Assembly: GCF_008119665.1 (NCBI RefSeq)
Contig: NZ_CP043046.1
Span: forward strand, 6,076,001-6,140,000
Source: Pigmentiphaga aceris
GTDB taxonomy: Bacteria; Pseudomonadota; Gammaproteobacteria; Burkholderiales; Burkholderiaceae_B
Length of the DNA: 64,000 nucleotides
Direction: 5' to 3'
Shown here: positions 1 through 64,000 of the stretch, one piece after another
How the letters are laid out: each line of letters opens with the position of its first letter
Position numbering within the stretch: position 1 is the first letter of the stretch
The notes under the pieces: model-generated
Database searches by the model: none
Told to the model about the DNA's origin: nothing
Seen by the model: only the letters and a program-made list of their open reading frames with translations
Made by a program: the position numbers and the translations under genes

Positions 1-282
1 GTGCACGACCGGATTTCCGGCCGGCTGGCCAAAGCCATCGAAGATGGCGGCAAGGCGGCGATTGCGCAGGCGGCTACCTTGCAGCACCGCACCTTGTTGA
101 TGGTGGCAGGCAGCGACGGCATCGTCGATGCCACGGGCAGCCGACGTTTTGCCGATGCGGCAACCCCGGGACGGCTTGCCTTGCGCTGGTACGACCGGGC
201 GTATCACGAGATTTTCAATGAAAGCCCGGACATTGCTGCTGCGGTCCTGGCCGATCTGGAAGCTTGGCTGGCCGAGGTCTGA
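1..282 (+). CDS. Alpha/beta hydrolase (lysophospholipase / monoacylglycerol lipase type), C-terminal fragment
   Basis: Only the last 93 codons are in the window. The fragment ends in the pattern usual for serine hydrolases of the lysophospholipase family. GSDGIVD carries the probable catalytic Asp, and YHEIFNE about 45 residues later carries the catalytic His, as in monoglyceride lipases. The nucleophile elbow (GxSxG) must lie upstream of the window. The first codon in the window is GTG, but the gene almost certainly starts earlier. The likely role is hydrolysis of a lipid ester; the substrate cannot be told from this part. Confidence 0.7.
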   Translation: MHDRISGRLAKAIEDGGKAAIAQAATLQHRTLLMVAGSDGIVDATGSRRFADAATPGRLALRWYDRAYHEIFNESPDIAAAVLADLEAWLAEV

Positions 283-684
283 TCGACCCTGGATCAACGC
301 CTGACCGACCTTCAACCTCACCCCGCTGAACAGTCGCGTCGCGTCACACCGTGGCACCCCAATCAGCGAACGCCTGACTCGTTTCAGCGAACGCCCGGCA
401 GACGAAAGACCCGTTCTCCGATATGGGCTATCCTGAGCCCGTCATGTCCCTCCCCTTGCCTCTCGCAGCCCTGCGCTGCGTCGCCTCCATGCACTGCCGT
501 CCCCTGCGGACCGACGGTGCGTTGGCACTCGCCTGGACGAGCCGAAAGCTCGCGCTTCAGTTCCACGACTGAGCCCGGCGATCCTCCCCCCTCTGCTTGA
601 ACCATCACGATCGCCGGGCCACGCACAGGTCCGCTATGCGCGCATGTGCGCGCAGCGCCAACTCACTTTCTCATTGGAGTGCGC
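283..684. other. Intergenic stretch before rnk
   Basis: About 400 bases with no convincing gene on either strand. The 12-mer TCAGCGAACGCC occurs twice near 363-396. A GC palindrome, TGCGCGC-ATGT-GCGCGCA style (637-654), sits about 20 bases before the rnk ribosome binding site and may fold in its leader. No clear promoter was recognised. Confidence 0.4.
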
Positions 685-1107
685 ATGTCCACACCTCGTC
701 CGGAATTCATCACGCTGACCGAACTCGACCACGTCCGCATCAGCAACCTCATCGGCGTCAATGCCTCTGGCACCCGCTCTGCCATCAATGACGCCTTGCT
801 TGCGGTACTCGACGATGCCGATCTGGTGGCCTCGCAGGACATCCCTGCGGACATCATCACCATGAGCTCGCGCTTTGTGGTGAAAGACGCTGCCACCGGG
901 GCCAGCGATACATTGACGCTGGTCTATCCGCAGGAAGCCGATGCGGGCCATGGTCGTTTGTCGGTGCTGTCGCCGCTGGGCACCCAGTTGTTGGGCGCGC
1001 AGCCCGGCCAGCGCATTGCGGTCGCGGGGCCGACGGGTCGCGCACGCGAGCTGGAAGTGGTGGAACTGGTCTATCAACCCGAGGCCAACGGCGACTACAC
1101 CGCTTGA
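685..1107 (+). CDS. rnk: Nucleoside diphosphate kinase regulator Rnk (GreA/GreB C-terminal-like fold)
   Basis: A 140-residue protein with the Rnk layout: a short N-terminal helical segment followed by a GreA/GreB-like C-terminal domain. The segment LTLVYPQEADAGHGRLSVLS, followed by SPLGTQLLGAQPGQRI, is the hallmark of the family. Family members bind RNA polymerase without the long Gre coiled coil and influence nucleotide pools. The ATG at 685 was chosen because GGAG lies at 675-678 and the conserved domain begins just after it; the open frame itself runs further upstream. The gene stands alone and is followed by the B12 riboswitch region. Confidence 0.85.
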   Translation: MSTPRPEFITLTELDHVRISNLIGVNASGTRSAINDALLAVLDDADLVASQDIPADIITMSSRFVVKDAATGASDTLTLVYPQEADAGHGRLSVLSPLGTQLLGAQPGQRIAVAGPTGRARELEVVELVYQPEANGDYTA

Positions 1108-1254
1108 ACGTCCAGGCAGGAATTTCAGACTTCCGCCACCAGCTCAAACCAAGCACCCAACGGATCGTCATCAGCTTATTCAGCGCGCATCCGTTGGGAA
1201 CACGCATCATCACGGCCTTATTGCTTCGGCTTCCCCCGAGGGCGGTGATAGAGT

Positions 1255-1475
1255 AGCGCCCGAATTGGTGCGCCTGGAACTCTGACCCAGGCGTTAAACG
1301 GGAAACAGGATAGGCGCTCGCCTTAACCTGTGCTGCCCCCGCAACGGTAAGCATCCGTCCCAGGCCTTGGCCGGGACACGTCTCCGATCAGTACGCCACT
1401 GCGGCCCACGGGCTGTGGGAAGGCGGTCGGACGCATGGATGCCAGCCCGGATACCGGCCAGTTCTGCGGCCGACC
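1255..1475 (+). promoter_or_regulatory. Cobalamin (AdoCbl-type) riboswitch
   Basis: The conserved blocks of the cobalamin riboswitch occur in order. A first stem block is near GGTGCGCC (1267) and GGGAAACAGG is at about 1300. The core GCTGCCCCCGCAACGGTAAG begins at 1332. It is followed by GCCACTG (about 1395), GGGAAGGC (about 1417) and the B12 box AGCCCGGATACCGGCC (1444-1459). It lies 160 bases upstream of btuB, so B12 binding should reduce expression of btuB and the overlapping cob genes. The boundaries are estimated from the conserved blocks, not from folding. Confidence 0.93.
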
Positions 1476-1633
1476 CCCGGCCGTATGAGGGAACGCGCTG
1501 CGGATGGGCAGCCGGTCGAAGACAGCCTTGCCGACGTCGTCCAGACGGTCCGCACGATGCTGCCTGGCCGCCGCGTGTTCCGACCGACATCGGACGTGCG
1601 GGGTAGCACGTCTTTCGAGGCTCCCTGAATTTC

Positions 1634-3499
1634 ATGTCTTCGTACTTTCAACGCTCCCTGATCGGCGCTGCCGTCGCCTTGCTGGCCGCCTCCGGTGCCA
1701 GCGCGCAGACCACCGCCAATGCCTCTTCTTCAGCCACCGTGCTGGGCCCCGTCGTCGTGACCGCTGCACGCGGTGAACAACTGCTGGCCGACACGCTTGG
1801 CGACGTCAGTGTCATCGACAGCGAGACGCTTGGCGCAGCCGGTCAAAGCAGCCTGGCGGAAGTGCTGCGCCGCGAACACGGCGTGGAAATCGTCGCCAAT
1901 GGCGGCCCGCACAATTCGACCTCGGTGTTCCTGCGCGGTGCAAGCAATGCCCAGACCCTGGTACTGCTCGACGGCCAGCGCATCGGCTCGGCCACCGCAG
2001 GCGGCGCATCCTTCAATGCGATCCCGGCCAGCAGCATCGAGCGCATCGAGATCATCCGTGGCGCAGCCAGCAGCCTGTACGGCGCGGACGCCATCGGCGG
2101 CGTGATCAATGTCATCACCAAGAAGGGGGCTACCAACGCGCCCTTCGCCGTCAACGGCTCGATTGGTGCAGGCAGCTACAACACCCGCAAGCTGACGGCA
2201 GGTGTGTCGGGCAACGACGGCATCCTGACCTACGGTTTCCAGGCATCGCACGCCACCAGCGACGGTTTCAGCTCGCGTCGTCCGATCGGTTCGTCCTACA
2301 ACCCGGATGACGACGGCTATACGCTCGACGCCATCAACGGCAATATCGGTCTGAACTGGAAGCCCGGCCAGAAGCTGGAAGCCACCTTCTTCCATTCGTA
2401 TCTGCATGGCCAGTACGACTCGCGCCCGCGTGCCGATGACCGCACCATTTCGCGTGTCGAAGGCCTGGCGCTGACCAGCACCAACAAGATCACCGACCTG
2501 TGGACCAGCCGCCTGCGTTACGGCGAAACCACCGACAAGTCGCGTGATATCTCGGCGACCACCAGCGTGTTCAACACGCGCCAGCAGCAGATTTCGTGGC
2601 AGAACGACCTGGCGTTTGCGCCCGGCCAGAACCTGAGCATCGCGGCCGAGCACCTGAACGAAGTGGTCAGCAGCTCGTCCTACCTGGCCAGCGCGCCCGG
2701 CTCGCGTCGCACCAACTCGGTGACGGGCGTGTATCGCGGCGACTTCGGCCCGCACCACACCCAGATCAGCCTGCGTCACGACGACAGCTCGCAGTACGGT
2801 GGCAAGACCTCGGGCAACGTGTCCTATGGCTATGACATCAACCGCGTGCTGCAAGTTACCGGTGCGGCCGGCACCGGCTTCCGCGCCCCGTCGTTCAACG
2901 AGCTGTACTTCCCGGGCTACGGACAGCCTGCCGTGCTGCCCGAGCGTTCGCGCAATCTGGAAGCCGGCTTGCGCTACCGTGACGGCGGCACCGATGCCGG
3001 CGTGACCGTGTACCGCAACAAGGTCCGCAACCTGATCAGCTCGCTGACCCCCTGCCCGTTCCCCGGCTACGCCTTCGGCTGCGCCTACAACGTCGACCGC
3101 GCCGTGCTGGAAGGCGTGACGCTGACGGCCGGCCAGCAGTTCGGTGCGACAAACTTGCGCGCATCGCTGGACCTGCAAGACGCGCACGATGCCAAGACCG
3201 GCAACCAGCTGGCACGCCGTGCAGAACAGATCCTGCGTCTGGACGCCGAGCACCGCATTGGCAAGGCATTGATCGGTGCCGAACTGTTCGCATCGGGCCA
3301 TCGCTACGACAATCTGGCCAACACCACGCGTCTGGGTGGCTACACGCTGCTGAACCTGCGTGTGGCGTATGACGTCACGCGCGAGATCCAGGCACAGGTA
3401 CGCTGGAACAACGTGGCCAACAAGGACTACGAACTGGCACGCGGCTACAACACCCCGGGCTCGAACGTGTTCTTCAATCTGGTCTATCGTCCGGAGTGA
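1634..3499 (+). CDS. btuB: TonB-dependent vitamin B12 receptor BtuB
   Basis: A 621-residue outer-membrane receptor. A signal peptide ends around ASGASAQ (about residue 25), followed by a TonB box-like segment GPVVVTAAR (about 37-45). The plug domain has SVFLRGASNAQTLVLLDGQR and ends with ADAIGGVINVITKK. A 22-strand barrel follows, ending in the aromatic-rich YNTPGSNVFFNLVYRPE. The length matches BtuB (about 610-620 residues). The B12 riboswitch directly upstream and btuC-btuD downstream fix the substrate as a cobalamin or corrinoid. It imports B12 across the outer membrane using TonB energy. Confidence 0.95.
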   Translation: MSSYFQRSLIGAAVALLAASGASAQTTANASSSATVLGPVVVTAARGEQLLADTLGDVSVIDSETLGAAGQSSLAEVLRREHGVEIVANGGPHNSTSVFLRGASNAQTLVLLDGQRIGSATAGGASFNAIPASSIERIEIIRGAASSLYGADAIGGVINVITKKGATNAPFAVNGSIGAGSYNTRKLTAGVSGNDGILTYGFQASHATSDGFSSRRPIGSSYNPDDDGYTLDAINGNIGLNWKPGQKLEATFFHSYLHGQYDSRPRADDRTISRVEGLALTSTNKITDLWTSRLRYGETTDKSRDISATTSVFNTRQQQISWQNDLAFAPGQNLSIAAEHLNEVVSSSSYLASAPGSRRTNSVTGVYRGDFGPHHTQISLRHDDSSQYGGKTSGNVSYGYDINRVLQVTGAAGTGFRAPSFNELYFPGYGQPAVLPERSRNLEAGLRYRDGGTDAGVTVYRNKVRNLISSLTPCPFPGYAFGCAYNVDRAVLEGVTLTAGQQFGATNLRASLDLQDAHDAKTGNQLARRAEQILRLDAEHRIGKALIGAELFASGHRYDNLANTTRLGGYTLLNLRVAYDVTREIQAQVRWNNVANKDYELARGYNTPGSNVFFNLVYRPE

Positions 3500-3602
3500 T
3501 TGCGGCCGTCGGCTGCAGGCAGTGCGGCCTCGCACTGCCTTGACCCTTCGTCCGAGTCCGCCCTTGATCGCTTTGTCTTCCCGCCGCAAGCCCTCTGCCT
3601 CC

Positions 3603-4610
3603 ATGGTGTCGCCCAGGCGGGCGCTGGCGATCCTGGGCGTTCTGCTGTTGGCCGCATTCGCCAGTCTGGTGGTGGCGGCGGCAGTGGGATCGGTTGCCAT
3701 CGCCCCGCGCGATTGGTGGCCTGCCCTGCACGATGCAATGGGCACCCCCGCTACGCTTTTCGGCACGCTGGTCGACCTTCGGGTGACCCGCGCGCTTTCT
3801 GCGATGGCCACGGGCGCATCGCTCGCCTTGGCTGGCCTGCTGCTGCAGGCCCTGCTGCGCAATCCCCTTGCCGATCCTTACGTGCTGGGCGTCTCTGGTG
3901 GCGCATCGGTAGGCGCACTGGCGGCCATGCTGTTTGCGCTGACATCGTGGCACGTCGACCTGGCCGCCTTTGCGGGTGCGGCAATCGCCACACTGCTGTT
4001 GTTCGCGCTGGCGCGCGACGACTTTCGTGCCGGCCCGGCCGGAGGCGCGCCCTTGCTGTTGTTGACCGGTGTGGTGCTGGCATCTGGCTGCGGCGCGCTG
4101 GTCACGCTGATGTTGTCGGTCGCACCGGAAGGCCGGCTGCGCGGCATGGTGTTCTGGCTGATCGGTGACCTGTCGGGCGCACAGGCGCGCTGGTTGCCGT
4201 GGGTGGCAGTGGTGCTGGCACTGGTGCTGTGCATGGCACGCGCTCGCGCCATCAACCTGATCGCGATGGTGTCGGACCATGCGGTGTCGCTGGGCGTGAA
4301 TGTGCCCCGCCTGCGGGTGCTGCTGTTTCTGTGCGCAGCGGGCCTGACCGCGAGTGCCGTCACCACGGCCGGCAGCATCGGTTTTCTGGGCTTGATCGTT
4401 CCGCATGCATGTCGTTTTGCACTCGGTCCCGATCATCGTCTGTTGATTCCCGCCAGCGCCTTGGCTGGCGGTACTTTCCTGGTGTTGGCCGACACCGCGG
4501 CGCGCAGCATCGTGGCCCCCATGCAGTTGCCGGTAGGGGTGATTACCGCGCTGATCGGCGTGCCCGCCTTCCTGCTGCAATTGCGTCATATCCGGAAGGT
4601 GCAGCGATGA
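3603..4610 (+). CDS. btuC: Vitamin B12 ABC transporter permease BtuC (FecCD family)
   Basis: A 335-residue polytopic inner-membrane protein with about ten hydrophobic segments. It has the FecCD/BtuC signature LLLQALLRNPLADPYVLGVSGGA and the ending PHACRFALGPDHRLLIPASA. The ATG at 3603 gives the normal family length; an in-frame TTG at 3564 is an alternative. It lies about 100 bases after btuB, and its stop codon overlaps the btuD start (ATGA). With BtuD and the periplasmic BtuF it moves B12 into the cytoplasm. Confidence 0.92.
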   Translation: MVSPRRALAILGVLLLAAFASLVVAAAVGSVAIAPRDWWPALHDAMGTPATLFGTLVDLRVTRALSAMATGASLALAGLLLQALLRNPLADPYVLGVSGGASVGALAAMLFALTSWHVDLAAFAGAAIATLLLFALARDDFRAGPAGGAPLLLLTGVVLASGCGALVTLMLSVAPEGRLRGMVFWLIGDLSGAQARWLPWVAVVLALVLCMARARAINLIAMVSDHAVSLGVNVPRLRVLLFLCAAGLTASAVTTAGSIGFLGLIVPHACRFALGPDHRLLIPASALAGGTFLVLADTAARSIVAPMQLPVGVITALIGVPAFLLQLRHIRKVQR

Positions 4611-5377
4611 TGCGCGCGCACGGCTTATCGCTGGCGATTGGCGAACGCGTACTGCTGCGCGCGCTCGACTGGCACATCGGCCCCGGCCAGTGCTGGGCGC
4701 TGATCGGCCGTAATGGTGCGGGCAAAAGCACCTTGCTGCGTGCGCTGGCAGGGCTGGTCGCGCCCCAGGCTGGGCACGTTGAACTGGCGGGCCGCGCCTT
4801 GGCGGATTGGTCCTTGATCGAGCGCGCACGGCACTGCGGTTATCTGTCGCAAGGGCGCAGCGACAGCTTCGGATATCGCGCCATCGACATGGTACTGGCC
4901 GCGCGTTATGCGCAGCCCTCGGCGGGCTTCTGGGATGGCGACGCCGACCATGCCGCCGCGATGCAGGCACTGCGTGATCTGCACGTTGACGACCTGGCGG
5001 CACGCGACGTGCGCACGCTGTCGGGCGGCGAACGACAACGAGTCGCCATCGCCGCTTTGCTGGTGCAGGACACGCCACTGATGCTGTTGGACGAACCGGC
5101 CAATGCGCTGGACCTCGCACACCAGATGTCGCTGATGGCCCTGCTTGAACGGCTGACGCGTGAACGCGGTAAAACCATTGTGATGGTGAGCCACGATCTG
5201 AACCTGGCGGCACGCGTGGCAACGCATGCGCTGCTGCTGATGCAAGACAGTGACTGGCTCGCCGGGCCTTGTGCCACCACGATGACGGCAGATGCGCTGG
5301 GCGCATGCCTTGGCCATGCGGTCGAGGCCGTGCCGCATCGCGGCCGCACTTTATTCATTCCTTCGGAGACTCCCTGA
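4607..5377 (+). CDS. btuD: Vitamin B12 ABC transporter ATP-binding protein BtuD
   Basis: A 256-residue ABC ATPase. Walker A is GRNGAGKST (about residues 34-42), the signature is LSGGERQRVAIA, Walker B is LMLLDEPANALD, and the switch His lies in VSHDLNLA. The start at 4607 overlaps the btuC stop; a second ATG at 4610 is also possible. Family, neighbours and riboswitch control all support a B12 importer ATPase. Its stop overlaps the cobO start by one base. Confidence 0.92.
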   Translation: MMRAHGLSLAIGERVLLRALDWHIGPGQCWALIGRNGAGKSTLLRALAGLVAPQAGHVELAGRALADWSLIERARHCGYLSQGRSDSFGYRAIDMVLAARYAQPSAGFWDGDADHAAAMQALRDLHVDDLAARDVRTLSGGERQRVAIAALLVQDTPLMLLDEPANALDLAHQMSLMALLERLTRERGKTIVMVSHDLNLAARVATHALLLMQDSDWLAGPCATTMTADALGACLGHAVEAVPHRGRTLFIPSETP

Positions 5378-6045
5378 TGAGCCAGGACACCGCAGACCGC
5401 GACCCCAACGACTCGACGCCTTCCGATGCCACACCCAGTGATGACGCCGCGCGCGACGAACGCCATCGCGTGCGCATGCAGCGCAAGAAGGAAGTGGTTG
5501 ACGCGAAGATTGCCGACGCCAAACGCGACGCTGGCGTATTGCTGGTGCACATTGGCAATGGCAAAGGCAAAAGCTCCAGCGCCTTTGGCATGGTCACGCG
5601 CGCACTGGGCCACGGCATGAAGGTTGGCGTGGTGCAATTCATCAAGGGCGGCAAGCCCAGCGGTGAAGAGATGTTCTTCCGCCGTTTCCCCGATGACGTC
5701 AGCTTCCACGCCATGGGCGAGGGCTACACCTGGGAGACCCAGGACCGCAGCCGCGACGTTGAACGGGCCGAAGCCGCCTGGGCGCAGGCCATGGTCTTCC
5801 TGACCGACCCGGCGTATGGCCTGGTGGTGCTGGACGAGCTGAACATCGCGCTGAAGTACAAGTACCTGGACGTGAACAAGGTGGTGGCCGATCTGAAGGC
5901 ACGGCCGCCGATGCAGCACGCGGTTGTCACCGGCCGGGGCGCGCCGCCAGAGATGATCGAGGCCGGCGATACCGTGACCGACATGCAGCCGGTGAAGCAC
6001 GCGTTTGCTGCGGGCATTGCCGCGCAGGCAGGCGTCGAGTGGTGA
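5377..6045 (+). CDS. cobO: Cob(I)yrinic acid a,c-diamide adenosyltransferase (CobO/BtuR/CobA type)
   Basis: A 222-residue protein that transfers the 5'-deoxyadenosyl group of ATP to Co(I) corrinoids. The P-loop is GNGKGKS (60-66), and the CobA-type segments FIKGGKPSGEE and LVVLDELNIALKYKYLD are intact. The first 35 residues are acidic and Thr/Ser/Asp-rich and look disordered, as in many CobO proteins. The ATG at 5377 shares a base with the btuD stop. The product feeds both CobQ (amidation) and CobU (salvaged cobinamide). Confidence 0.95.
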   Translation: MSQDTADRDPNDSTPSDATPSDDAARDERHRVRMQRKKEVVDAKIADAKRDAGVLLVHIGNGKGKSSSAFGMVTRALGHGMKVGVVQFIKGGKPSGEEMFFRRFPDDVSFHAMGEGYTWETQDRSRDVERAEAAWAQAMVFLTDPAYGLVVLDELNIALKYKYLDVNKVVADLKARPPMQHAVVTGRGAPPEMIEAGDTVTDMQPVKHAFAAGIAAQAGVEW

Positions 6046-7535
6046 TCGGGGCGGGGCGGGTGGGGGATGCTGGTGTTGAGTCCGGCGCAGAAGCCGGTAC
6101 TGACGCCGATACTGAAGCCACAACCAACGCTGGTGCCCAAATTGGCACTGGCGATGTGAGTCTGACCCGCCCCGCTTCCACCTGCCGCGCGGTGCTGATT
6201 TCGGCCATCGCATCCGGGCAGGGAAAAACCACCGTCACCGCTGCCTTGGCGCGCCGCCTGGTGCGTGAAGGCAAGCGTGTGCGGGTGTTCAAGACCGGGC
6301 CGGATTTTCTTGATCCGATGCTGCTGGCGCGCGCCAGTGGCGCACCCGTGCATCCGCTGGATCTGTGGATGGTCGGGGTTGAAGCAAGTCGGCAACGGCT
6401 GGCGGATGCGGCACGCGATGCCGACGTGATCCTGGTCGAAGGCGTGATGGGCTTGTACGACGGCAAGCCGTCGTCCGCAGACCTGGCGCGTGCCTTCGGC
6501 CTGCCGGTGCTGCTGGTGGTCGATGCCAGTGCAATGGCACAGACCGTGGGTGCAGTGGTGTGCGGACTGCGGGACTACGGGCCGTGTAAGGTGCTGGGCG
6601 TGATCGCCAATCGGGTGGCCAGCAGTGGGCACGCCACGATGGTTGCGGAGTCGCTGCGCGACGTGGCCCTGGTCGCCACCCTGCCCCGCCAGACCGCAAG
6701 CTTGCCCGAGCGACATCTTGGCTTGGTGCAGGCCGACGAGGTGGCCGATCTTGATGCCTTATTGGATACGCTGGCTGATGCGCTGGTACTGCGTGATGGG
6801 GTGGATAACTGGCCGTTGCTGCAGTTCGACGCAGCGGAAGATCGGCACTCGAACCAGCATTCAGCATTGCTAACAGGCAAAACCATCGCCATTGCGCGCG
6901 ATGCTGCCTTTGCGTTTGTGTACCCCGCCAACATCGATTGTCTGCATGCACTCGGTGCCGACATCGTCTTCTTTTCGCCGTTGGCCGATGATGCCATTCC
7001 CGCCAACGCCGATGCGGTCTACCTGCCGGGCGGCTACCCTGAACTGCATGCCGAAACACTTGCCGACGCACACGCTTGGCGTGCATCGATTCGCGAGGCC
7101 GATGCCGCAGGCATGCCGATTCTGGCTGAGTGCGGCGGCATGATGGCCTTGGCCGATATGCTTGTCGACGCGCAGGGTGTGTCCTGGCCGATGGCCGGTG
7201 TGCTGACGGGTACAGTACGTATGCAAACCAAGCTGGCCGGCCTTGGCATGCAGTCGCTGCCGACTGCGCACGGCCACGTGCGCGGGCACACCTTCCATTA
7301 CTCGCGCTTCGATACATCGCTTGTGCCCCATGCGCACACCACGCGCCAGCGCGATGGCAGTGCGGGCGAAGCCGTCTATCTGCGTGGGGCATTGCACGCC
7401 TCGTATTTCCACGCGTATTTCCCCTCGCAGCCCCACGCCATTGCGGCGCTGCTGGGCGCGGACCTGACCATGCCAATGACCATGACGACACATGCGATGC
7501 CTGACGCGATTACCAACCACAAGGCAAACCCATGA
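6039..7535 (+). CDS. cobB: Cobyrinic acid a,c-diamide synthase (CobB/CbiA)
   Basis: This glutamine-dependent amidase adds amides at the a and c side chains of (hydrogeno)cobyrinic acid. The N-terminal synthetase domain begins near residue 48 with AVLISAIASGQGKTTVTAAL, a P-loop of the MinD/DTBS fold. The C-terminal class I glutaminase domain has Cys in ILAECGGMMALA and His in HASYFHAYFPS. The frame opens with GTG codons at 6039 and 6042 overlapping cobO. The first 45 residues are Gly/Ala/Thr/Asp-rich and not conserved, so the true start may be further in, for example GTG near 6156. It overlaps cobU by four bases. Confidence 0.92.
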   Translation: MVIGAGRVGDAGVESGAEAGTDADTEATTNAGAQIGTGDVSLTRPASTCRAVLISAIASGQGKTTVTAALARRLVREGKRVRVFKTGPDFLDPMLLARASGAPVHPLDLWMVGVEASRQRLADAARDADVILVEGVMGLYDGKPSSADLARAFGLPVLLVVDASAMAQTVGAVVCGLRDYGPCKVLGVIANRVASSGHATMVAESLRDVALVATLPRQTASLPERHLGLVQADEVADLDALLDTLADALVLRDGVDNWPLLQFDAAEDRHSNQHSALLTGKTIAIARDAAFAFVYPANIDCLHALGADIVFFSPLADDAIPANADAVYLPGGYPELHAETLADAHAWRASIREADAAGMPILAECGGMMALADMLVDAQGVSWPMAGVLTGTVRMQTKLAGLGMQSLPTAHGHVRGHTFHYSRFDTSLVPHAHTTRQRDGSAGEAVYLRGALHASYFHAYFPSQPHAIAALLGADLTMPMTMTTHAMPDAITNHKANP

Positions 7536-8089
7536 CCATCACGCTAGTGCTGGGCGGCGCGCGCTCGGGCAAGAGCCGTCATGCCGAAAGCGTGGCGGCC
7601 AAGACGGGAAAAGAAGTTGTCTACATTGCCACCGCGCAAGCCGGCGACGAGGAAATGCGCGCGCGTATCTTGCTGCACAGACGCCGTCGGCCTGATGCCT
7701 GGATCACCGTCGAGACCCCGCTTGCATTGGCCGATGCGATCCAGAAATGGAGCAGTCCCACACGCGTAGTGCTGGTCGATTGTCTGACGGTATGGTTGAG
7801 CAATCTGCTGTTTTCCGACGGCCGGGTCTACCCGGAAATCGGCACGCTGGACCTGCCCTTGCGACTGCACGCGGAACGCGCCGCGCTGCTTGAAGTGCTG
7901 TCGCATCCGCAAGGCGATCTGATCATGGTGGCCAACGAAGTGGGCCTGTCGATTGTGCCCATGGGGGCTATCTCGCGCGCCTTTGTCGATCAGGCAGGCT
8001 GGCTGAATCAGGAGATCGCTGCGCGTTGCGATCATGCGGTACTGACGGTGGCAGGTTTGCCGTTGGTGCTGAAAGGTGCGGCATGTTGA
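7532..8089 (+). CDS. cobU: Adenosylcobinamide kinase / adenosylcobinamide-phosphate guanylyltransferase
   Basis: A 185-residue bifunctional enzyme that phosphorylates adenosylcobinamide and then attaches GMP from GTP. The P-loop GGARSGKS is at residues 8-15. The probable guanylylated His is H49 in RILLHRRRRPDAW. DCLTVWLSNLL and VANEVGLSIVPMGAISRAF are further family motifs. The ATG at 7532 overlaps the cobB stop (ATGA), and the stop overlaps the cbiB start, so translation is probably coupled. Confidence 0.95.
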   Translation: MTITLVLGGARSGKSRHAESVAAKTGKEVVYIATAQAGDEEMRARILLHRRRRPDAWITVETPLALADAIQKWSSPTRVVLVDCLTVWLSNLLFSDGRVYPEIGTLDLPLRLHAERAALLEVLSHPQGDLIMVANEVGLSIVPMGAISRAFVDQAGWLNQEIAARCDHAVLTVAGLPLVLKGAAC

Positions 8090-9318
8090 GCGGCATTCCG
8101 TTTGCGTGGCTGGGCCTGCTGGCACTGGCGGGCATCGCGCTCGACATGCTGTTGGGCGAGCCGCGTCGCTGGCATCCCCTGGTGGGCTTCGGCAACTTGG
8201 CCAACGCGATTGAGCGTCGTCTGAACCAGGGTGCCGCGCAGGCGGCAAGCCAGCCCCGCACCAACCAGGAACCCGGCGCGGGACGCCCGGCGGGTGTGCT
8301 GGCATGGTGCTTGGCAGTCTTGCCAATCGTTGCGCTGCCTTGTGTGGCGCTGGTCTGGTTGCAGACGCAGCTTGGGCTGACAGCACTGGCCGCCGCTGTG
8401 CCAATCACTGCATTGCGTGAACTGTTGGCAGAGCCCACCACCGCCCGTTTTCTGATCCCCACGCTGATTCTGCACGTGGTCTTGCTGTACGCCTGCCTGG
8501 GCTTGCGCAGTCTGCGCGATCACACCAAACCAATCTCAACCGCCTTGCGCGATGGTGACCTTGCCACTGCCCGCAAACTGACCAGCTACATCGTCAGCCG
8601 GGACACTGCGGATGCATCGGAATCCGACCTTGCCAAGGCAGGTGTCGAATCACTGCTGGAGAACGGCAATGATGCGGTATTCGGCACGCTGTTCTGGTTT
8701 GCGGTGGCGGGAGGCCCAGGTGCTTTGCTGTTCCGCTTGGCGAACACGCTTGATGCAATGTGGGGTTATCGCAATCCGCGCTTCAACCACTTCGGTTGGG
8801 CCGCTGCGCGTATCGACGACGTACTGAATTGGATTCCCGCGCGGCTGACCGCGTGCAGCTATGCGTTGTTGGGTAATCGGCGGCTGGCGTGGCAATGCTG
8901 GCGTAGTCAGGCACCCGCGTGGCCGAGCCCGAATGCCGGTCCGGTGATGGCCGCAGGCGCAGGTGCCTTGGGCCTGGCGCTGGGTCGTGAGGCGACCTAC
9001 GACGGGGTGCCGGAAGTGCGCCCCCCGCTGGGCATGGGAGAACCCGCCAAGCGTGAAGACCTGGGCCGCGCATGGCGATTGGTGTGGCGCGGCGCGGTCT
9101 TGTGGGTGGCCTTGCTGTTGTTCGCGGGCACCATGCAAGAGACGGCGGCAAACAAGCGCGCGGCACCGGCGACAACAACGACGGAATCACTGAAAACAGA
9201 CCAGCAAAATACCGCTGCGCCAAACACACCGACTACACCGACCACGCCCCAAGCCCCCGTGTCGCCAGCCACGCCACGCACCGATACGCCTGCAAATATT
9301 CCGGGAGTGGCCCGGTGA
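8083..9318 (+). CDS. cbiB: Adenosylcobinamide-phosphate synthase (CbiB/CobD), with an unusual C-terminal tail
   Basis: A membrane protein that joins adenosylcobyric acid to aminopropanol phosphate. Conserved segments include LDMLLGEPRRWHPLVGFG near the N-terminus, the central DLAKAGVESLLENGNDAVF, DAMWGYRNPRFNHFGWAAAR, and ATYDGVPEVRPPLG near the end. The 411 residues exceed the usual 310-330 because of two additions. One is a Gln/Pro/Gly-rich loop around residues 50-65. The other is a Thr/Pro-rich tail of about 60 residues after the last membrane segment. The ATG at 8083 overlaps the cobU stop, and the end overlaps cobC. Confidence 0.92.
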   Translation: MLSGIPFAWLGLLALAGIALDMLLGEPRRWHPLVGFGNLANAIERRLNQGAAQAASQPRTNQEPGAGRPAGVLAWCLAVLPIVALPCVALVWLQTQLGLTALAAAVPITALRELLAEPTTARFLIPTLILHVVLLYACLGLRSLRDHTKPISTALRDGDLATARKLTSYIVSRDTADASESDLAKAGVESLLENGNDAVFGTLFWFAVAGGPGALLFRLANTLDAMWGYRNPRFNHFGWAAARIDDVLNWIPARLTACSYALLGNRRLAWQCWRSQAPAWPSPNAGPVMAAGAGALGLALGREATYDGVPEVRPPLGMGEPAKREDLGRAWRLVWRGAVLWVALLLFAGTMQETAANKRAAPATTTTESLKTDQQNTAAPNTPTTPTTPQAPVSPATPRTDTPANIPGVAR

Positions 9319-10394
9319 CGGCACATCGAATCAATACCGAGAATTCAGGCACCGGAGCCAAGACAAGTCCGGCAACAGACATCTCAGAAATCACCGGCAC
9401 TGGCGTCGTCACGCACGGCGGCAACCTGCGCCAAGCCATCGCGCAGTACGGCGGCGACCCCGCCGACTGGATGGACTTGTCCACCGGCATCAATCCGCAC
9501 GCCTACCCTGCCCCGCCGATCGCAGCCGACGCCTGGCATCGCTTGCCAGAACCCGATGCGCGGCTGGTCGACGCTGCGTGCGCCTACTACCGCGCGCCCG
9601 TCTTGCTGCCCGTTGCTGGCACGCAAGCCGCCATTCAGGCGCTGCCCCGATTGCGCGCGCACAGCCGGGTCGCGATCGTCTCGCCCACCTACGCGGAACA
9701 TGCGCTGCGCTGGCGGGAGGCGGCTCACGCCGTGACCGAAATTTCGCCAGCAGATATCGACATACACATCGATCATTGCGATGTGCTGGTGATCTGCAAT
9801 CCCAACAATCCGACCGGTCATCGAACGACGCCTGACCTGCTGTTGGCATGGTCGCAACGGCTCGCATCACGCAATGGCTGGCTGGTCGTCGATGAGGCCT
9901 TCGGTGACATGGAACCGGCGCTGAGCGTGGCTGCGCATTGTCAGCAGCCGGGGCTGATCGTATTGCGTTCCGTGGGCAAATTCTTTGGTCTTGCGGGACT
10001 GCGGTTGGGGTTCGTGGGCGCTGTGCCCGTTGTGCTGGAACGCCTGGCCGCGTTGCTGGGACCGTGGGCCATCAGTGGCCCGGCTCAGCAGGTCGGCGTG
10101 GCCGCGCTGTCTGATGATGCATGGCAACGTGACATGCGCGCGCGCCTGGCCGATGACGGCCTGCGACTGCGCCAACTGCTTGCGCAATATCTGCCCGCTA
10201 CCAGCGGCACGGACTTGTTCCAGTGGTGCGCCGCCCCGGTACCGACGGCCTTGCATGAACACTTGGCTCGGCACCATATCTGGGTGCGGCTCTTTCCAAA
10301 TGCTGCGCGCGGATTGCGCTGGGGCCTGCCGGCGGCCAAGTCAGATTGGGCAAGACTCGATCTCTCCCTGGCGGGTTTTCAGATTGGGGCCTAG
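9315..10394 (+). CDS. cobC: Threonine-phosphate decarboxylase CobC (PLP-dependent, aminotransferase fold)
   Basis: A 359-residue class I/II aminotransferase-fold enzyme that should make (R)-1-amino-2-propanol phosphate for CbiB. It shows THGGNLRQA, DLSTGINPHAYP, ICNPNNPTG, VVDEAFGDM and the PLP lysine in SVGKFFGLAGLRLG, all typical of CobD/CobC decarboxylases. The start is a GTG at 9315 overlapping the cbiB stop (GTGA). The first 30 residues are a non-conserved Thr/Ser-rich leader before THGGN. An intrinsic terminator follows. Confidence 0.92.
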   Translation: MTAHRINTENSGTGAKTSPATDISEITGTGVVTHGGNLRQAIAQYGGDPADWMDLSTGINPHAYPAPPIAADAWHRLPEPDARLVDAACAYYRAPVLLPVAGTQAAIQALPRLRAHSRVAIVSPTYAEHALRWREAAHAVTEISPADIDIHIDHCDVLVICNPNNPTGHRTTPDLLLAWSQRLASRNGWLVVDEAFGDMEPALSVAAHCQQPGLIVLRSVGKFFGLAGLRLGFVGAVPVVLERLAALLGPWAISGPAQQVGVAALSDDAWQRDMRARLADDGLRLRQLLAQYLPATSGTDLFQWCAAPVPTALHEHLARHHIWVRLFPNAARGLRWGLPAAKSDWARLDLSLAGFQIGA

Positions 10395-10412
10395 GCATGC
10401 CGGTGTTGTTCT

Positions 10413-10440
10413 GTCCGCGGAGCGGACTTTTTTATTTTTT
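10413..10440 (+). terminator. Intrinsic terminator after cobC
   Basis: Stem GTCCGC (10413-10418) pairs with GCGGAC (10422-10427) around a GGA loop. Six T residues follow, then A and six more T. It separates the riboswitch-led part of the operon from btuF-cobQ. Confidence 0.85.
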
Positions 10441-10461
10441 GGCGATTTTTGGCGGCGGCTG

Positions 10462-11388
10462 ATGAGGTTTTCCACAATGCACGGACGTGTTCGGTCGATT
10501 GCGGCGGCAACCATCCTGTTTCTGAGCGGCAGCTACGCGTTTGCACAGACGGTGGCACAAGCGGTTGTCGTCCACGACGACCAAGGCACGCGCATCGAGC
10601 TGCCGCACGAGGCCAAGCGCATCATCGCGCTCGCCCCGCATGTGGTCGAACTGATCTTTGCCGCAGGCGGTGGCGAGCGCATTGTCGGCACCGTGGCGCA
10701 CGCCGATTTTCCGCCTGCCGCGCGCGATATTCCGCAGATCGGGGACAACCGTGCGCTGGATATCGAGCGCATCATCGCCATGCGGCCCGACGTGATGATC
10801 GCGTGGCGTCACGGCAATGCCGAAAGCCACCTGGAACCGCTGCGCAAGCTGGGCATTCCGCTGTTCTACAGCGAACCGCACACACTGGAAGACGTGGCCA
10901 ATTCCATCGAAAAAGTCGGCCGCATGATGGGCACGGATGCCGTTGCCAAACCCGCTGCCCAAGCCTTCCGTGCACGCATTGCCGAGCTGTCCGCCAAGTA
11001 CCGTGACCGGCCGCCGGTGCGCCTGTTCTACCAAGTATGGGACCAGCCGCTGTACACCTTGAATCGCACGCACATTCTGAACGACGCGCTGGGCGTGTGT
11101 GGCGGTGTGAACATCTTTGCGGCCTTGCCGGCGACCGCACCCACCGTCAGTGTGGAAGCGGTGCTGGCCGCCGACCCCGAGGCCGTGATTGCAGGCGCGC
11201 GCGAAGGCCGCAGTGGTACCGGGCCGCAGGTCTGGCAGCAGTATCCGACGCTGTTGGCGACCAAGCGCGACAACCTGTTCGACATCGTGCCCGACCTGAT
11301 TCTGCGCGCCGGGCCGCGCATTGTTGAAGGCACAGCGCAGCTGTGCGAAAAACTGGAAACGGCGCGTGCGCGTCGTCCTGCGCAATGA
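10462..11388 (+). CDS. btuF: Cobalamin ABC transporter periplasmic binding protein BtuF
   Basis: A 308-residue helical-backbone periplasmic binding protein of the BtuF/FhuD class. The N-terminus has a signal peptide with cleavage near SYAFAQ. The body has [31 protein letters not shown] and GVCGGVNIF. An ATG at 10477 with GAGG at 10464-10467 is an equally good start. The gene follows a terminator, so it may have its own promoter or depend on read-through. Its stop overlaps the cobQ ATG. It should deliver B12 to BtuCD. Confidence 0.9.
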
Positions 11389-13019
11389 GTGTGGCGATGA
11401 ATTCAGCGATCAATACGGCGGCAGGGGATACAGCAAGGACAGCAACGACCACCGCAGCAAATGCCGCAGGGGATTTTGAGTCCCCCGCGCTTGGCACCAT
11501 GATCGACCCAGCTGCCAACGCCCGCTATCACGGCGAGTCTACCCGCCACTTCCCGGCCATGCACACCTTGATGATCCAGGGTTGCACGTCCGACGCAGGC
11601 AAGAGCACGGTGGTCGCCGCCCTGTGCCGGCTCTACGCCCGTGCAGGCATCCCGGTCGTCCCCTTCAAGCCGCAGAACATGGCGCTCAACAGCGCGGTCA
11701 CGGTCGACGGCGGCGAGATCGGCCGGGCGCAGGCTTTGCAGGCAATTGCGGCCGGCATCCCGGCGCACACCGACATGAATCCGGTGCTGCTGAAACCGTC
11801 GAGTGACACCGGTGCGCAAGTCATCATTCACGGCAAGGTGCGCGCCGACATGAACGCGCGCGACTATCACCGCTACAAGACCGAGGCGATGGGCGCGGTG
11901 CTGGCATCCTACGCACGGCTGCGCAGCCAATATCAGATGGTGCTGGTGGAAGGCGCGGGCAGCCCGGCCGAAATCAATCTGCGCGCGCGTGACATCGCCA
12001 ACATGGGCTTTGCGGAAGCGGTGGATTGCCCGGTGGTGCTGGTTGCCGACATCGATCGTGGCGGTGTGTTCGCGCATTTAAGCGGTACGCTCGACTGTCT
12101 GTCGGAAAGCGAGCGCGCCCGCATCGTAGGCTTTGTGATCAACCGCTTCCGGGGCGACATCAGCCTGCTGGAACCCGGGCTGGACTGGCTGGAAGCACGC
12201 ACCGGCAAACCGGTGCTGGCCGTTTTGCCCTACCTGCACGGGCTGCATCTGGATGCTGAAGATGCCATTCAGTCATCACAGTCGGGCGGTGCGTTTCGCA
12301 TCATCGTGCCGGCGGTACCGCGCATCAGCAATCACACCGATTTCGATGCGCTGCGCGCGCACCCGGACGTCACCCTGGAATTCATCGGCCCGGGCCGGCC
12401 GATCCCGCCTGCCGACCTGGTGATATTGCCGGGCAGCAAAAACACCCGGGCTGACCTGGCGTGGCTGCGGGCACAGGGCTGGGAACCGGCCCTGCAGAAA
12501 CACCTGCGATACGGCGGCAAACTGATCGGCATCTGCGGCGGATTCCAGATGCTGGGCAGTGTCGTGCACGACCCTGATGGTTCTGAAGGCCCCGCAGGCA
12601 GCACCCAGGGACTGGGCTTGCTGGCCCTGGAAACCGTCATGCAGGCAGACAAGCGACTGGCTCAGGTCAGCGGGCGCTGCGTCTTTCCCGGCGCGCCGGA
12701 AAGCGCAGCAGTCCAGGGCTACGAAATCCACTTGGGCGATTCGACCGGCGCGGCGCTGAAACGCCCCGTCTTCACCATCGAAGGCCGCCCGGAAGGTGCA
12801 GTGTCGGAAGACGATGCCGTGCTGGGCACTTACCTGCATGGCGCATTCGACCATCCCGACGCGTGCCAGGCACTGCTGGCCTGGGCAGGTTTGCGCAGCA
12901 ACCGCTCGGTTGACCTGAGCGCACTGCGTGAACAAAGCCTGGATCGTGTAGCCGATGCGGCCCAGGGCTTGTACGACGCGCTTCAGGCACTCCAGGTCGG
13001 CCGGTCAACCAGTGAGTAA
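11385..13019 (+). CDS. cobQ: Cobyric acid synthase CobQ
   Basis: Adds four amides (b, d, e, g) to adenosylcobyrinic acid a,c-diamide. The synthetase domain begins [19 protein letters not shown] (P-loop). It continues with [14 protein letters not shown] and [15 protein letters not shown]. The glutaminase domain has Cys in [12 protein letters not shown] and His in [11 protein letters not shown]. From the ATG at 11385, which overlaps the btuF stop, the protein has 544 residues with about 58 extra Ala/Thr-rich N-terminal residues. The ATG at 11559 gives the standard length and could be the real start. Confidence 0.93.
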
Positions 13020-13140
13020 ACATGCGCGTCGCCAGCGAAACCAAGGGTTTTCCCTTTATTTCGCTGGGAATGCGCGTGTCACCCGCAACAAATGTGTCGC
13101 GTTACACCGACATCTGCTTAATAATTGCTTAATTCGTATC

Positions 13141-13159
13141 GGCAATGCGAATCATTCTC
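13141..13159. promoter_or_regulatory. Fur box
   Basis: GGCAATGCGAATCATTCTC matches the 19-bp Fur consensus GATAATGATAATCATTATC at 14 of 19 positions. It lies 77 bases before the siderophore receptor start, where it would block a promoter when iron is plentiful. Confidence 0.75.
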
Positions 13160-13235
13160 TGTAAGATTGCGAAAATTTTTAGCAGCTTTGTTTCACAACA
13201 TTTCTGCATTGACCCCGCGTTCTACAGATACCCCC

Positions 13236-15362
13236 ATGATTCGTCACCCGCGTCGCACCCACGCCGCTATTGCCGCTGCCACCGCTGTTCTGGCCAGCAC
13301 AGGCATCACGGCAGCCCAGGATCAGTCCTCGGTCAGCACTCTTGGTACCGTTGAAGTCACTTCTGACTACGATCCCAACGACGTTCGCCCGGAATCGATT
13401 TCCACGGCGACCAAGACCAAGATGGCGGCGCGTGACATTCCGCAGACCATCGACACGCTGGACGTCAACAAATACAAAAGCTATGGCATCAACGACCTGA
13501 GCATCATGCTCGACGGCGTGCCCGGCGTGACGACGTCCTACGACATGCGCGGTGAAGGCGTGATGATTCGCGGTTTCAGCGCCGACTCGGGCGACATCTA
13601 CCGTGACGGTGTGCGCGAAAGCGGTCAGGTGCGACGCAGTACCGCCAACGTGGAACGCATTGAAGTCCTGAAGGGCCCGGCCTCTGTCCTGTACGGCCGC
13701 AGCGCAGGCGGCGGCATCGTCAACCTGATCAGCAAGCGTGCCAACTTCGACACCAAGAGCAGCGCCACGCTGCGCGCGGGGTCGTGGCACAACTACGGCG
13801 GCACCTTCGACCTGAACAAGGTGATCACGCCCGACGTGGCGGTGCGCCTGACGGTCGATCGCGAACAGGCCGACAGCTTCCGCAGCGGCATTCGCAATCG
13901 CAATGAAATGGTCTCGCCCAGCATTGCCTACGACAACCACAAGGGCTTGCGCTGGGTTGGTCAGTACACCTACGACAACGTCTGGCGCGTGCCGGACCGC
14001 GGCCCGTCCTACGACAACCTGCCAGCTGGCGTGTCGGTGCGCACCGGCTTTGCGCACCCCGACGACTACGTCGAAGACCGCCTGCGCGTGCTGCGCTCGG
14101 ACCTGAGCTACGACTTCAACGACAAATGGTCGCTGCGCTGGGTTGCTACCCACCGCGAAGCCAGCCAGGATTTCGACCACTTCTTCGCCGGCACGTATTG
14201 CAATGCCAATGGCCGCACGTCTACCAATGCAGCGTGCACGTATCGCGGCTTGCTGCGTCAGAGCTATGCCTGGCAGCAGACCGAGAACAAGACCAACACC
14301 CAGACGCTGGACCTGACCGGCAAGTTCGACACCGGCCCGCTGCGTCACGACACCTTGGTCGGCGTCGAATACACCGACGAAGTGCGTCACCCGCGTCTGT
14401 TCTCGACCGCCAATACCAATTCGTACATCAACCCGTTCGCACCGGGCGGCTGGACGCCCAAGGCGGCACAAGGCGCACCGAGCCAGCACAACAAGCACGA
14501 AGCCAACGCTCAGGCCCTGTATCTGCAGGACTTGATCAGCATCACGGATCAGTGGAAGGTGCTGGCCGGTCTGCGTTATGACCGCTTCGAGTTCAAGAGC
14601 ACCAACCGCCTGACCAACGCCACCCGCAGCTACCAGGGCAATACCGTCAGCCCGCGCGTGGGTGTGGTCTGGCAGCCCACCATCGAGCACAGCGTGTATG
14701 GCTCGTATAGCAGAAGCTTCGCGCCCTATGGCGGTCGCGGCATGCTGAGCGTCAGCGTCGATCCCAACGTGGTTTATGACGCCGAGCCGCAGCAATCGCG
14801 CCAGCTGGAAGCGGGTATCAAGAGCGAATGGATGGATGGTCGCCTGTCGACCACGATGGCGGTCTACCAGCTTGAGCACTACAACATCCGCTACCAGCCC
14901 GACCCGATCAACGATCCGTTCACCTATGCCTTGCGCGGCAAGGAACGTGCACGCGGTGTCGAACTGAGCGCGGCCGGTCGCCTGGCACCGTCGTGGTACA
15001 TCCGGGGCGGTATCGGTTTCATGGACACCGAAGTGGTCCAGGACGTCAGCAATCCCACCCTGAACGGCAAGGCACTGCAAGACACCGGTCGCCGCAACGG
15101 CAATCTGTTCCTGCGCTACGCCCCGGAAGGCCACTTCTACGGCGAAGTCGGCGTGACCTACAGCAGCTCGCGCTGGCTGAACGCCACCAACACGCTGAGC
15201 CTGCCGGGTTACACCCGCTGGGATGCGCTGATCGGCTACCGTGCGGCACCGTGGACGGCCACCCTGGCCTTCTCGAACATCTTCGACAAGGACTACTGGC
15301 GTTCCAGCTCGATGCCGGGCGCACCGCGCAGCGTGCTGCTGAGCGTCAACTACCAGTTCTAA
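13236..15362 (+). CDS. TonB-dependent siderophore receptor
   Basis: A 708-residue outer-membrane receptor. The signal peptide ends near GITAAQ (about residue 28). The plug domain has ARDIPQTIDTL, MIRGFSADSGDIYRDG and IEVLKGPASVLYGRSAGGGI, which are hallmarks of the FhuE/FpvA/FoxA-type ferric siderophore receptor family. The barrel ends GAPRSVLLSVNYQF with the normal terminal Phe. The ATG at 13236 was preferred over the upstream in-frame codon at 13125 because it starts the signal peptide and follows the Fur box. It is not in an operon with synthesis genes, so the ligand, possibly a xenosiderophore, is unknown. Confidence 0.88.
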   Translation: MIRHPRRTHAAIAAATAVLASTGITAAQDQSSVSTLGTVEVTSDYDPNDVRPESISTATKTKMAARDIPQTIDTLDVNKYKSYGINDLSIMLDGVPGVTTSYDMRGEGVMIRGFSADSGDIYRDGVRESGQVRRSTANVERIEVLKGPASVLYGRSAGGGIVNLISKRANFDTKSSATLRAGSWHNYGGTFDLNKVITPDVAVRLTVDREQADSFRSGIRNRNEMVSPSIAYDNHKGLRWVGQYTYDNVWRVPDRGPSYDNLPAGVSVRTGFAHPDDYVEDRLRVLRSDLSYDFNDKWSLRWVATHREASQDFDHFFAGTYCNANGRTSTNAACTYRGLLRQSYAWQQTENKTNTQTLDLTGKFDTGPLRHDTLVGVEYTDEVRHPRLFSTANTNSYINPFAPGGWTPKAAQGAPSQHNKHEANAQALYLQDLISITDQWKVLAGLRYDRFEFKSTNRLTNATRSYQGNTVSPRVGVVWQPTIEHSVYGSYSRSFAPYGGRGMLSVSVDPNVVYDAEPQQSRQLEAGIKSEWMDGRLSTTMAVYQLEHYNIRYQPDPINDPFTYALRGKERARGVELSAAGRLAPSWYIRGGIGFMDTEVVQDVSNPTLNGKALQDTGRRNGNLFLRYAPEGHFYGEVGVTYSSSRWLNATNTLSLPGYTRWDALIGYRAAPWTATLAFSNIFDKDYWRSSSMPGAPRSVLLSVNYQF

Positions 15363-15372
15363 TAGTAGAAAC

Positions 15373-15394
15373 CTGACCCTGACGACAGGGTCAG
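15373..15394. terminator. Hairpin between convergent genes
   Basis: CTGACCCT (15373-15380) pairs with AGGGTCAG (15387-15394) around GACGAC, just after the receptor stop and touching the end of the convergent regulator gene. There is no T run, so termination here would be weak or assisted. Confidence 0.4.
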
Positions 15395-16755
15395 ATCGCA
15401 GGAAGCGGGGGCGGCGCGTGCTGAAACACCGCTGCATGCACCGCCGCATAGCGTGGATGATCGCGCAGGCGGCGGTTCCCCGGCGAGTGCAGGAAGATCG
15501 GCAGGAACCCCGCCCCCAGTGCCGCTGCGGCTTCGACCCGCTGCTGGGCGTCTTCGGTTTCGCCCAGCAACAGCTGGGTCGAGGTATAGGTGGCACGCAC
15601 ACTCGGGTTGTCACCGGCGCTGCGGGCGATCAAGGCCGCTGCCGCATCGCTTGCGCCACACAGCGCCAGGCCATAAGCCACCGAGGGTGGCGCAAAACTC
15701 CAGGACAAGGCGTCCAGTTTCACGTCCAGCAAGGGGTCGATCAGCGCGGCGCGCGGGTTCACGCTTGCTTCGCACACCAGCCAGAACACATAGGCCTGTG
15801 AACTGTCGGGGTGTTCTTCATATACCTTGTTGGCGTAGACCAGCGCCATGTCTGGCTGATCCAGGAAGGTATAGGCCCGCGCCACCATGATCGCCAACGC
15901 AGGCGAGAACGGGGCCAGCGCCAGCGCATCACGAAACGCGTGCAAGGCATCGTCGCTACGACCGCGCGCCAGCATATGCCAACCCAGGTGGTAATGCGTG
16001 GACGGATCGTCAACCTGGGTTTGTCGCGCCCGCGCATGCAGGCGGTCGGCCTCACTGAAGCGCCATGCCCCGTCCAGCATATGGGCGGTCTGCGACCATA
16101 ATCCAGCGGCCTGTGGCGACTGCTTTGCCACGTCTGCCAACAGGCGCAGGCCTTTGTCGAGATCGGCCGGGGTCAGGCCCCACCCGCAACTCATCTGGCC
16201 ACCCAGACACTCTGCAAAAGCAATCTTTGCGGGCGCATAGTCCGGTGCCTGGGTCATCAAGGTGCGCAACAGCGCTTCTGCACGCTCCAGCGATGAGTTG
16301 GTGCGCCGTTGAATCAGCGTGCGCGCATGCATCAAGGTTTCGGCATGCACCGGGGCGATTCGCGCGGCATCGAGCAGGCGTGAATACGCAATCGGTGGCG
16401 CGATCGTCTCGGTGACCGGCCCGGGCACCGACAGTGCCGGCGGCACGATCTGCAATTGGTAGCCCTGTCCGTAGATCGCGCGAATCTGTATGCCTGCAAT
16501 GCCTTTCAGCGCTGCACGCAGCGAGGTCACGCAACGCGCCAGGCTTTCGTCGGACATCTCGCCCGCCCAGACCTCACGGGCAAAACTTGCCTTGGCCACC
16601 ATTGCCGGCCAATCCCGCAGCAGCAGTTGCAGCACCCCTTTTTCTTTCCGGGCCAGTGCAAGCGGGGCCGCCTGATAATGCACAAATCCATTCTTGTCGA
16701 TATCCAGCCCCAGCATCGCTGGTGTCATGACCGGTTTATCGTCGTTCGGATTCAT
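15391..16755 (-). CDS. HilA-like transcriptional regulator (OmpR-type winged helix plus TPR-like region), copy 1
   Basis: A 454-residue protein. Residues 15-110 look like an OmpR/PhoB-type winged-helix DNA-binding domain preceded by a short strand. It contains the SDESLARCVTSLRAALKGI helix and ends in IRAIYGQGYQLQI, the usual end of HilA/CadC-type domains. The rest is alpha-helical with TPR-like repeats, as in HilA. No membrane segment and no receiver domain are visible. It starts ten bases after the end of a close paralog transcribed in the same direction, so the two form a tandem pair. The target genes are unknown. Confidence 0.75.
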   Translation of the reverse strand: MNPNDDKPVMTPAMLGLDIDKNGFVHYQAAPLALARKEKGVLQLLLRDWPAMVAKASFAREVWAGEMSDESLARCVTSLRAALKGIAGIQIRAIYGQGYQLQIVPPALSVPGPVTETIAPPIAYSRLLDAARIAPVHAETLMHARTLIQRRTNSSLERAEALLRTLMTQAPDYAPAKIAFAECLGGQMSCGWGLTPADLDKGLRLLADVAKQSPQAAGLWSQTAHMLDGAWRFSEADRLHARARQTQVDDPSTHYHLGWHMLARGRSDDALHAFRDALALAPFSPALAIMVARAYTFLDQPDMALVYANKVYEEHPDSSQAYVFWLVCEASVNPRAALIDPLLDVKLDALSWSFAPPSVAYGLALCGASDAAAALIARSAGDNPSVRATYTSTQLLLGETEDAQQRVEAAAALGAGFLPIFLHSPGNRRLRDHPRYAAVHAAVFQHAPPPLPAI

Positions 16756-16764
16756 TCAATGCCG

Positions 16765-18126
16765 TCAGCTCACAAAAGTGCAGCGATCCTGGGTGGGTAA
16801 GGCTGCGAATACCTGCTCGGCCACTGCGCCATAGGCAGGATGCTGGTGCAGCAGGCGATTTTCAGGGGCCCGCATGGAAAGCGGCAAAAAACCGCAACCG
16901 AGTTCGGCCGCATCGGCAATCCGCGCGTGCGCAGCCTCGGTTTCTCCCAGCAATAATAAGGCCGACGTGAATGTGGCCCGCATACTGGGATTATCGTTTG
17001 CGTGACGCGCGATCACGGCAGCGGCTGCATCGAAGGCACCGCAGCGTGCCAGGCCATAAGCCATGGATGACGCGGCGAAACTCCATGAACCTGGCCCAAG
17101 TCTGATCTGCATCAACTGGTCGATCAGTTCAGCGCGGGGCTGCACATACGCTTCATAGGTCAGCAAATATATATGTGCCTGCAAGCTGTCCGGGTGCTCG
17201 GCATATGCTTTACGCGCGTATTGCAGGCCATTTTCCGGCTGGTCCACGAAGGTATAAGCCCGCGCCAGCATGGTAGTCAGGCCACGTGACAGCGGTGCGA
17301 GCGAGTGCGCCCGTGACAGTGCCTGCACCGCCTCGTCAAAACGGCCACAGGCCAGCAGGTGCCAACCGTGGTGATAATGCGTAATGGGATCGGCCATGCC
17401 GGTTTCCAGCGCGCGGGCATGCACCAGAGACGCCTCGTCAAAGCGCCAGGCGCAATCCAGCAAGTGGGCGCGCTGTGACCACAGGCCGGTGGCGTCAGGC
17501 GCGCGCCGTGCCGCGTCGTCGATCAGGTCCAGCCCTTCCTCGATGCGTTCCGGCCGCAAACCGAGTCCGCAACTGACCTGGCTGGCAAGTGATTCAGCAA
17601 ATGCGATTTTCGCAGGAACATAATCAGGTGCGTGTTCGATCAGCCCGCGCAGTAAATCTTCCGCGCGCAGCAACGAAGACGGGGTATAGCGCTGAATCAA
17701 GGTGCGCGCATACAACAGCGTTTCGGCCAGCGCAGGGGCGGCCATCGCAGTATCGAGCAGGCGCAGATGCATGCTTTGGGGAGTGGGCACAGCAGAAGCA
17801 GGCGCAGCGGGATCGACCACCTGCAACTGATAACCCTCGCCATAAATGGCACGGATTTTCAGGCGGGTAATCCCCAGCAAGCCATTGCGAAGCTGGGTCA
17901 TGCAGCGTGCCAGGCTTTCGTCCGACATGGCACCGCGCCAGATGTCCTGGGCAAATCGCCGCTTGGGTACCACCGCCGGCCATTCTTGCAACAACAGCCC
18001 CAGCGCGGCCCGCGCCTTGGGCGGCAGGGTCAGCGGCGCGGACCGGTAATGAACGAAGCCATGCTTGTCGATATCCAGGCCAAGCATCGCGGGTGTTGTA
18101 GGCACACCATCACCGCTTGAATTCAT
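16765..18126 (-). CDS. HilA-like transcriptional regulator (winged helix plus TPR-like region), copy 2
   Basis: A 453-residue paralog of the next gene, alignable along its whole length: TPAMLGLDIDKHGFVHYRSA near the N-terminus, SDESLARCMTQLRNGLLGI, and IRAIYGEGYQLQV at the end of the DNA-binding domain. The C-terminal half has matching helical repeats such as DPITHYHHGWHLLACGRFDE. It is the first gene of the pair and is divergent from the sensor kinase gene. Tandem duplication is clear; the function is inferred from the HilA-like architecture only. Confidence 0.75.
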   Translation of the reverse strand: MNSSGDGVPTTPAMLGLDIDKHGFVHYRSAPLTLPPKARAALGLLLQEWPAVVPKRRFAQDIWRGAMSDESLARCMTQLRNGLLGITRLKIRAIYGEGYQLQVVDPAAPASAVPTPQSMHLRLLDTAMAAPALAETLLYARTLIQRYTPSSLLRAEDLLRGLIEHAPDYVPAKIAFAESLASQVSCGLGLRPERIEEGLDLIDDAARRAPDATGLWSQRAHLLDCAWRFDEASLVHARALETGMADPITHYHHGWHLLACGRFDEAVQALSRAHSLAPLSRGLTTMLARAYTFVDQPENGLQYARKAYAEHPDSLQAHIYLLTYEAYVQPRAELIDQLMQIRLGPGSWSFAASSMAYGLARCGAFDAAAAVIARHANDNPSMRATFTSALLLLGETEAAHARIADAAELGCGFLPLSMRAPENRLLHQHPAYGAVAEQVFAALPTQDRCTFVS

Positions 18127-18362
18127 TCCTCACCAAACCTGTTTTCTTTCCGTTCATGACGCTACATTCACCGCCACAGCGGTGGATACGCAACCTGATC
18201 AATACCGGATTCAGCATTACATAAATTATCAAGATTCGGTCAAGATTGCCCAAGGATTACTGATTAGTATCCAGCCCTGATACAAATTCCAGTCGCACGC
18301 TGTCGACTTTGCCTTGGTCGGTGATCGCCGCCAATTTCCCCGGTTACAGGTTTTCGCCAGCT

Positions 18363-21300
18363 ATGCCGTCCTTCGATAGCTTGTTCGTAGGCACTCACGA
18401 CACCACGCCATTCATGCCCAGCAGCCACGATCCGTGGCTGGTGGCGCTGTCGATTTTCCTGGCGATTTTCGCGTCAACCATGGCCTTGCAGGTGGCCGGG
18501 GTGGCGCGCGAGACCGCGAACTACTTCTATAAACAGGTGGCCCTGGCCAGCGGGTCGATGGCGCTGGGCTGTGGTGTGTGGGCCATGCACTTCGTCGGCA
18601 TGCTGGCGTTCGAACTGTGCACGCCGGTCAGCTATGACTATTCACAGACCCTGCTGTCGATGCTGCCAAGCCTGGGCGCATCGTGGGTCACCTTGTGGAT
18701 TCTGTCGCGGCCCAGCATCACAACGTCGCAACTGGTGATCGGCGGCGTGCTGGTTGGCGGCGGCATTGCCGCCATGCACTACAGCGGCATGGCCGCCATG
18801 CGCATGGCACCGTCGTTGCGTTACGACGTGGTCTGGTTCCTGATTTCAGCGGCGGTCGCCGTATCGCTGGCGATTCTGGCGCTGTGGATCCGCTTTGGCC
18901 TGGCACGCACCAACAACAACTGGCATGGTGTGATCGCGGGCGGCGTGGTGATGGGCTTTGCGATTGCCGGCATGCACTACACCGGCATGATGGCCGCGCG
19001 CTTCGTTGGCACGCCTGTCACCGACGGCACGATGGCATCCAGTTCAGCCACCTTCATCTCGCTGGCGGTGGCGCTGATCAGCGTGGCGCTGACGATTCTG
19101 GTGCTGGCGGTCAACACCTTGCTGCGCTATCGCCAGTTGCTGGCCCAGATGCGCGCCAGCGAATCGCGCCTGCGCGCCATTGTCGATACCGCCGCCGACG
19201 GCCTGGTCACCATGGACTCACGCGGCAACATCGTATCGATCAACCCGTCGGCGGAAGCCTTGTTCGGCTGGCGCGGCGACGAACTGGTCGGGCGCAACGG
19301 CGAAATCCTGCTGCATGGCGAGTACGGCGCCAGCTACAACGACCTGCTTCGGCAATATCTGGCGGGGGGTTCCAGCCAGGTGCTGGGCATGGGCCGTGAA
19401 GTCGTCGGCCGGCGCAAGGACGGCAGCCTGGTGCCGATCCGGCTGGCCATCGGCGAGGTCAAGATTCGCAATCAACAGTCGCTCTTCGTCGCGTTCATTA
19501 CCGACATCAGTGAACGCAAGGGCATGGAAAAGACGCTGCGGGATCGCGAACAGCAATACCGTTCGCTGATTCTGAACATTCCCGGCGCGGTCTATCGCTG
19601 CCTGCCTGAATCACCGTGGCAGACCCTGTTCATGAGCGAACAGGTAGAGACACTGACGGGATGGCGCGCGGAGGAATTCATGGATGGCCAGGTATCCCAG
19701 GCGGCCTTGATTCACCCGGACGATATCGAACGTGTCACCCAGGAAGTGCGGGCAGCCTTCAGCCAGGGCCTGAGTTTTGTCGTGGAATATCGCCTGATGC
19801 ATCGCGACGGCAATATCCGCTGGATCTGGGGCAGCGGCACGGCCGTGACGGATGCCGACGGCAAGCTGGAATGGGTCGACGGCATGATGCTCGACATCAG
19901 CGAACGCCGCGTCATGGAAGAAGACCTGCGCGACGCCAAGACCCGGGCGGAAGAAGCGGCGGCCGCCAAGGGCGCGTTCCTGGCCAACATGAGCCATGAA
20001 ATCCGCACGCCCATGAACGCCATCATCGGGTTCACCGAATTGCTGCTGGGCGGTCACCTGGAAGTGCAGCAACGGCGACATCTGGGCACCGTGCGCCATT
20101 CGGCGCGCTCGCTGCTCGGCTTGCTGAATGACATCCTGGATACCGCCAAGCTGGAAAAAGGGGCGTTCGAGCTCGATGTCATCGATTTTTCGCTGCTGGA
20201 ACTGTGCCGCCAGATCACGGCCTCCCTGCGCCTGAGCGCCGAGTCCAAGGGCTTGCAGCTGGCGCTGGATTATCACCCCGCGCTCAGCCCGTTCTTCAAG
20301 GGCGACCCGCTGCGGATTCAGCAGATCATCACCAATCTGCTGGGCAATGCGATCAAGTTCACCGATCGTGGCTGGGTTCGCCTGGAAGTGCTCAGCAGCC
20401 ACGGCCAGGTCAACATCCGCGTGAGCGACACCGGTGTCGGCATTGCTGCCGACCGTCTGGACCGGATCTTCGCCCCGTTTGCTCAAGCCGATGCGTCGAT
20501 GAGCCGCCGTTTTGGCGGCACCGGCCTGGGCACCACCATTGCCCGCCAGCTGACCGAATTGATGGGCGGCCAGATTCAGGTGGAAAGCCAGGTAGGCGTG
20601 GGCAGCGTGTTCCAGGTGCTGCTGCCGCTGGAAGCCGGCAAACCCGTGATCGAACGGCCGGTCATGACTCAGCAACCTTTGCCGACGCTGCGCATTCTGG
20701 TCGCTGACGACGTGCCGCAGAATCTGGAACTGCTGTCACTGGCGCTGAGCAAGGCGGGCCATCGTGTCACCACTGCGCGCGATGGCGCGGAAGCGGTCAC
20801 CTTGTTCCTGGCCGACAGCTTCGACGTAGTGTTGATGGACGTGCAGATGCCCGGCACCGATGGCCTGGAAGCCACGCGCCAGATCCGTCGCGCGGAAATG
20901 CAGCGCGGTGTGCCGGCCACGCCGATCATTGCGCTGACCGCCAGCGTGATGGAAGAAGACCGCCGTGCCGCGCGCGAGGCCGGCATGGACGGCTTCACGC
21001 CCAAACCGGTGGAGTTGCCGCGCCTGTTGAACGAAATCGCCCAGGTGGTTGGCGTGGTCTTCGAGCGTCACGCCGAAAACCCGCTGACGCGCCCGGCGGA
21101 ACAGCCCAACCTGGCCATCGACTGGACCCGGGGCCTGGAGCTGTGGGGCGATTCACATGCCTTCGAGCAGACCTTGCGCCGTTTCTGTGATGAATATGGC
21201 GACGTATCTGCCCTGTTCACCCCCATGCTCGATCGCAGTGAATTCACCGAAGGATCGATGCGTGTGCACCGCTTGCGCGGTGCCGCCGCCAACTTGATGC

Positions 21301-21707
21301 TGCCGCGCGTGGCCGCCGTGGCGCTGGTGCTTGAACAGGCCTTCCGCAGCCGTGACGAAGTGGGGGTGCGCACCGCCATCGATGGCCTGACCACAGAGAT
21401 CGCTGCGGTCCGGGCCGCCAGCGCCTTGCACCATCACGACACGCCGATCGCAACTGGTGGCATCGACCGCCCGGGGCTGGTGCGCCATTGCATGGAAGCA
21501 CTGAACGCCCTGCGCCACGGCGAACTGGTGGAATCTGCGCTGCAGGCCATCGAACTGGGACTGGAAGGCCTGGGGCGTACGGAAACCCTGGCCCGCCTCC
21601 ATGCGAGCCTGGCCGGCTTCGATCTGGTCGACGCCACCCTGATCATCGAAGCACTGCTGAAAGAGCTCGAACCGGAAACTGCCGAGGACGGTTATGCAAG
21701 CGCTTAA
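18363..21707 (+). CDS. Hybrid sensor histidine kinase: MHYT sensor, two PAS, HisKA, HATPase, receiver, Hpt
   Basis: A 1114-residue membrane kinase. Residues 25-260 form an MHYT domain with its three motifs MHFVGM (75-80), MHYSGM (138-143) and MHYTGM (204-209). This fold is proposed to bind copper and sense O2, CO or NO. Two PAS domains follow (about 265-390 and 405-520), then HisKA with H545 in SHEIRTPMNA. The ATPase domain has NAIKFTDRG and GGTGLGT, the receiver has D826 in LMDVQMP, and a C-terminal Hpt has H969 in VHRLRGAAANL. This is a full His-Asp-His relay. The ATG at 18363 was chosen; a TTG lies 54 bases upstream. It overlaps the HD-GYP gene by 14 bases. Confidence 0.88.
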   Translation: MPSFDSLFVGTHDTTPFMPSSHDPWLVALSIFLAIFASTMALQVAGVARETANYFYKQVALASGSMALGCGVWAMHFVGMLAFELCTPVSYDYSQTLLSMLPSLGASWVTLWILSRPSITTSQLVIGGVLVGGGIAAMHYSGMAAMRMAPSLRYDVVWFLISAAVAVSLAILALWIRFGLARTNNNWHGVIAGGVVMGFAIAGMHYTGMMAARFVGTPVTDGTMASSSATFISLAVALISVALTILVLAVNTLLRYRQLLAQMRASESRLRAIVDTAADGLVTMDSRGNIVSINPSAEALFGWRGDELVGRNGEILLHGEYGASYNDLLRQYLAGGSSQVLGMGREVVGRRKDGSLVPIRLAIGEVKIRNQQSLFVAFITDISERKGMEKTLRDREQQYRSLILNIPGAVYRCLPESPWQTLFMSEQVETLTGWRAEEFMDGQVSQAALIHPDDIERVTQEVRAAFSQGLSFVVEYRLMHRDGNIRWIWGSGTAVTDADGKLEWVDGMMLDISERRVMEEDLRDAKTRAEEAAAAKGAFLANMSHEIRTPMNAIIGFTELLLGGHLEVQQRRHLGTVRHSARSLLGLLNDILDTAKLEKGAFELDVIDFSLLELCRQITASLRLSAESKGLQLALDYHPALSPFFKGDPLRIQQIITNLLGNAIKFTDRGWVRLEVLSSHGQVNIRVSDTGVGIAADRLDRIFAPFAQADASMSRRFGGTGLGTTIARQLTELMGGQIQVESQVGVGSVFQVLLPLEAGKPVIERPVMTQQPLPTLRILVADDVPQNLELLSLALSKAGHRVTTARDGAEAVTLFLADSFDVVLMDVQMPGTDGLEATRQIRRAEMQRGVPATPIIALTASVMEEDRRAAREAGMDGFTPKPVELPRLLNEIAQVVGVVFERHAENPLTRPAEQPNLAIDWTRGLELWGDSHAFEQTLRRFCDEYGDVSALFTPMLDRSEFTEGSMRVHRLRGAAANLMLPRVAAVALVLEQAFRSRDEVGVRTAIDGLTTEIAAVRAASALHHHDTPIATGGIDRPGLVRHCMEALNALRHGELVESALQAIELGLEGLGRTETLARLHASLAGFDLVDATLIIEALLKELEPETAEDGYASA

Positions 21708-22737
21708 GGACTCCCGGCCCAAACTGCTGCTGGTCGACGACGAACCGACCAACCTGCAGGTCTTGCGCCACATCCTGCGAGACGATTACCGCCTGCTGTT
21801 CGCCAAGGACGGCATGACGGCGCTGGAACTGGCGCGCAACGAGCATCCCTCGTTGATCCTGCTCGACATCATGATGCCGGACATGACGGGCTACGAGGTC
21901 TGCAAGACCCTGAAGCTGTCGCCGGAAACCCGCGACATTCCGGTGATCTTCGTCACCGCGCTGGCCGACATGAATGACGAGGCCGAAGGGTTTGCCGTCG
22001 GCGGCGTCGACTATCTGACCAAACCCGTCAGCGCGCTGATCGTGAAGGCGCGCGTGCGCACCCACCTGTCGCTGGTGACCGTTGATGAACTGCGCCAGAG
22101 CCGTCTGCTGATTGTCCAGCGCCTGGGCCTGGCTGCCGAATACAAAGACAACGAAACCGGCCTGCACGTCATTCGCATGAGCCATTACGCGCAGGTGCTG
22201 GGACGGGCAGCCGGCCTGACCGAGCGCGAAGCCGAAGACCTGCTGCACGCAGCCCCCATGCACGACGTGGGCAAGATCGGCATCCCCGACGCCATTCTGA
22301 AAAAACCGGGCAAGCTGGACCCCGAGGAATGGGCGGTCATGCAGCAGCATTCGTCGATCGGTGCCGACATCATCGGTGAACACAAGAACGGGCTGCTGAA
22401 GATGGCCCACACGATCGCCTTGCACCACCACGAGAAGTGGGATGGCACGGGCTATCCGAATGGCTTGCGTGGCGAAGCGATTCCGCTGATTGCCCGCATT
22501 GTCGCCATCGTGGACGTATTCGACGCCTTGAGCAGCGAGCGCCCCTACAAACGGGCCTGGCCGCTGGAAGACACCCTTGCCCTGCTGCGTCGTGACAGCG
22601 GCACCCATTTCGATCCGAACCTGGTCACCCTGTTCCTGGATGTGCTGCCGGCCATTCTGGAAATTCAGGCCAAATGGCCTGAAGGTTCAGTCGCGGCTCC
22701 TCTTTCCTCGGTCCCCCATGTTCAACACCCAGCTTAA
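21694..22737 (+). CDS. Response regulator with HD-GYP domain (probable c-di-GMP phosphodiesterase)
   Basis: A 347-residue protein. Residues 9-125 are a receiver with the phospho-acceptor Asp in [13 protein letters not shown] and Lys in YLTKP. Residues 140-330 are an HD-GYP domain with [10 protein letters not shown] and [12 protein letters not shown], so both the metal-binding HD and the GYP loop are intact, as in RpfG. The gene overlaps the kinase gene, and the Hpt of that kinase is its natural phosphodonor. Active HD-GYP proteins hydrolyse c-di-GMP and so favour motility over biofilm. It overlaps the next gene by 20 bases. Confidence 0.9.
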
Positions 22738-24034
22738 GTCCACGCTGCTCGCCACCCAGACCAGAAACGCTGCACTCGAAGCGTCGCTGGATGCGGTGAG
22801 CAATACGATGGCCATGATCGAGTTTGCGCCTGACGGCACGATTCTCGACGCCAACAGCCTGTTCCTGGACGTGATGGGCTACACCTTGCCCGAAGTGCAA
22901 GGCCATCACCACCGGATGCTGTGTGAAACCAGCTACACCAGCAGCGCCGCCTATACGGACTTCTGGCGTCGCCTGGCGGCGGGTGAAAGCTTCAGCGACC
23001 AGTTCATGCGCCTGGCCAAAAACGGCAGCGAACGGTGGCTGGAAGCGAGCTACATGCCGGTGCGGGATGCCGAGGGACGCATCACACGCATTGAAAAGAT
23101 CGCCACCGACATCACCCGGCGGGTGCGCGAGGCCGACAAACAAGCCAGCCTGGGCAATGCGATCAACCGTTCACTGGCGATGATCGAATTTGACCTGCAA
23201 GGCCATGTGCTGGAAGCCAACGACAACTTCCTGAGCACCATGGGCTACCGGCTGGACGAGATCGTCGGCAAACATCACCGCATGTTCTGTGAAGCTAGCG
23301 AGGCCGACAGCGCGCCCTACCGCGCCTTCTGGGCACAGCTCAATCGCGGCGAATTCGTGGCGGGCCGCTTCAAGCGCCTGGACCGGTCGGGCAAGACGGT
23401 GTGGCTGCGGGCAACCTACAACCCCTTGTTCGACGCCAAGGACCGCCTGTATGGCGTGATCAAACTCGCCACCGACGTGACCGAGCAGACCTTGCAGCGC
23501 GAAGCCGAATCCCAGGCCGCGCTGCTGGCGTATGTGACCGCCCAGCAAACCGACAAGATCGCCCAGCAGGGCAGCACTGTCGTGCAGCAGACGGTCAGCG
23601 TGGTGCAAGGGATTGCCGATGAACTGCAGGGCATGGCGCAGAACATCAGCGCGCTGAGCGAGCAGTCGGACCGCATCAGCGCCATCGTGCAGAGCATTCG
23701 CGGCATTGCCGACCAGACCAACTTGCTGGCACTCAATGCCGCGATTGAAGCAGCGCGGGCCGGCGAACACGGTCGCGGCTTTGCGGTGGTGGCCGACGAA
23801 GTTCGCAACCTGGCCGCGCGCACCAGCCAGGCAACAGTCGAGATCGTGGACGTCGTCAAACAAAACCATGCGCTTGCCCAGCAGGCCGTGGCCCGCATGC
23901 AGGTCACCCGCGACAAGGCAGCCGAGGGCGTGGGCCTGGCCACCGATGCCGGTGGCGTGATCATGGAAATCCACGACGGGGCGCAGAAGGTGGTGTCGGC
24001 AATCGGGCAGTTTTCCGACACGCTGAAAGAATAG
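22718..24034 (+). CDS. Soluble methyl-accepting chemotaxis transducer with two PAS domains (BdlA-like)
   Basis: A 438-residue protein with no signal peptide or membrane segment. Two related PAS domains (about residues 25-145 and 150-270) share the motif HHRMLC/HHRMFC and a DIT/DVT end. They are followed by a transducer domain with the conserved hairpin [20 protein letters not shown] and [12 protein letters not shown]. The size and layout match BdlA, the biofilm-dispersal protein of Pseudomonas. The start inside the end of the HD-GYP gene implies coupled expression with the kinase and phosphodiesterase. No CheR-docking pentapeptide is present. Confidence 0.85.
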
Positions 24035-24100
24035 GTGCGAAAGAATAGGTGCGGAAGGGATAGCGCGCCTGGAACAGGCGCGATGTCAGCACCAGAAAGC

Positions 24101-24124
24101 AAAAAACCACCGTGAAGGTGGTTT
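24101..24124 (-). terminator. Intrinsic terminator for tRNA-Arg
   Basis: Read on the minus strand, AAACCACC and GGTGGTTT form a stem around TTCAC, ending in a run of six T. It lies about 40 bases after the tRNA 3' end. Confidence 0.7.
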
Positions 24125-24160
24125 GCGTCGTAGTGCGGTTTTCTTACATGCATCTTTCGA

Positions 24161-24236
24161 TGGCGCGCCCGGCTGGGATCGAACCAGCAACCCCTGCCTT
24201 CGGAGGGCAGTACTCTATCCATTGAGCTACGGGCGC
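24161..24236 (-). tRNA. tRNA-Arg (anticodon CCG)
   Basis: The minus strand folds as a cloverleaf. The acceptor GCGCCCG pairs with CGGGCGC, followed by discriminator G and an encoded CCA. The D-arm is AGCTCAATGGATAGAGT. The anticodon stem CTGCC/GGCAG encloses the loop CTCCGAA, giving anticodon CCG, which reads CGG. The T-loop is GGTTCGATCCC. Total length is 76 nt including CCA. Confidence 0.96.
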
Positions 24237-24561
24237 ATCTGTACTGCTGGGTATTGCTGCACGGGGTATCGCTACACGTCGTGCTACTACGGCCTTGCCT
24301 GCTTTTCACTGCCGTTTTTTTACTACTCAGTGCCCACCTATATTGCACAGATTTGATCTGGCGCAAACAGGTGAAAACCACATGCTGAGTAGCCCGCAAG
24401 GATACCGCTTTTGGCCCTTCCCGTCCATCGACCACGCGGGCTTTGCCGCTATACTTGACCGGCTTCGTGGCGACACGAAACGATTCCGGCTGAATTGCAA
24501 GCATACCCCGCAACGCCAGGCACCCCGCCGATGTAAGCCGGTCGACCTACAGGATTTGGCA
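24237..24561. other. Intergenic stretch between tRNA-Arg and the cytochrome gene
   Basis: About 325 bases without a convincing gene. A TATACT hexamer at 24450-24455 could be the -10 element of the cytochrome gene, but no good -35 was seen at the right distance. The AT-rich 24305-24350 part probably holds the tRNA promoter on the other strand. Confidence 0.3.
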
Positions 24562-25128
24562 ATGAGCAACGTGCAGCAAACTCACTCGGAAGACCACGAA
24601 TCGCCCATCCGGACACCCAAGCAATTGGCAGTGGTTGTCCTGCTGTCATTTGTGGTTCCGATCGTGGTCATCATCTTGCTGGTCAAGTTCGTGACCGCCG
24701 GAAATAGCGTTGGGGCGGGCTCGGACAGCCTGACGGAAGAATCGGTCGCCAACCGCCTGCGCCCGGTGGCCGGCTTCGAGCTGCGCGATGCCAACGCACC
24801 GCGCGTGTTCCAAAGCGGCGAAGCCGTCTACAAAGCCGTCTGTGCCACCTGTCATGCCGCCGGCGTCGCCGGCGCGCCGAAACTCGGTGATGCGGGCGTC
24901 TGGGCTCCGCGCATTGCCGAAGGCTTCGACACCATGGTCAGCATCGCCATCAAGGGCAAGGGTGCCATGCCCCCGAAGGGTGGCAACCCCGACCTCGACG
25001 ACATCGAAATCGCACGCGCCGTGGCCTACATGGCCAACGGCTCCGGTGGCAAGTTCGAAGAACCTGCCGCCCCGGCCCCGGCCGCAGCGCCCGCAGCAGA
25101 AGGTGCGGCACCGGCTGCGGCCAAGTAA
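24562..25128 (+). CDS. Membrane-anchored class I cytochrome c (cytochrome c5-like)
   Basis: A 188-residue protein with a cytoplasmic N-terminus and one membrane anchor (about residues 22-45, VVVLLSFVVPIVVIILL). A single cytochrome c domain with the haem motif CATCH (about residue 100) and a distal Met in KGKGAMPPKGG follows. The C-terminal 20 residues are a Pro/Ala tail. An AGGA site at 24551-24554 precedes the ATG. It likely shuttles electrons in the periplasm to a terminal oxidase; the partner is not shown. Confidence 0.88.
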   Translation: MSNVQQTHSEDHESPIRTPKQLAVVVLLSFVVPIVVIILLVKFVTAGNSVGAGSDSLTEESVANRLRPVAGFELRDANAPRVFQSGEAVYKAVCATCHAAGVAGAPKLGDAGVWAPRIAEGFDTMVSIAIKGKGAMPPKGGNPDLDDIEIARAVAYMANGSGGKFEEPAAPAPAAAPAAEGAAPAAAK

Positions 25129-25187
25129 TCGATTCGTTCAAGCGGTGTCAGCCGCTTGAACATCGCCAAACACGCCGAAAGATGTGA

Positions 25188-25232
25188 AAAATCCCCTGGT
25201 GATCTCTGATCACCAGGGGATTTTGCGTTTTT
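25188..25232. terminator. Strong bidirectional terminator between the cytochrome and rep genes
   Basis: AATCCCCTGGTGATC and its perfect complement form a long stem around TCT, with T-rich tracts on the right and A-rich tracts on the left. It can end transcripts from both convergent genes. Confidence 0.85.
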
Positions 25233-25289
25233 AGCTACATAACAAGGCAGCCAGCCTTCCAGCTGGCCGCGACCCCTACCTGACAACCC

Positions 25290-27425
25290 CTAGGTTTTCT
25301 TCAGCAATCCCTTCAGCCTGGCCATGCGTTCGCGCGGGCTGAGCGTGGGTTCGGTATCCACGATCTTGTCGGTATCCAGGCCCATTTCCTCAATGAAACG
25401 CGAAGGCTCCCGCGCCACGTCTTCCCGCGCGCGACGACGCTTGCGGCACCAGGTCACGTTCAGGCTGCGCTGGGCGCGTGTGATGCCCACATACATCAGG
25501 CGGCGCTCTTCCTGCACCCGCGACGCAAGCGATTCGGCTGCCTTGGCGGGGTCACCATCTTCATCGTCCTTGCCCAGGTGCGGCATCAAGCCTTCCTCGC
25601 AGCCCACCAGGTACACGTGCGGGTACTCCAGCCCTTTGGACGCATGCAGCGTGGACATGCGCACCGCATCCGGGGCTTCTTCCTCGTTCTTTTCCAGCAT
25701 GGTGACCAGCGCCACGTGCTGCACCAGGTCAACCAGCGACAGCCCGTCTTCTTCTGCCTTGCGGCCCAGCCACCCGATCAGTTCCAGCACGTTCTGCCAC
25801 CGGGTCTGCGCAGTGCGCTCTTCACCGCTGTCATACAGAAAACGCTCGTAGCCGATCGCACTCAGCAAGTCGCTGATGATCGGGCCTGCCGGTTCGGCCG
25901 GAGCCGGCGGCTCTTTGTTGGCAGCGCCACGCCCGGCACGCCACTGCATGCGATGCATGAATTCACCGAATTCGCGCAGCGGCGTCAGTTGTCGCGGCGC
26001 CAGGCGCTGGGCCAGGCCTTCCTCGAACACCGCCGCCAGCAACGGAATTTCGCGTTCCCCGGCGTAGGTGCCCAGCACGTCCAGCGTGGCTTGGCCCACG
26101 CCACGTTTCGGCGTGGTGATGGCGCGGATGAAGGCCGGGTCGTCCTCGTCATTGGCGATCAGCCGCAGGTACGACAGCACGTCGCGGATTTCGGCCTTGT
26201 CGAAGAAGCTCTGCCCGCCCGACAGCAGATAGGGAATCTTCATGTTGCGCAGCGATTGCTCGATCACCCGCGCCTGATGATTGCTGCGATACAGGATCGC
26301 GAAGTCTTTCCACTGCGCCTGGTAATCGAACCGGGCGGCCGAGATGCGCACGCACACCGACTCGGCTTCGGCTTCGTCGTTTTCCATCGGGATGATCTTG
26401 ATCGGGTCCCCTGCCCCCAGGTCGGACCACAGCTTCTTCTCGAACAGCTTGGGGTTCTTCTCGATCACCCGGTTGGCGGCAGCCAGAATGCGCTGCACCG
26501 ACCGGTAGTTCTGTTCAAGCTTGATGACTTTCAGGCTTGGGTAGTCGGTCGTCAGCTTGGCCAGGTTTTCCACCGTGGCACCGCGCCAGGCGTAAATCGC
26601 CTGGTCGTCGTCGCCCACCGCCGTGAACATGGCACGCACGCCGGTCAGCAACTGCACCAGACGGTACTGGCAGGCGTTGGTGTCCTGATATTCGTCCACC
26701 AGCAGATAACGCAGGCGCGACTGCCAGCGCTCACGCGCCTCGGCGTCGCGTTCCAGCAGCTGCGTGGGCATGCGTATCAGGTCGTCGAAGTCGACGGCCT
26801 GATACGCCTTCAAGGTGGCGTTGTAGCTGCGATAGGCGCGTGCGGCCTCGGCTTCCGCCGCGGTAGCGGCGATTTTTTCGGCCTCTTCCGGGTCGATCAG
26901 CGAGTTCTTCCACAAAGAAATCGTGCTTTGCACCTGGCGCAGCCGACCCTTGTCGGTGGTGGCGATCAGGTCTTGCACGATCGCCATCGCGTCTGACGAA
27001 TCCAGAATCGAAAACTGCGGTTTCAGCCCGACCTTGCGCGCTTCTTCGCGCAACATGCGCACACCCAGCGAGTGGAAAGTGCTGATGGTCAGTCCCTTGA
27101 TCAGCTCCTTGCTGGCGATCTTGCGCACCCGCTCGTCCATTTCACGGGCAGCCTTGTTGGTGAAGGTCAGCGCCGCGACGTTGCGTGCGTGATAACCACA
27201 GTCACGCACCAGATACGCGATTTTCTGGGTGATCACGCGGGTTTTACCGCTACCGGCACCGGCCAGCACCAGACACGGGCCATCCAGATAGCGCACGCCC
27301 TCACGCTGGGCATCGTTCATGCCGGCATCAAGTGGCACGGGGCTGGGGACTGGGGCCGTGCCGTCCGCGCGTGCATCGGCGCGCGCCAACGCGCGCGAGG
27401 CGAAGGTGGGGCGTTCATCACTCAT
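25290..27425 (-). CDS. rep: ATP-dependent DNA helicase of the Rep/UvrD family
   Basis: A 711-residue superfamily 1A 3'-5' helicase. Walker A is in LAGAGSGKTR (about residue 54), motif II is in LVDEYQDTN, motif III is GDDDQAIYAWRGA, and the later motifs LEQNYRS, MSTLHASKGLEYPHVY and EERRLMYVGITRA are intact. The size and body resemble Rep, which helps replication forks past blocks, more than UvrD. The first 35 residues (Ala/Arg/Pro-rich) are extra; M36 is an alternative start. It lies next to priA, another replication restart gene. Confidence 0.88.
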   Translation of the reverse strand: MSDERPTFASRALARADARADGTAPVPSPVPLDAGMNDAQREGVRYLDGPCLVLAGAGSGKTRVITQKIAYLVRDCGYHARNVAALTFTNKAAREMDERVRKIASKELIKGLTISTFHSLGVRMLREEARKVGLKPQFSILDSSDAMAIVQDLIATTDKGRLRQVQSTISLWKNSLIDPEEAEKIAATAAEAEAARAYRSYNATLKAYQAVDFDDLIRMPTQLLERDAEARERWQSRLRYLLVDEYQDTNACQYRLVQLLTGVRAMFTAVGDDDQAIYAWRGATVENLAKLTTDYPSLKVIKLEQNYRSVQRILAAANRVIEKNPKLFEKKLWSDLGAGDPIKIIPMENDEAEAESVCVRISAARFDYQAQWKDFAILYRSNHQARVIEQSLRNMKIPYLLSGGQSFFDKAEIRDVLSYLRLIANDEDDPAFIRAITTPKRGVGQATLDVLGTYAGEREIPLLAAVFEEGLAQRLAPRQLTPLREFGEFMHRMQWRAGRGAANKEPPAPAEPAGPIISDLLSAIGYERFLYDSGEERTAQTRWQNVLELIGWLGRKAEEDGLSLVDLVQHVALVTMLEKNEEEAPDAVRMSTLHASKGLEYPHVYLVGCEEGLMPHLGKDDEDGDPAKAAESLASRVQEERRLMYVGITRAQRSLNVTWCRKRRRAREDVAREPSRFIEEMGLDTDKIVDTEPTLSPRERMARLKGLLKKT

Positions 27426-27525
27426 TTTGCGGTCCTACCGGTTGCACACCCGATTGCACACTCCCACTCCACCCCCACAGGCGCGAACCCGGACGCTGCT
27501 CAGTCATGCACGGCACATTCATGCG

Positions 27526-29700
27526 TCATATCTCCAACGGATCCACTTCCAGTTGCCAGCGCACCCGCGCCGACCCAGGCAAGTCGGCCAGACACGGGGC
27601 CCAGGCGCGCAGGAAGGCCTGCAAAGCCGGGCGGCTATCGCTTTCGACCAGCAACTGCGCGCGCTCCAGGTCGGCCACCTTCACGACCCGCAGCGGCACC
27701 GGATCGTAGACCATGACCTGCTCGGCACCCGGCAGATCCGGGCGCGCAGTGGGCAGGTCGCGGGCTTCGGTCAGGAAGGTCACGGCGGTCGCCAGTTCAC
27801 GCGATTCGGCCGTCAATAGCGCCTGAAATGCGAAAGGCGGCAAACCCGCGCTGCGACGCTCATCCAGCGCGTACGCAGCAAACCCCGCATAGTCGTGGCG
27901 CACCAGGGCTTGGTACACCGGCTGTTCGGGGTAGCCCGTCTGAATATATACATCAGCCCCGCTGCCGCGCCGCCCTGCCCGCCCCGCCACCTGCATCAGT
28001 TGCGAAAACAGGCGCTCGGGCGCACGGAAATCGTGCGAAAACAACATGGCATCGGCGTTCAGTACCCCGACAAAACCCAGGTTGTGAAAGTCGTGTCCCT
28101 TGGCCACCATCTGCGTGCCCACCAGGATATCGACCTCATTGGCATGCACTTGCGCAAACAAAGCCTCGGCGCTTCCTTTGCGCCGGGTGCTGTCGGCGTC
28201 GATGCGCGCCAGTCGGGCATTCGGAAAGCGCGCCGCCAGGAATTCTTCCAGCCGCTGCGTGCCCCGCCCCATCGGTTGCAAGTCCTGGTTGCCGCAGTCC
28301 GGGCAGGCAGGCGGCACCCGTTCATGTGCACCGCAATGATGGCAGCGCAGCATGTGGCCGCTACGCATGCCCCGATGCAGCACCATGAAGGCCGAACAAC
28401 GCTTGCAGGTGCTCATCCAGCCGCAGGCTTCACAATTGAGCACCGGCGCGTAACCACGGCGGTTCAGGAAGATCAGCGACTGCTCGCCACGTGCCAGCCG
28501 GTCTTCGATTGCCGCCACCAACTGCGGGGACAGCCCTTGTTCCAGCTTCAGACGGCGGGTATCGATCAGGGACACCGTGGGCGGCTCGGCTTCGCTGGCA
28601 CGTTGCGGCAGCGACAGCTTCACGTAACGGCCAGACTCGGCGTGATGCCAGGTTTCCAGCGACGGCGTGGCCGATCCCAGCACAATGGGCACGTTGCGGT
28701 CGCGCGCGCGCCAGATCGCCAGGTCACGCGCCGAATAACGCAGGCCGTCTTGCTGTTTATAGGACGGATCGTGCTCTTCATCGACCACGATCAGGCCCAG
28801 CGCGGGCAAAGGCACGAACAAGGCCAGACGCGTACCCACGATCAGGCGAGCCTGCCCGCGCACCGCACGCAGCCAGGCTTCCAGCCGCTCGCCATCGGCC
28901 AGCCCGCTGTGCAACACGGCAACCGCGCCTGCCCCCACCGCCTGTTCAAGCCGGCGCGTGAGCACCCCTTCCAGCTGCGGCGTCAGGTTGATTTCCGGCA
29001 CCAGCAACAGCACTTGCCGGTCGCTGCGCAACACGGCTTCTGCGGCGCGCAAATACACCTCGGTCTTGCCGCTGCCGGTCACGCCGAACAATACAAAGGT
29101 CTCGAACCCTGTCGCAGCAGCCAAGGTGTCCACCGCGTGTTGCTGTGCGGGGTTGAGCGTAGGCGCTGCCGCAACCGGGGCGGCATCCCCCGTCTTGCGT
29201 TTGGCAGCCCGGGCGTCGATGCGCGCAATCGGGCCGCCCGCCGAGCGGGCACCTTCGTAGGCAGCGGGCTTGCGCAAGGCACCGGGCAAGGCCGGCAGAA
29301 TCACTTCCCCCAGGGGCCGCTGATAATAATCGGCCGCAAAACGTGCCAATTTCATCCAGTCGGCAGCCAGCGGTGGCATGTCGTCCAACACGGCATCAAT
29401 CGCGCGGACCTGGGCGGGCGGGTACGTGGGCGCAAGCGGCGTGTCGGCCACCACCCCCACCATGCGACGCGGCCCGAAGCGCACGATTACCCGCGTGCCG
29501 ATGGCAACAGGCCGATCGGCACGGTAGTCGAACAGACCCGGCAAGGGCACGTCCAACGCGACGCTCAACCAATGGGTGTCGGCTGATGCACCCGTACTGA
29601 CAGCCGCGATATCGTCGCGCTGCCCGGGCACAACCATGCCCCCGCGCGAGGCCTCAGGTGCCGCGCTGTCGTCATCGAGCGGGAGATCAGGCAGCGCCAT
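27526..29700 (-). CDS. priA: Primosomal protein N' (replication restart helicase PriA)
   Basis: A 724-residue protein. The N-terminal 3'-DNA-binding domain (about 40-140) includes VALDVPLPGLFDYRA. The helicase has Walker A GVTGSGKT (206-213) and the DEEH box IVVDEEHDPSYKQQ. Two zinc-binding clusters contain CEACGWMSTCKRC and CHHCGAHERVPPACPDCG. It ends with the C-terminal domain RVRWQLEVDPLEI. PriA reloads DnaB at stalled forks. It is about 15 kb left of the parS region. Confidence 0.96.
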   Translation of the reverse strand: MALPDLPLDDDSAAPEASRGGMVVPGQRDDIAAVSTGASADTHWLSVALDVPLPGLFDYRADRPVAIGTRVIVRFGPRRMVGVVADTPLAPTYPPAQVRAIDAVLDDMPPLAADWMKLARFAADYYQRPLGEVILPALPGALRKPAAYEGARSAGGPIARIDARAAKRKTGDAAPVAAAPTLNPAQQHAVDTLAAATGFETFVLFGVTGSGKTEVYLRAAEAVLRSDRQVLLLVPEINLTPQLEGVLTRRLEQAVGAGAVAVLHSGLADGERLEAWLRAVRGQARLIVGTRLALFVPLPALGLIVVDEEHDPSYKQQDGLRYSARDLAIWRARDRNVPIVLGSATPSLETWHHAESGRYVKLSLPQRASEAEPPTVSLIDTRRLKLEQGLSPQLVAAIEDRLARGEQSLIFLNRRGYAPVLNCEACGWMSTCKRCSAFMVLHRGMRSGHMLRCHHCGAHERVPPACPDCGNQDLQPMGRGTQRLEEFLAARFPNARLARIDADSTRRKGSAEALFAQVHANEVDILVGTQMVAKGHDFHNLGFVGVLNADAMLFSHDFRAPERLFSQLMQVAGRAGRRGSGADVYIQTGYPEQPVYQALVRHDYAGFAAYALDERRSAGLPPFAFQALLTAESRELATAVTFLTEARDLPTARPDLPGAEQVMVYDPVPLRVVKVADLERAQLLVESDSRPALQAFLRAWAPCLADLPGSARVRWQLEVDPLEI

Positions 29701-30089
29701 ACGGGTCCATCGAACTTAAAGTGAATCCTTGAAGTTTGCCGTAAGCGCAGGCGCGGGCTGCGGATTTCAAGGTTTCCCACAGAACCTGTGGACAACTTTG
29801 GGGACAACGCAGAAAAAAACCGCTTGAGTGCCGCTTGCATGTACAGAAGCGTGGTAAGGCACTTAAATCGAGTTTTTTATGTTCCCTTATAAATCAAGGA
29901 CTTAATGCGTTTTCTCAGGCGCTGCCTGGGACAGCGCTGACTTGACAGGCAGGAAAAGCCGACATGTGTATAAGTACCGTTTACCGGTACGCTGACTTGC
30001 GGGTACTTATGGGTACTCGCACAGAAGTGCCCACTCACACCGCTGGACGGCGGCAGTGGTGGGTGTCCCGACTCGGGACACCCTGCAGA
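29701..30089. other. Intergenic stretch between hemE and priA
   Basis: About 390 bases without a supported gene. It is AT-rich near 29810-29900. It contains a TTGTCCACA-type box (minus strand, near 29790) and short repeats of GGGTACT and GTACC around 29965-30020. The priA promoter presumably lies here on the minus strand, but no clear pair of hexamers was found. Confidence 0.35.
30061..30083 (-). terminator. Strong hairpin just after hemE
   Basis: GGGTGTCCC (30061-30069) pairs with GGGACACCC around GACTC, seven bases past the hemE stop. No T run follows on the minus strand, so it may protect the mRNA end or stop transcription with help. Confidence 0.5.
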
Positions 30090-31166
30090 CTATTGATGCC
30101 AGCGACGGCTGTGCGAATGTACGGTTTCCACCAACTCGACCACTGCTTCGGGCGGCGTGAATTGTGAAATCCCGTGACCGAGATTGAAGACGTGCCCTGC
30201 GCCCGGGCCAACTTGCCCAAAGCTGTCGAGCACCTTGATGGCTTCGCGGGCAATGTTGCCCGGGCCGCCGAACAAGGCCATCGGGTCCAGATTGCCTTGC
30301 AAGGCCACCCGGTCACCGACGCGCTTGCGTGCGGCACCCAGATTGACCGTCCAGTCAACGCCGACCGCATCGCAGCCCAGATCGGCAATCGATTCCAGCC
30401 ACAGCCCGCCGCCCTTGGTGAACACCACCACCGGCACCTTGCGGCCGTCACGTTCACGCGTCAGGCGCGACACGACCTGCTGGGTGTATGCCAGCGAAAA
30501 CGCCTTGAAAGCATCATCGGCCAGCACACCACCCCAGCTGTCGAACAGCATGACAGCTTGCGCGCCCGCTTCGATCTGGGCATTCAGATATTGCGCCACC
30601 GCTTCGGCATTGATCGCCAGAATACGGTGCAGCAGATCCGGGCGCTGGTAGAGCATGGTTTTCACGGTACGGTAGTCAGACGACCCTGCACCCTCAACCA
30701 TGTAACAGGCGAGCGTCCACGGGCTGCCGGAAAAACCGATCAAGGGCACACGGCCGTTGAGCGCACCGCGAATCTGGCGCACGGCATTGAACACGTAATC
30801 GAGCGAAGCCATGTCCGGCACCGCCAGCGCATTCACGGCTGCCTCGTCGCGAATCGGACGTGCAAAGCGCGGACCTTCACCAGCGGCGAAGTCCAGGCCC
30901 AGACCCATTGCGTCCGGCACCGTCAAGATGTCAGAGAACAGGATCGACGCGTCGAGCGGGAAACGCTCAAGCGGCTGCAAGGTCACTTCGGTCGCGTAAT
31001 CGGGATTCTTGGCCAGCGACAGGAAAGAACCGGCGCGTGCGCGGGTGGCGTTGTACTCGGGCAGGTAGCGTCCGGCCTGACGCATCAACCAGATCGGCGT
31101 GTACTCGGTAGGCTGGCGAAGCAGCGCGCGCAGGAAGACGTCGTTCTGAAGAGGCGTGGCAGACAC
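30090..31166 (-). CDS. hemE: Uroporphyrinogen decarboxylase HemE
   Basis: A 358-residue haem biosynthesis enzyme that decarboxylates the four acetate side chains of uroporphyrinogen III. It shows the signature [15 protein letters not shown], then [13 protein letters not shown] (catalytic Asp), [13 protein letters not shown] and [12 protein letters not shown]. The GTG at 31166 (V-S-A-T-P-L-Q-N-D) was chosen because known HemE proteins start here; the open frame continues upstream without conserved sequence. Confidence 0.95.
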
Positions 31167-31337
31167 TGGGCAAGGCCTTGAAGGTAGCGCGGAACCCGCA
31201 ATTCTAACCTGTGCGGCAGACCCGACCAATGATTTGGGACAACAGTGGGCCATGAACCACCCGTCGTCCCGCTTCCGCCCGATCAATTGTCTGCCTGACC
31301 TGCTGTGTCGATCTTTGCCGCAATCAAACTGGGGCAT

Positions 31338-32039
31338 TCAGCTCGCGCTGCGAAACGGCTCGGCGGCGATTTCGTGTTTGCGCATCAGTTGCCAGAACGC
31401 ACGGCGGTTCTTGTCGGCGGCACGTGCTGCCTTCGAGATGTTGCCCTGATGGTGCCGCAACATGTTCTTCAGATAACGACGCTCGAACTCGGTGACGATG
31501 CGCGCCTTGGCGGCCCGGAAAGGCTCGTCAGCGGTCAGACGCGAGCGCAGCGGCGGGGCTTCGGTTTCTTCGACACTGACCGTGCTTGCCTCAATAGGCG
31601 CTGCGCTCGGTGCCGCTGCACGCGACCACGTGCACTGCCGCAGGCGCACCTTCAAGTCGTCTGCAGTGGCCGGGTCACGCAAAAAGTCGCGCATGCCCAG
31701 CCCCAGCAAGTCTTGCAGGCCAGCCGCCTGAAGATCGCGAGCCAGTCCCAGAATGGGAGTGTTCAAGGTACCCAGGGCATTGGCAAGCGCCAGCCTGGTC
31801 CACCCCAGCGTCAGCGGCGTGACGGGCATCAGGCAGACGTCGAAACGGCGCAATGCCAGCGCTGCGTCGCGCAGACTCCCGGCGCTTGCCCGCCCCAGTC
31901 CGCCGTAACGTGCGTCACCCAGATCCACCATGTGCAAGGTAATACCGCCCAGCTGTCCCGCGTGCATGTCGATGAAGCTGCGCATCCAGCTTTCCTGGCC
32001 AGGCAACACCAGCACTGCACAATCAACTGACTCTCTCAT
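31338..32039 (-). CDS. Fis-type helix-turn-helix protein (stand-alone C-terminal domain of NtrC-class regulators)
   Basis: A 233-residue protein. Its last 60 residues, with FERRYLKNMLRHHQGNISKA followed by RRAFWQLMRKHEI, match the Fis-type DNA-binding domain found at the end of some sigma-54 activators. The first 130 residues resemble a degenerate receiver-like fold but lack a clear phospho-acceptor pattern, and there is no AAA+ domain. It could therefore bind DNA but not activate sigma-54 polymerase. The ATG at 32039 was preferred; an upstream start at 32114 is possible. Its role is unknown. Confidence 0.65.
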   Translation of the reverse strand: MRESVDCAVLVLPGQESWMRSFIDMHAGQLGGITLHMVDLGDARYGGLGRASAGSLRDAALALRRFDVCLMPVTPLTLGWTRLALANALGTLNTPILGLARDLQAAGLQDLLGLGMRDFLRDPATADDLKVRLRQCTWSRAAAPSAAPIEASTVSVEETEAPPLRSRLTADEPFRAAKARIVTEFERRYLKNMLRHHQGNISKAARAADKNRRAFWQLMRKHEIAAEPFRSAS

Positions 32040-32432
32040 ACCCCAAAACCTGTAACAAGTAAGTAACACCTGAAGGCTACTTGGGCGTAAAAGTGCTTTC
32101 CATTCGCATTTCACACAACGTAAAAATGCCTAGTCCAAATAGATGATTCACAGGGACAAAGCAGGTCTGCGCCGGTCGACCGACAGCAAGATGCAGGCAA
32201 CTTTCAGCGACAGCGGTCTACACGTAATCAACGGCAAAACTTCTGAATGTGATCACCTAGATAAATCGATCACAAAATACGAAGCTTTTTTGCCCATTGG
32301 GGTCGGCTGCACGTTGGCTCGCAGGGAAAGCGCCGCAACAACGCGGCAGCCATCCAGGGCCAGTGTTGGGTAGATACCGCACGAATACGGCCCCCCCCAG
32401 CGCGGCAAACCTGAGCACACATCCAGCACAGA
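32040..32432. other. Intergenic stretch upstream of the Fis-type gene
   Basis: About 390 bases with no supported gene. An inverted repeat TGTGATC (32248-32254) / GATCACA (32268-32274) could be an operator. The promoter for the Fis-type gene should lie on the minus strand here. A run of eight C at 32391-32398 is notable. Confidence 0.35.
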
Positions 32433-32476
32433 CAAAAAAACAGGGCAGACCCTTTCGGCGTCTGCCCTGTTTTTCC
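32433..32476 (-). terminator. Terminator of the atp operon
   Basis: The inverted repeat CAGGGCAGAC / GTCTGCCCTG has A-rich and T-rich flanks on both sides. Read on the minus strand it ends in seven T. It sits about 35 bases after the atpC stop. Confidence 0.9.
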
Positions 32477-32510
32477 TCACCACCTGGGTGGTGAGCACTG
32501 CCGGCGCGTC

Positions 32511-32927
32511 TTAGCGCCCGCGCAGCTTGCGGATCGCGGCCAACTGAGCTGCCAACATGGCCAGCTCGGCTTCGACCACGGCCACTTCGGCCTTGTCAGT
32601 CGCGTTGCGCAGGGCCTCTTCGGCACGCACGCGTGCTTCGTTGGCCTTGGCTTCATCGAGATCCTTGCCGCGGATTGCGGTGTCGGCCAGGACCGTCACC
32701 ACATTCGGCTGGATTTCGATCAGACCGCCGGCCACGAAGATCGACTCTTCCTGACCGTTGTCTGCGCGGGTGATCTTGACCGTACCCGGACGAACGCGCG
32801 AGATCAGCGGGGTGTGACCGGGCAAGATGCCCAGTTCGCCCGACTCACCCGGCAAGGTCACGAACGTTGCCTCACCGGCAAAGATCGAGGCCTCGGCGCT
32901 GACCACGTCAACATGAATGGTTGCCAT
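32511..32927 (-). CDS. atpC: ATP synthase F1 epsilon subunit
   Basis: A 138-residue subunit of the central stalk. The beta-sandwich domain has [16 protein letters not shown] and [23 protein letters not shown]. The C-terminal helical hairpin (from about residue 90) is rich in Ala and Glu. It helps couple rotation and can inhibit ATPase activity. It is the last gene of the atp operon, 25 bases after atpD. Confidence 0.96.
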
Positions 32928-32952
32928 AAGATCCTCTGTGAAGCGTCAGTGA

Positions 32953-34410
<1,458 letters not shown>

Positions 34411-34417
34411 CTACTGC

Positions 34418-35296
34418 TTAGACTGCAGCAGCGCCACCCACGATTTCGGAGATTTCTTTGGTGATCGCTGCTTGACGAGTCTTGTTGTAGACCAGTTTCA
34501 GCTCGCCGATCACCTTCTTGGCGTTGTCCGAGGCGGCCTTCATCGCCACCATCCGTGCAGACTGTTCCGATGCCATGTTCTCGGCCACGGCCTGGAACAC
34601 CAGCGCTTCAACGTAACGAAGCAGCAGTTCATCGATCACGGTCTGCATGTCCGGCTCGTAGATGTATTCCCACGAGTAGGCTTTTTTCTCGTCAGCGGTC
34701 TGCGAGAACCGATCGTCCGCCAAGGGCAGCAGCTGCTGGAATACCGGCTCTTGCTTCATCGTGTTGATGAAGCGGTTGTAGGCCAGGTAAACCGCATCGA
34801 TGCGGCCTTCGGCGTACGCGTCGAGTTGCACCTTCACGGCACCGATCAGGCGCTCCAGGTTCGGTGCATCGCCCAGCTGGACGACTTCCGACACCACGTT
34901 GGTATTCAGGCGGGTCAGGAAACCCAGGCCCTTGTTACCGATCGCAGTGGTCTGAACCTTCACACCAGACGCGTCATACTCTTTGAGCTTGTTCAGCACA
35001 ATGCGCATCACGTTGGTGTTCAACGCGCCGCACAAGCCCTTGTCCGTCGTGACCACGATCACGCCAACCGCCTTGCTGTCCGTACGAACGGTCAGGAAGG
35101 GATGCTCGTAATCGGGCGCAGCTTCGGCCAGGTGCGCGGTGATATTGCGTACCTTGTCGGCGTACGGGCGAGCAGCGCGCATGCGCTCCTGCGCCTTGCG
35201 CATCTTGGACGCGGCGACCATTTCCATCGCCTTGGTGATCTTGGACGTGTTTTGCACGCTCTTGATCTTCGTCCGAATTTCCTTGATTCCGGCCAT
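34418..35296 (-). CDS. atpG: ATP synthase F1 gamma subunit
   Basis: A 292-residue rotor shaft. The N-terminal helix [20 protein letters not shown] and the C-terminal helix with [20 protein letters not shown] form the coiled coil. [16 protein letters not shown] is the family signature. It connects the c-ring to the catalytic ring. Confidence 0.97.
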
Positions 35297-35372
35297 TTCG
35301 TCTTCCCTTGTCAGTAGCGCGTGGGATGCAGGGTCTGCATCATGAACGGACCCGCATCACACGCGGCCTGCC

Positions 35373-36914
35373 TCAGAACGCTCCGTTTTTCTTGAAGTCT
35401 TTGACCGCTTCGTGCAGCTTGGCTTCGTCATCCTTGGACAGTTCTTTCTTGTCCTCGATGCGGCCAACCAGATCGGCGTACTTCGACTTCAGGTAGTCCT
35501 TCAGGCCCTTCTCGAAGGCCAGGACCTTCGGCACATCCACGTCGTCCAGGTAGCCGTTGTTGGCTGCGAACAGGGACACGCCCAGTTCCCAGACTTGCAG
35601 CGGCTGGAACTGGGGCTGCTTGAGCAGCTCAACCACGCGCTTGCCGCGCTCCAGCTGGCGACGGGTCGAATCGTCGAGGTCGGAAGCGAACTGCGCGAAC
35701 GCAGCCAGTTCACGATACTGAGCCAAGTCGGTACGGATACCGCCGGACAGCTTCTTGATGATCTTGGTCTGTGCTGCACCACCAACTCGCGACACCGAGA
35801 TACCGGCGTTGATTGCGGGGCGGACACCAGCGTTGAACAAGTCGGTTTCCAGGAAGATCTGGCCGTCGGTGATCGAGATCACGTTGGTCGGCACGAATGC
35901 CGAGACGTCGCCTGCCTGGGTTTCGATGATCGGCAGTGCCGTCAGCGAACCGGTCTGACCCTTGACTTCACCCTTGGTGAAGGCTTCGACGTAGTCGGCG
36001 TTCACACGTGCCGAACGCTCCAGCAGACGCGAGTGCAGGTAGAACACGTCACCCGGGTAGGCTTCGCGGCCCGGCGGACGGCGCAGCAGCAGCGAGATCT
36101 GGCGATAGGCCCAAGCTTGCTTGGTCAAGTCGTCATAAATGATCAGGGCGTCTTCGCCACGGTCGCGGAAGTACTCGCCCATGGTGCAGCCGGCGTAGGC
36201 CGACAGGTATTGCATGGCAGCGGAATCAGACGCCGTGGCAGCAACCACGATCGTGTATTCCAGCGCGCCGTTTTCTTCCAGCTTGCGCACCACGTTGTTG
36301 ACGGTAGCGGCCTTCTGACCGATAGCGACGTACACGCAGGTGATGCCCTTGCCCTTCTGGCTGATGATCGTGTCGATCGCCACCGCAGTCTTGCCGGTCT
36401 GGCGGTCGCCAATGATCAGTTCGCGCTGGCCGCGGCCGATCGGCACCATGGCGTCGATCGACTTCAGACCGGTCTGCACCGGCTGCGACACGCCTTCACG
36501 GGCGATCACGCCCGGCGCGACTTTTTCGATCACGTCGGTGAGCTTGGCGTTGACCGGGCCCTTGCCGTCGATCGGCTCGCCGAGTGCGTTCAGCACACGG
36601 CCTTTCAGTTCCGGACCCACCGGCACTTCCAGAATGCGACCCGTCGTCTTGACGATGTCGCCTTCAGAGATGTGCTGGTAGTCGCCCAGAATCACGGCGC
36701 CGACAGAGTCGCGCTCGAGATTCAGCGCGAGGCCGAAAGTATTGTTGGGGAACTCGAGCATTTCGCCCTGCATCACATCGGACAAGCCGTGGATGCGGGT
36801 AATACCGTCGGTCACGGAAACGACCGTGCCCTGGGTACGCACGTCAGCCGACGTGCCCAGCGCCTGGATACGGCTCTTGAGCAGCTCGCTGATCTCGGAC
36901 GGGTTGAGTTGCAT
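35373..36914 (-). CDS. atpA: ATP synthase F1 alpha subunit
   Basis: A 513-residue non-catalytic nucleotide-binding subunit. The P-loop is GDRQTGKT (169-176), [15 protein letters not shown] is conserved, and the signature [17 protein letters not shown] carries the arginine finger. The C-terminal helical bundle ends FKKNGAF. It lies 47 bases after atpH. Confidence 0.98.
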
Positions 36915-36961
36915 GTTGACTCCTGGAATCCTGATTCGCTGTGGCGTCGATCGATATACGG

Positions 36962-37501
36962 TTAAGCGACGAGGGCGTCGCGCAGTTCGGCCAACCGGGC
37001 ACGCACCGAAGTGTCGAGCACCTGATCGCCGACCAGCACACGTACGCCGCCAATCAGCGAAGCGTCCACGCGCACCGTAGGCTTGATTTTCACGCCGAAT
37101 TTTTTCTCGAGCCCGGCGACCAGGTCGGCAACCTGGGCAGCGGTCAAGTCGAACGCGCTGATGATCTCGGCGTCTGCGCTTCCCTCGTGGCGGTTTTTCA
37201 ACCAGAGGAATTGCGAGGCGATCTCGGGCAGCAGCAACAACCGGTCGTTGTCGACCAGCAGTTCGATGAAGTTGCGGCCAGCGGCATTCAACGGCGACTT
37301 CAACACGGCCGAGAACAGTTCGATGCGCTGGGCATGGTCGAGGTGGGGGTCGGTAACGGCAGCGCGCACATCGGGATGTGCGGCAGCCTGCGCCAGCTCG
37401 GAAACAAGCTCAGCCCAGCCGGCGAGGCCGGCGCTGTCTGCGCGGGCAACGCCGAACAGCGCTTCGGCATACGGCCGGGCGATGGTGGACAGTTCAGCCA
37501 T
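36962..37501 (-). CDS. atpH: ATP synthase F1 delta subunit
   Basis: A 179-residue stator protein that joins the alpha3beta3 head to the b-subunit stalk. The N-terminal helical bundle starts [19 protein letters not shown]. The C-terminal part ends with the conserved [19 protein letters not shown] signature. It lies between atpF and atpA as usual. Confidence 0.95.
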
Positions 37502-37585
37502 GTTGGCTCTCGATGCCTGATATGGGGTTTACGGACACGGCGCGCGCCCGATAGGGCGCTGCGCCGTGCAGAAGAAACGCAGCGA

Positions 37586-38056
37586 TTACAGCTGCGCCTT
37601 GAGCTGACCGAGCAGGTCCGCGTGCGCGGCGGCGTTCACCTCGCGCTTGAGGATCTGCTCTGCACCCTTGACCGCCAGCTCGGCAACCGCATCGCGCAAT
37701 TGCTCGCGCGCACGTTGTTGCTCTTGCTGGGCATCAAGCTTGGCTTGCGCCAGGATGCGTGCGCGCTCGGCTTCAGCTTCTTGACGAGCCTGTTCGATCA
37801 CGGCGGCGGCCTGCTTGTCGGCATCGGCCAGGCGCGACTGGTTGTCGGCCTTGGTGGATGCTTCGATCAAGCTGACGCGCGCCTGTGCCTGTGCCAGTTC
37901 GGCCTTGCCGCGATCGGCAGCCGCCAGGCCATCGGCGATCTTCGCCCGACGTTCCTCGATGGCCTTCATCAGGGGCGGCCACACGAATTTCATCGTGAAG
38001 ACAGCCAGGATGAAGAACACGAGCGTCTGGAAGATAAGAGTCGCGTTCAGATTCAC
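37586..38056 (-). CDS. atpF: ATP synthase Fo b subunit
   Basis: A 156-residue stalk protein. It has one N-terminal membrane helix ([20 protein letters not shown]) followed by a long charged coiled coil rich in Ala, Glu and Gln. The length equals that of E. coli b. A b dimer forms the peripheral stalk that holds the F1 head still. Confidence 0.95.
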
Positions 38057-38152
38057 GGTAAGTATCCTTCTTCGTTAATGAACATCATCCGCATGCGGCA
38101 GGTTAGGCCTTCTAGGGGGCCTGCCACAAGGGAGGCATCTTGAAGGAGGCTA

Positions 38153-39414
<1,262 letters not shown>

Positions 39415-39471
39415 CGTGAAAAGCGACCCTTACCTAAAAATGACCAGCTAGATTTTTCGGCCGGAAGGGGC

Positions 39472-40200
39472 TTAACGCCCTTTCCGCTGGATGCTGTCCA
39501 AGGCCAGCATCACCCAATAACTTTTCAGAGCGGCGATCAAGCCTGCCAGCAATGCCGGCCAGACAATCAGCGCGCCTCCCAACTTCACCACCAGTACCAA
39601 GAGCAGTACGACGGCGCCAATCTTCACAAACTCACCCACCAGGACGGTGGTACTGCTGCCGCCATCGGGTCGCAGCGAATTCATCAGCAGCTTGAAAGCC
39701 AGCAGGGAATTCGGCAACGTCACGCAAGCTGCGCCCAACAACCCCGATAACCCGGCATTCACGCCGCCGATCAACAACGCGATCAGCGCAACGACCACAC
39801 ACACCGTCCACTGCACTGCCACCGATCGCACCAGACTTTGCTGCGATTCCCGCCGCAATTGCGCCACCACTTCGGGCGACACCGGTACAACGGGTTCTTG
39901 TATTTCGTCTTTCCCGCGCCTGCCGCCGGCAAACGCGTCGTCATCTTCCCAGGTCTTCCAGCCTTGCTTCGGTGCGCCCGCATTGCTGCGTCTTGCCGCC
40001 CGATTGCTGCCGGAACTGCCTGCACTCCGAGGAAAATCTTTCCCGGCACCCTTGCCGCCAGCAGATTTGCCCACAACTACATTGCCTGGATGGGTGGTAC
40101 GGGCCGATGAGCCTGCGCCGCCCGCATCCGTGCGGGTATTGCCGGTCTTGCTGCTACTGGTCTTACGAGAATTTCGGATATTGCCGGTCTTTTTTGACAT
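39472..40200 (-). CDS. atpI: ATP synthase assembly protein AtpI with a long basic N-terminal extension
   Basis: A 242-residue protein. The C-terminal 115 residues have four hydrophobic segments and the AtpI features GLSGLLGAACVTLPNSLLAF and WPALLAGLIAALKSYWVMLA. AtpI helps Mg2+ uptake or c-ring assembly. The first 110 residues are unusual: a basic, Ser/Gly/Lys/Arg-rich, probably disordered segment. No internal Met offers an obvious later start before the membrane part, so the extension is probably translated. It is the first gene of the operon. Confidence 0.85.
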   Translation of the reverse strand: MSKKTGNIRNSRKTSSSKTGNTRTDAGGAGSSARTTHPGNVVVGKSAGGKGAGKDFPRSAGSSGSNRAARRSNAGAPKQGWKTWEDDDAFAGGRRGKDEIQEPVVPVSPEVVAQLRRESQQSLVRSVAVQWTVCVVVALIALLIGGVNAGLSGLLGAACVTLPNSLLAFKLLMNSLRPDGGSSTTVLVGEFVKIGAVVLLLVLVVKLGGALIVWPALLAGLIAALKSYWVMLALDSIQRKGR

Positions 40201-40655
40201 TCAGCGCACTGCCACTCCACTACCACTCAGCGGATAGATGTTCAGAAACTTCCACCCGCTGCCGTCATCGTTCGTAGCGCCATGACAAGGTTGGGATCAG
40301 CTTGGGGCAACGGCTCAGTGCTTGTTGCTCAAGTCTTATGCTCAAGACTTGCTAAGCCCGTTCTACCCACCATCTCGGCCCAACTCGCACCTATCACGCG
40401 CAAACACAGCAGAAAATAGGGTGCCGTCAAACCCAAAGAGTATAGCCTTATATCAAGCTGTAAGGCAAACGACAGCAAGTAAAAAGCGCTTTTGAATCAA
40501 TCACCTGTGTAACAACCAGGGGAAAAAGCCTCACGATGGTGCAGCGTTGGGGGGCGAGTATATCGCCCCTTGCCCGCTCGTGGTCTTTTGTCGCAATGCA
40601 GCACGCACAAGCCATTCGGTAGTGAGTGCTTGCTTTACAACAATTCGATGCTTGA
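40201..40655. other. Intergenic stretch between parB and atpI
   Basis: About 455 bases. It holds the probable atp promoter and a palindrome GGGGCGA-GTATA-TCGCCCC (40551-40569) near the end of parB that may help end the parAB transcript; no T run follows it. No supported gene was seen. Confidence 0.4.
40439..40468 (-). promoter_or_regulatory. Candidate sigma-70 promoter for the atp operon
   Basis: On the minus strand, TTGCCT (40463-40468) and TATACT (40439-40444) are 18 bases apart, about 240 bases before atpI. The -10 matches the consensus at five of six positions. This is based on sequence only. Confidence 0.4.
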
Positions 40656-41549
40656 TCAGCTATCGATGGCGCTGCCCAGTCCCTGCTTTTCCAGCAACGA
40701 AGACAGGTGCTCCCAGCCGTGGAAGGCAATCACGATCTGTCCTTTGTCACGCGCACCAAGCTTGAGCTTGACCTCCGTGCCCAGCTGATCGGACAGGGCC
40801 TCTTCCAAACGCGTCACGTCACGCGCCTGGACCTTGCTGCGGCGAACGGGTGCGTCCCCTTCGGCAAGCAGTTTGGCCACCAACTTTTCTGCCTCACGAA
40901 CCGACAGACGGCGTGCCACGATCTGGTTCGCCAGCTGAATCTGTGCTGCTGCGTCCACAGCCAACAGCGCGCGGGCATGTCCCATCTCCAGATCGCCGGC
41001 CAGCAACATGGTCTGCACCGGTGCAGCCAGGTTCAGCAGACGCAACAGGTTCGTGGTGGCTGACCGGGATCGGCCAACGGCTTGCGCCGCCTGCTCGTGA
41101 GTCAGACCGAATTCGTGGATCAGCCGCTGCACGCCTTGCGCCTCTTCCAGCGCGTTCAGGTCTTCACGCTGCAGGTTTTCGATCAAGGCCATGATCGCTG
41201 CGCGATCATCGGCCACGTCGCGGACCATCACCGGTACTTCTTCAAGCCCCGCCAGTTGCGCAGCGCGGAAGCGTCGCTCACCGGCAATGATCTCGTAGCG
41301 CCCTTCCCCGATCGGACGCACCAGCAGCGGCTGCATCACGCCCTGGGTGCGGATCGAGTCCGCCAGTTCGGCCAGCGCACCTTCGTCCATGCGGGTACGG
41401 GGCTGATATTTGCCTGCTTGCAGCACCGTGACCGGCAAGGACGACGGACTCGTATCCACCTCGCGGGCAACCAGCGAGAGTGCGCCGGGTGCGTCTTCGC
41501 CCAACAACGCATCGAGGCCGCGGCCGAGTCCCTTGGTTTTCTTGACCAT
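40656..41549 (-). CDS. parB: Chromosome partitioning protein ParB
   Basis: A 297-residue ParB/Spo0J protein. The N-terminus is KGLGRGLDALLG. The CTPase/sliding-clamp domain has QPLLVRPIGEGRYEIIAGER with the GERRFRAAQLAG motif. The helix-turn-helix region includes TNLLRLLNL, and a C-terminal dimerisation domain follows. The ATG at 41549 was chosen because other ParB proteins begin at this point; the frame extends nine codons upstream. It should bind the parS sites about 5 kb away near mnmG. A GNAT gene lies between it and parA. Confidence 0.96.
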   Translation of the reverse strand: MVKKTKGLGRGLDALLGEDAPGALSLVAREVDTSPSSLPVTVLQAGKYQPRTRMDEGALAELADSIRTQGVMQPLLVRPIGEGRYEIIAGERRFRAAQLAGLEEVPVMVRDVADDRAAIMALIENLQREDLNALEEAQGVQRLIHEFGLTHEQAAQAVGRSRSATTNLLRLLNLAAPVQTMLLAGDLEMGHARALLAVDAAAQIQLANQIVARRLSVREAEKLVAKLLAEGDAPVRRSKVQARDVTRLEEALSDQLGTEVKLKLGARDKGQIVIAFHGWEHLSSLLEKQGLGSAIDS

Positions 41550-41615
41550 GTCGATAAGACCTGTTTCGTGATTCATGTGAAGCGCCGCAGCGTCATGCGC
41601 GCGGTCGAGCGGGTG

Positions 41616-42428
41616 TCAGCCCGCAAAATTATCTGGCGCTCTGCGATACCAGTACGCAAAGCGATCTTGAAAACCATATTGGCAATACAGGTTGCGCGCG
41701 GGAGTGTTGCTGGCTGCCACCTGCAACACGGCATGTTGTGCCCCGTGCGCCACCGCTGCCCCCATGGCCGATGCCAGCAGGCTTCGGCCGATTCCCAGCC
41801 CACGGGTATTGGGATCGACCACCAGGTCGTAGATGCCCGCCAGCGTATCGTCCAGCACCACCAGCACGCCGCCCACACAACGTCGGCGATGCATGGCCAA
41901 CAAGGGCATCGCATCCATCGGCAGCTGCAATAGCTGGGCGACGTTGCTTTCGCTGTATTGCTCTGGCACCCCCAGCCGGCGGCCGATCTCGCGGGCGAAT
42001 CGTTCGCGATCGACCAGCTCGAAATGCAGGCCGGTGTCAGGCATTTCAGGTGGATGCGACAGATCGGCCGCCATCATGCGCCGATCGTCCACGGCTTCGA
42101 AACCACGCAGCGCCAGTGCTGCGTCGAGTTCTATCGGCTGGGAAAACGGCGAAATCCGCACTGTGGTCTTCATGCCATGCCGGGCATACCAGCGCGCGCA
42201 GAAACCAAGGCGGGCATCCAGCGTGCCCTGCCCCGGACCCAGCGCGTTGACACAACGCGTGCGCAACATGTGGCCGTTGTTCCAACGGATCAGCCACCCG
42301 TCGTACATCATCTGTTCACGCGTTGCCGTCGCGTTCAGAAAACTCTCCTCGATCCGCAAGGACAATGGGTCCTCGACCCGCAGCAACGCGGGCGCAATGG
42401 TGGTCGGATCGAAGACCGTCAAGTGCAT
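41616..42428 (-). CDS. GNAT-family N-acetyltransferase located between parA and parB
   Basis: A 270-residue protein. The C-terminal half is a GNAT domain with VVDPNTRGLGIGRSLLASAM (acetyl-CoA binding) and NTPARNLYCQYGFQ. The N-terminal half is less conserved and may be a second, degenerate GNAT fold. The ATG at 42428 is six bases from the parA stop, so it is likely co-transcribed with parA and parB. The substrate is unknown. The position inside parAB is the interesting point. Confidence 0.8.
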   Translation of the reverse strand: MHLTVFDPTTIAPALLRVEDPLSLRIEESFLNATATREQMMYDGWLIRWNNGHMLRTRCVNALGPGQGTLDARLGFCARWYARHGMKTTVRISPFSQPIELDAALALRGFEAVDDRRMMAADLSHPPEMPDTGLHFELVDRERFAREIGRRLGVPEQYSESNVAQLLQLPMDAMPLLAMHRRRCVGGVLVVLDDTLAGIYDLVVDPNTRGLGIGRSLLASAMGAAVAHGAQHAVLQVAASNTPARNLYCQYGFQDRFAYWYRRAPDNFAG

Positions 42429-42434
42429 ATGCAA

Positions 42435-43295
42435 TCAGAACAGCGAATCGACACGCGTGATCATTTCTGCACCAAAGGACAGGTAGGCCTGTGCGCCCTT
42501 GGATGCCTTGTCGAACACCACACCCGGCAGTCCATAACTAGGCGCTTCGGCCAAACGCACGTTGCGCGGAATGAGCGTGGAAAAGACCTTGTCACCGAAG
42601 TGGTTTTCCAATTGCGCAGATACCTGCTGCTGCAAGGTGACGCGCGGATCGAACATCACCCGCAACAAACCGATGATCGCCAGGTCAGGGTTGATGTTGG
42701 CGTGCACCCGCTTGATCGTGTTCACCAGGTCCGACAGACCTTCCAGTGCAAAGTACTCGCACTGCATCGGAATGATCACGCCATGGGCGGCGGTCAGTCC
42801 GTTCAGCGTCAGCAAGGACAAAGTCGGCGGGCAGTCGATCAGCACGAAGTCGTAGCTGTTCGACACCTCGGCCAACGCGGTCTTCAACTGCTTCTCGCGC
42901 GCTTCCAGTTCGACCAGATCCAGCTCGGCACCCGCCAGTTCTCGATTGGCAGGCAGCACGTCGTAGCCACCCGCCTCGGAACGCACCCGTGCCGTCGCAA
43001 TATCGGTCTCGCCGATCAGCACCTGATACAGGGTGGTGCTCAGGCTGCGTTTGTCGATGCCGCTTCCCATCGTGGCATTGCCCTGCGGGTCCAGGTCAAC
43101 CAACAGCACACGTTTGTCATGCTCGGCCAGCGCAGCAGCCAGATTGACTGCCGTGGTGGTCTTGCCGACACCGCCTTTCTGATTCGCGATGCAGAACACG
43201 CGTGCCGTCGTCGTCGCCGTTTTCTTGGCGGATTTTTTTGCAGGCGCGGTGCCAGCGTCAGAGGAAGATTGAGTACGGGAGTCTGCCATCGGCAT
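42435..43295 (-). CDS. parA: Chromosome partitioning ATPase ParA
   Basis: A 286-residue Walker-type ATPase. The deviant Walker A KGGVGKTTT is near residues 40-48. VLLVDLDPQGNATMGSG and FVLIDCPPTLSLLTLNG are further nucleotide-binding motifs. The first 30 residues form an extra Lys/Ala/Thr-rich leader. With ParB and parS it segregates the chromosomal origin. It lies downstream of rsmG and the lipocalin gene. Confidence 0.96.
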   Translation of the reverse strand: MPMADSRTQSSSDAGTAPAKKSAKKTATTTARVFCIANQKGGVGKTTTAVNLAAALAEHDKRVLLVDLDPQGNATMGSGIDKRSLSTTLYQVLIGETDIATARVRSEAGGYDVLPANRELAGAELDLVELEAREKQLKTALAEVSNSYDFVLIDCPPTLSLLTLNGLTAAHGVIIPMQCEYFALEGLSDLVNTIKRVHANINPDLAIIGLLRVMFDPRVTLQQQVSAQLENHFGDKVFSTLIPRNVRLAEAPSYGLPGVVFDKASKGAQAYLSFGAEMITRVDSLF

Positions 43296-43351
43296 CTGCT
43301 TGAATCTGCTTTCTAGAAAAAGGGTCGGGCGAGCACAGCCCGCCGGACCGG

Positions 43352-43897
43352 TCAGCGCGCGGTCTGCGGCGTGCGAACCAGCTTCGAGGCGTCGTAGCCG
43401 TGGCTGGGCAATTGAGCAAGAATGGTCTGCTCATCGGCCGCAGCCAAGCTCGGCGTGCGGGACAGTATCCACAGGTATTCGCGCGACGGGGTGCCCACCA
43501 CTGCGTAACGATAATCATCCGCAAGTGCAATCACCCAGTAGTCTCCCCACACCATGGGCAGCCACGACAGCCATGCCGGCGCGAACCGCACCTCAAGGCG
43601 GGCCGGCGCACCAGCTGGTCGCGCCAGACCGACCGCTACATCCTGCTTGCCGTCGGCATGGGTACATTGATTGGTGACCTCGATGCGCTCCGCATCGATC
43701 AGGCGATAGGTCGCCGTGGTGTCACGCACGCAGTCTTTCTGGAACCGGTTGGGGTAATTGGCAACTTCGTACCAGGTGCCCATGTAACGCGTCACATCCA
43801 ATGTCGGTATCGATTCCAGCGGTGCAACTTGCGCTGTCGCGCTGGCGCACACGCTGACGATCAGCGCGGCAAGACCTCGGCGCACCCAGGTCGTCAT
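43352..43897 (-). CDS. Bacterial lipocalin (Blc-like)
   Basis: A 181-residue exported protein. The signal peptide [27 protein letters not shown] segment lacks a proper lipobox, so it is more likely periplasmic than a lipoprotein. The lipocalin motif GTWYEVANYPNRFQKDC and the triplet YWVIALADDYRYAVVGTPS followed by YLWILSRTP are clear. Such proteins bind lipids or hydrophobic ligands. Its ATG overlaps the rsmG stop (ATGA), so it is co-expressed with rsmG and parA. Confidence 0.88.
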   Translation of the reverse strand: MTTWVRRGLAALIVSVCASATAQVAPLESIPTLDVTRYMGTWYEVANYPNRFQKDCVRDTTATYRLIDAERIEVTNQCTHADGKQDVAVGLARPAGAPARLEVRFAPAWLSWLPMVWGDYWVIALADDYRYAVVGTPSREYLWILSRTPSLAAADEQTILAQLPSHGYDASKLVRTPQTAR

Positions 43898-44604
43898 GAG
43901 GCCACCTCGTTGTCCGCAGTGCGCTTCATCCAGACGATGCAGCGCTGCGCCGACAGGCGCGGCACGAACAAGTTGGTCACGCCTTCCACCGCCCACTGCT
44001 TCTGGTCGCGGATGGCTGCCATTTCATCATCGGGCTGATGCCCTTTCATTGCCGTCAACAACCCGCCCGGGCGGACATGACGGCCAGCCAGTGCCGCGAA
44101 ATCCTGCAAGGACGCAAAGGCGCGCGAGACAACGATATCGGCATTGGCCAGCGGCATCGCTTCCACCCGCGAATGCACGGCGCTCAGGTTAGGCAACTTC
44201 AAGACGCTGGCAACCTGACGGACGAAGGCAACCTTCTTTTCCACCGCGTCAACGCAGCACACTTTCCACTCGGGCTGGACAATCGCCAGCACCACGCCCG
44301 GCAAGCCGCCGCCCGATCCGACGTCCAGGAAACTGGCGGGACCACCTTGCAGACGTTGTGCGAATTCCGGCACCACGGTCAGGCTGTCGACAATGTGATG
44401 CAGCAACATCTGCTGCGGGTCACGGATTGCCGTCAAGTTGTAGGTTGCGTTCCAGCGCATCATCAGCGCCATGTAATTCAGCAAGGCGTCGATCTGTGCG
44501 TGGCGCAAGGGAAGACGCAGTTTGGCTGCGTCGGTTTCAAGCTGGGCTGCAAATACTGCGCCGTTGAAAGGTGCGGTCGTCGGGTTCTGGGTGGTATCCA
44601 TCAT
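43894..44604 (-). CDS. rsmG: 16S rRNA (guanine527-N7)-methyltransferase RsmG (GidB)
   Basis: A 236-residue SAM-dependent methyltransferase. The conserved N-terminal [16 protein letters not shown] leads into the SAM-binding loop [28 protein letters not shown] is the family motif. Loss of RsmG gives low-level streptomycin resistance in several bacteria. It overlaps mnmG upstream and the lipocalin gene downstream. Confidence 0.96.
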
Positions 44605-46523
44605 GCCGCTGCCGTGGTGTCACGGCGTCCGTATTGCAAACGTTTCAGATGAATCAGCAGCAGTGAAATCGCAGCCGGCGTCATGCCGGAGATGCGACTG
44701 GCCTGGCCTACCGTTTCGGGCAAATGCGTCTTGAGTTTCTGGCGAACTTCAAAGGACAGGCTGCGCACCGCGTCGTAGTCGATATCGGCGGGGATGCGGT
44801 GATTTTCGTGGCCAGCCTGTTTCTGCACTTCATCCAACTGACGTGCGATATACCCTTCGTACTTGACCTGGATTTCGATCTGTTCGGCCACGATGGGGTC
44901 AGCTTCACCCGGCCCAGCCAGCAAGCTGTCATCGGCCAGGCGGGCAGCCATCAGTGCCTCGTAAGACACGTTCGGGCGCTTGAGCAGATCGAACAGGGAA
45001 TATTCACGCTCGATCGCCTTGCCCAGCAAGGGTTCGGCAATGGCCGCCGTCAAAATGCGCGGATTGACCCAGGTAGCGCGCAGGCGCTGCACTTCCCGCT
45101 CGATGGCATCACGCTTGCGGTTGAAGGCATCCCAGCGGATGTCATCGACCAAGCCCAGTTCGCGTCCGACTTCGGTCAGACGAAGATCGGCATTGTCTTC
45201 CCGCAGGCTCAGGCGATATTCCGCGCGCGAAGTGAACATGCGATACGGCTCGGTCACCCCCCGGGTGATCAGGTCATCTACCATCACGCCCAGATACGCT
45301 TCATCGCGACGCGGTGTCCACGGTTCGTCATTGCGTGCAAATCGGGCAGCGTTGATGCCGGCCAGCAGACCTTGGGCAGCCGCCTCTTCGTAGCCTGTGG
45401 TGCCGTTGATCTGGCCGGCGAAGAACAGCCCTTCGATTTGGCGCGATTGCAGCGACGAGGTCAGTCCACGCGGGTCGAAGTAGTCGTATTCGATCGCATA
45501 ACCCGGACGCAAGATGAATGCGTTTTCCAGGCCGGGCAACGAGTGAATCAACTCAAGCTGCACATCGAAGGGCAAGCTGGTCGACACACCGTTCGGATAA
45601 AACTCGTTGGTGGTCAGGCCTTCGGGCTCCAGGAAAATCTGGTGCGATTCCTTGTCCGCGAAGCGATGGATCTTGTCTTCGATCGACGGGCAGTAACGCG
45701 GCCCCACGCCCTCGATCACACCGGTGTACATCGGCGACCGATCCAGACCAGCACGAATGATGTCGTGGGTGCGGGCGTTGGTATGGGTCACCCAGCACGG
45801 CACTTGTTTGGGATGCATCGCGGCATTGCCCAAATACGAGAACACCGGCACCGGGTCCAGGTCACCGGGTTGTTCAGCAAGCTTGCTGAAATCGATGGTG
45901 CGCCCATCGATACGCGGCGGCGTACCGGTTTTCAACCGACCTTGCGGCAACGCAAGTTCCTGCAGTCGCTTGCCCAAGGACTGCGCCGGCGGGTCCCCTG
46001 CCCTGCCTGCCGGATAGTGGGACAGGCCCACGTGAATCAATCCGTTCAGGAAGGTACCGGCCGTGACCACCACCGAGCGCGCGCGAAAGCGCAGACCAAC
46101 CTGCGTGACTGCGCCGACAACCTTGTTGCCTTCAACCATCAGGTCGTCAACAGCTTGCTGGAAGAGCCACAGGTTTGGCTGATTTTCCAAGCGGCTTCGA
46201 ATCGACTGCTTGTAGATAATTCGATCTGCTTGAGCACGCGTGGCACGTACTGCCGGGCCTTTCGATCCGTTCAAGATACGAAACTGGATGCCGGCCTCAT
46301 CGGTGGCAATGGCCATCGCTCCGCCCAGGGCATCGATCTCTTTGACAAGATGGCCTTTGCCGATCCCGCCAATGGAAGGATTGCAAGACATCTGCCCCAG
46401 GGTCTCGATGTTATGGGTGAGCAGCAGGGTTTTGCTGCCGGAACGCGCGGCGGCCAATGCTGCCTCGGTGCCGGCGTGACCGCCGCCCACGACAATGACG
46501 TCGAATTCGCTTGGGTACAACAT
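44601..46523 (-). CDS. mnmG: tRNA uridine-5-carboxymethylaminomethyl modification enzyme MnmG (GidA)
   Basis: A 640-residue FAD-dependent enzyme that, with MnmE, modifies the wobble U34 of several tRNAs. It shows the FAD-binding [17 protein letters not shown] near residue 13, [29 protein letters not shown] and FGQIN-type segments. The C-terminal domain ends in [18 protein letters not shown]. It is the first gene of the rsmG-parAB cluster and often flanks the replication origin. The parS sites lie just upstream. Confidence 0.97.
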
Positions 46524-46686
46524 GAGAGAAATCCAGAAGAAGACCTGCAGGACGCGCGACGCGCTTATCTGACGTTAAAAACGTAGACGCTTGTATGGGC
46601 CAGAACCAAAGATTATAGGAGTGCACGCAGTGATAAGCGAGCCCGCCGGTACTGTCAGGTCTACATCAAGGGGCTGTTTCTATCGA

Positions 46687-46702
46687 TGTTCCACGTGAAA
46701 CA
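46687..46702. other. parS site 1
   Basis: TGTTCCACGTGAAACA matches the universal parS consensus TGTTTCACGTGAAACA at 15 of 16 positions. It is the exact reverse complement of parS sites 2 and 3. It lies 164 bases upstream of mnmG. Confidence 0.95.
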
Positions 46703-46764
46703 ACAGTCTGGATAAGCTGACTGAGGTTTGGAGATTGGTCCCTTCACGAAGATTAACGGGACTA

Positions 46765-46780
46765 TGTTTCACGTGGAACA
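46765..46780. other. parS site 2
   Basis: TGTTTCACGTGGAACA matches the parS consensus at 15 of 16 positions. Its centre is 78 bases from site 1. Confidence 0.95.
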
Positions 46781-46841
46781 TTGGAAGTGGGATGCTTTGT
46801 TCCAGTGTTGGTGCTGAGTTGATTGCGTGCGCGGCGGGTAT

Positions 46842-46857
46842 GTTTCACGTGGAACAT
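46842..46857. other. parS site 3
   Basis: TGTTTCACGTGGAACA is identical to site 2 and 77 bases from it. The three sites form a regular ParB-loading cluster. Confidence 0.95.
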
Positions 46858-46929
46858 TGTTGGATTTGCGCCGGATATACATGGTTCTTGGTTGGTGTTT
46901 TATGGCTGGTTTGTAGAGCTATGTAGCGC

Positions 46930-48005
46930 CATGCAGCCAGTCGCGGGTGTCGGGGGCGCGTCGCCTGCCCCGCTAGACCTACGCGTCGGGTCTCCCGCCC
47001 TCCACGTCGTCCAGAAGGGCAGCCGCCACGCCCCCGACACCCACGCCTTCAAAGCGGTTTGGTTAAAAGCTGATCCCGCCTTTGGGCGTGCCGTGATTTT
47101 CTGGCTGCCATGTGCTGGATGCGGTTCTCGGCATTTGGTGGCCACCGTTCTTAGCCACAACGCGGCTGGCCTTCGGGATTAGCTGTCCAGGTCGCCACGA
47201 AGCGAGTCAGCGGCTCACGTTTCTGACCGTATATCAGTGGCCTTTTGCAGCAGCGCCACTCAACAAGATCGCGCTCCTGCTTGGTGGTGGGGTGACACGG
47301 AAGCGGGTGGCCGCGCATCAGGTAATGCGACGAAAAGGCGGGGCGTCGACGATCTGTGCTTTTCAGGTTTGAGCGTAAGCGGGCCGAGCGGCAGCTTGAG
47401 TACGGACGTACCCTGACGGATACGTTTTTGGCAGCGAGCTGCTGCTGGCAGAACGTCGTGCAGTCCGAGCAATGGGTCTGTCTCGTTCGATTGTCAGCAT
47501 GCTCAACCTACCAAGCGTTCCTCAATTTCACGTTAGCAATCGACGTTCACATTAGGCTTTCAACTCTCACGCTTAGCCGCCCCCACCACGTTTGCCGCCA
47601 CCCTTCTCCGCATGCCGTGACGCGGCGGCCACCCGCTTCGGTGTCACCCCACCACCAAGCAAGCGCGCAAATTTCCTTGAGTGGCATTGCTGTAAAAGGC
47701 TGCTGAAGAACCTACCGAATTGCGAGCCGGAGGCGTCGCTTCGTGGCGACCTAGCCAGCCAATCCCCCGAGGCCAGCCGCGTGGCGATCAAGAATGGTGG
47801 CCAATAAATGCCGAGAACCAAGTCCAGCACCAAGCAGCCAGAAGAACAAAAACCGCCCAAAGGCGGCATGCGCAGCTAACCAAGAAAGCCTGAAGGCGTG
47901 GGTGGTGGGGCCGGGTCGGCTGCCCTTCTGGACAAGGTGGAGGGCGGAGACCCGACGCCAAGGTCAAGCGGGGCAGACGAGCCGGCCCCACCACCCGCGA
48001 CTGAC
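46930..48005. repeat. Long imperfect inverted repeat (about 430-bp arms, about 215-bp spacer)
   Basis: The left arm (about 46940-47360) matches the reverse complement of the right arm (about 47575-48000) along its whole length with small indels. Examples are GGTGGTGGGGTGACAC beside AAGCGGGTGGCCGC, GGTTCTCGGCATTT, GGTCGCCACGAAGCGA, CCAGAAGGGCAGCCG and CGTCGGGTCTC. Identity is perhaps 70-80 percent by eye. Short open frames in both arms encode related peptides but carry no known domain, and no transposase is seen. The spacer (47373-47570) includes a possible decayed helix-turn-helix remnant. The element may belong to a dispersed repeat family; its function is unknown. Confidence 0.75.
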
Positions 48006-48076
48006 TAAAGCACAGCTACACCATCACCAAAAAACTGCCACCACCCCAAATTGCTGCAGTGCGACAACCTCAGCAA

Positions 48077-48850
48077 TCATCGGAAAAAAGCGTCATACAT
48101 AGACTTAACAATCAGCGCCGAGACAACAACCAAAAACAGCCGCCGAACAAACCCCGTTCCATGCTTAAGCGCCATCCGACTGCCAATCTGCGAACCCGCC
48201 AGATTGAACACCGCCATCACCGCACCCACCGCCCACCACACATGGCCATCCGCACCAAACCACAATAGTGCCGCCGCATTACACGCCACGTTAACGATTT
48301 TGGCCGACACCGACCCAGACAGAAAATCAAACCCGAAAAAGCGCACAAACATAAACAGCAGAAAACTGCCCGTGCCAGGCCCGAACAAACCGTCGTAAAA
48401 CCCAATCGCCCCACCCATCAGCAAGGCCATGAACAACTCTCGCCGACCATCAAACTTCGGCGCATGCACACTGCCCAAATCCTTCTTCGCCAAGGTATAG
48501 ACAAACACCGCCATCAACACAAAAGGCAAAATCGGCCGCACCGTCTCAGGCGGAATTCGCGTCACCGACCATGCGCCCCAGAATGCGCAAAAGAAAGCCG
48601 CACACGCTGCCGGCAACGCCGTGCGCCACGGCACCCGCGTCGAACGAGCGTATCGCCATGCCGCCGAACCGGTCCCAATGATGCCCGCCAGTTTGCTGGT
48701 CCCCAACAAGGTCGCCGGTGCTTCACGTGGAAAAATCGAGAAAATGGCCGGGACTTGAATCAGCCCTCCCCCACCCACAATCGAATCGATATAACCCGCC
48801 ATAAAAGCGGCACAAGCCAACATGAGCCATTGCGTGCTCGATAAGTCCAT
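48077..48850 (-). CDS. TauE/SafE family sulfite/organosulfonate exporter-like permease
   Basis: A 257-residue membrane protein with seven to eight hydrophobic segments. It carries the duplicated TauE/SafE motifs: AGYIDSIVGGGGLIQVPAIF and LLGTSKLAGIIGTG in the first half, and GFYDGLFGPGTGSFLLF and VNVACNAAALLWF in the second. The ATG at 48850 was chosen; the frame runs on to 48904. Members export sulfite or organosulfonates, or move other small anions; the substrate is not known here. A parS-like 16-mer lies inside the gene. Confidence 0.85.
   Translation of the reverse strand: MDLSSTQWLMLACAAFMAGYIDSIVGGGGLIQVPAIFSIFPREAPATLLGTSKLAGIIGTGSAAWRYARSTRVPWRTALPAACAAFFCAFWGAWSVTRIPPETVRPILPFVLMAVFVYTLAKKDLGSVHAPKFDGRRELFMALLMGGAIGFYDGLFGPGTGSFLLFMFVRFFGFDFLSGSVSAKIVNVACNAAALLWFGADGHVWWAVGAVMAVFNLAGSQIGSRMALKHGTGFVRRLFLVVVSALIVKSMYDAFFR
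48719..48734. other. Candidate degenerate parS site inside the TauE-like gene
   Basis: TGCTTCACGTGGAAAA matches the local parS form TGTTTCACGTGGAACA at 14 of 16 positions and keeps the TTCACGTGGAA core. It is about 1.9 kb from parS site 3. Confidence 0.45.
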
Positions 48851-48908
48851 AGCAAAACCAGCGCAAAAAGTCGGGTAGAAGAAGAACCGCAGATGAATAA
48901 TCAAGGCG

Positions 48909-48939
48909 AAAAAAAACGCGGCCTCTGATCGAGACCGCG
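48909..48939 (-). terminator. Intrinsic terminator downstream of the fasciclin gene
   Basis: On the minus strand, CGCGGTCTC and GAGGCCGCG form a stem with one mismatch around GATCA, followed by eight T. It lies in the 311-base gap (48851-49161) between the permease and fasciclin genes; nothing else was recognised there. Confidence 0.75.
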
Positions 48940-49161
48940 CTTCCTTACCGACAAAAATGTTTGCCTGAGTGCTTAACTGGATGCTTAACGGAATGCTTGC
49001 GTGCGTATCCGGGGATACCTGAATTCAATACCCGAATTCGCTACCTGAAAGCACCCACGTTCATCGCTAAACCACCTCAGCACTCGTCAGCCAAGGCCGC
49101 CAGATTGCGCCGCATGCTAGCACGCAAGCCACCTTCAATTCCCCAACCCGGCGCAGCCGGA

Positions 49162-49623
49162 TCACTTGGGGAAAATCACCTTGTCGATCAAATAGACCAC
49201 ACCGTTATCGGCTTCCACATCTGCCTTGACCACCGACGCACCGTCAATCTGCCAACCCTGTGGCCCGTTCACCATCGCCAGCGTCTGCCCCTGCACCGTC
49301 TTCAGATTGCCCTGCTTCAAGTCATCCGCATGCAAGACCCCCGGCACCACGTGGTACTTCAACACCTCGGCCAACAAGGCCTTGTCAGCCAGCAACTGCT
49401 CGACCGTATTGGCAGGCAATTGCGCCCACGCCTCGTCAGTCGGTGCAAACACCGTATATGGCCCGGCCTTGCGCAAGGTGTCAGACAATCCCACTGACTG
49501 AGCGGCCTCCACCATGGTGCGCGCCTGACCCGTTGCTGCTGCCGTATCGACCACATCGGCAGCCTGAGCACCTGCTATGCAGCCTGCGCTCAGCAATACA
49601 CCTGCTATCCAGATTCTGTTCAT
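49162..49623 (-). CDS. Secreted fasciclin (FAS1) domain protein
   Basis: A 153-residue exported protein with a signal peptide ending near GAQAAD (about residue 22) and one FAS1 domain. The two FAS1 boxes are GPYTVFAPTDEAWAQLP and YHVVPGVLHADDL, ending NGVVYLIDKVIFPK. The ATG at 49623 has GGGAGG seven bases upstream. FAS1 proteins mediate cell-surface or protein contacts; the bacterial role is poorly defined. Confidence 0.9.
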   Translation of the reverse strand: MNRIWIAGVLLSAGCIAGAQAADVVDTAAATGQARTMVEAAQSVGLSDTLRKAGPYTVFAPTDEAWAQLPANTVEQLLADKALLAEVLKYHVVPGVLHADDLKQGNLKTVQGQTLAMVNGPQGWQIDGASVVKADVEADNGVVYLIDKVIFPK

Positions 49624-49807
49624 GTCCCGGCCTCCCGAAAAAATGGCGGCTGAGCAAGGAAACTCACCGTCTATCAATTGGCATCATGGACGTGTAGGCT
49701 GTAACCAGGCGCGGGCGCTTGGCAAGCGTTCGCAACAGCAGCGGCCAGGCAATGCTTGCGATGATAGTATCCGCTCACTTTAAACATCGACGTATGAGTC
49801 CGCGTTC

Positions 49808-50827
49808 ATGAATATCACTATCCTCGACGACTACCAGGATGCAGTCCGTAAACTGGACTGCTTCAGCATGCTGGAAGGCCATGAAGTGAAGGTGTTCAAC
49901 AACACCGTCAAAGGTATTGGCCAGTTGTCGGTACGACTGCGAGATACCGAAGTCCTGGTGCTGATCCGTGAACGCACGGCCATTACTCGCCTGCTGCTGG
50001 AAAAGCTGCCGAAACTGAAGCTGATCGCGCAGACTGCACGCGTCGGTCCGCATATCGATCTGGACGCCTGCACCGCGCGTGGCGTCATCGTGACTGAGGG
50101 CAAAGGATCCCCGATTGCCGCCTCGGAACTGACCTGGGCACTGATCATGGCGGCCTTGCGCCGCATTCCCCAGCACGTGGCTGCGCTCAAGCACGGCGCC
50201 TGGCAGCAACCGGGCATGAAGGCCGCGTCGATGCCGGCCAATTTCGGCCTGGGCCAGACGCTGCATGGCCGCACGCTGGGCATTCTGGGCTATGGAAAGA
50301 TCGGCCAGCGCCTGGCCACCTACGCCACCGCCTTCGGCATGAAGGTCCTGGTATGGGGCCGCGAAGGGTCACGGGAACGCGCACAACAAGATGGTCACGA
50401 ATTTGCCACCAGCAAATCGGCCCTGTTCGAAACGGCAGACGTGCTCAGTTTGAACCTGCGCCTGAATGACGAAACGCGTGGCAGCGTGACGCAGGAAGAT
50501 CTGCTGCGGATGAAACCCACTGCGCTTCTGGTCAATACCGCGCGTGCCGAATTGATCGAACCCGATGCATTGGTGGCTGCCCTCAACCGGGGCAAACCGG
50601 GTCTGGCTGCCATCGACGTGTTTGAGTCCGAACCCATTTTGCAAGGCCACCCGTTCCTGCGCATGGAAAACGTGATCTGCACGCCGCATATTGGTTATGT
50701 CGAGCAGGACAGTTATGAGTCCTACTTCCGTCAGGCATTCGGCACGATCCTGGCTTGGGCAGAAGGTCGACCGGAACACGTGGCCAATCCCGATGTGCTG
50801 AAACGCTGGCCGCATCAGAATATGTAA
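49808..50827 (+). CDS. D-2-hydroxyacid dehydrogenase (SerA-like)
   Basis: A 339-residue NAD(P)-dependent dehydrogenase. The Rossmann motif is LGILGYGKIGQRLA (about 158-171). The catalytic triad is in NTARAELIEPDAL (Arg), DVFESEP (Glu) and CTPHIGYV (His). It ends with a short tail and no ACT regulatory domain, so it is not a standard SerA. The substrate is a 2-hydroxy acid of unknown type. It is the first plus-strand gene after the polarity switch. Confidence 0.88.
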   Translation: MNITILDDYQDAVRKLDCFSMLEGHEVKVFNNTVKGIGQLSVRLRDTEVLVLIRERTAITRLLLEKLPKLKLIAQTARVGPHIDLDACTARGVIVTEGKGSPIAASELTWALIMAALRRIPQHVAALKHGAWQQPGMKAASMPANFGLGQTLHGRTLGILGYGKIGQRLATYATAFGMKVLVWGREGSRERAQQDGHEFATSKSALFETADVLSLNLRLNDETRGSVTQEDLLRMKPTALLVNTARAELIEPDALVAALNRGKPGLAAIDVFESEPILQGHPFLRMENVICTPHIGYVEQDSYESYFRQAFGTILAWAEGRPEHVANPDVLKRWPHQNM

Positions 50828-50872
50828 ATCGCTGATCCCGACCAGCCTGGAACGTGTATAAAAACCAAAATA

Positions 50873-50899
50873 AAACGCCCCGCATCAGCGGGGCGTTTT
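50873..50899. terminator. Bidirectional terminator between the dehydrogenase gene and cspA
   Basis: AAAACGCCCCGC and GCGGGGCGTTTT form a perfect stem around ATCA, with T-rich ends in both directions. It serves both convergent genes. Confidence 0.92.
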
Positions 50900-50948
50900 G
50901 TTTATCGGCGGGACAAGCGCCGATATCAGGTCTGACAGGACACCGCGC

Positions 50949-51155
50949 TCAAAGCGGCTTGATGTCCGATGCCTGGGGGCCTTTCGGGCCGTCCTTGACT
51001 TCGTATTCCACTTCCTGACCTTCCGTCAGGCTGCGATAGCCGCGGCCGGTAATGGCGGAAAAGTGTGCAAAAACGTCAGGTCCGCCGGCATCGGGAGTAA
51101 TGAAACCGAAGCCCTTGTCGGCGTTGAACCATTTAACCTTGCCCTTCTGTGCCAT
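50949..51155 (-). CDS. cspA: Cold shock protein of the CspA family
   Basis: A 68-residue OB-fold nucleic acid-binding protein. RNP1 is KGFGFI and RNP2 is VFAHFS, with the start [15 protein letters not shown]. It acts as an RNA chaperone. Several paralogs are usual, so the exact letter is uncertain. The 325-base gap upstream could include a long cold-responsive leader. Confidence 0.95.
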
Positions 51156-51480
51156 GGGTGGCGTCCTTTAAATAAAGAAAAGTGCACTGAAACCAAGAAC
51201 GCCGACACCAACTGGAATGCGGAAAGCCTCCGCATAAGGCAGACGGGACTTGCGCACTACTGGAATTCAACTGCGAAATGCAGCATACCCGCGCAAAACA
51301 GACGAATCAAACCTTTGCCAATGAAATTGTTAGTAATTCGCAATACGTATCGGGAAAACCCTTAAAGTCACGTGGGGCTTGGATATGCGGGTATTGAACG
51401 GGGGTCCGGCAGCCCATTTGAACCATCATCGCGTGGGCTAGACTGGCACCTCTGCCTGAACAGTTACCAAGTTGCCAACC
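51156..51480. other. Intergenic stretch between the divergent cspA and aminotransferase genes
   Basis: About 325 bases, probably with the cspA leader and promoter on the minus strand and the aminotransferase promoter on the plus strand. A stem AGCCCA (51411-51416) / TGGGCT (51434-51439) is seen. No gene was recognised. Confidence 0.35.
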
Positions 51481-52647
51481 ATGGTCCTTTCCAAGCTGCC
51501 GGATGTCGGCACCACCATTTTCACTGTCATGAGCCGCCTGGCGACCGAACGCCAAGCGATTAATCTCGGACAGGGATTTCCTGACTTCAATCCGGATTCG
51601 CGCCTGATCGCGCTGGTCGACGAAGCGATGAAGGCGGGTCATAACCAATATCCGTTCATGCCGGGCGTCGCCCCCTTGCGCCAAGCCATCGCCGACAAGA
51701 TCGAAACGCTTTACGGCCACGCCTACCACCCGGATACCGATATCACGGTCACCAGCGGTGCCACCCAGGCGCTGATGACGGCAATCATGGCCACTGTGCA
51801 CCCTGGCGATGAGGTCGTGGTGCTGGAGCCCTGCTACGACAGCTACGTGCCTGCCATTCGCCTGGCTGGCGGCACACCGGTACCCGTGCCGCTGCGTACG
51901 CCCCAGACGGACGACCCGTATTACCGGGTGGAATGGGATCGCGTGCGTGCGGCCATCACCTCGCGCACCCGTCTGCTGCTGATCAACTTCCCGCACAACC
52001 CCACCGGCGCGGTATTGAACGACGCCGATCTGGATGCGCTGGAAAAGATCGTGTCGGATACCGGTGTGATTCTGCTGTCGGACGAAGCCTACGAACACAT
52101 CGTGTTCGACGGCGTGCTGCATGCGTCGATTGCACGTCGCCCTGCCCTGGCGGCCCGTTCCATCCTGATCGGTTCGTTCGGCAAGACTTTCCACATCACT
52201 GGATGGAAACTGGGCTATTGCTGCGCACCAGCGGCGCTCACGGTGGAATTGCGCAAGGTTCACCAGTTCATGGTGTTCACCGTCTCGTCCCCCATGCAGT
52301 TTGCGGTGGCGGAATATCTGAAAGACCCCCTGCCCTACCTGAATCTGCCCACGTTCTACCAGGCCAAGCGCGACCGCCTGTTCGAAGGCTTGAAGAAAAC
52401 CCGTTTCCGTCCGCTGCCCAGCCCGGGCACGTTCTTCCTGCTGGCAGATTACTCGGCGATTTCCGACGTGCCGGAAGCCGAGTTTGCCAAATGGCTGACG
52501 ACTGAGCACGGCGTGGCCGTCATCCCGATTGCAGCGTTCTACGGCAAACCGGATGCGCCCTCTTCCAACCGTCAGATGGTTCGCTTCTGCTTCGCCAAGC
52601 AGGACGCCACGCTCGACACCGCACTGGAACGCCTGCAACGGGTGTGA
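51481..52647 (+). CDS. PLP-dependent aminotransferase, methionine aminotransferase (YbdL-like)
   Basis: A 388-residue fold-type I aminotransferase. It shows INLGQGFPDFNPD, TSGATQALM, NFPHNPTGAVL, LLSDEAYEHIVFDG, the PLP lysine in SFGKTFHITGWKLGYC and the substrate Arg in MVRFCFAK. These fit the YbdL/kynurenine aminotransferase subgroup, which acts on methionine and aromatic amino acids. An ATG at 51481 was preferred to an in-frame TTG at 51472. Confidence 0.88.
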   Translation: MVLSKLPDVGTTIFTVMSRLATERQAINLGQGFPDFNPDSRLIALVDEAMKAGHNQYPFMPGVAPLRQAIADKIETLYGHAYHPDTDITVTSGATQALMTAIMATVHPGDEVVVLEPCYDSYVPAIRLAGGTPVPVPLRTPQTDDPYYRVEWDRVRAAITSRTRLLLINFPHNPTGAVLNDADLDALEKIVSDTGVILLSDEAYEHIVFDGVLHASIARRPALAARSILIGSFGKTFHITGWKLGYCCAPAALTVELRKVHQFMVFTVSSPMQFAVAEYLKDPLPYLNLPTFYQAKRDRLFEGLKKTRFRPLPSPGTFFLLADYSAISDVPEAEFAKWLTTEHGVAVIPIAAFYGKPDAPSSNRQMVRFCFAKQDATLDTALERLQRV

Positions 52648-52707
52648 TTGGCCAGAACCCCGTGTAGGACCGGTGTGATTTGCGATTGCGCTGAATCACA
52701 CCGGCAT

Positions 52708-52750
52708 AAAAGACCACGCTGCGGCTGATTGCCGCACCGTGGTCTTTTTT
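52708..52750 (+). terminator. Intrinsic terminator after the aminotransferase
   Basis: AAAGACCACG and CGTGGTCTTT enclose an inner stem GCGGC/GCCGC, followed by a run of T. It lies about 60 bases after the stop. Confidence 0.88.
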
Positions 52751-53000
52751 CGTTCAAAACACGGTTTTCAGTAAATGGCGATGTGAGCCTTGCTCGCAGG
52801 ATCAGACGCGCTCGTCTGACTTCCCCTCAGCCAGAGCGTCAGCAGCGCTTCCTGATGCCACTACAAGCGTCTGGACCACCCCAGGGTGGGCACAAGAGCC
52901 CCAAATGCCGTGACGGCCCGCTGAGCGCTTCCTGAGCCTTCTCACCCTTGTCTTGCAGACCAGGGCTTGTACACCGTCGATTTCCTTCGACTTGTTCACG

Positions 53001-53530
53001 GTTTATCCACTGTGAATCTGCCTGGTGAGCCCGGCAGGTACCAGCGCATCAGTTTCCCATCCCCTTGCACGTCCGTTTTGCACGGCTTGTTCCACATGCC
53101 TGTTCTGCATGTCTTCAAGTCGGCAATCCCCTTTGCATCGCCAAGACGTGATCCCTGCATTGCCAGGAATCCTTGCCTTTGGTCTTCAGCAAGTCCCGGA
53201 GGGACGCGTCGTCGCAGCTAGGAAGGTTGTTATACACATTACTATCTATCTTGATAGTAGTAGGTAATAGGTGTCTGTGGATAACTCGAAGTTCTTCACT
53301 TTATCTTTATTTATCAACAACCTGCGCGATTTTTTTGGCGTGGAAAAGTATGAACCTGTAGTGTATCTGGAAAATGAACAACTTTTTCCACAGAACAAAT
53401 AAGCAGCCTTATCCAGAAATTATCAACAGGCTGTGCACAAGTTCTTTTCCCTCACGTTGTCCACAGGCGTGTTGATAAGTTTTTGCACCAGAACTGCGGA
53501 TAACTTCAACATTTCGCCGTCATCCACAGC
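53001..53530. other. AT-rich DnaA-box cluster, candidate replication origin (copy A)
   Basis: This 530-base gene-free region has two exact TTATNCACA boxes: TTATACACA (53230-53238) and TTATCCACA on the minus strand (53276-53284). About ten 8-of-9 matches also occur, for example at 53003, 53311, 53384, 53409, 53420, 53432, 53457, 53470, 53495 and 53520. It is much richer in A+T than its neighbours, with T-rich tracts near 53300-53340 that could unwind. It sits beside the gene polarity switch and about 6 kb from parS. The preceding part (52760-53000) holds nothing recognised. Confidence 0.6.
53255..53440 (+). repeat. Diverged direct repeat, copy A
   Basis: This is collinear with copy B at 57504-57690. 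It starts with TAGTAGTAGGTAATAGG followed by GTCTGTGG, then TTATCAACAAC at offset 56 and AAAATGAACAA at offset 116. It ends with ATCAACAGGCTGTGCACAA at offset 167. In copy B these blocks are at offsets 56, 117 and 168. Sequence between the blocks has drifted. Confidence 0.88.
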
Positions 53531-53583
53531 CCCAACTTTTCGGCTTGTCCACGTGTCGTGGCCGCCATTGCTCCAGGATCTGC

Positions 53584-54717
53584 ATGCTTCGTTTTATCCA
53601 CACCGCCGATTGGCAGATTGGTCGCCACTACGGTCAGTTCGATGTCGAAGACGGCGCGGTGCTGGCCGATGCCCGAATCGACACCGTTGGCCGGATTGCC
53701 CAGCTGGCGGCATCCCGCCAGGTCGATGCCGTGCTGGTCGCCGGTGATGTGTTCGACACCCAGGCGGTGTCGGACCGGACCATTCGCCGCCTGTTTGCAG
53801 CGCTCGCACCGTTTGCCGGCCCGTGGATCATGATTGCGGGCAACCACGACGCCGCGCTGGCCGACAGCGTGTGGACTCGCGCCGCGCAACTGGGCTGCGT
53901 ACCCGCCAATGTCCATCGACCGAACGGCCTGCTGGTGCTGCCGGACCTGCGCGCAGCCGTGCTCGCCGCCCCGCTGACCCAGCGTCATACCTACGACGAT
54001 GTGACCGACGCCTTCGACCGGCTGGAAAGTCCGGACGACCACCTTCGCATCGGCATTGCCCATGGCAGCGTGACCGGCCGCCTGCCCGACACCATCGATT
54101 CGACCAACTCGATTGCCGCAGACAGGGCCAGCCGGGCACGTCTGGACTACCTGGCGCTGGGCGACTGGCATGGCTGCCTGCAGATCGACGCCAACACCTG
54201 GTACGCCGGCACGCCGGAACAGGACCGCTTTCGCGGCAACGAACCGGGCTTCGTGCTGGAAGTCGCCATTGATGCGGTGGGCGCAGTGCCCGCCGTGACC
54301 CGTCACCAGATCGGCCGTTATGTCTGGTCGTCCTGGTCGGTGCATATCTCGGTGCCCAGCGATGTCGATGAACTCGCCCAACGCTTGGCGCAACTAGGTC
54401 CGCAGGACGTGTTGCAGATCGAGGTGGGCGGACACGTCAATCTCGCCACGCGAGATCGGCTGGATGCCTGCCTGGCCGATGCCTCGGCACGGGTGCGATC
54501 GCTGCGCAGCGATGTGACGGCCATGGTGCTGGAGCCGGACGAACATGATCTGGTCACGCTCGGCGCGCAGGGTTATGTCTCCGATGTGCTGCAGCAGTTG
54601 CGGGTCTTGCAGGAAGACCCCGCCAAGGCGGACCTGGCTCGCGAAGCACTCGGTCTGCTGGTTCGTTATCAACGTGAACTGACTGTGGATGCGCCTGCGA
54701 AGGAGGCCGGGAAATGA
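53584..54717 (+). CDS. SbcD-like DNA repair exonuclease (metallophosphoesterase)
   Basis: A 377-residue calcineurin-fold nuclease of the SbcD/Mre11/YhaO group. Its motifs are HTADWQIG (D9), LVAGDVFDT (D55), AGNHD (86-90), IGIAHGSV and LALGDWHG. In motif I a Gln stands where SbcD has His (DWQ instead of DWH), and the last motif is GDWHG rather than GHxH; I believe this occurs in a proteobacterial subgroup. AGGA (53575-53578) precedes the ATG. The gene overlaps its ATPase partner by four bases. It likely processes DNA ends. Confidence 0.82.
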   Translation: MLRFIHTADWQIGRHYGQFDVEDGAVLADARIDTVGRIAQLAASRQVDAVLVAGDVFDTQAVSDRTIRRLFAALAPFAGPWIMIAGNHDAALADSVWTRAAQLGCVPANVHRPNGLLVLPDLRAAVLAAPLTQRHTYDDVTDAFDRLESPDDHLRIGIAHGSVTGRLPDTIDSTNSIAADRASRARLDYLALGDWHGCLQIDANTWYAGTPEQDRFRGNEPGFVLEVAIDAVGAVPAVTRHQIGRYVWSSWSVHISVPSDVDELAQRLAQLGPQDVLQIEVGGHVNLATRDRLDACLADASARVRSLRSDVTAMVLEPDEHDLVTLGAQGYVSDVLQQLRVLQEDPAKADLAREALGLLVRYQRELTVDAPAKEAGK

Positions 54718-57377
54718 GTCAGGACCGCATGGACCAAAACCGCATGAAACTCGACCGCATCGCACTCGAAGAATTCCGCCGCTTCCGCGCCCCCTTTGCG
54801 CTCGATGGATTGCAGCCTGGGCTCAATCTTTTTGTCGGTCCGAACGAAGCCGGCAAAAGCACCATTGCCGCTGCCCTGCGCGGTGCGTTTCTTCAGCGTT
54901 TCAAGACCTCGAAAGTCGAAGACTTCGCCCCCTGGAACAGCAGCGGTGCCCGCCCCACCGTCACCGTGCAATTCCGCGTCGGTGCCCGCGAATACGAACT
55001 GCGTAAATCCTTTCTGACCAAGGCCCGTTGTGAACTGCTGATCGACGGCGGTGCCCAGCGACTGGAAGGCGAACAGGCAGAAGACGCGCTGGCTGAACTA
55101 CTGGGTTTCGAGTTCGCCAGCAAAGGACAGAGCAAAGCCGAACACAGTGGTGTGCCCGGCCTCTTGTGGATACAGCAAGGCGAGGGACAGAACCTGTTGG
55201 AACCGGCCGCCTACGCCGGTTCCCATCTGCGCGATGCGCTCAGTCAGTTGTCGGGCGAGCTGGTCACGGGTGACAGCGACCGCGTGTTCGACCGTGCCGT
55301 CGAGGCGCGCGCCGCCCTGCGTGATGCCCGCAGCAACCGTCCCAAAGGCGAGTACAAAGCGGCGGAAGATGCCTTGGCCGAAGCGATGGCCAGACAAAGC
55401 ACATTGCTGGCAGAAAAAACCCGCCTGGATACCGATGTAGACCAGCTGGCGCAACTGCGCGACACCCACGAAAAAGCACGCCAGGCCCAGCCCTGGACCG
55501 AGCTGGAAAAACAGGCGGCACAGGCACGTGACAAGCTGGCCACCATCCGTCGTGACCAGGATGCCGCCGACGCCTTGAAACGTGAATCGCTGCAGGCCGC
55601 ACAGACCCTGACACTGCTGCAGGAACAGGTTGCACGCGACCAGCAGGACGAAGACGAAGTCGCTGCGCTGGCGCGCGAGCTTGAAAAGGCCGACCAGGCG
55701 GTCACCCAGGCCCAGGAGACGCGTCAGCGTACCGAGACCTCGGTCGCAGGCCGTACCGAGGCTGCAAACGCCGCCACGGCGCTTCTGGAGGCAGCACAGG
55801 CCGAATCCGAGCGGCGAGACCTGTCCGACCAGATCGTCCGGGCCGAGCGCGAACTGGGGCGTCTGGAGACGGCACACCGCGAAGCTCAGGTGCTCACCCA
55901 GCGCATTGCCGAATTCGATGCCCAGGTGCAGGCCAATCATCTTGATTCCGCACAGCTGACGGCATTGCGCACCGGCAGCCAGCAGCTTGCCCCCCTGCAA
56001 TCCCGACAAAGCGCAGGGGCGACACGCCTGTCTTTCCATCTGGACTCGGCAAACACCACGGACGTCAGTCTGGATGGCGTGAGCCTGCAAGGCACTGGCG
56101 AGCGGCAACTGAGCGCGGAAACGCTGCTTGCGATTGCCGGTATCGGCCGTTTCCAGATTGCCCCCGGTGGTGCCGATCTGCCGACACTGCGGTTGGAAAT
56201 CGCAAGCCTGCAGCGTGAACAGACTTTGTTGCTGGAAAAGCTTGGTGTGGCCGATCTGGCCGCAGCCGATGCCCGCGCAATGAGCGGTGAACGGGCACGG
56301 CGCGATGCACAGGCTGCGCGCAAGGAACTGGCCATCCATGCACCCGACGGGCTCGATGCCTTGCTCGCATCGATCCAGGAAAACCGTGCGCGCATCACCC
56401 AATTGACTGCACGCGCGCAGGCCTTGCCGGTACTTGCCGAAGCCCCGTCATCGCTGTCCTTGCCCGAGATCACGGCCGCTCAGCGAGAAGCCCAAACCGC
56501 CTTGATCCACGCGCAAAAAGCCGTGACGCAGGCGCAGCGTGCCTTCGATCAGGTCCACGCCCAGGCACAACTGCTGCGGTCGCAACTGGATGCGCGTCGT
56601 TCAGTGCGTGAACAACCCAGCAACCTGGACGCCCGTGCACAGCGTGGCAGTCGTCTGGTCTTGGCGCGTGCAGCACGCGACGATCTGCAGTCCCGTGTGC
56701 AAGCCGCCGAAGCCGCGATTGCAGCCCATCAGCCTGCGCTGATCGAACAGGACATGAAGCGCTTCGAGCAATCGGCGCGCATTGCCCGGGAAACCCACGA
56801 AGCCAGACACGCATCGATCCTGCAATTACAAGGTCGTCTGGATCAGGCGGGCAGTCAGGGCGTGGGCGAAAACCTGGCGCAAGCCGCTGCCGATGTCGAG
56901 CGCCTGCAACGCAGGCGCGACGAATTTTCGCGGCGTGCCCTGGCGCTGGATCTGCTCGTCGATCTGCTGCGCACGCAGCGAGATGCCGCGACTCAACGTC
57001 TGCAAGCACCTTTGGCCAGGCGCTTGAACCACTACCTGCATCTGCTTTTCCCGAATGCTGCCCTGCGTCTGGACGACAGCCTGATGCCAACCGGCTTGCA
57101 ACGGGGTGACAACGAAGACCTGCTGCGAAGCCTGAGTTTCGGTACGCAAGAACAGCTTGGGGTGCTGGTCCGTCTGGCCTATGCCGATTTATTACAGGAA
57201 GCAGGACGACCAACGCTGCTGATTTTGGACGATGCCTTGGTACATGCCGATGAATCACGGCGTGCCCTGATGAAACGTGCCTTGTTCGATGCCGGTGAAC
57301 GTCACCAGATCCTGATCTTCACTTGCCACGGAGAGATGTGGCAGGACTTGGCAGTTGCGCCAAGAAGTCTGGGTTGA
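54714..57377 (+). CDS. SbcC/Rad50/YhaN-like coiled-coil ATPase
   Basis: An 887-residue SMC-like ATPase. Walker A is GPNEAGKST (42-50). Long Ala/Gln/Glu/Arg-rich coiled coils (about 200-400 and 480-760) are split by a globular segment around 410-470. The C-terminal lobe has SFGTQEQLGVLVRLAYADLL (signature) and LLILDDALVHADESRR (Walker B plus D-loop). No CxxC zinc hook is present, unlike true SbcC/Rad50. M11 is an alternative start. With the upstream nuclease it forms a two-gene operon that lies exactly between the two DnaA-box repeats. Confidence 0.82.
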   Translation: MSQDRMDQNRMKLDRIALEEFRRFRAPFALDGLQPGLNLFVGPNEAGKSTIAAALRGAFLQRFKTSKVEDFAPWNSSGARPTVTVQFRVGAREYELRKSFLTKARCELLIDGGAQRLEGEQAEDALAELLGFEFASKGQSKAEHSGVPGLLWIQQGEGQNLLEPAAYAGSHLRDALSQLSGELVTGDSDRVFDRAVEARAALRDARSNRPKGEYKAAEDALAEAMARQSTLLAEKTRLDTDVDQLAQLRDTHEKARQAQPWTELEKQAAQARDKLATIRRDQDAADALKRESLQAAQTLTLLQEQVARDQQDEDEVAALARELEKADQAVTQAQETRQRTETSVAGRTEAANAATALLEAAQAESERRDLSDQIVRAERELGRLETAHREAQVLTQRIAEFDAQVQANHLDSAQLTALRTGSQQLAPLQSRQSAGATRLSFHLDSANTTDVSLDGVSLQGTGERQLSAETLLAIAGIGRFQIAPGGADLPTLRLEIASLQREQTLLLEKLGVADLAAADARAMSGERARRDAQAARKELAIHAPDGLDALLASIQENRARITQLTARAQALPVLAEAPSSLSLPEITAAQREAQTALIHAQKAVTQAQRAFDQVHAQAQLLRSQLDARRSVREQPSNLDARAQRGSRLVLARAARDDLQSRVQAAEAAIAAHQPALIEQDMKRFEQSARIARETHEARHASILQLQGRLDQAGSQGVGENLAQAAADVERLQRRRDEFSRRALALDLLVDLLRTQRDAATQRLQAPLARRLNHYLHLLFPNAALRLDDSLMPTGLQRGDNEDLLRSLSFGTQEQLGVLVRLAYADLLQEAGRPTLLILDDALVHADESRRALMKRALFDAGERHQILIFTCHGEMWQDLAVAPRSLG

Positions 57378-57443
57378 GAAAGCAGGTTGAAGAAAGAACG
57401 CAGTCGAGTTTTACGTAGTCCACAGCAGAAAAACGGGAAGTTC

Positions 57444-57470
57444 TGCGCCGTCAGGCGCAAATTTCTCTTG
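57444..57470 (+). terminator. Weak terminator-like hairpin after the SbcC-like gene
   Basis: TGCGCC (57444-57449) and GGCGCA (57454-57459) pair around GTCA, followed by the interrupted T tract AATTTCTCTT. Confidence 0.45.
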
Positions 57471-57480
57471 AAGGGTTCTT

Positions 57481-57500
57481 ATGTAGATAACTATCTACAT
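57481..57500. repeat. Perfect 9-bp inverted repeat before copy B
   Basis: ATGTAGATA (57481-57489) and TATCTACAT (57492-57500) are separated by AC. At the same place before copy A there is a weaker inverted repeat (CTATC ... GATAG near 53242-53257). Confidence 0.7.
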
Positions 57501-57503
57501 AAA

Positions 57504-57690
57504 TAGTAGTAGGTAATAGGAGTCTGTGGGTAACTTCAACTCGGACCAAAAACTTAGCGTTATCAACAACTTAGATCGAAATTTTGACTGTGGAGAACTC
57601 TGGTCCGGTGGTGTAGCCGCAAAATGAACAAGTTTTCCCCAGCCGGAAAATCGTCGGATTTGTCCCTGATCATCAACAGGCTGTGCACAA
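57504..57690 (+). repeat. Diverged direct repeat, copy B
   Basis: This is collinear with copy A (53255-53440) with only about one base of net length change. It starts with the identical 17-mer TAGTAGTAGGTAATAGG and ends with the identical 19-mer ATCAACAGGCTGTGCACAA. The rest of the 488-base gap (57378-57865) has an exact DnaA box TTATGCACA at 57706-57714. It also has one-mismatch boxes at 57482, 57525, 57560, 57589 and 57682. No gene was recognised in the gap. Confidence 0.88.
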
Positions 57691-57865
57691 CTCGATTCCC
57701 AGCGCTTATGCACAAGCTGGAAATCCCAGGTTTTCCCTGACCATGCACAGCTGATCCCGGCGGCAGCCACCTGTCCCGTACACTTGCAGCCCCAGTCTGG
57801 GGACATCTTTTTCGGGCTTTTTTTGAGCTCTTTTTGGGCGTACGGGCCTTGCCCTGTCGCAATGC

Positions 57866-58774
57866 ATGACTGCCGCCACCTCTGTTTCATCCGTGCCCCA
57901 CGCCTCCCGCGCCACCGCCATCGCCTTTGTTGCACTGATCTCGTCGATGGTGTGCCTGTGCATCGGCTCCTCGTTCGGCAAGACCCTGTTTCCGCTGGTG
58001 GGAGCCCAGGGCACCACGACCTACCGACTGGTCGGCGCATCCCTGATCCTGTTGGCGATCTGGCGGCCCTGGCGCATGCCGCTGGCCAAGCGCGATGCCA
58101 TCGCCATCGTGGGTTATGGCGTGGTGCTGGGCGTGATGAACCTGTGCTTCTACCTGTCTCTGCAGACCATTCCGATTGGTTTGGCGATTGCGCTCGAATT
58201 TTCCGGTCCGCTGACGCTGGCTGTGATCCTGTCGCGTCGCCTGATCGACTTCGTGTGGATCGGCTTTGCGCTGTGCGGGCTGGGTTTGCTGCTGCCGATT
58301 GGCGATGCCGCCACCAATCTCGATCCGGTGGGTGTGGCGTACGCCTTGGCCGCCGGGGTGTTCTGGGTGGCCTACATCCTGCTCGGCAAACTTGCGGGCA
58401 ACACCCACGGTGGCCAGGCGACGTCACTGGGCATCACGGTGGCGGCGCTGGTGGTGTTGCCGTTCGGGGTGGCCACGGCCGGGACGAGTCTGCTGAACCC
58501 GTCATTGCTGGTAGCGGGCCTGGCGGTGGCCATCCTGTCGGCCGCGTTGCCCTTCTCGCTCGAGATGGTGGCCCTGAAACGCCTGCCGCGAAAAACCTAC
58601 GGCATCTTGCTCAGCATGGAACCGGCAATCGGCGCGCTGACTGGCGTGGTGATGCTCAGCGAACACCTGACCCGCACCCAATGGCTGGCAATCGCCAGCA
58701 TCATCGTGGCGTCGATCGGTTGCACGGTGACGGCGCGCCGCAATCAAGCTGCGCCTACGTCTACGCCTGCCTGA
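57866..58774 (+). CDS. EamA/DMT-family transporter, RhtA-like exporter
   Basis: A 302-residue inner-membrane protein with ten hydrophobic segments in two EamA halves. The ordered features GSSFGKTLFPLVGAQGTTTYR, IPIGLAIALEFSGPL, AALPFSLEMVALKRLPRKT and GILLSMEPAIGALTGVV match RhtA, the threonine/homoserine exporter. The substrate is inferred from similarity only. It stands alone between copy B of the repeat and a convergent LysR gene. A hairpin GGTCAGA/TCTGACC (58799-58818) lies between the convergent genes. Confidence 0.85.
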   Translation: MTAATSVSSVPHASRATAIAFVALISSMVCLCIGSSFGKTLFPLVGAQGTTTYRLVGASLILLAIWRPWRMPLAKRDAIAIVGYGVVLGVMNLCFYLSLQTIPIGLAIALEFSGPLTLAVILSRRLIDFVWIGFALCGLGLLLPIGDAATNLDPVGVAYALAAGVFWVAYILLGKLAGNTHGGQATSLGITVAALVVLPFGVATAGTSLLNPSLLVAGLAVAILSAALPFSLEMVALKRLPRKTYGILLSMEPAIGALTGVVMLSEHLTRTQWLAIASIIVASIGCTVTARRNQAAPTSTPA

Positions 58775-58837
58775 TCGTCTGAATACTCAACATCATCCGG
58801 TCAGAATCGGGTCTGACCGACTTGTCGAAGCGATCGC

Positions 58838-59737
58838 TCATATCCCGGCCGTCAACACATCGATCAAGGCCCGCGCCGCCGCCGACAGGCTGCGATGCGG
58901 CGCATAGATCACCGAAAACGGGCGTGTTCGGCCGCGATATTGCGGCAGTATTTCAACCAAACACCCGCGCGCGATCCGCTCATGGGCAACGAAATCGTAG
59001 GTCTGGCAGATCCCCAGACCTTGTTCGGCCAATGACACCACCCCCAGCACATCGTCGGACACGTTGATGTATGAGTTCGGCGTCCAATCGAAATGCTTGC
59101 CTTGACGCCGGAACGACCAGGGCATGATGCGGCCGTTGTGCGGCATGACATACGACACGCACAGGTGATGCTGCAAGACTTCCACGTCCTGCGGCATACC
59201 GGCCTGCGCGATGTAGTCGGGTGACGCAACCAGGCAGATGCTGGCGTCTTCGAGCTTGCGTGCCACCATGCCGCTGTCGGGCAGATCGCCGAAGCGGATG
59301 GCCAGATCAAAACCATCGGCCACCAGGTCCACGTTGCGATTGCCGATATGCAGGTCGATCTGCACCTGCGGATAAAGCTGTGCAAACCGCTGCAACAGCG
59401 GTGGCAGCCGATAGTGGCCGTAAGTGGTGGATGTACTGAGCCGCACACGGCCGCGCAAGCCGCCTTCCTGTCCCTGGATTGCCCGTTCCGCGTTGTCGAT
59501 CAGCGCAAATGCCTGGCGCGCCTGTTCCAGGTATTGATGCCCTGCGTCGGTAAGCCCCAGGCGTCGGGTGGTCCGACGCAAGAGCTGCGTGCCAAGCCGG
59601 GCTTCCAGCCTGGCAATGGCCCGGCTGACTACCGACGGTGTGGTCGACAAGGCCACGGCAGCTGCGGTCAGCGAGCCATGCTCGACCACGGCAACGAACA
59701 CCTCCACGTCACCCACATGATCAAAGCGACGGGCCAT
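58838..59737 (-). CDS. LysR-family transcriptional regulator
   Basis: A 299-residue regulator. The N-terminal winged helix is HGSLTAAAVALSTTPSVVSR with RLGTQLLRRTTRRLGLTDAG. The C-terminal effector domain has VDLVADGFDLAIRFGDLPDS, typical of the CrgA/DmlR-like subgroup. It is divergent from xenA with 144 bases between the two starts. By the usual LysR arrangement it probably controls xenA and itself; the effector is unknown. Confidence 0.9.
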   Translation of the reverse strand: MARRFDHVGDVEVFVAVVEHGSLTAAAVALSTTPSVVSRAIARLEARLGTQLLRRTTRRLGLTDAGHQYLEQARQAFALIDNAERAIQGQEGGLRGRVRLSTSTTYGHYRLPPLLQRFAQLYPQVQIDLHIGNRNVDLVADGFDLAIRFGDLPDSGMVARKLEDASICLVASPDYIAQAGMPQDVEVLQHHLCVSYVMPHNGRIMPWSFRRQGKHFDWTPNSYINVSDDVLGVVSLAEQGLGICQTYDFVAHERIARGCLVEILPQYRGRTRPFSVIYAPHRSLSAAARALIDVLTAGI

Positions 59738-59881
59738 GCTTTTGCCCCCTCACTGGTTCCGCGGGTGGTGTCATTGGTGGCTTCATTCATGCCTCACGAG
59801 AACAAATCATTTGCGTGAAGACCAGTTTATCGCCGCAAGATGACTGAATACACTGCGCCTATCAACTTCATGACGTGAACC

Positions 59882-60988
59882 ATGACCGCTCTGTTTACCC
59901 CGTTTTCGCTGAAAGACGTCACCCTGCGCAACCGCATCGTGATCCCGCCGATGTGCCAGTACTCGGCGCAAGACGGCGTGCCCAACGACTGGCACCTGAC
60001 CCATCTGGCGCAACTGGCGCGTGGTGGTGCGTCATTGGTCATCGTGGAAGCGACTGCCGTATCGCCGGAAGGCCGCATCACCCCGGGTTGCCTGGGCCTG
60101 TGGAATGACGAACAGGCCAGGCAGTTCGTGCCCATCGTGGAAGCCATCAAGGCAGCCGGCTCGGTGCCCGGCATCCAGATCGGCCACGCCGGTCGCAAGG
60201 CCAGTGCGAACAAGCCCTGGGAAGGCGACGACCACATCTTCGGCGAAGCTGGTTGGGACACCATTGCGCCCTCGGCGATTGCGTTCGACGACAAGACCTT
60301 GTCCAAGGTGCCGAAGGCCATGACAGTGGCCGACATCCAGCGCGTCACGGCCGATTTCGTGGCGGCTGCAATCCGTGCGCGTGATGCTGGTTTCCAGTGG
60401 CTGGAACTGCACTTTGCCCACGGTTATCTGGCGCAAAGTTTCCTGTCGCCGCACTCCAACCAGCGCACTGACGAATACGGTGGCAGCGCTGAAAATCGTG
60501 GCCGCTTCCTGCGCGAAACGCTGCGCGCCGTGCGCAAGGTGTGGCCGGAAAACCTGCCGCTGACCCTGCGCATGGGCGTGATCGAATACGACGGTCACGA
60601 CGAAGAAACCTTGTCCGAAGCCATCGAGCTTACCAAGGGTTTCAAGCAAGATGGCCTGGATCTGCTGAGCGTCAGCGTAGGCTTCTCGACGCCCACCGCC
60701 AACATCCCGTGGGGCCCGGCTTTCCTGGGCCCGGTTGCAGAACGCGTGCGTCGTGAAGTCGGCATTCCGGTCAGCTCGGCCTGGGGCATGGATACGCCCA
60801 AGCTGGCAGAAAGCCTGATCAGCAAAGAACAGGTCGATCTGGTGATGGTAGGTCGCGCGTCGCTGGGCAATCCGCACTGGCCGTATTACGCCGCGCAGGT
60901 GCTGGGTGTTGATCGCCCGTCGTGGACCCTGCCCGCGCCGTATGCGCACTGGCTTGAGCGCTATCGACCGACCGTCGACGCGGCGTAA
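59882..60988 (+). CDS. xenA: NADPH:flavin oxidoreductase of the Old Yellow Enzyme family, XenA-type
   Basis: A 368-residue FMN-dependent ene-reductase with a TIM barrel. It matches XenA of Pseudomonas along its length as I remember that sequence: LFTPFSLKDVTLRNRIVIPP, MCQYSAQDG with the flavin-tuning Cys, IQIGHAGRKAS with the active-site His, ELHFAHGYLAQSFLSPHSN, and the C-terminal TLPAPYAHWLERYR that reaches the partner active site. It reduces activated alkenes, nitro compounds or xenobiotics. It is divergent from a LysR gene and ends at a strong terminator. Confidence 0.93.
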   Translation: MTALFTPFSLKDVTLRNRIVIPPMCQYSAQDGVPNDWHLTHLAQLARGGASLVIVEATAVSPEGRITPGCLGLWNDEQARQFVPIVEAIKAAGSVPGIQIGHAGRKASANKPWEGDDHIFGEAGWDTIAPSAIAFDDKTLSKVPKAMTVADIQRVTADFVAAAIRARDAGFQWLELHFAHGYLAQSFLSPHSNQRTDEYGGSAENRGRFLRETLRAVRKVWPENLPLTLRMGVIEYDGHDEETLSEAIELTKGFKQDGLDLLSVSVGFSTPTANIPWGPAFLGPVAERVRREVGIPVSSAWGMDTPKLAESLISKEQVDLVMVGRASLGNPHWPYYAAQVLGVDRPSWTLPAPYAHWLERYRPTVDAA

Positions 60989-61026
60989 GTCGGCAGGATC
61001 TGATTGGTCGAACCAAGTCAGTCAAA

Positions 61027-61053
61027 CCAAGTCGGGGCGATGTCCCGACTTGG
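61027..61053 (+). terminator. Long hairpin after xenA
   Basis: CCAAGTCGGG (61027-61036) pairs perfectly with CCCGACTTGG (61044-61053). No T run follows directly, so it may work with the next hairpin. Confidence 0.5.
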
Positions 61054-61084
61054 CATCAAGACAGCATGCCTGATCGCCATGCCG

Positions 61085-61134
61085 AAGCGCATCAACCGGA
61101 CGTCACACCGACGCCTGTTTGATGCGCTTTTTTT
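61085..61134 (+). terminator. Terminator between the convergent xenA and GntR genes
   Basis: AAGCGCATCAA (61085-61095) pairs with TTGATGCGCTT (61119-61129) around a 23-base loop, ending in seven T (61128-61134). Confidence 0.75.
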
Positions 61135-61139
61135 CGCCC

Positions 61140-61793
61140 TCAGCGCCCGCGCAGCAAAGACTGGCGGAACGACTGAATGTGCGCGTCGACCGTGCGGACG
61201 GCAGCGTCGACATCATTGGCCGCCAGGGCAGCGACGATCTCCTGATGCTCGACCATCACCTCGGCCAGGTGGCCTTCTGCCGCCAGGGAAATCGCCCAGA
61301 AACGCTGCGATCGGGCGTGCAGCACCTTCAGTATCTCGATCAGGATGGAATTGCCCGATGCCGCGGCAATCCGTTCGTGAAACAGCCGATCGCAATTCAT
61401 GATCAACGGCATGTCGCGCGTGGATACCGCCGCGTCGAACGCGGCTGCCACCTTGCGCAGGTCTTCCACCTCGGCCGCCGTGATGCGCTCGGCGGCCAGG
61501 CGCGCACAGAGCCGCTCATTGGCCAGTCTGACCTCGATCAGATGCAAGGCATCGTTGATCGACAGCGGTGACACCACCACGCCCTTGCGCGGAATCACCT
61601 GCACCAGGCCTTCGGTGGCCAGCCGGTGCAAGGCGTGGTTGATCGGCGTTCGCCCGATCTCCAGGCTTTCCACCAGGGTGGCGATGTTCAGGAATTCTCC
61701 TGGCGGATAGGCAAGCGTGGTCAGTCGGTCCTTCAGCAGCACATAGGCCTGCTCGTTTCGGGATAGATCGACCGGGTCGGATTCGCGATTCAT
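61140..61793 (-). CDS. GntR-family transcriptional regulator (FadR/FCD subfamily)
   Basis: A 217-residue regulator. The N-terminal winged helix has YPPGEFLNIATLVESLEIGR followed by TPINHALHRLATEGLVQVIP. The C-terminal FCD helical domain has LIEVRLANERLCARLAAE, then LIMNCDRLFHERIAAASGN and MVEHQEIVAAL with metal-binding His and Asp. The ATG at 61793 was chosen; a GTG at 61844 is possible. It is divergent from the TRAP operon and probably represses it until its organic acid ligand is present. Confidence 0.88.
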   Translation of the reverse strand: MNRESDPVDLSRNEQAYVLLKDRLTTLAYPPGEFLNIATLVESLEIGRTPINHALHRLATEGLVQVIPRKGVVVSPLSINDALHLIEVRLANERLCARLAAERITAAEVEDLRKVAAAFDAAVSTRDMPLIMNCDRLFHERIAAASGNSILIEILKVLHARSQRFWAISLAAEGHLAEVMVEHQEIVAALAANDVDAAVRTVDAHIQSFRQSLLRGR

Positions 61794-61933
61794 TGATTTC
61801 GGCTTGGGGGGCACGCCCGCTCCTGTCTTCTCGTGAAGCGGCACTCGTCCGCAGCCGGGTGGCGCTCACGCCCTCTCCCGACCACGTCATCGTACTCCTT
61901 GCGTGGCATGAAATTCGCATGGGCTAGTGTTAA

Positions 61934-61970
61934 CACCATTGTGAAATTTCACGTAAGCATCACAATGGTG
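61934..61970. promoter_or_regulatory. Probable GntR operator region
   Basis: Between the divergent GntR and dctP starts, CACCATTGTG (61934-61943) and CACAATGGTG (61961-61970) form a perfect 10-bp inverted repeat. Within it, GTGAAATTTCAC (61941-61952) is a perfect 12-bp palindrome. Dyads here suit a dimeric GntR protein. Confidence 0.65.
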
Positions 61971-62065
61971 CGCAGGCGGCTCAACGTGCGCCAGTGTGGG
62001 TATGCGTGACCGATGTTGGTGCGGGCGCGTACGGGCTCAACGAATCTTCTCCCTTGGATGTTTTC

Positions 62066-63118
62066 ATGCAAAAGCGTTTTCTTCTCTCCGTCGTCATGGT
62101 CGCCGGTGCCATGCTGGGCACGGCTGCCCATGCCCAGGACCTGCCCAAGACGAATCTGAAGATCGTCGGCGGTCTGAGCAACCTCAGCGCCTACCAGGAA
62201 TACGAAGTGCCGTTCTGGACCAAGACGGTTCCCGAACTGTCCAAGGGCCAGATCACGGCCGACATCAAGGGGTTCAACGAAATGGGTCTGAAAGGCCCGG
62301 AATTGCTGCGCTTGATGACTCAGGGCGTGGTGCCCTTCGGCACCGCCACCATGTCGTACTTCGCCAGCGACAACCCGGTCAATGAAGCCATCGATCTGGC
62401 CGGTCTGGCACCCGATGCCGCCACCGCGCGCAAGATCACCGACGCCTTCATGCCCACCTACACCCAGTTCTACGCGGGCACCGCCAACGTCAAGCTGCTC
62501 GGCATCTCGACTTACCCGGCGCAGGTGCTGTTCTGCAATGCCGACATCACCGGTCTGGAAAGCATCAAAGGCAAGAAGGTCCGTACCAGCAGCCGTACCC
62601 AGGCTGAGTTCATTGAAGCCCTGGGCGGCACCAGCGTGACCATGGCCTTTGGTGAAGTCGTGCCCGCCATGCAGAACAAAGTGGTCGATTGCGCCATCAC
62701 CGGCTCGCTGTCGGGCTACTCGGCCAAGTGGTACGAAGTCGCCACCCACCTGTATGCGCTGCCGATCAACTGGAACCAGCAGATCCACGCAGTCAGCAAC
62801 AAGGTCTGGACTGGCCTGGACCCGAAGGTGCAGACCTTTGTCCAGACCAACATCAAGACCATGATCGATTCGATCTGGGACGCCGCTGCCAAGCAGACCC
62901 AGCAAGGTTATGACTGCAACACCGGCGCTGCGGCGTGCACGCTGGCGGTCAAGGGCAAGATGAAGCTGGTCACCCCGACCGATGCCGACCGCGCACTGCT
63001 GAAGAAGGTACTGAACGAACAAGTGCTGCCGAAGTGGGCATCGCGCACCCGTGACACCTACGTCACCGCGTGGAACAAGGACGTGGGCTCGACCCTGGGT
63101 CTGACGGCCGTTAAGTAA
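62066..63118 (+). CDS. dctP: TRAP transporter solute-binding protein (DctP family)
   Basis: A 350-residue periplasmic protein with a signal peptide ending GTAAHAQ (about residue 24). The DctP fold shows GLESIKGKKVRTSSRTQAEF with the carboxylate-binding Arg, VTMAFGEVVPAMQNKVVDCA and LYALPINWNQQIHAVSNKVW. It captures a carboxylic acid or related solute for the DctQM permease encoded next. A Cys pair (CNTGAAAC) could form a disulfide. The ligand is unknown. Regulation by the divergent GntR gene is likely. Confidence 0.92.
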   Translation: MQKRFLLSVVMVAGAMLGTAAHAQDLPKTNLKIVGGLSNLSAYQEYEVPFWTKTVPELSKGQITADIKGFNEMGLKGPELLRLMTQGVVPFGTATMSYFASDNPVNEAIDLAGLAPDAATARKITDAFMPTYTQFYAGTANVKLLGISTYPAQVLFCNADITGLESIKGKKVRTSSRTQAEFIEALGGTSVTMAFGEVVPAMQNKVVDCAITGSLSGYSAKWYEVATHLYALPINWNQQIHAVSNKVWTGLDPKVQTFVQTNIKTMIDSIWDAAAKQTQQGYDCNTGAAACTLAVKGKMKLVTPTDADRALLKKVLNEQVLPKWASRTRDTYVTAWNKDVGSTLGLTAVK

Positions 63119-63121
63119 GCA

Positions 63122-63179
63122 GTACGTCCCCGACGTACCTCCGCCCCCGGGCCGGCACGCTGTGTTGCCGGCCGGGGGC
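63122..63179 (+). promoter_or_regulatory. Two stable hairpins between dctP and dctQ
   Basis: GTACGTC-CCC-GACGTAC (63122-63138) is followed by a 13-bp GC stem with one bulge (63143-63156 with 63167-63179). There is no T run. Such structures often protect the 3' end of binding-protein mRNA, so that dctP is made in excess of the permease. Confidence 0.65.
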
Positions 63180-63203
63180 ATCGTCACTACGAGCATTCCC
63201 ATC

Positions 63204-63842
63204 ATGCCAACCGAGAAATTCCTCGTCTTCGGCCGCCTCCTGCGGGCCGCCGAAGGCATGTCGCGTGCAGCGGTCTGGGCCGGCGGTCTGCTGACCATCG
63301 CCAGCGTCCTGCTCATCTCCTACGACGTGATCGTGCGCAAGCTGTTCTCGATCACCGTCGGCGGTGCCGACGAACTGTCGAGCTACGCCTTTGCGATCAG
63401 CACCTCCTGGGCGCTGGCCTTCGCCACGCTGCAGCGCGCCAACGTGCGCGTCGACGTCATCTACCAGATGCTGCCGGTGCGCGTGTCCGCCGTGATCGAC
63501 TGGGTCTGCCTGGTGTCGCTCGGTGTCTTCATGGCCTACCTCACCTGGTATGCCTACGACGTGGTTGCCATGTCCTGGATCCAGGGTTCGCGCTCCAACA
63601 CCACCATGGGCACGCCGCTGTGGATTCCGCAGGGCTTGTGGTTCGTTGGTCTGGTGTGGATGTGCATCGTGCTCGCACTGATGCTGTGCCGCGCGTCCGT
63701 CGCGCTCGTCAGCGGCGACATCGAGACCCTGAAGGCGATCTGCGGTGTCCGCAGCAGCCAGGAAGAAGCCGCAGAAGAAGCGGCAGCCGGTGAACGCATG
63801 GTTCACGGCGATGCCAATCAACGCAAGGGAGCCGCCACATGA
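63204..63842 (+). CDS. dctQ: TRAP transporter small permease (DctQ family)
   Basis: A 212-residue inner-membrane protein with four hydrophobic segments. The family pattern DVIVRKLFSITVGGADELSS lies after the first helix, and WIPQGLWFVGLVWMCIVLAL spans the fourth. The cytoplasmic tail of about 40 residues is Glu/Ala-rich. The ATG at 63204 starts the conserved part. Its stop overlaps dctM (ATGA). Confidence 0.9.
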   Translation: MPTEKFLVFGRLLRAAEGMSRAAVWAGGLLTIASVLLISYDVIVRKLFSITVGGADELSSYAFAISTSWALAFATLQRANVRVDVIYQMLPVRVSAVIDWVCLVSLGVFMAYLTWYAYDVVAMSWIQGSRSNTTMGTPLWIPQGLWFVGLVWMCIVLALMLCRASVALVSGDIETLKAICGVRSSQEEAAEEAAAGERMVHGDANQRKGAAT

Positions 63843-64000
63843 TTCCGGTGACCATCGTCTTGTTGCTGGTGCTCATCGGCATCAGCATTCCCGTCGGCGC
63901 CGCACTCGGCCTGCTCGGGCTCATCCTTGATCCGCTGTACTCCATGCTGCCGCTGTCCAGCGCCATGGGCGAACTGTCCTGGAGCACCAACAACGAGTTC
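63839..64000 (+). CDS. dctM: TRAP transporter large permease (DctM family), N-terminal part
   Basis: Only the first 54 codons are inside the window. The protein begins MIPVTIVLLLVLIGISIPVG with the hydrophobic first helix typical of DctM, and continues AALGLLGLILDP. The ATG at 63839 overlaps the dctQ stop. It completes the TRAP system and is cut by the window edge. Confidence 0.85.
   Translation, partial: MIPVTIVLLLVLIGISIPVGAALGLLGLILDPLYSMLPLSSAMGELSWSTNNEF

Follow-up and report, generated by a model that had tools for sequence, protein, structure and literature searches.

Two collinear repeats that flank an SbcD/SbcC-like operon in the genome of Pigmentiphaga aceris (G000) are, judging from their anatomy and conservation, probably two complete, directly oriented oriC units, which together would constitute an old and maintained compound (twin) chromosome origin. 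The window, i.e., the whole stretch of DNA that was analyzed, is 64,000 nucleotides long, and its features are listed in Table 1. The two units are homologous over their whole length, and same-strand pairs of such units were found in 39 genomes, 38 of which have the pair without the operon.

Repeat pair and anatomy of the units

In the pairwise alignment of the intergenic stretches, positions 53218-53466 match positions 57467-57715 with 67.8% identity over 255 nt (E 5.6e-29), and the collinear blocks D1 (69 nt, 80%), D2 (63 nt, 71%), and D3 (22 nt, 95%) have a spacing of 4249-4250. The first-pass annotation of the window had described four blocks shared in the same order, and this description is borne out by the exact words common to both copies (18 nt at 53254/57503, 11 nt at 53311/57560, 11 nt at 53371/57621, and 19 nt at 53422/57672), which, counted from 53255 and 57504, reproduce the offsets of 0, 56, 116/117, and 167/168. 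The identical 17- and 19-mers are also present, and the 17-mer grows by one base leftward to 18 nt. When copy 1 was compared with its own whole genome, copy 2 (70%, E 6e-14) was the sole match besides copy 1 itself; further copies, which had been named as evidence against an origin, were not found in this search.

The window contains 38 TTATNCACA boxes with at most one mismatch, compared with 20.7 +/- 4.9 in 100 dinucleotide-shuffled versions, all of which stayed below 38. When 15,990 overlapping segments of 250 nt were scanned in the 400 kb that span both copies and dnaA, all 22 segments with at least four DnaA boxes were inside the copies. The genome search, the shuffles, and this box-density scan rule out chance similarity and general AT-richness. 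Duplication during assembly is unlikely, because the copies differ at approximately one-third of their positions and twins are also present in single-contig genomes (e.g., G011, G128, G131, G147, and G165).

Each copy is composed of an AT-rich flank, a DnaA-trio tract (trios as defined in PMC6669920), an adjacent DnaA box, and a downstream box array that is terminated by a conserved 3' box; by this anatomy, each copy appears to be a complete oriC unit. Four trios were recognized by sequence in unit 1 and three in unit 2, and the AT fractions of the flanks are 0.67 and 0.69, respectively. The peak box content in 500 nt is 3 exact and 9 one-mismatch boxes for unit 1 and 1 and 5 for unit 2. The exact boxes had been assigned to gene-free DNA, but the box at 53594 falls within the codons at the start of the SbcD-like gene (FIHT). 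Because six relatives (L150, L156, L166, L178, L180, and L189) carry exact boxes at the equivalent place, the box at 53594 is suggested to be a coding coincidence.

Table 1. Features of the window and its origin region (the profile scores of units 1 and 2 are partly by construction, since both units sit in the models)
Feature	Position	Strand	Evidence or remark
parB, parA, rsmG, mnmG cluster, left of origin	40656..46523	-	
Palindromes beside mnmG	46679..46864	.	46679-46702, 46765-46781, 46841-46864
Methionine aminotransferase gene, conserved left neighbor of unit 1	51472..52647	+	NF006569, 601 bits; synteny
oriC unit 1 (copy 1), candidate	53218..53466	+	Unit profile 204 bits, R1 146.5, R2 118.5
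DnaA-trio-like tract, unit 1, ATAGTAGTAGGTAATAGG	53254..53271	+	
Exact DnaA box TTATCCACA adjoining trio tract, unit 1	53276..53284	-	
DnaA-box array, unit 1	53311..53465	.	One mismatch each: 53311, 53384, 53409, 53420, 53432, 53457
Three additional one-mismatch boxes past unit 1, ahead of the sbcD-like start	53470..53528	.	53470, 53495, 53520
SbcD-like metallophosphoesterase gene	53584..54717	+	PF00149, E 1.1e-11; TIGR00619, E 1.9e-12
SbcC/Rad50-like ATPase gene	54714..57377	+	PF13514, E 3e-6
oriC unit 2 (copy 2), candidate	57467..57715	+	Unit profile 200.7 bits, R1 139.7, R2 102.6
DnaA-trio-like tract, unit 2	57503..57520	+	18 nt identical to that of unit 1
One-mismatch DnaA box TTACCCACA adjoining trio tract, unit 2	57525..57533	-	
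3' box TTATGCACA, unit 2	57706..57714	+	

Twin units in the genus and family

A search of related genomes for single and double copies revealed twins without the sbcDC-like pair. In all 10 congeners, the same aminotransferase gene is followed by a unit at a downstream distance of 0.2-5.4 kb; eight have one copy at this site, and G001 and G007 have two copies approximately 0.65 kb apart, with no operon between them. At least two unit-like elements are present in each of the 11 genomes of the genus, i.e., a twin at the aminotransferase gene in three and, in eight, one unit at that gene and a degenerate unit at another place, as though the chromosome required a second unit at some location. The degenerate unit lies between dnaA and dnaN in all four congeners checked for its place, a placement that was seen directly at three loci and that fits by coordinates for G008.

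Among 151 genomes of the family, the R1 profile, which contains units of the window's genus alone, matched 124, and the R2 profile, which contains units from across the family, matched 131, with at least two matches in 60 and one match in 71. All 37 loci examined in multi-match genomes outside the genus contain two units, which are on the same strand in 36, and each of the 20 single-match loci examined contains one unit within 12 kb. Besides G000, the set of 39 same-strand twins comprises G001, G007, and 36 genomes from other genera, and it omits the divergent pair of G065; outside this set, the family scan gave same-strand pairs by coordinates in G012, G092, G095, and G121 and weak pairs in G156 and G090. 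The aminotransferase gene is upstream in 35 of the 39 twins, and the spacers are 148-4491 bp long and contain different genes or none. The trio-proximal box has at most one mismatch in both units of every twin (39/39) and is exact in both in 26. With a loose pattern, at least two trios were found in both units of 35 of the 39 twins, compared with 29 of 344 background boxes; unit 2 has at least two trios in 37 of the 39, and the median AT fractions of the flanks are 0.69 and 0.73. An order-wide scan of 150 genomes, at least five of which belong to the family, gave matches in 59, which are weaker beyond the family, and possible same-strand pairs in G042, G209, and G269. The earlier idea of a duplicated origin is thus supported and can be extended to many genomes, mostly at one syntenic place.

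In several pairs of sister species, conservation of both units far exceeds that of the spacer. The identities between G001 and G007 are 83.5 and 80.4% for the units and 49.6% for the spacer, and those between G019 and G082 are 84.9 and 77.7% for the units and 49.2% for the spacer. Conservation exceeds the bounds of the units, as the 150 nt to the left of unit 1 are 80.0% identical in the former pair and 88.7% in the latter. Spacer and units are equally conserved in genus g2, and the contrast between them is small or absent in g53 and g63. In the element tree, several genera have one clade of first copies and another of second copies, and the twin is therefore older than the species in those genera.

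The operon in the spacer

As annotated at first pass, a single operon consisting of a metallophosphoesterase gene and an SMC-like ATPase gene lies between the copies. It resembles SbcCD and Mre11-Rad50 in being a nuclease-ATPase gene pair that carries phosphoesterase motifs and, in the ATPase, ATP-binding motifs like those of Rad50 (Walker A GPNEAGKS, signature LSFGTQ, and Walker B LLILDD), whereas its matches are under the NCBIfam cut-offs (47.6 bits for the SbcD-like protein against TIGR00619, for which the cut-off is 77.65). Motif I of the SbcD-like protein is DWQ in 20 aligned sequences in place of the usual phosphoesterase motif DxH, and CxxC, which in SbcCD forms the hook located in the coiled coil, is absent from the 887 aa of the ATPase. 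The relation of the operon proteins to SbcD and Rad50 is thus weak. A label as a defense system was rejected, since the matches are weak and mostly to the common ATPase domain.

The SbcD-like gene is absent from all 10 congener genomes searched for it, and the operon consequently looks like a passenger of the spacer that is dispensable for origin function. Duplication of the unit does not need the operon, because G001, G007, and 36 other genomes have twins without it. A target-duplicating insertion cassette was rejected as the general cause, as twin spacers elsewhere hold other genes or no genes. Deletion of the operon through recombination between the copies is possible, but the exact words that they share are at most 19 nt long.

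Mode of use and alternative readings

If the units work as in the basal unwinding system, ATP-DnaA would be loaded onto the trios, starting at the trio-proximal box, and would melt the DNA, forks could in principle start at either unit, and the units may assist each other through looping of the spacer. Forks from one unit would passively replicate the other; a spacer of a few kilobases would therefore be harmless and would tolerate insertions, and in the G000 lineage it would have taken up the SbcD/SbcC-like operon. We regard it as conceivable but doubtful that a large part of the family, which is probably Alcaligenaceae, keeps two complete and individually competent tandem oriC units, both of which are used and selected. 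If true, this would be a lasting departure from the single origin of the bacterial chromosome, which to our knowledge is close to a textbook rule.

The twin shares the DnaA box, trio tract, and AT-rich flank with the basal unwinding system, although the candidate system is present twice. With the bipartite oriC of Bacillus subtilis and Helicobacter pylori it shares two nearby DnaA-box clusters and a gene-bearing spacer. In those origins, the unwinding element is described in only one half, and dnaA is usually the gene in the spacer (PMC4285127 and PMC6669920), whereas the twin units are homologous and each looks complete, with a trio tract and an AT-rich flank by sequence in both, and the content of the spacer varies between genomes. 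Two candidate origins per chromosome are also predicted in DoriC for Acidaminococcus, Dehalobacter, Ralstonia pickettii 12D, and Ochrobactrum (Gao 2015, PMC4403523). These four examples involve duplication of the dnaA region or a distance of 150-882 kb, unlike the twin, a homologous direct repeat that recurs in many genera, for the most part at a single syntenic site. At that time, there was no evidence of two functional origins used on one chromosome (Gao 2015, PMC4403523). A natural, recurrent, and apparently maintained oriC tandem makes the two-origin question testable in ordinary laboratory bacteria, including whether both units fire, whether they help each other, and what limits their spacing; one family supplies both twin and single-unit species for comparison, and its spacers offer operons a site next to the origin.

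A serious possibility, if one with less than an even chance, is that a single unit (here unit 1) works and the other is a relic or a never-firing DnaA-binding control site for titration or reserve. Unit 1 has more and better boxes, the trio-proximal box of unit 2 has a mismatch, most matched family genomes show one match, and Pseudomonas aeruginosa has two autonomously replicating elements, just one of which is essential in laboratory conditions (PMC4403523); however, unit 2 is about equally well formed in the twin relatives and is conserved far above the spacer in several genera, and a pure titration site would need neither trios nor an AT-rich flank. The same trios and flanks in both units, together with the homology along their whole length and the single unit of related genera, make a classical bipartite origin, in which two looped box clusters are both needed and one melts, rather unlikely, even though two box clusters flank a gene-bearing spacer here and the spacer length of B. 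subtilis can be altered to some extent (PMC4285127). A working origin at dnaA, 31-36 kb from the twin in G000, with the twin as an old cluster of DnaA boxes, is quite unlikely. Its support is the GC-skew minimum of G000, which is 3 kb from dnaA and 28.7-32.9 kb to the right of the units, but the stretch preceding dnaA in G000 has one exact box and no cluster, and no oriC unit was found there. The gene-wise fit in G000 disfavors the units of the twin (2 delta log-likelihood of 12.2 and 14.5). Skew data that place the origin far away had been named as grounds for abandoning the origin interpretation, and they are mixed: G000 and the twin genome G131 (minimum 92 kb off; 2 delta log-likelihood of 12.2) go against the units, whereas in the single-contig twin genome G128 the GC- and keto-skew minima are within 3 kb of the twin. 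In single-contig G008, both cumulative minima are 0.9 kb from the aminotransferase-side unit; the optimum of the gene-wise fit is 52 kb to the left of this unit, and the fit disfavors the unit mildly (5.35) but rejects the dnaA-side unit far more strongly (30.5).

Two further alternatives involve the operon. It is improbable that the operon arrived with its own copy of the origin, e.g., as a circle of oriC and operon that crossed over at oriC and left direct repeats. Direct repeats do flank it, its first gene is missing in the congeners, and both G000 copies pair together in the element tree (98/75). As to whether copy 1 and copy 2 are orthologous between G000 and G001/G007, the informative sites point both ways (12 for within-species pairing, 6 for orthology, and 2 crossed). 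Against arrival of the operon with its own origin copy stand the operon-free twins, which also tell against the proposed cassette that inserted by duplicating origin DNA, and the rooted tree, in which an ancestral twin is the simpler history because G000 diverges first and G001 plus G007 next. An end-processing complex lodged in the origin had been proposed. A functional tie of this kind, in which the complex would act on ends or hairpins made at or near the origin, is very improbable: the position of the operon, the weak SbcD/Rad50 relation, and the near-palindromes described below would fit, but besides the absence of the SbcD-like gene from the congeners, no match to either operon protein was found in the 38 other twin regions, and none of the 90 loci with a relative has a DnaA-box cluster in the DNA that was examined.

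A newly arrived segment behind the shifted skew of G000 was not established: in the 26 kb between the twin and the skew minimum, 21 of the 22 ORFs went unmatched in a comparison with 400 kb of G008, but this segment is not singled out as new, because most ORFs to the right of gyrB are likewise unmatched. The position of the twin next to the partition genes is conserved (parB-parA-rsmG-mnmG and aminotransferase synteny), with 6.7 kb between mnmG and unit 1, and the palindromes beside mnmG are presumably parS-like. G000 also contains a family of near-palindromes of approximately 1 kb, one member of which is 5 kb from unit 1.

Two oriC-like units beside the aminotransferase gene

The Pigmentiphaga aceris genome (G000) is a single contig of 6,165,255 bp (C1), of which the window covers C1:6076001-6140000. 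The first-pass annotation described two collinear repeats rich in DnaA boxes, and both properties are borne out. Copy 1 and copy 2 have four blocks in common at a spacing of 4249-4250 nt, with exact words of 19, 18, 11, and 11 nt, and their intergenic stretches align with 67.8% identity across 255 nt (E 5.6e-29). When 400 kb covering the copies and dnaA was scanned in 15,990 overlapping 250-nt windows, all 22 windows with at least four boxes fell inside the copies; in 500-nt windows, the weighted box scores are 18 and 8 for the copies and 5 for the next best site. Further copies elsewhere had been named as a check on the origin interpretation; a search of the whole contig with copy 1 returned just two matches, copy 1 itself and copy 2.

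Each copy takes the order AT-rich flank, trio tract, minus-strand DnaA box, box array, and 3' box (the DnaA-trio and BUS are defined in the accessible text of PMC6669920). The trio tract, ATAGTAGTAGGTAATAGG, is identical in the two copies; the minus-strand box beside it is exact in copy 1 and has one mismatch in copy 2, and each box array, with conserved spacer words, ends with the 3' box. The genes between the copies encode a metallophosphoesterase and an SMC-like ATPase, in line with the nuclease and SMC-like ATPase first annotated.

Features of the window and related loci (window positions unless a locus is named)
Feature	Coordinates	Remarks
Cobalamin riboswitch	1249-1476	Rfam RF00174, 87 bits
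parB-parA-rsmG-mnmG		left of copies
Three parS-like palindromes	46679-46864	TGTTTCACGTGGAACA type; adjoin mnmG, 6.4 kb from copy 1
Near-palindrome, ~1.07 kb	46935-48006	arms 72-93% complementary in blocks; no recognised gene
Methionine aminotransferase gene	51472-52647 (+)	before copy 1
Copy 1	53218-53466	
SbcD-like gene	53584-54717	
SbcC/Rad50-like gene	54714-57377	
Copy 2	57467-57715	
RhtA-like exporter gene		follows copy 2
oriC-like units between dnaA and dnaN, congeners	L264:5078-5259, L265:5024-5205, L266:1127-1321	orientation opposite to dnaA
Divergent units of G065	L238:4999-6774	around aminotransferase gene, as if segment inverted

Units and twins across the genus and family

All ten congeners carry the unit, of about 245 bp, 0.2-5.4 kb downstream of the aminotransferase gene. 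Eight have one copy there, and G001 and G007 have two, in direct orientation and separated by about 0.65 kb, without the operon, whose first gene, the one searched for, is absent from all ten. In a more sensitive scan, each of the eight single-copy congeners also shows a second unit, weaker than the first; outside the aminotransferase site the scan gave only a 68-nt partial match in G001/G007 and none in G000. At three inspected loci this second unit sits between dnaA and dnaN, and the coordinates in congener G008 are consistent with that position (4 of the 8 covered). In a tree of MnmG and the aminotransferase, rooted on 16 other family genomes, G000 branches first, then G001 with G007, and then the eight (95/90), which makes it likely that the genus ancestrally had a twin at the aminotransferase gene. 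Informative sites between G000 and G001/G007 comprise 12 for within-species pairing, 6 for orthology, and 2 crossed.

Model R1, from 14 units of this genus alone, matches 124 of 151 family genomes. R2, from 53 units family-wide, matches 131, with one match in 71 and at least two in 60; in some of the 60 the second match may be an antisense overlap or distant from the first (G074, G146). The multi-match genomes examined outside the genus, selected for having two matches, contain two units in 37/37 and on the same strand in 36; the 20 single-match genomes examined each have one unit within 12 kb. Same-strand twins total 39, including G000, G001, and G007, with the aminotransferase gene upstream in 35 and not within the DNA examined for G018, G019, G072, and G082. 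The contents of their spacers (148 to 4491 bp) include AT-rich noncoding DNA and dehydrogenase-, asparaginase-, phosphatase-, and acyl-CoA dehydrogenase-like genes, named by eye from translations; the SbcD/SbcC-like pair occurs among the 39 only in the spacer of G000. Four spacers of the genus g63 (L246, L259, L263, and L267, from G103, G163, G178, and G072) share genes: each carries a small protein family along with a dehydrogenase-like gene, and three add an asparaginase-like gene. Cargo in a spacer can thus be retained when species split. The family is probably the Alcaligenaceae; among named species, Achromobacter aestuarii carries a close relative of the SbcD-like gene, and the accessible text of PMC4256396 assigns Achromobacter to that family.

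Evidence on the retention of both units and on the position of the origin

In all 39 twins, each unit has a trio-proximal box with no more than one mismatch, and 26 twins have an exact box in both units. At least two trios (loose pattern) occur in both units of 35/39 twins versus 29/344 background boxes outside units, a background that is generally less AT-rich and tilts the comparison somewhat toward the units. Both units outlast the spacer between some sister species: identities are 83.5 and 80.4% versus 49.6% for the spacer in G001/G007, 84.9 and 77.7% versus 49.2% in G019/G082, 76.8 and 80.9% versus 58.1% in G076/G105, and 77.8-88.1 and 72.8-76.6% versus 37.4-53.2% in the four closest genomes of the genus g6. 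However, conservation of the 150 nt to the left of unit 1 is close to that of the unit itself in G001/G007, G019/G082, and G076/G105, the spacer of the genus g2 is conserved as well as its units, and the contrast is small or absent in the genera g53 and g63, whose spacers bear genes. Copy 1 and copy 2 form separate clades in g2 (five of its six genomes), g6 (four of six), g10, G001/G007, and g63 (of five genomes, five for copy 1 and four for copy 2), so the twin is older than those species; across genera the copies fall into no two clean clades, and repeated duplication and gene conversion are thus both possible.

We consider there to be a good chance that the repeats are a twin oriC, a new form of compound bacterial origin; the bolder reading that both units initiate replication is rather doubtful. 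In the single-contig genome G128, which has a twin, the cumulative GC-skew minimum falls 2.9 kb from one unit and 1.6 kb from the other, the keto minimum is 0.2 kb away from unit 1, and the gene-wise fit is concordant. In G008, also a single contig, the two cumulative minima are 0.9 kb away from the aminotransferase-side unit. The gene-wise fit has its optimum 52 kb left, is mildly unfavourable to that unit (2 delta log-likelihood 5.35), and rejects the dnaA-side unit (30.5); the skew of G008 speaks against this last unit, the one between dnaA and dnaN, as origin. Against an origin at the twin, the GC minimum of G000 lies 28.7-32.9 kb right of the units, which are disfavoured (12.2 and 14.5), and that of G131 is 92 kb off (12.2). 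In G000, the stretch of about 26 kb that separates copy 2 from the genes preceding dnaA (C1:6133867-6159853) has left-arm-like skew and almost no synteny with G008: 21 of its 22 ORFs are unmatched in 400 kb of G008, and the other matches weakly. To the right of gyrB, most ORFs are also unmatched there. A rearrangement could have moved the G000 minimum.

Kerstersia gyiorum belongs to this family. Its one predicted oriC in the accessible text of PMC6461280 spans 933 bp, which could be long enough for a close pair. Bipartite origins, as described in the accessible part of PMC4285127, have two box-bearing subregions, an unwinding element in one, and usually dnaA as the spacer gene. Putative double origins are reported in four bacteria, none named as Alcaligenaceae (PMC4403523), and neither Bordetella nor Achromobacter is named in the accessible part of PMC10225481. 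In open-licence literature, judged by titles and abstract openings, searches for twin, bipartite, and multiple origins with and without family names returned no description of a twin oriC in this family.

The operon and a neighbouring near-palindrome

The SbcD/SbcC-like operon is most likely a passenger. Of 60 other genomes searched, 10 carry relatives of its first gene (E below 1e-100), and the sequence examined at 90 loci (those 10 and 80 named relatives) contains no DnaA-box cluster, the best 300-nt score being 4 on the weighting that gives the copies 18 and 8. The ATPase has SMC-type motifs and lacks CxxC. Motif I of SbcD is usually DxH; the SbcD-like family has Gln in place of the His, with DWQ in all 20 aligned sequences, the window's included.

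The proximity of the near-palindrome to the SbcD/SbcC-like pair may be coincidence. No copy of the near-palindrome was found in 163 sequences of other genomes, which total about 3.6 Mb. In G000 it belongs to a dispersed family with 144 local matches at 39 loci, itself included, both counts being lower bounds (40 of 81 candidates scored), and the other copies are 73-89% identical.
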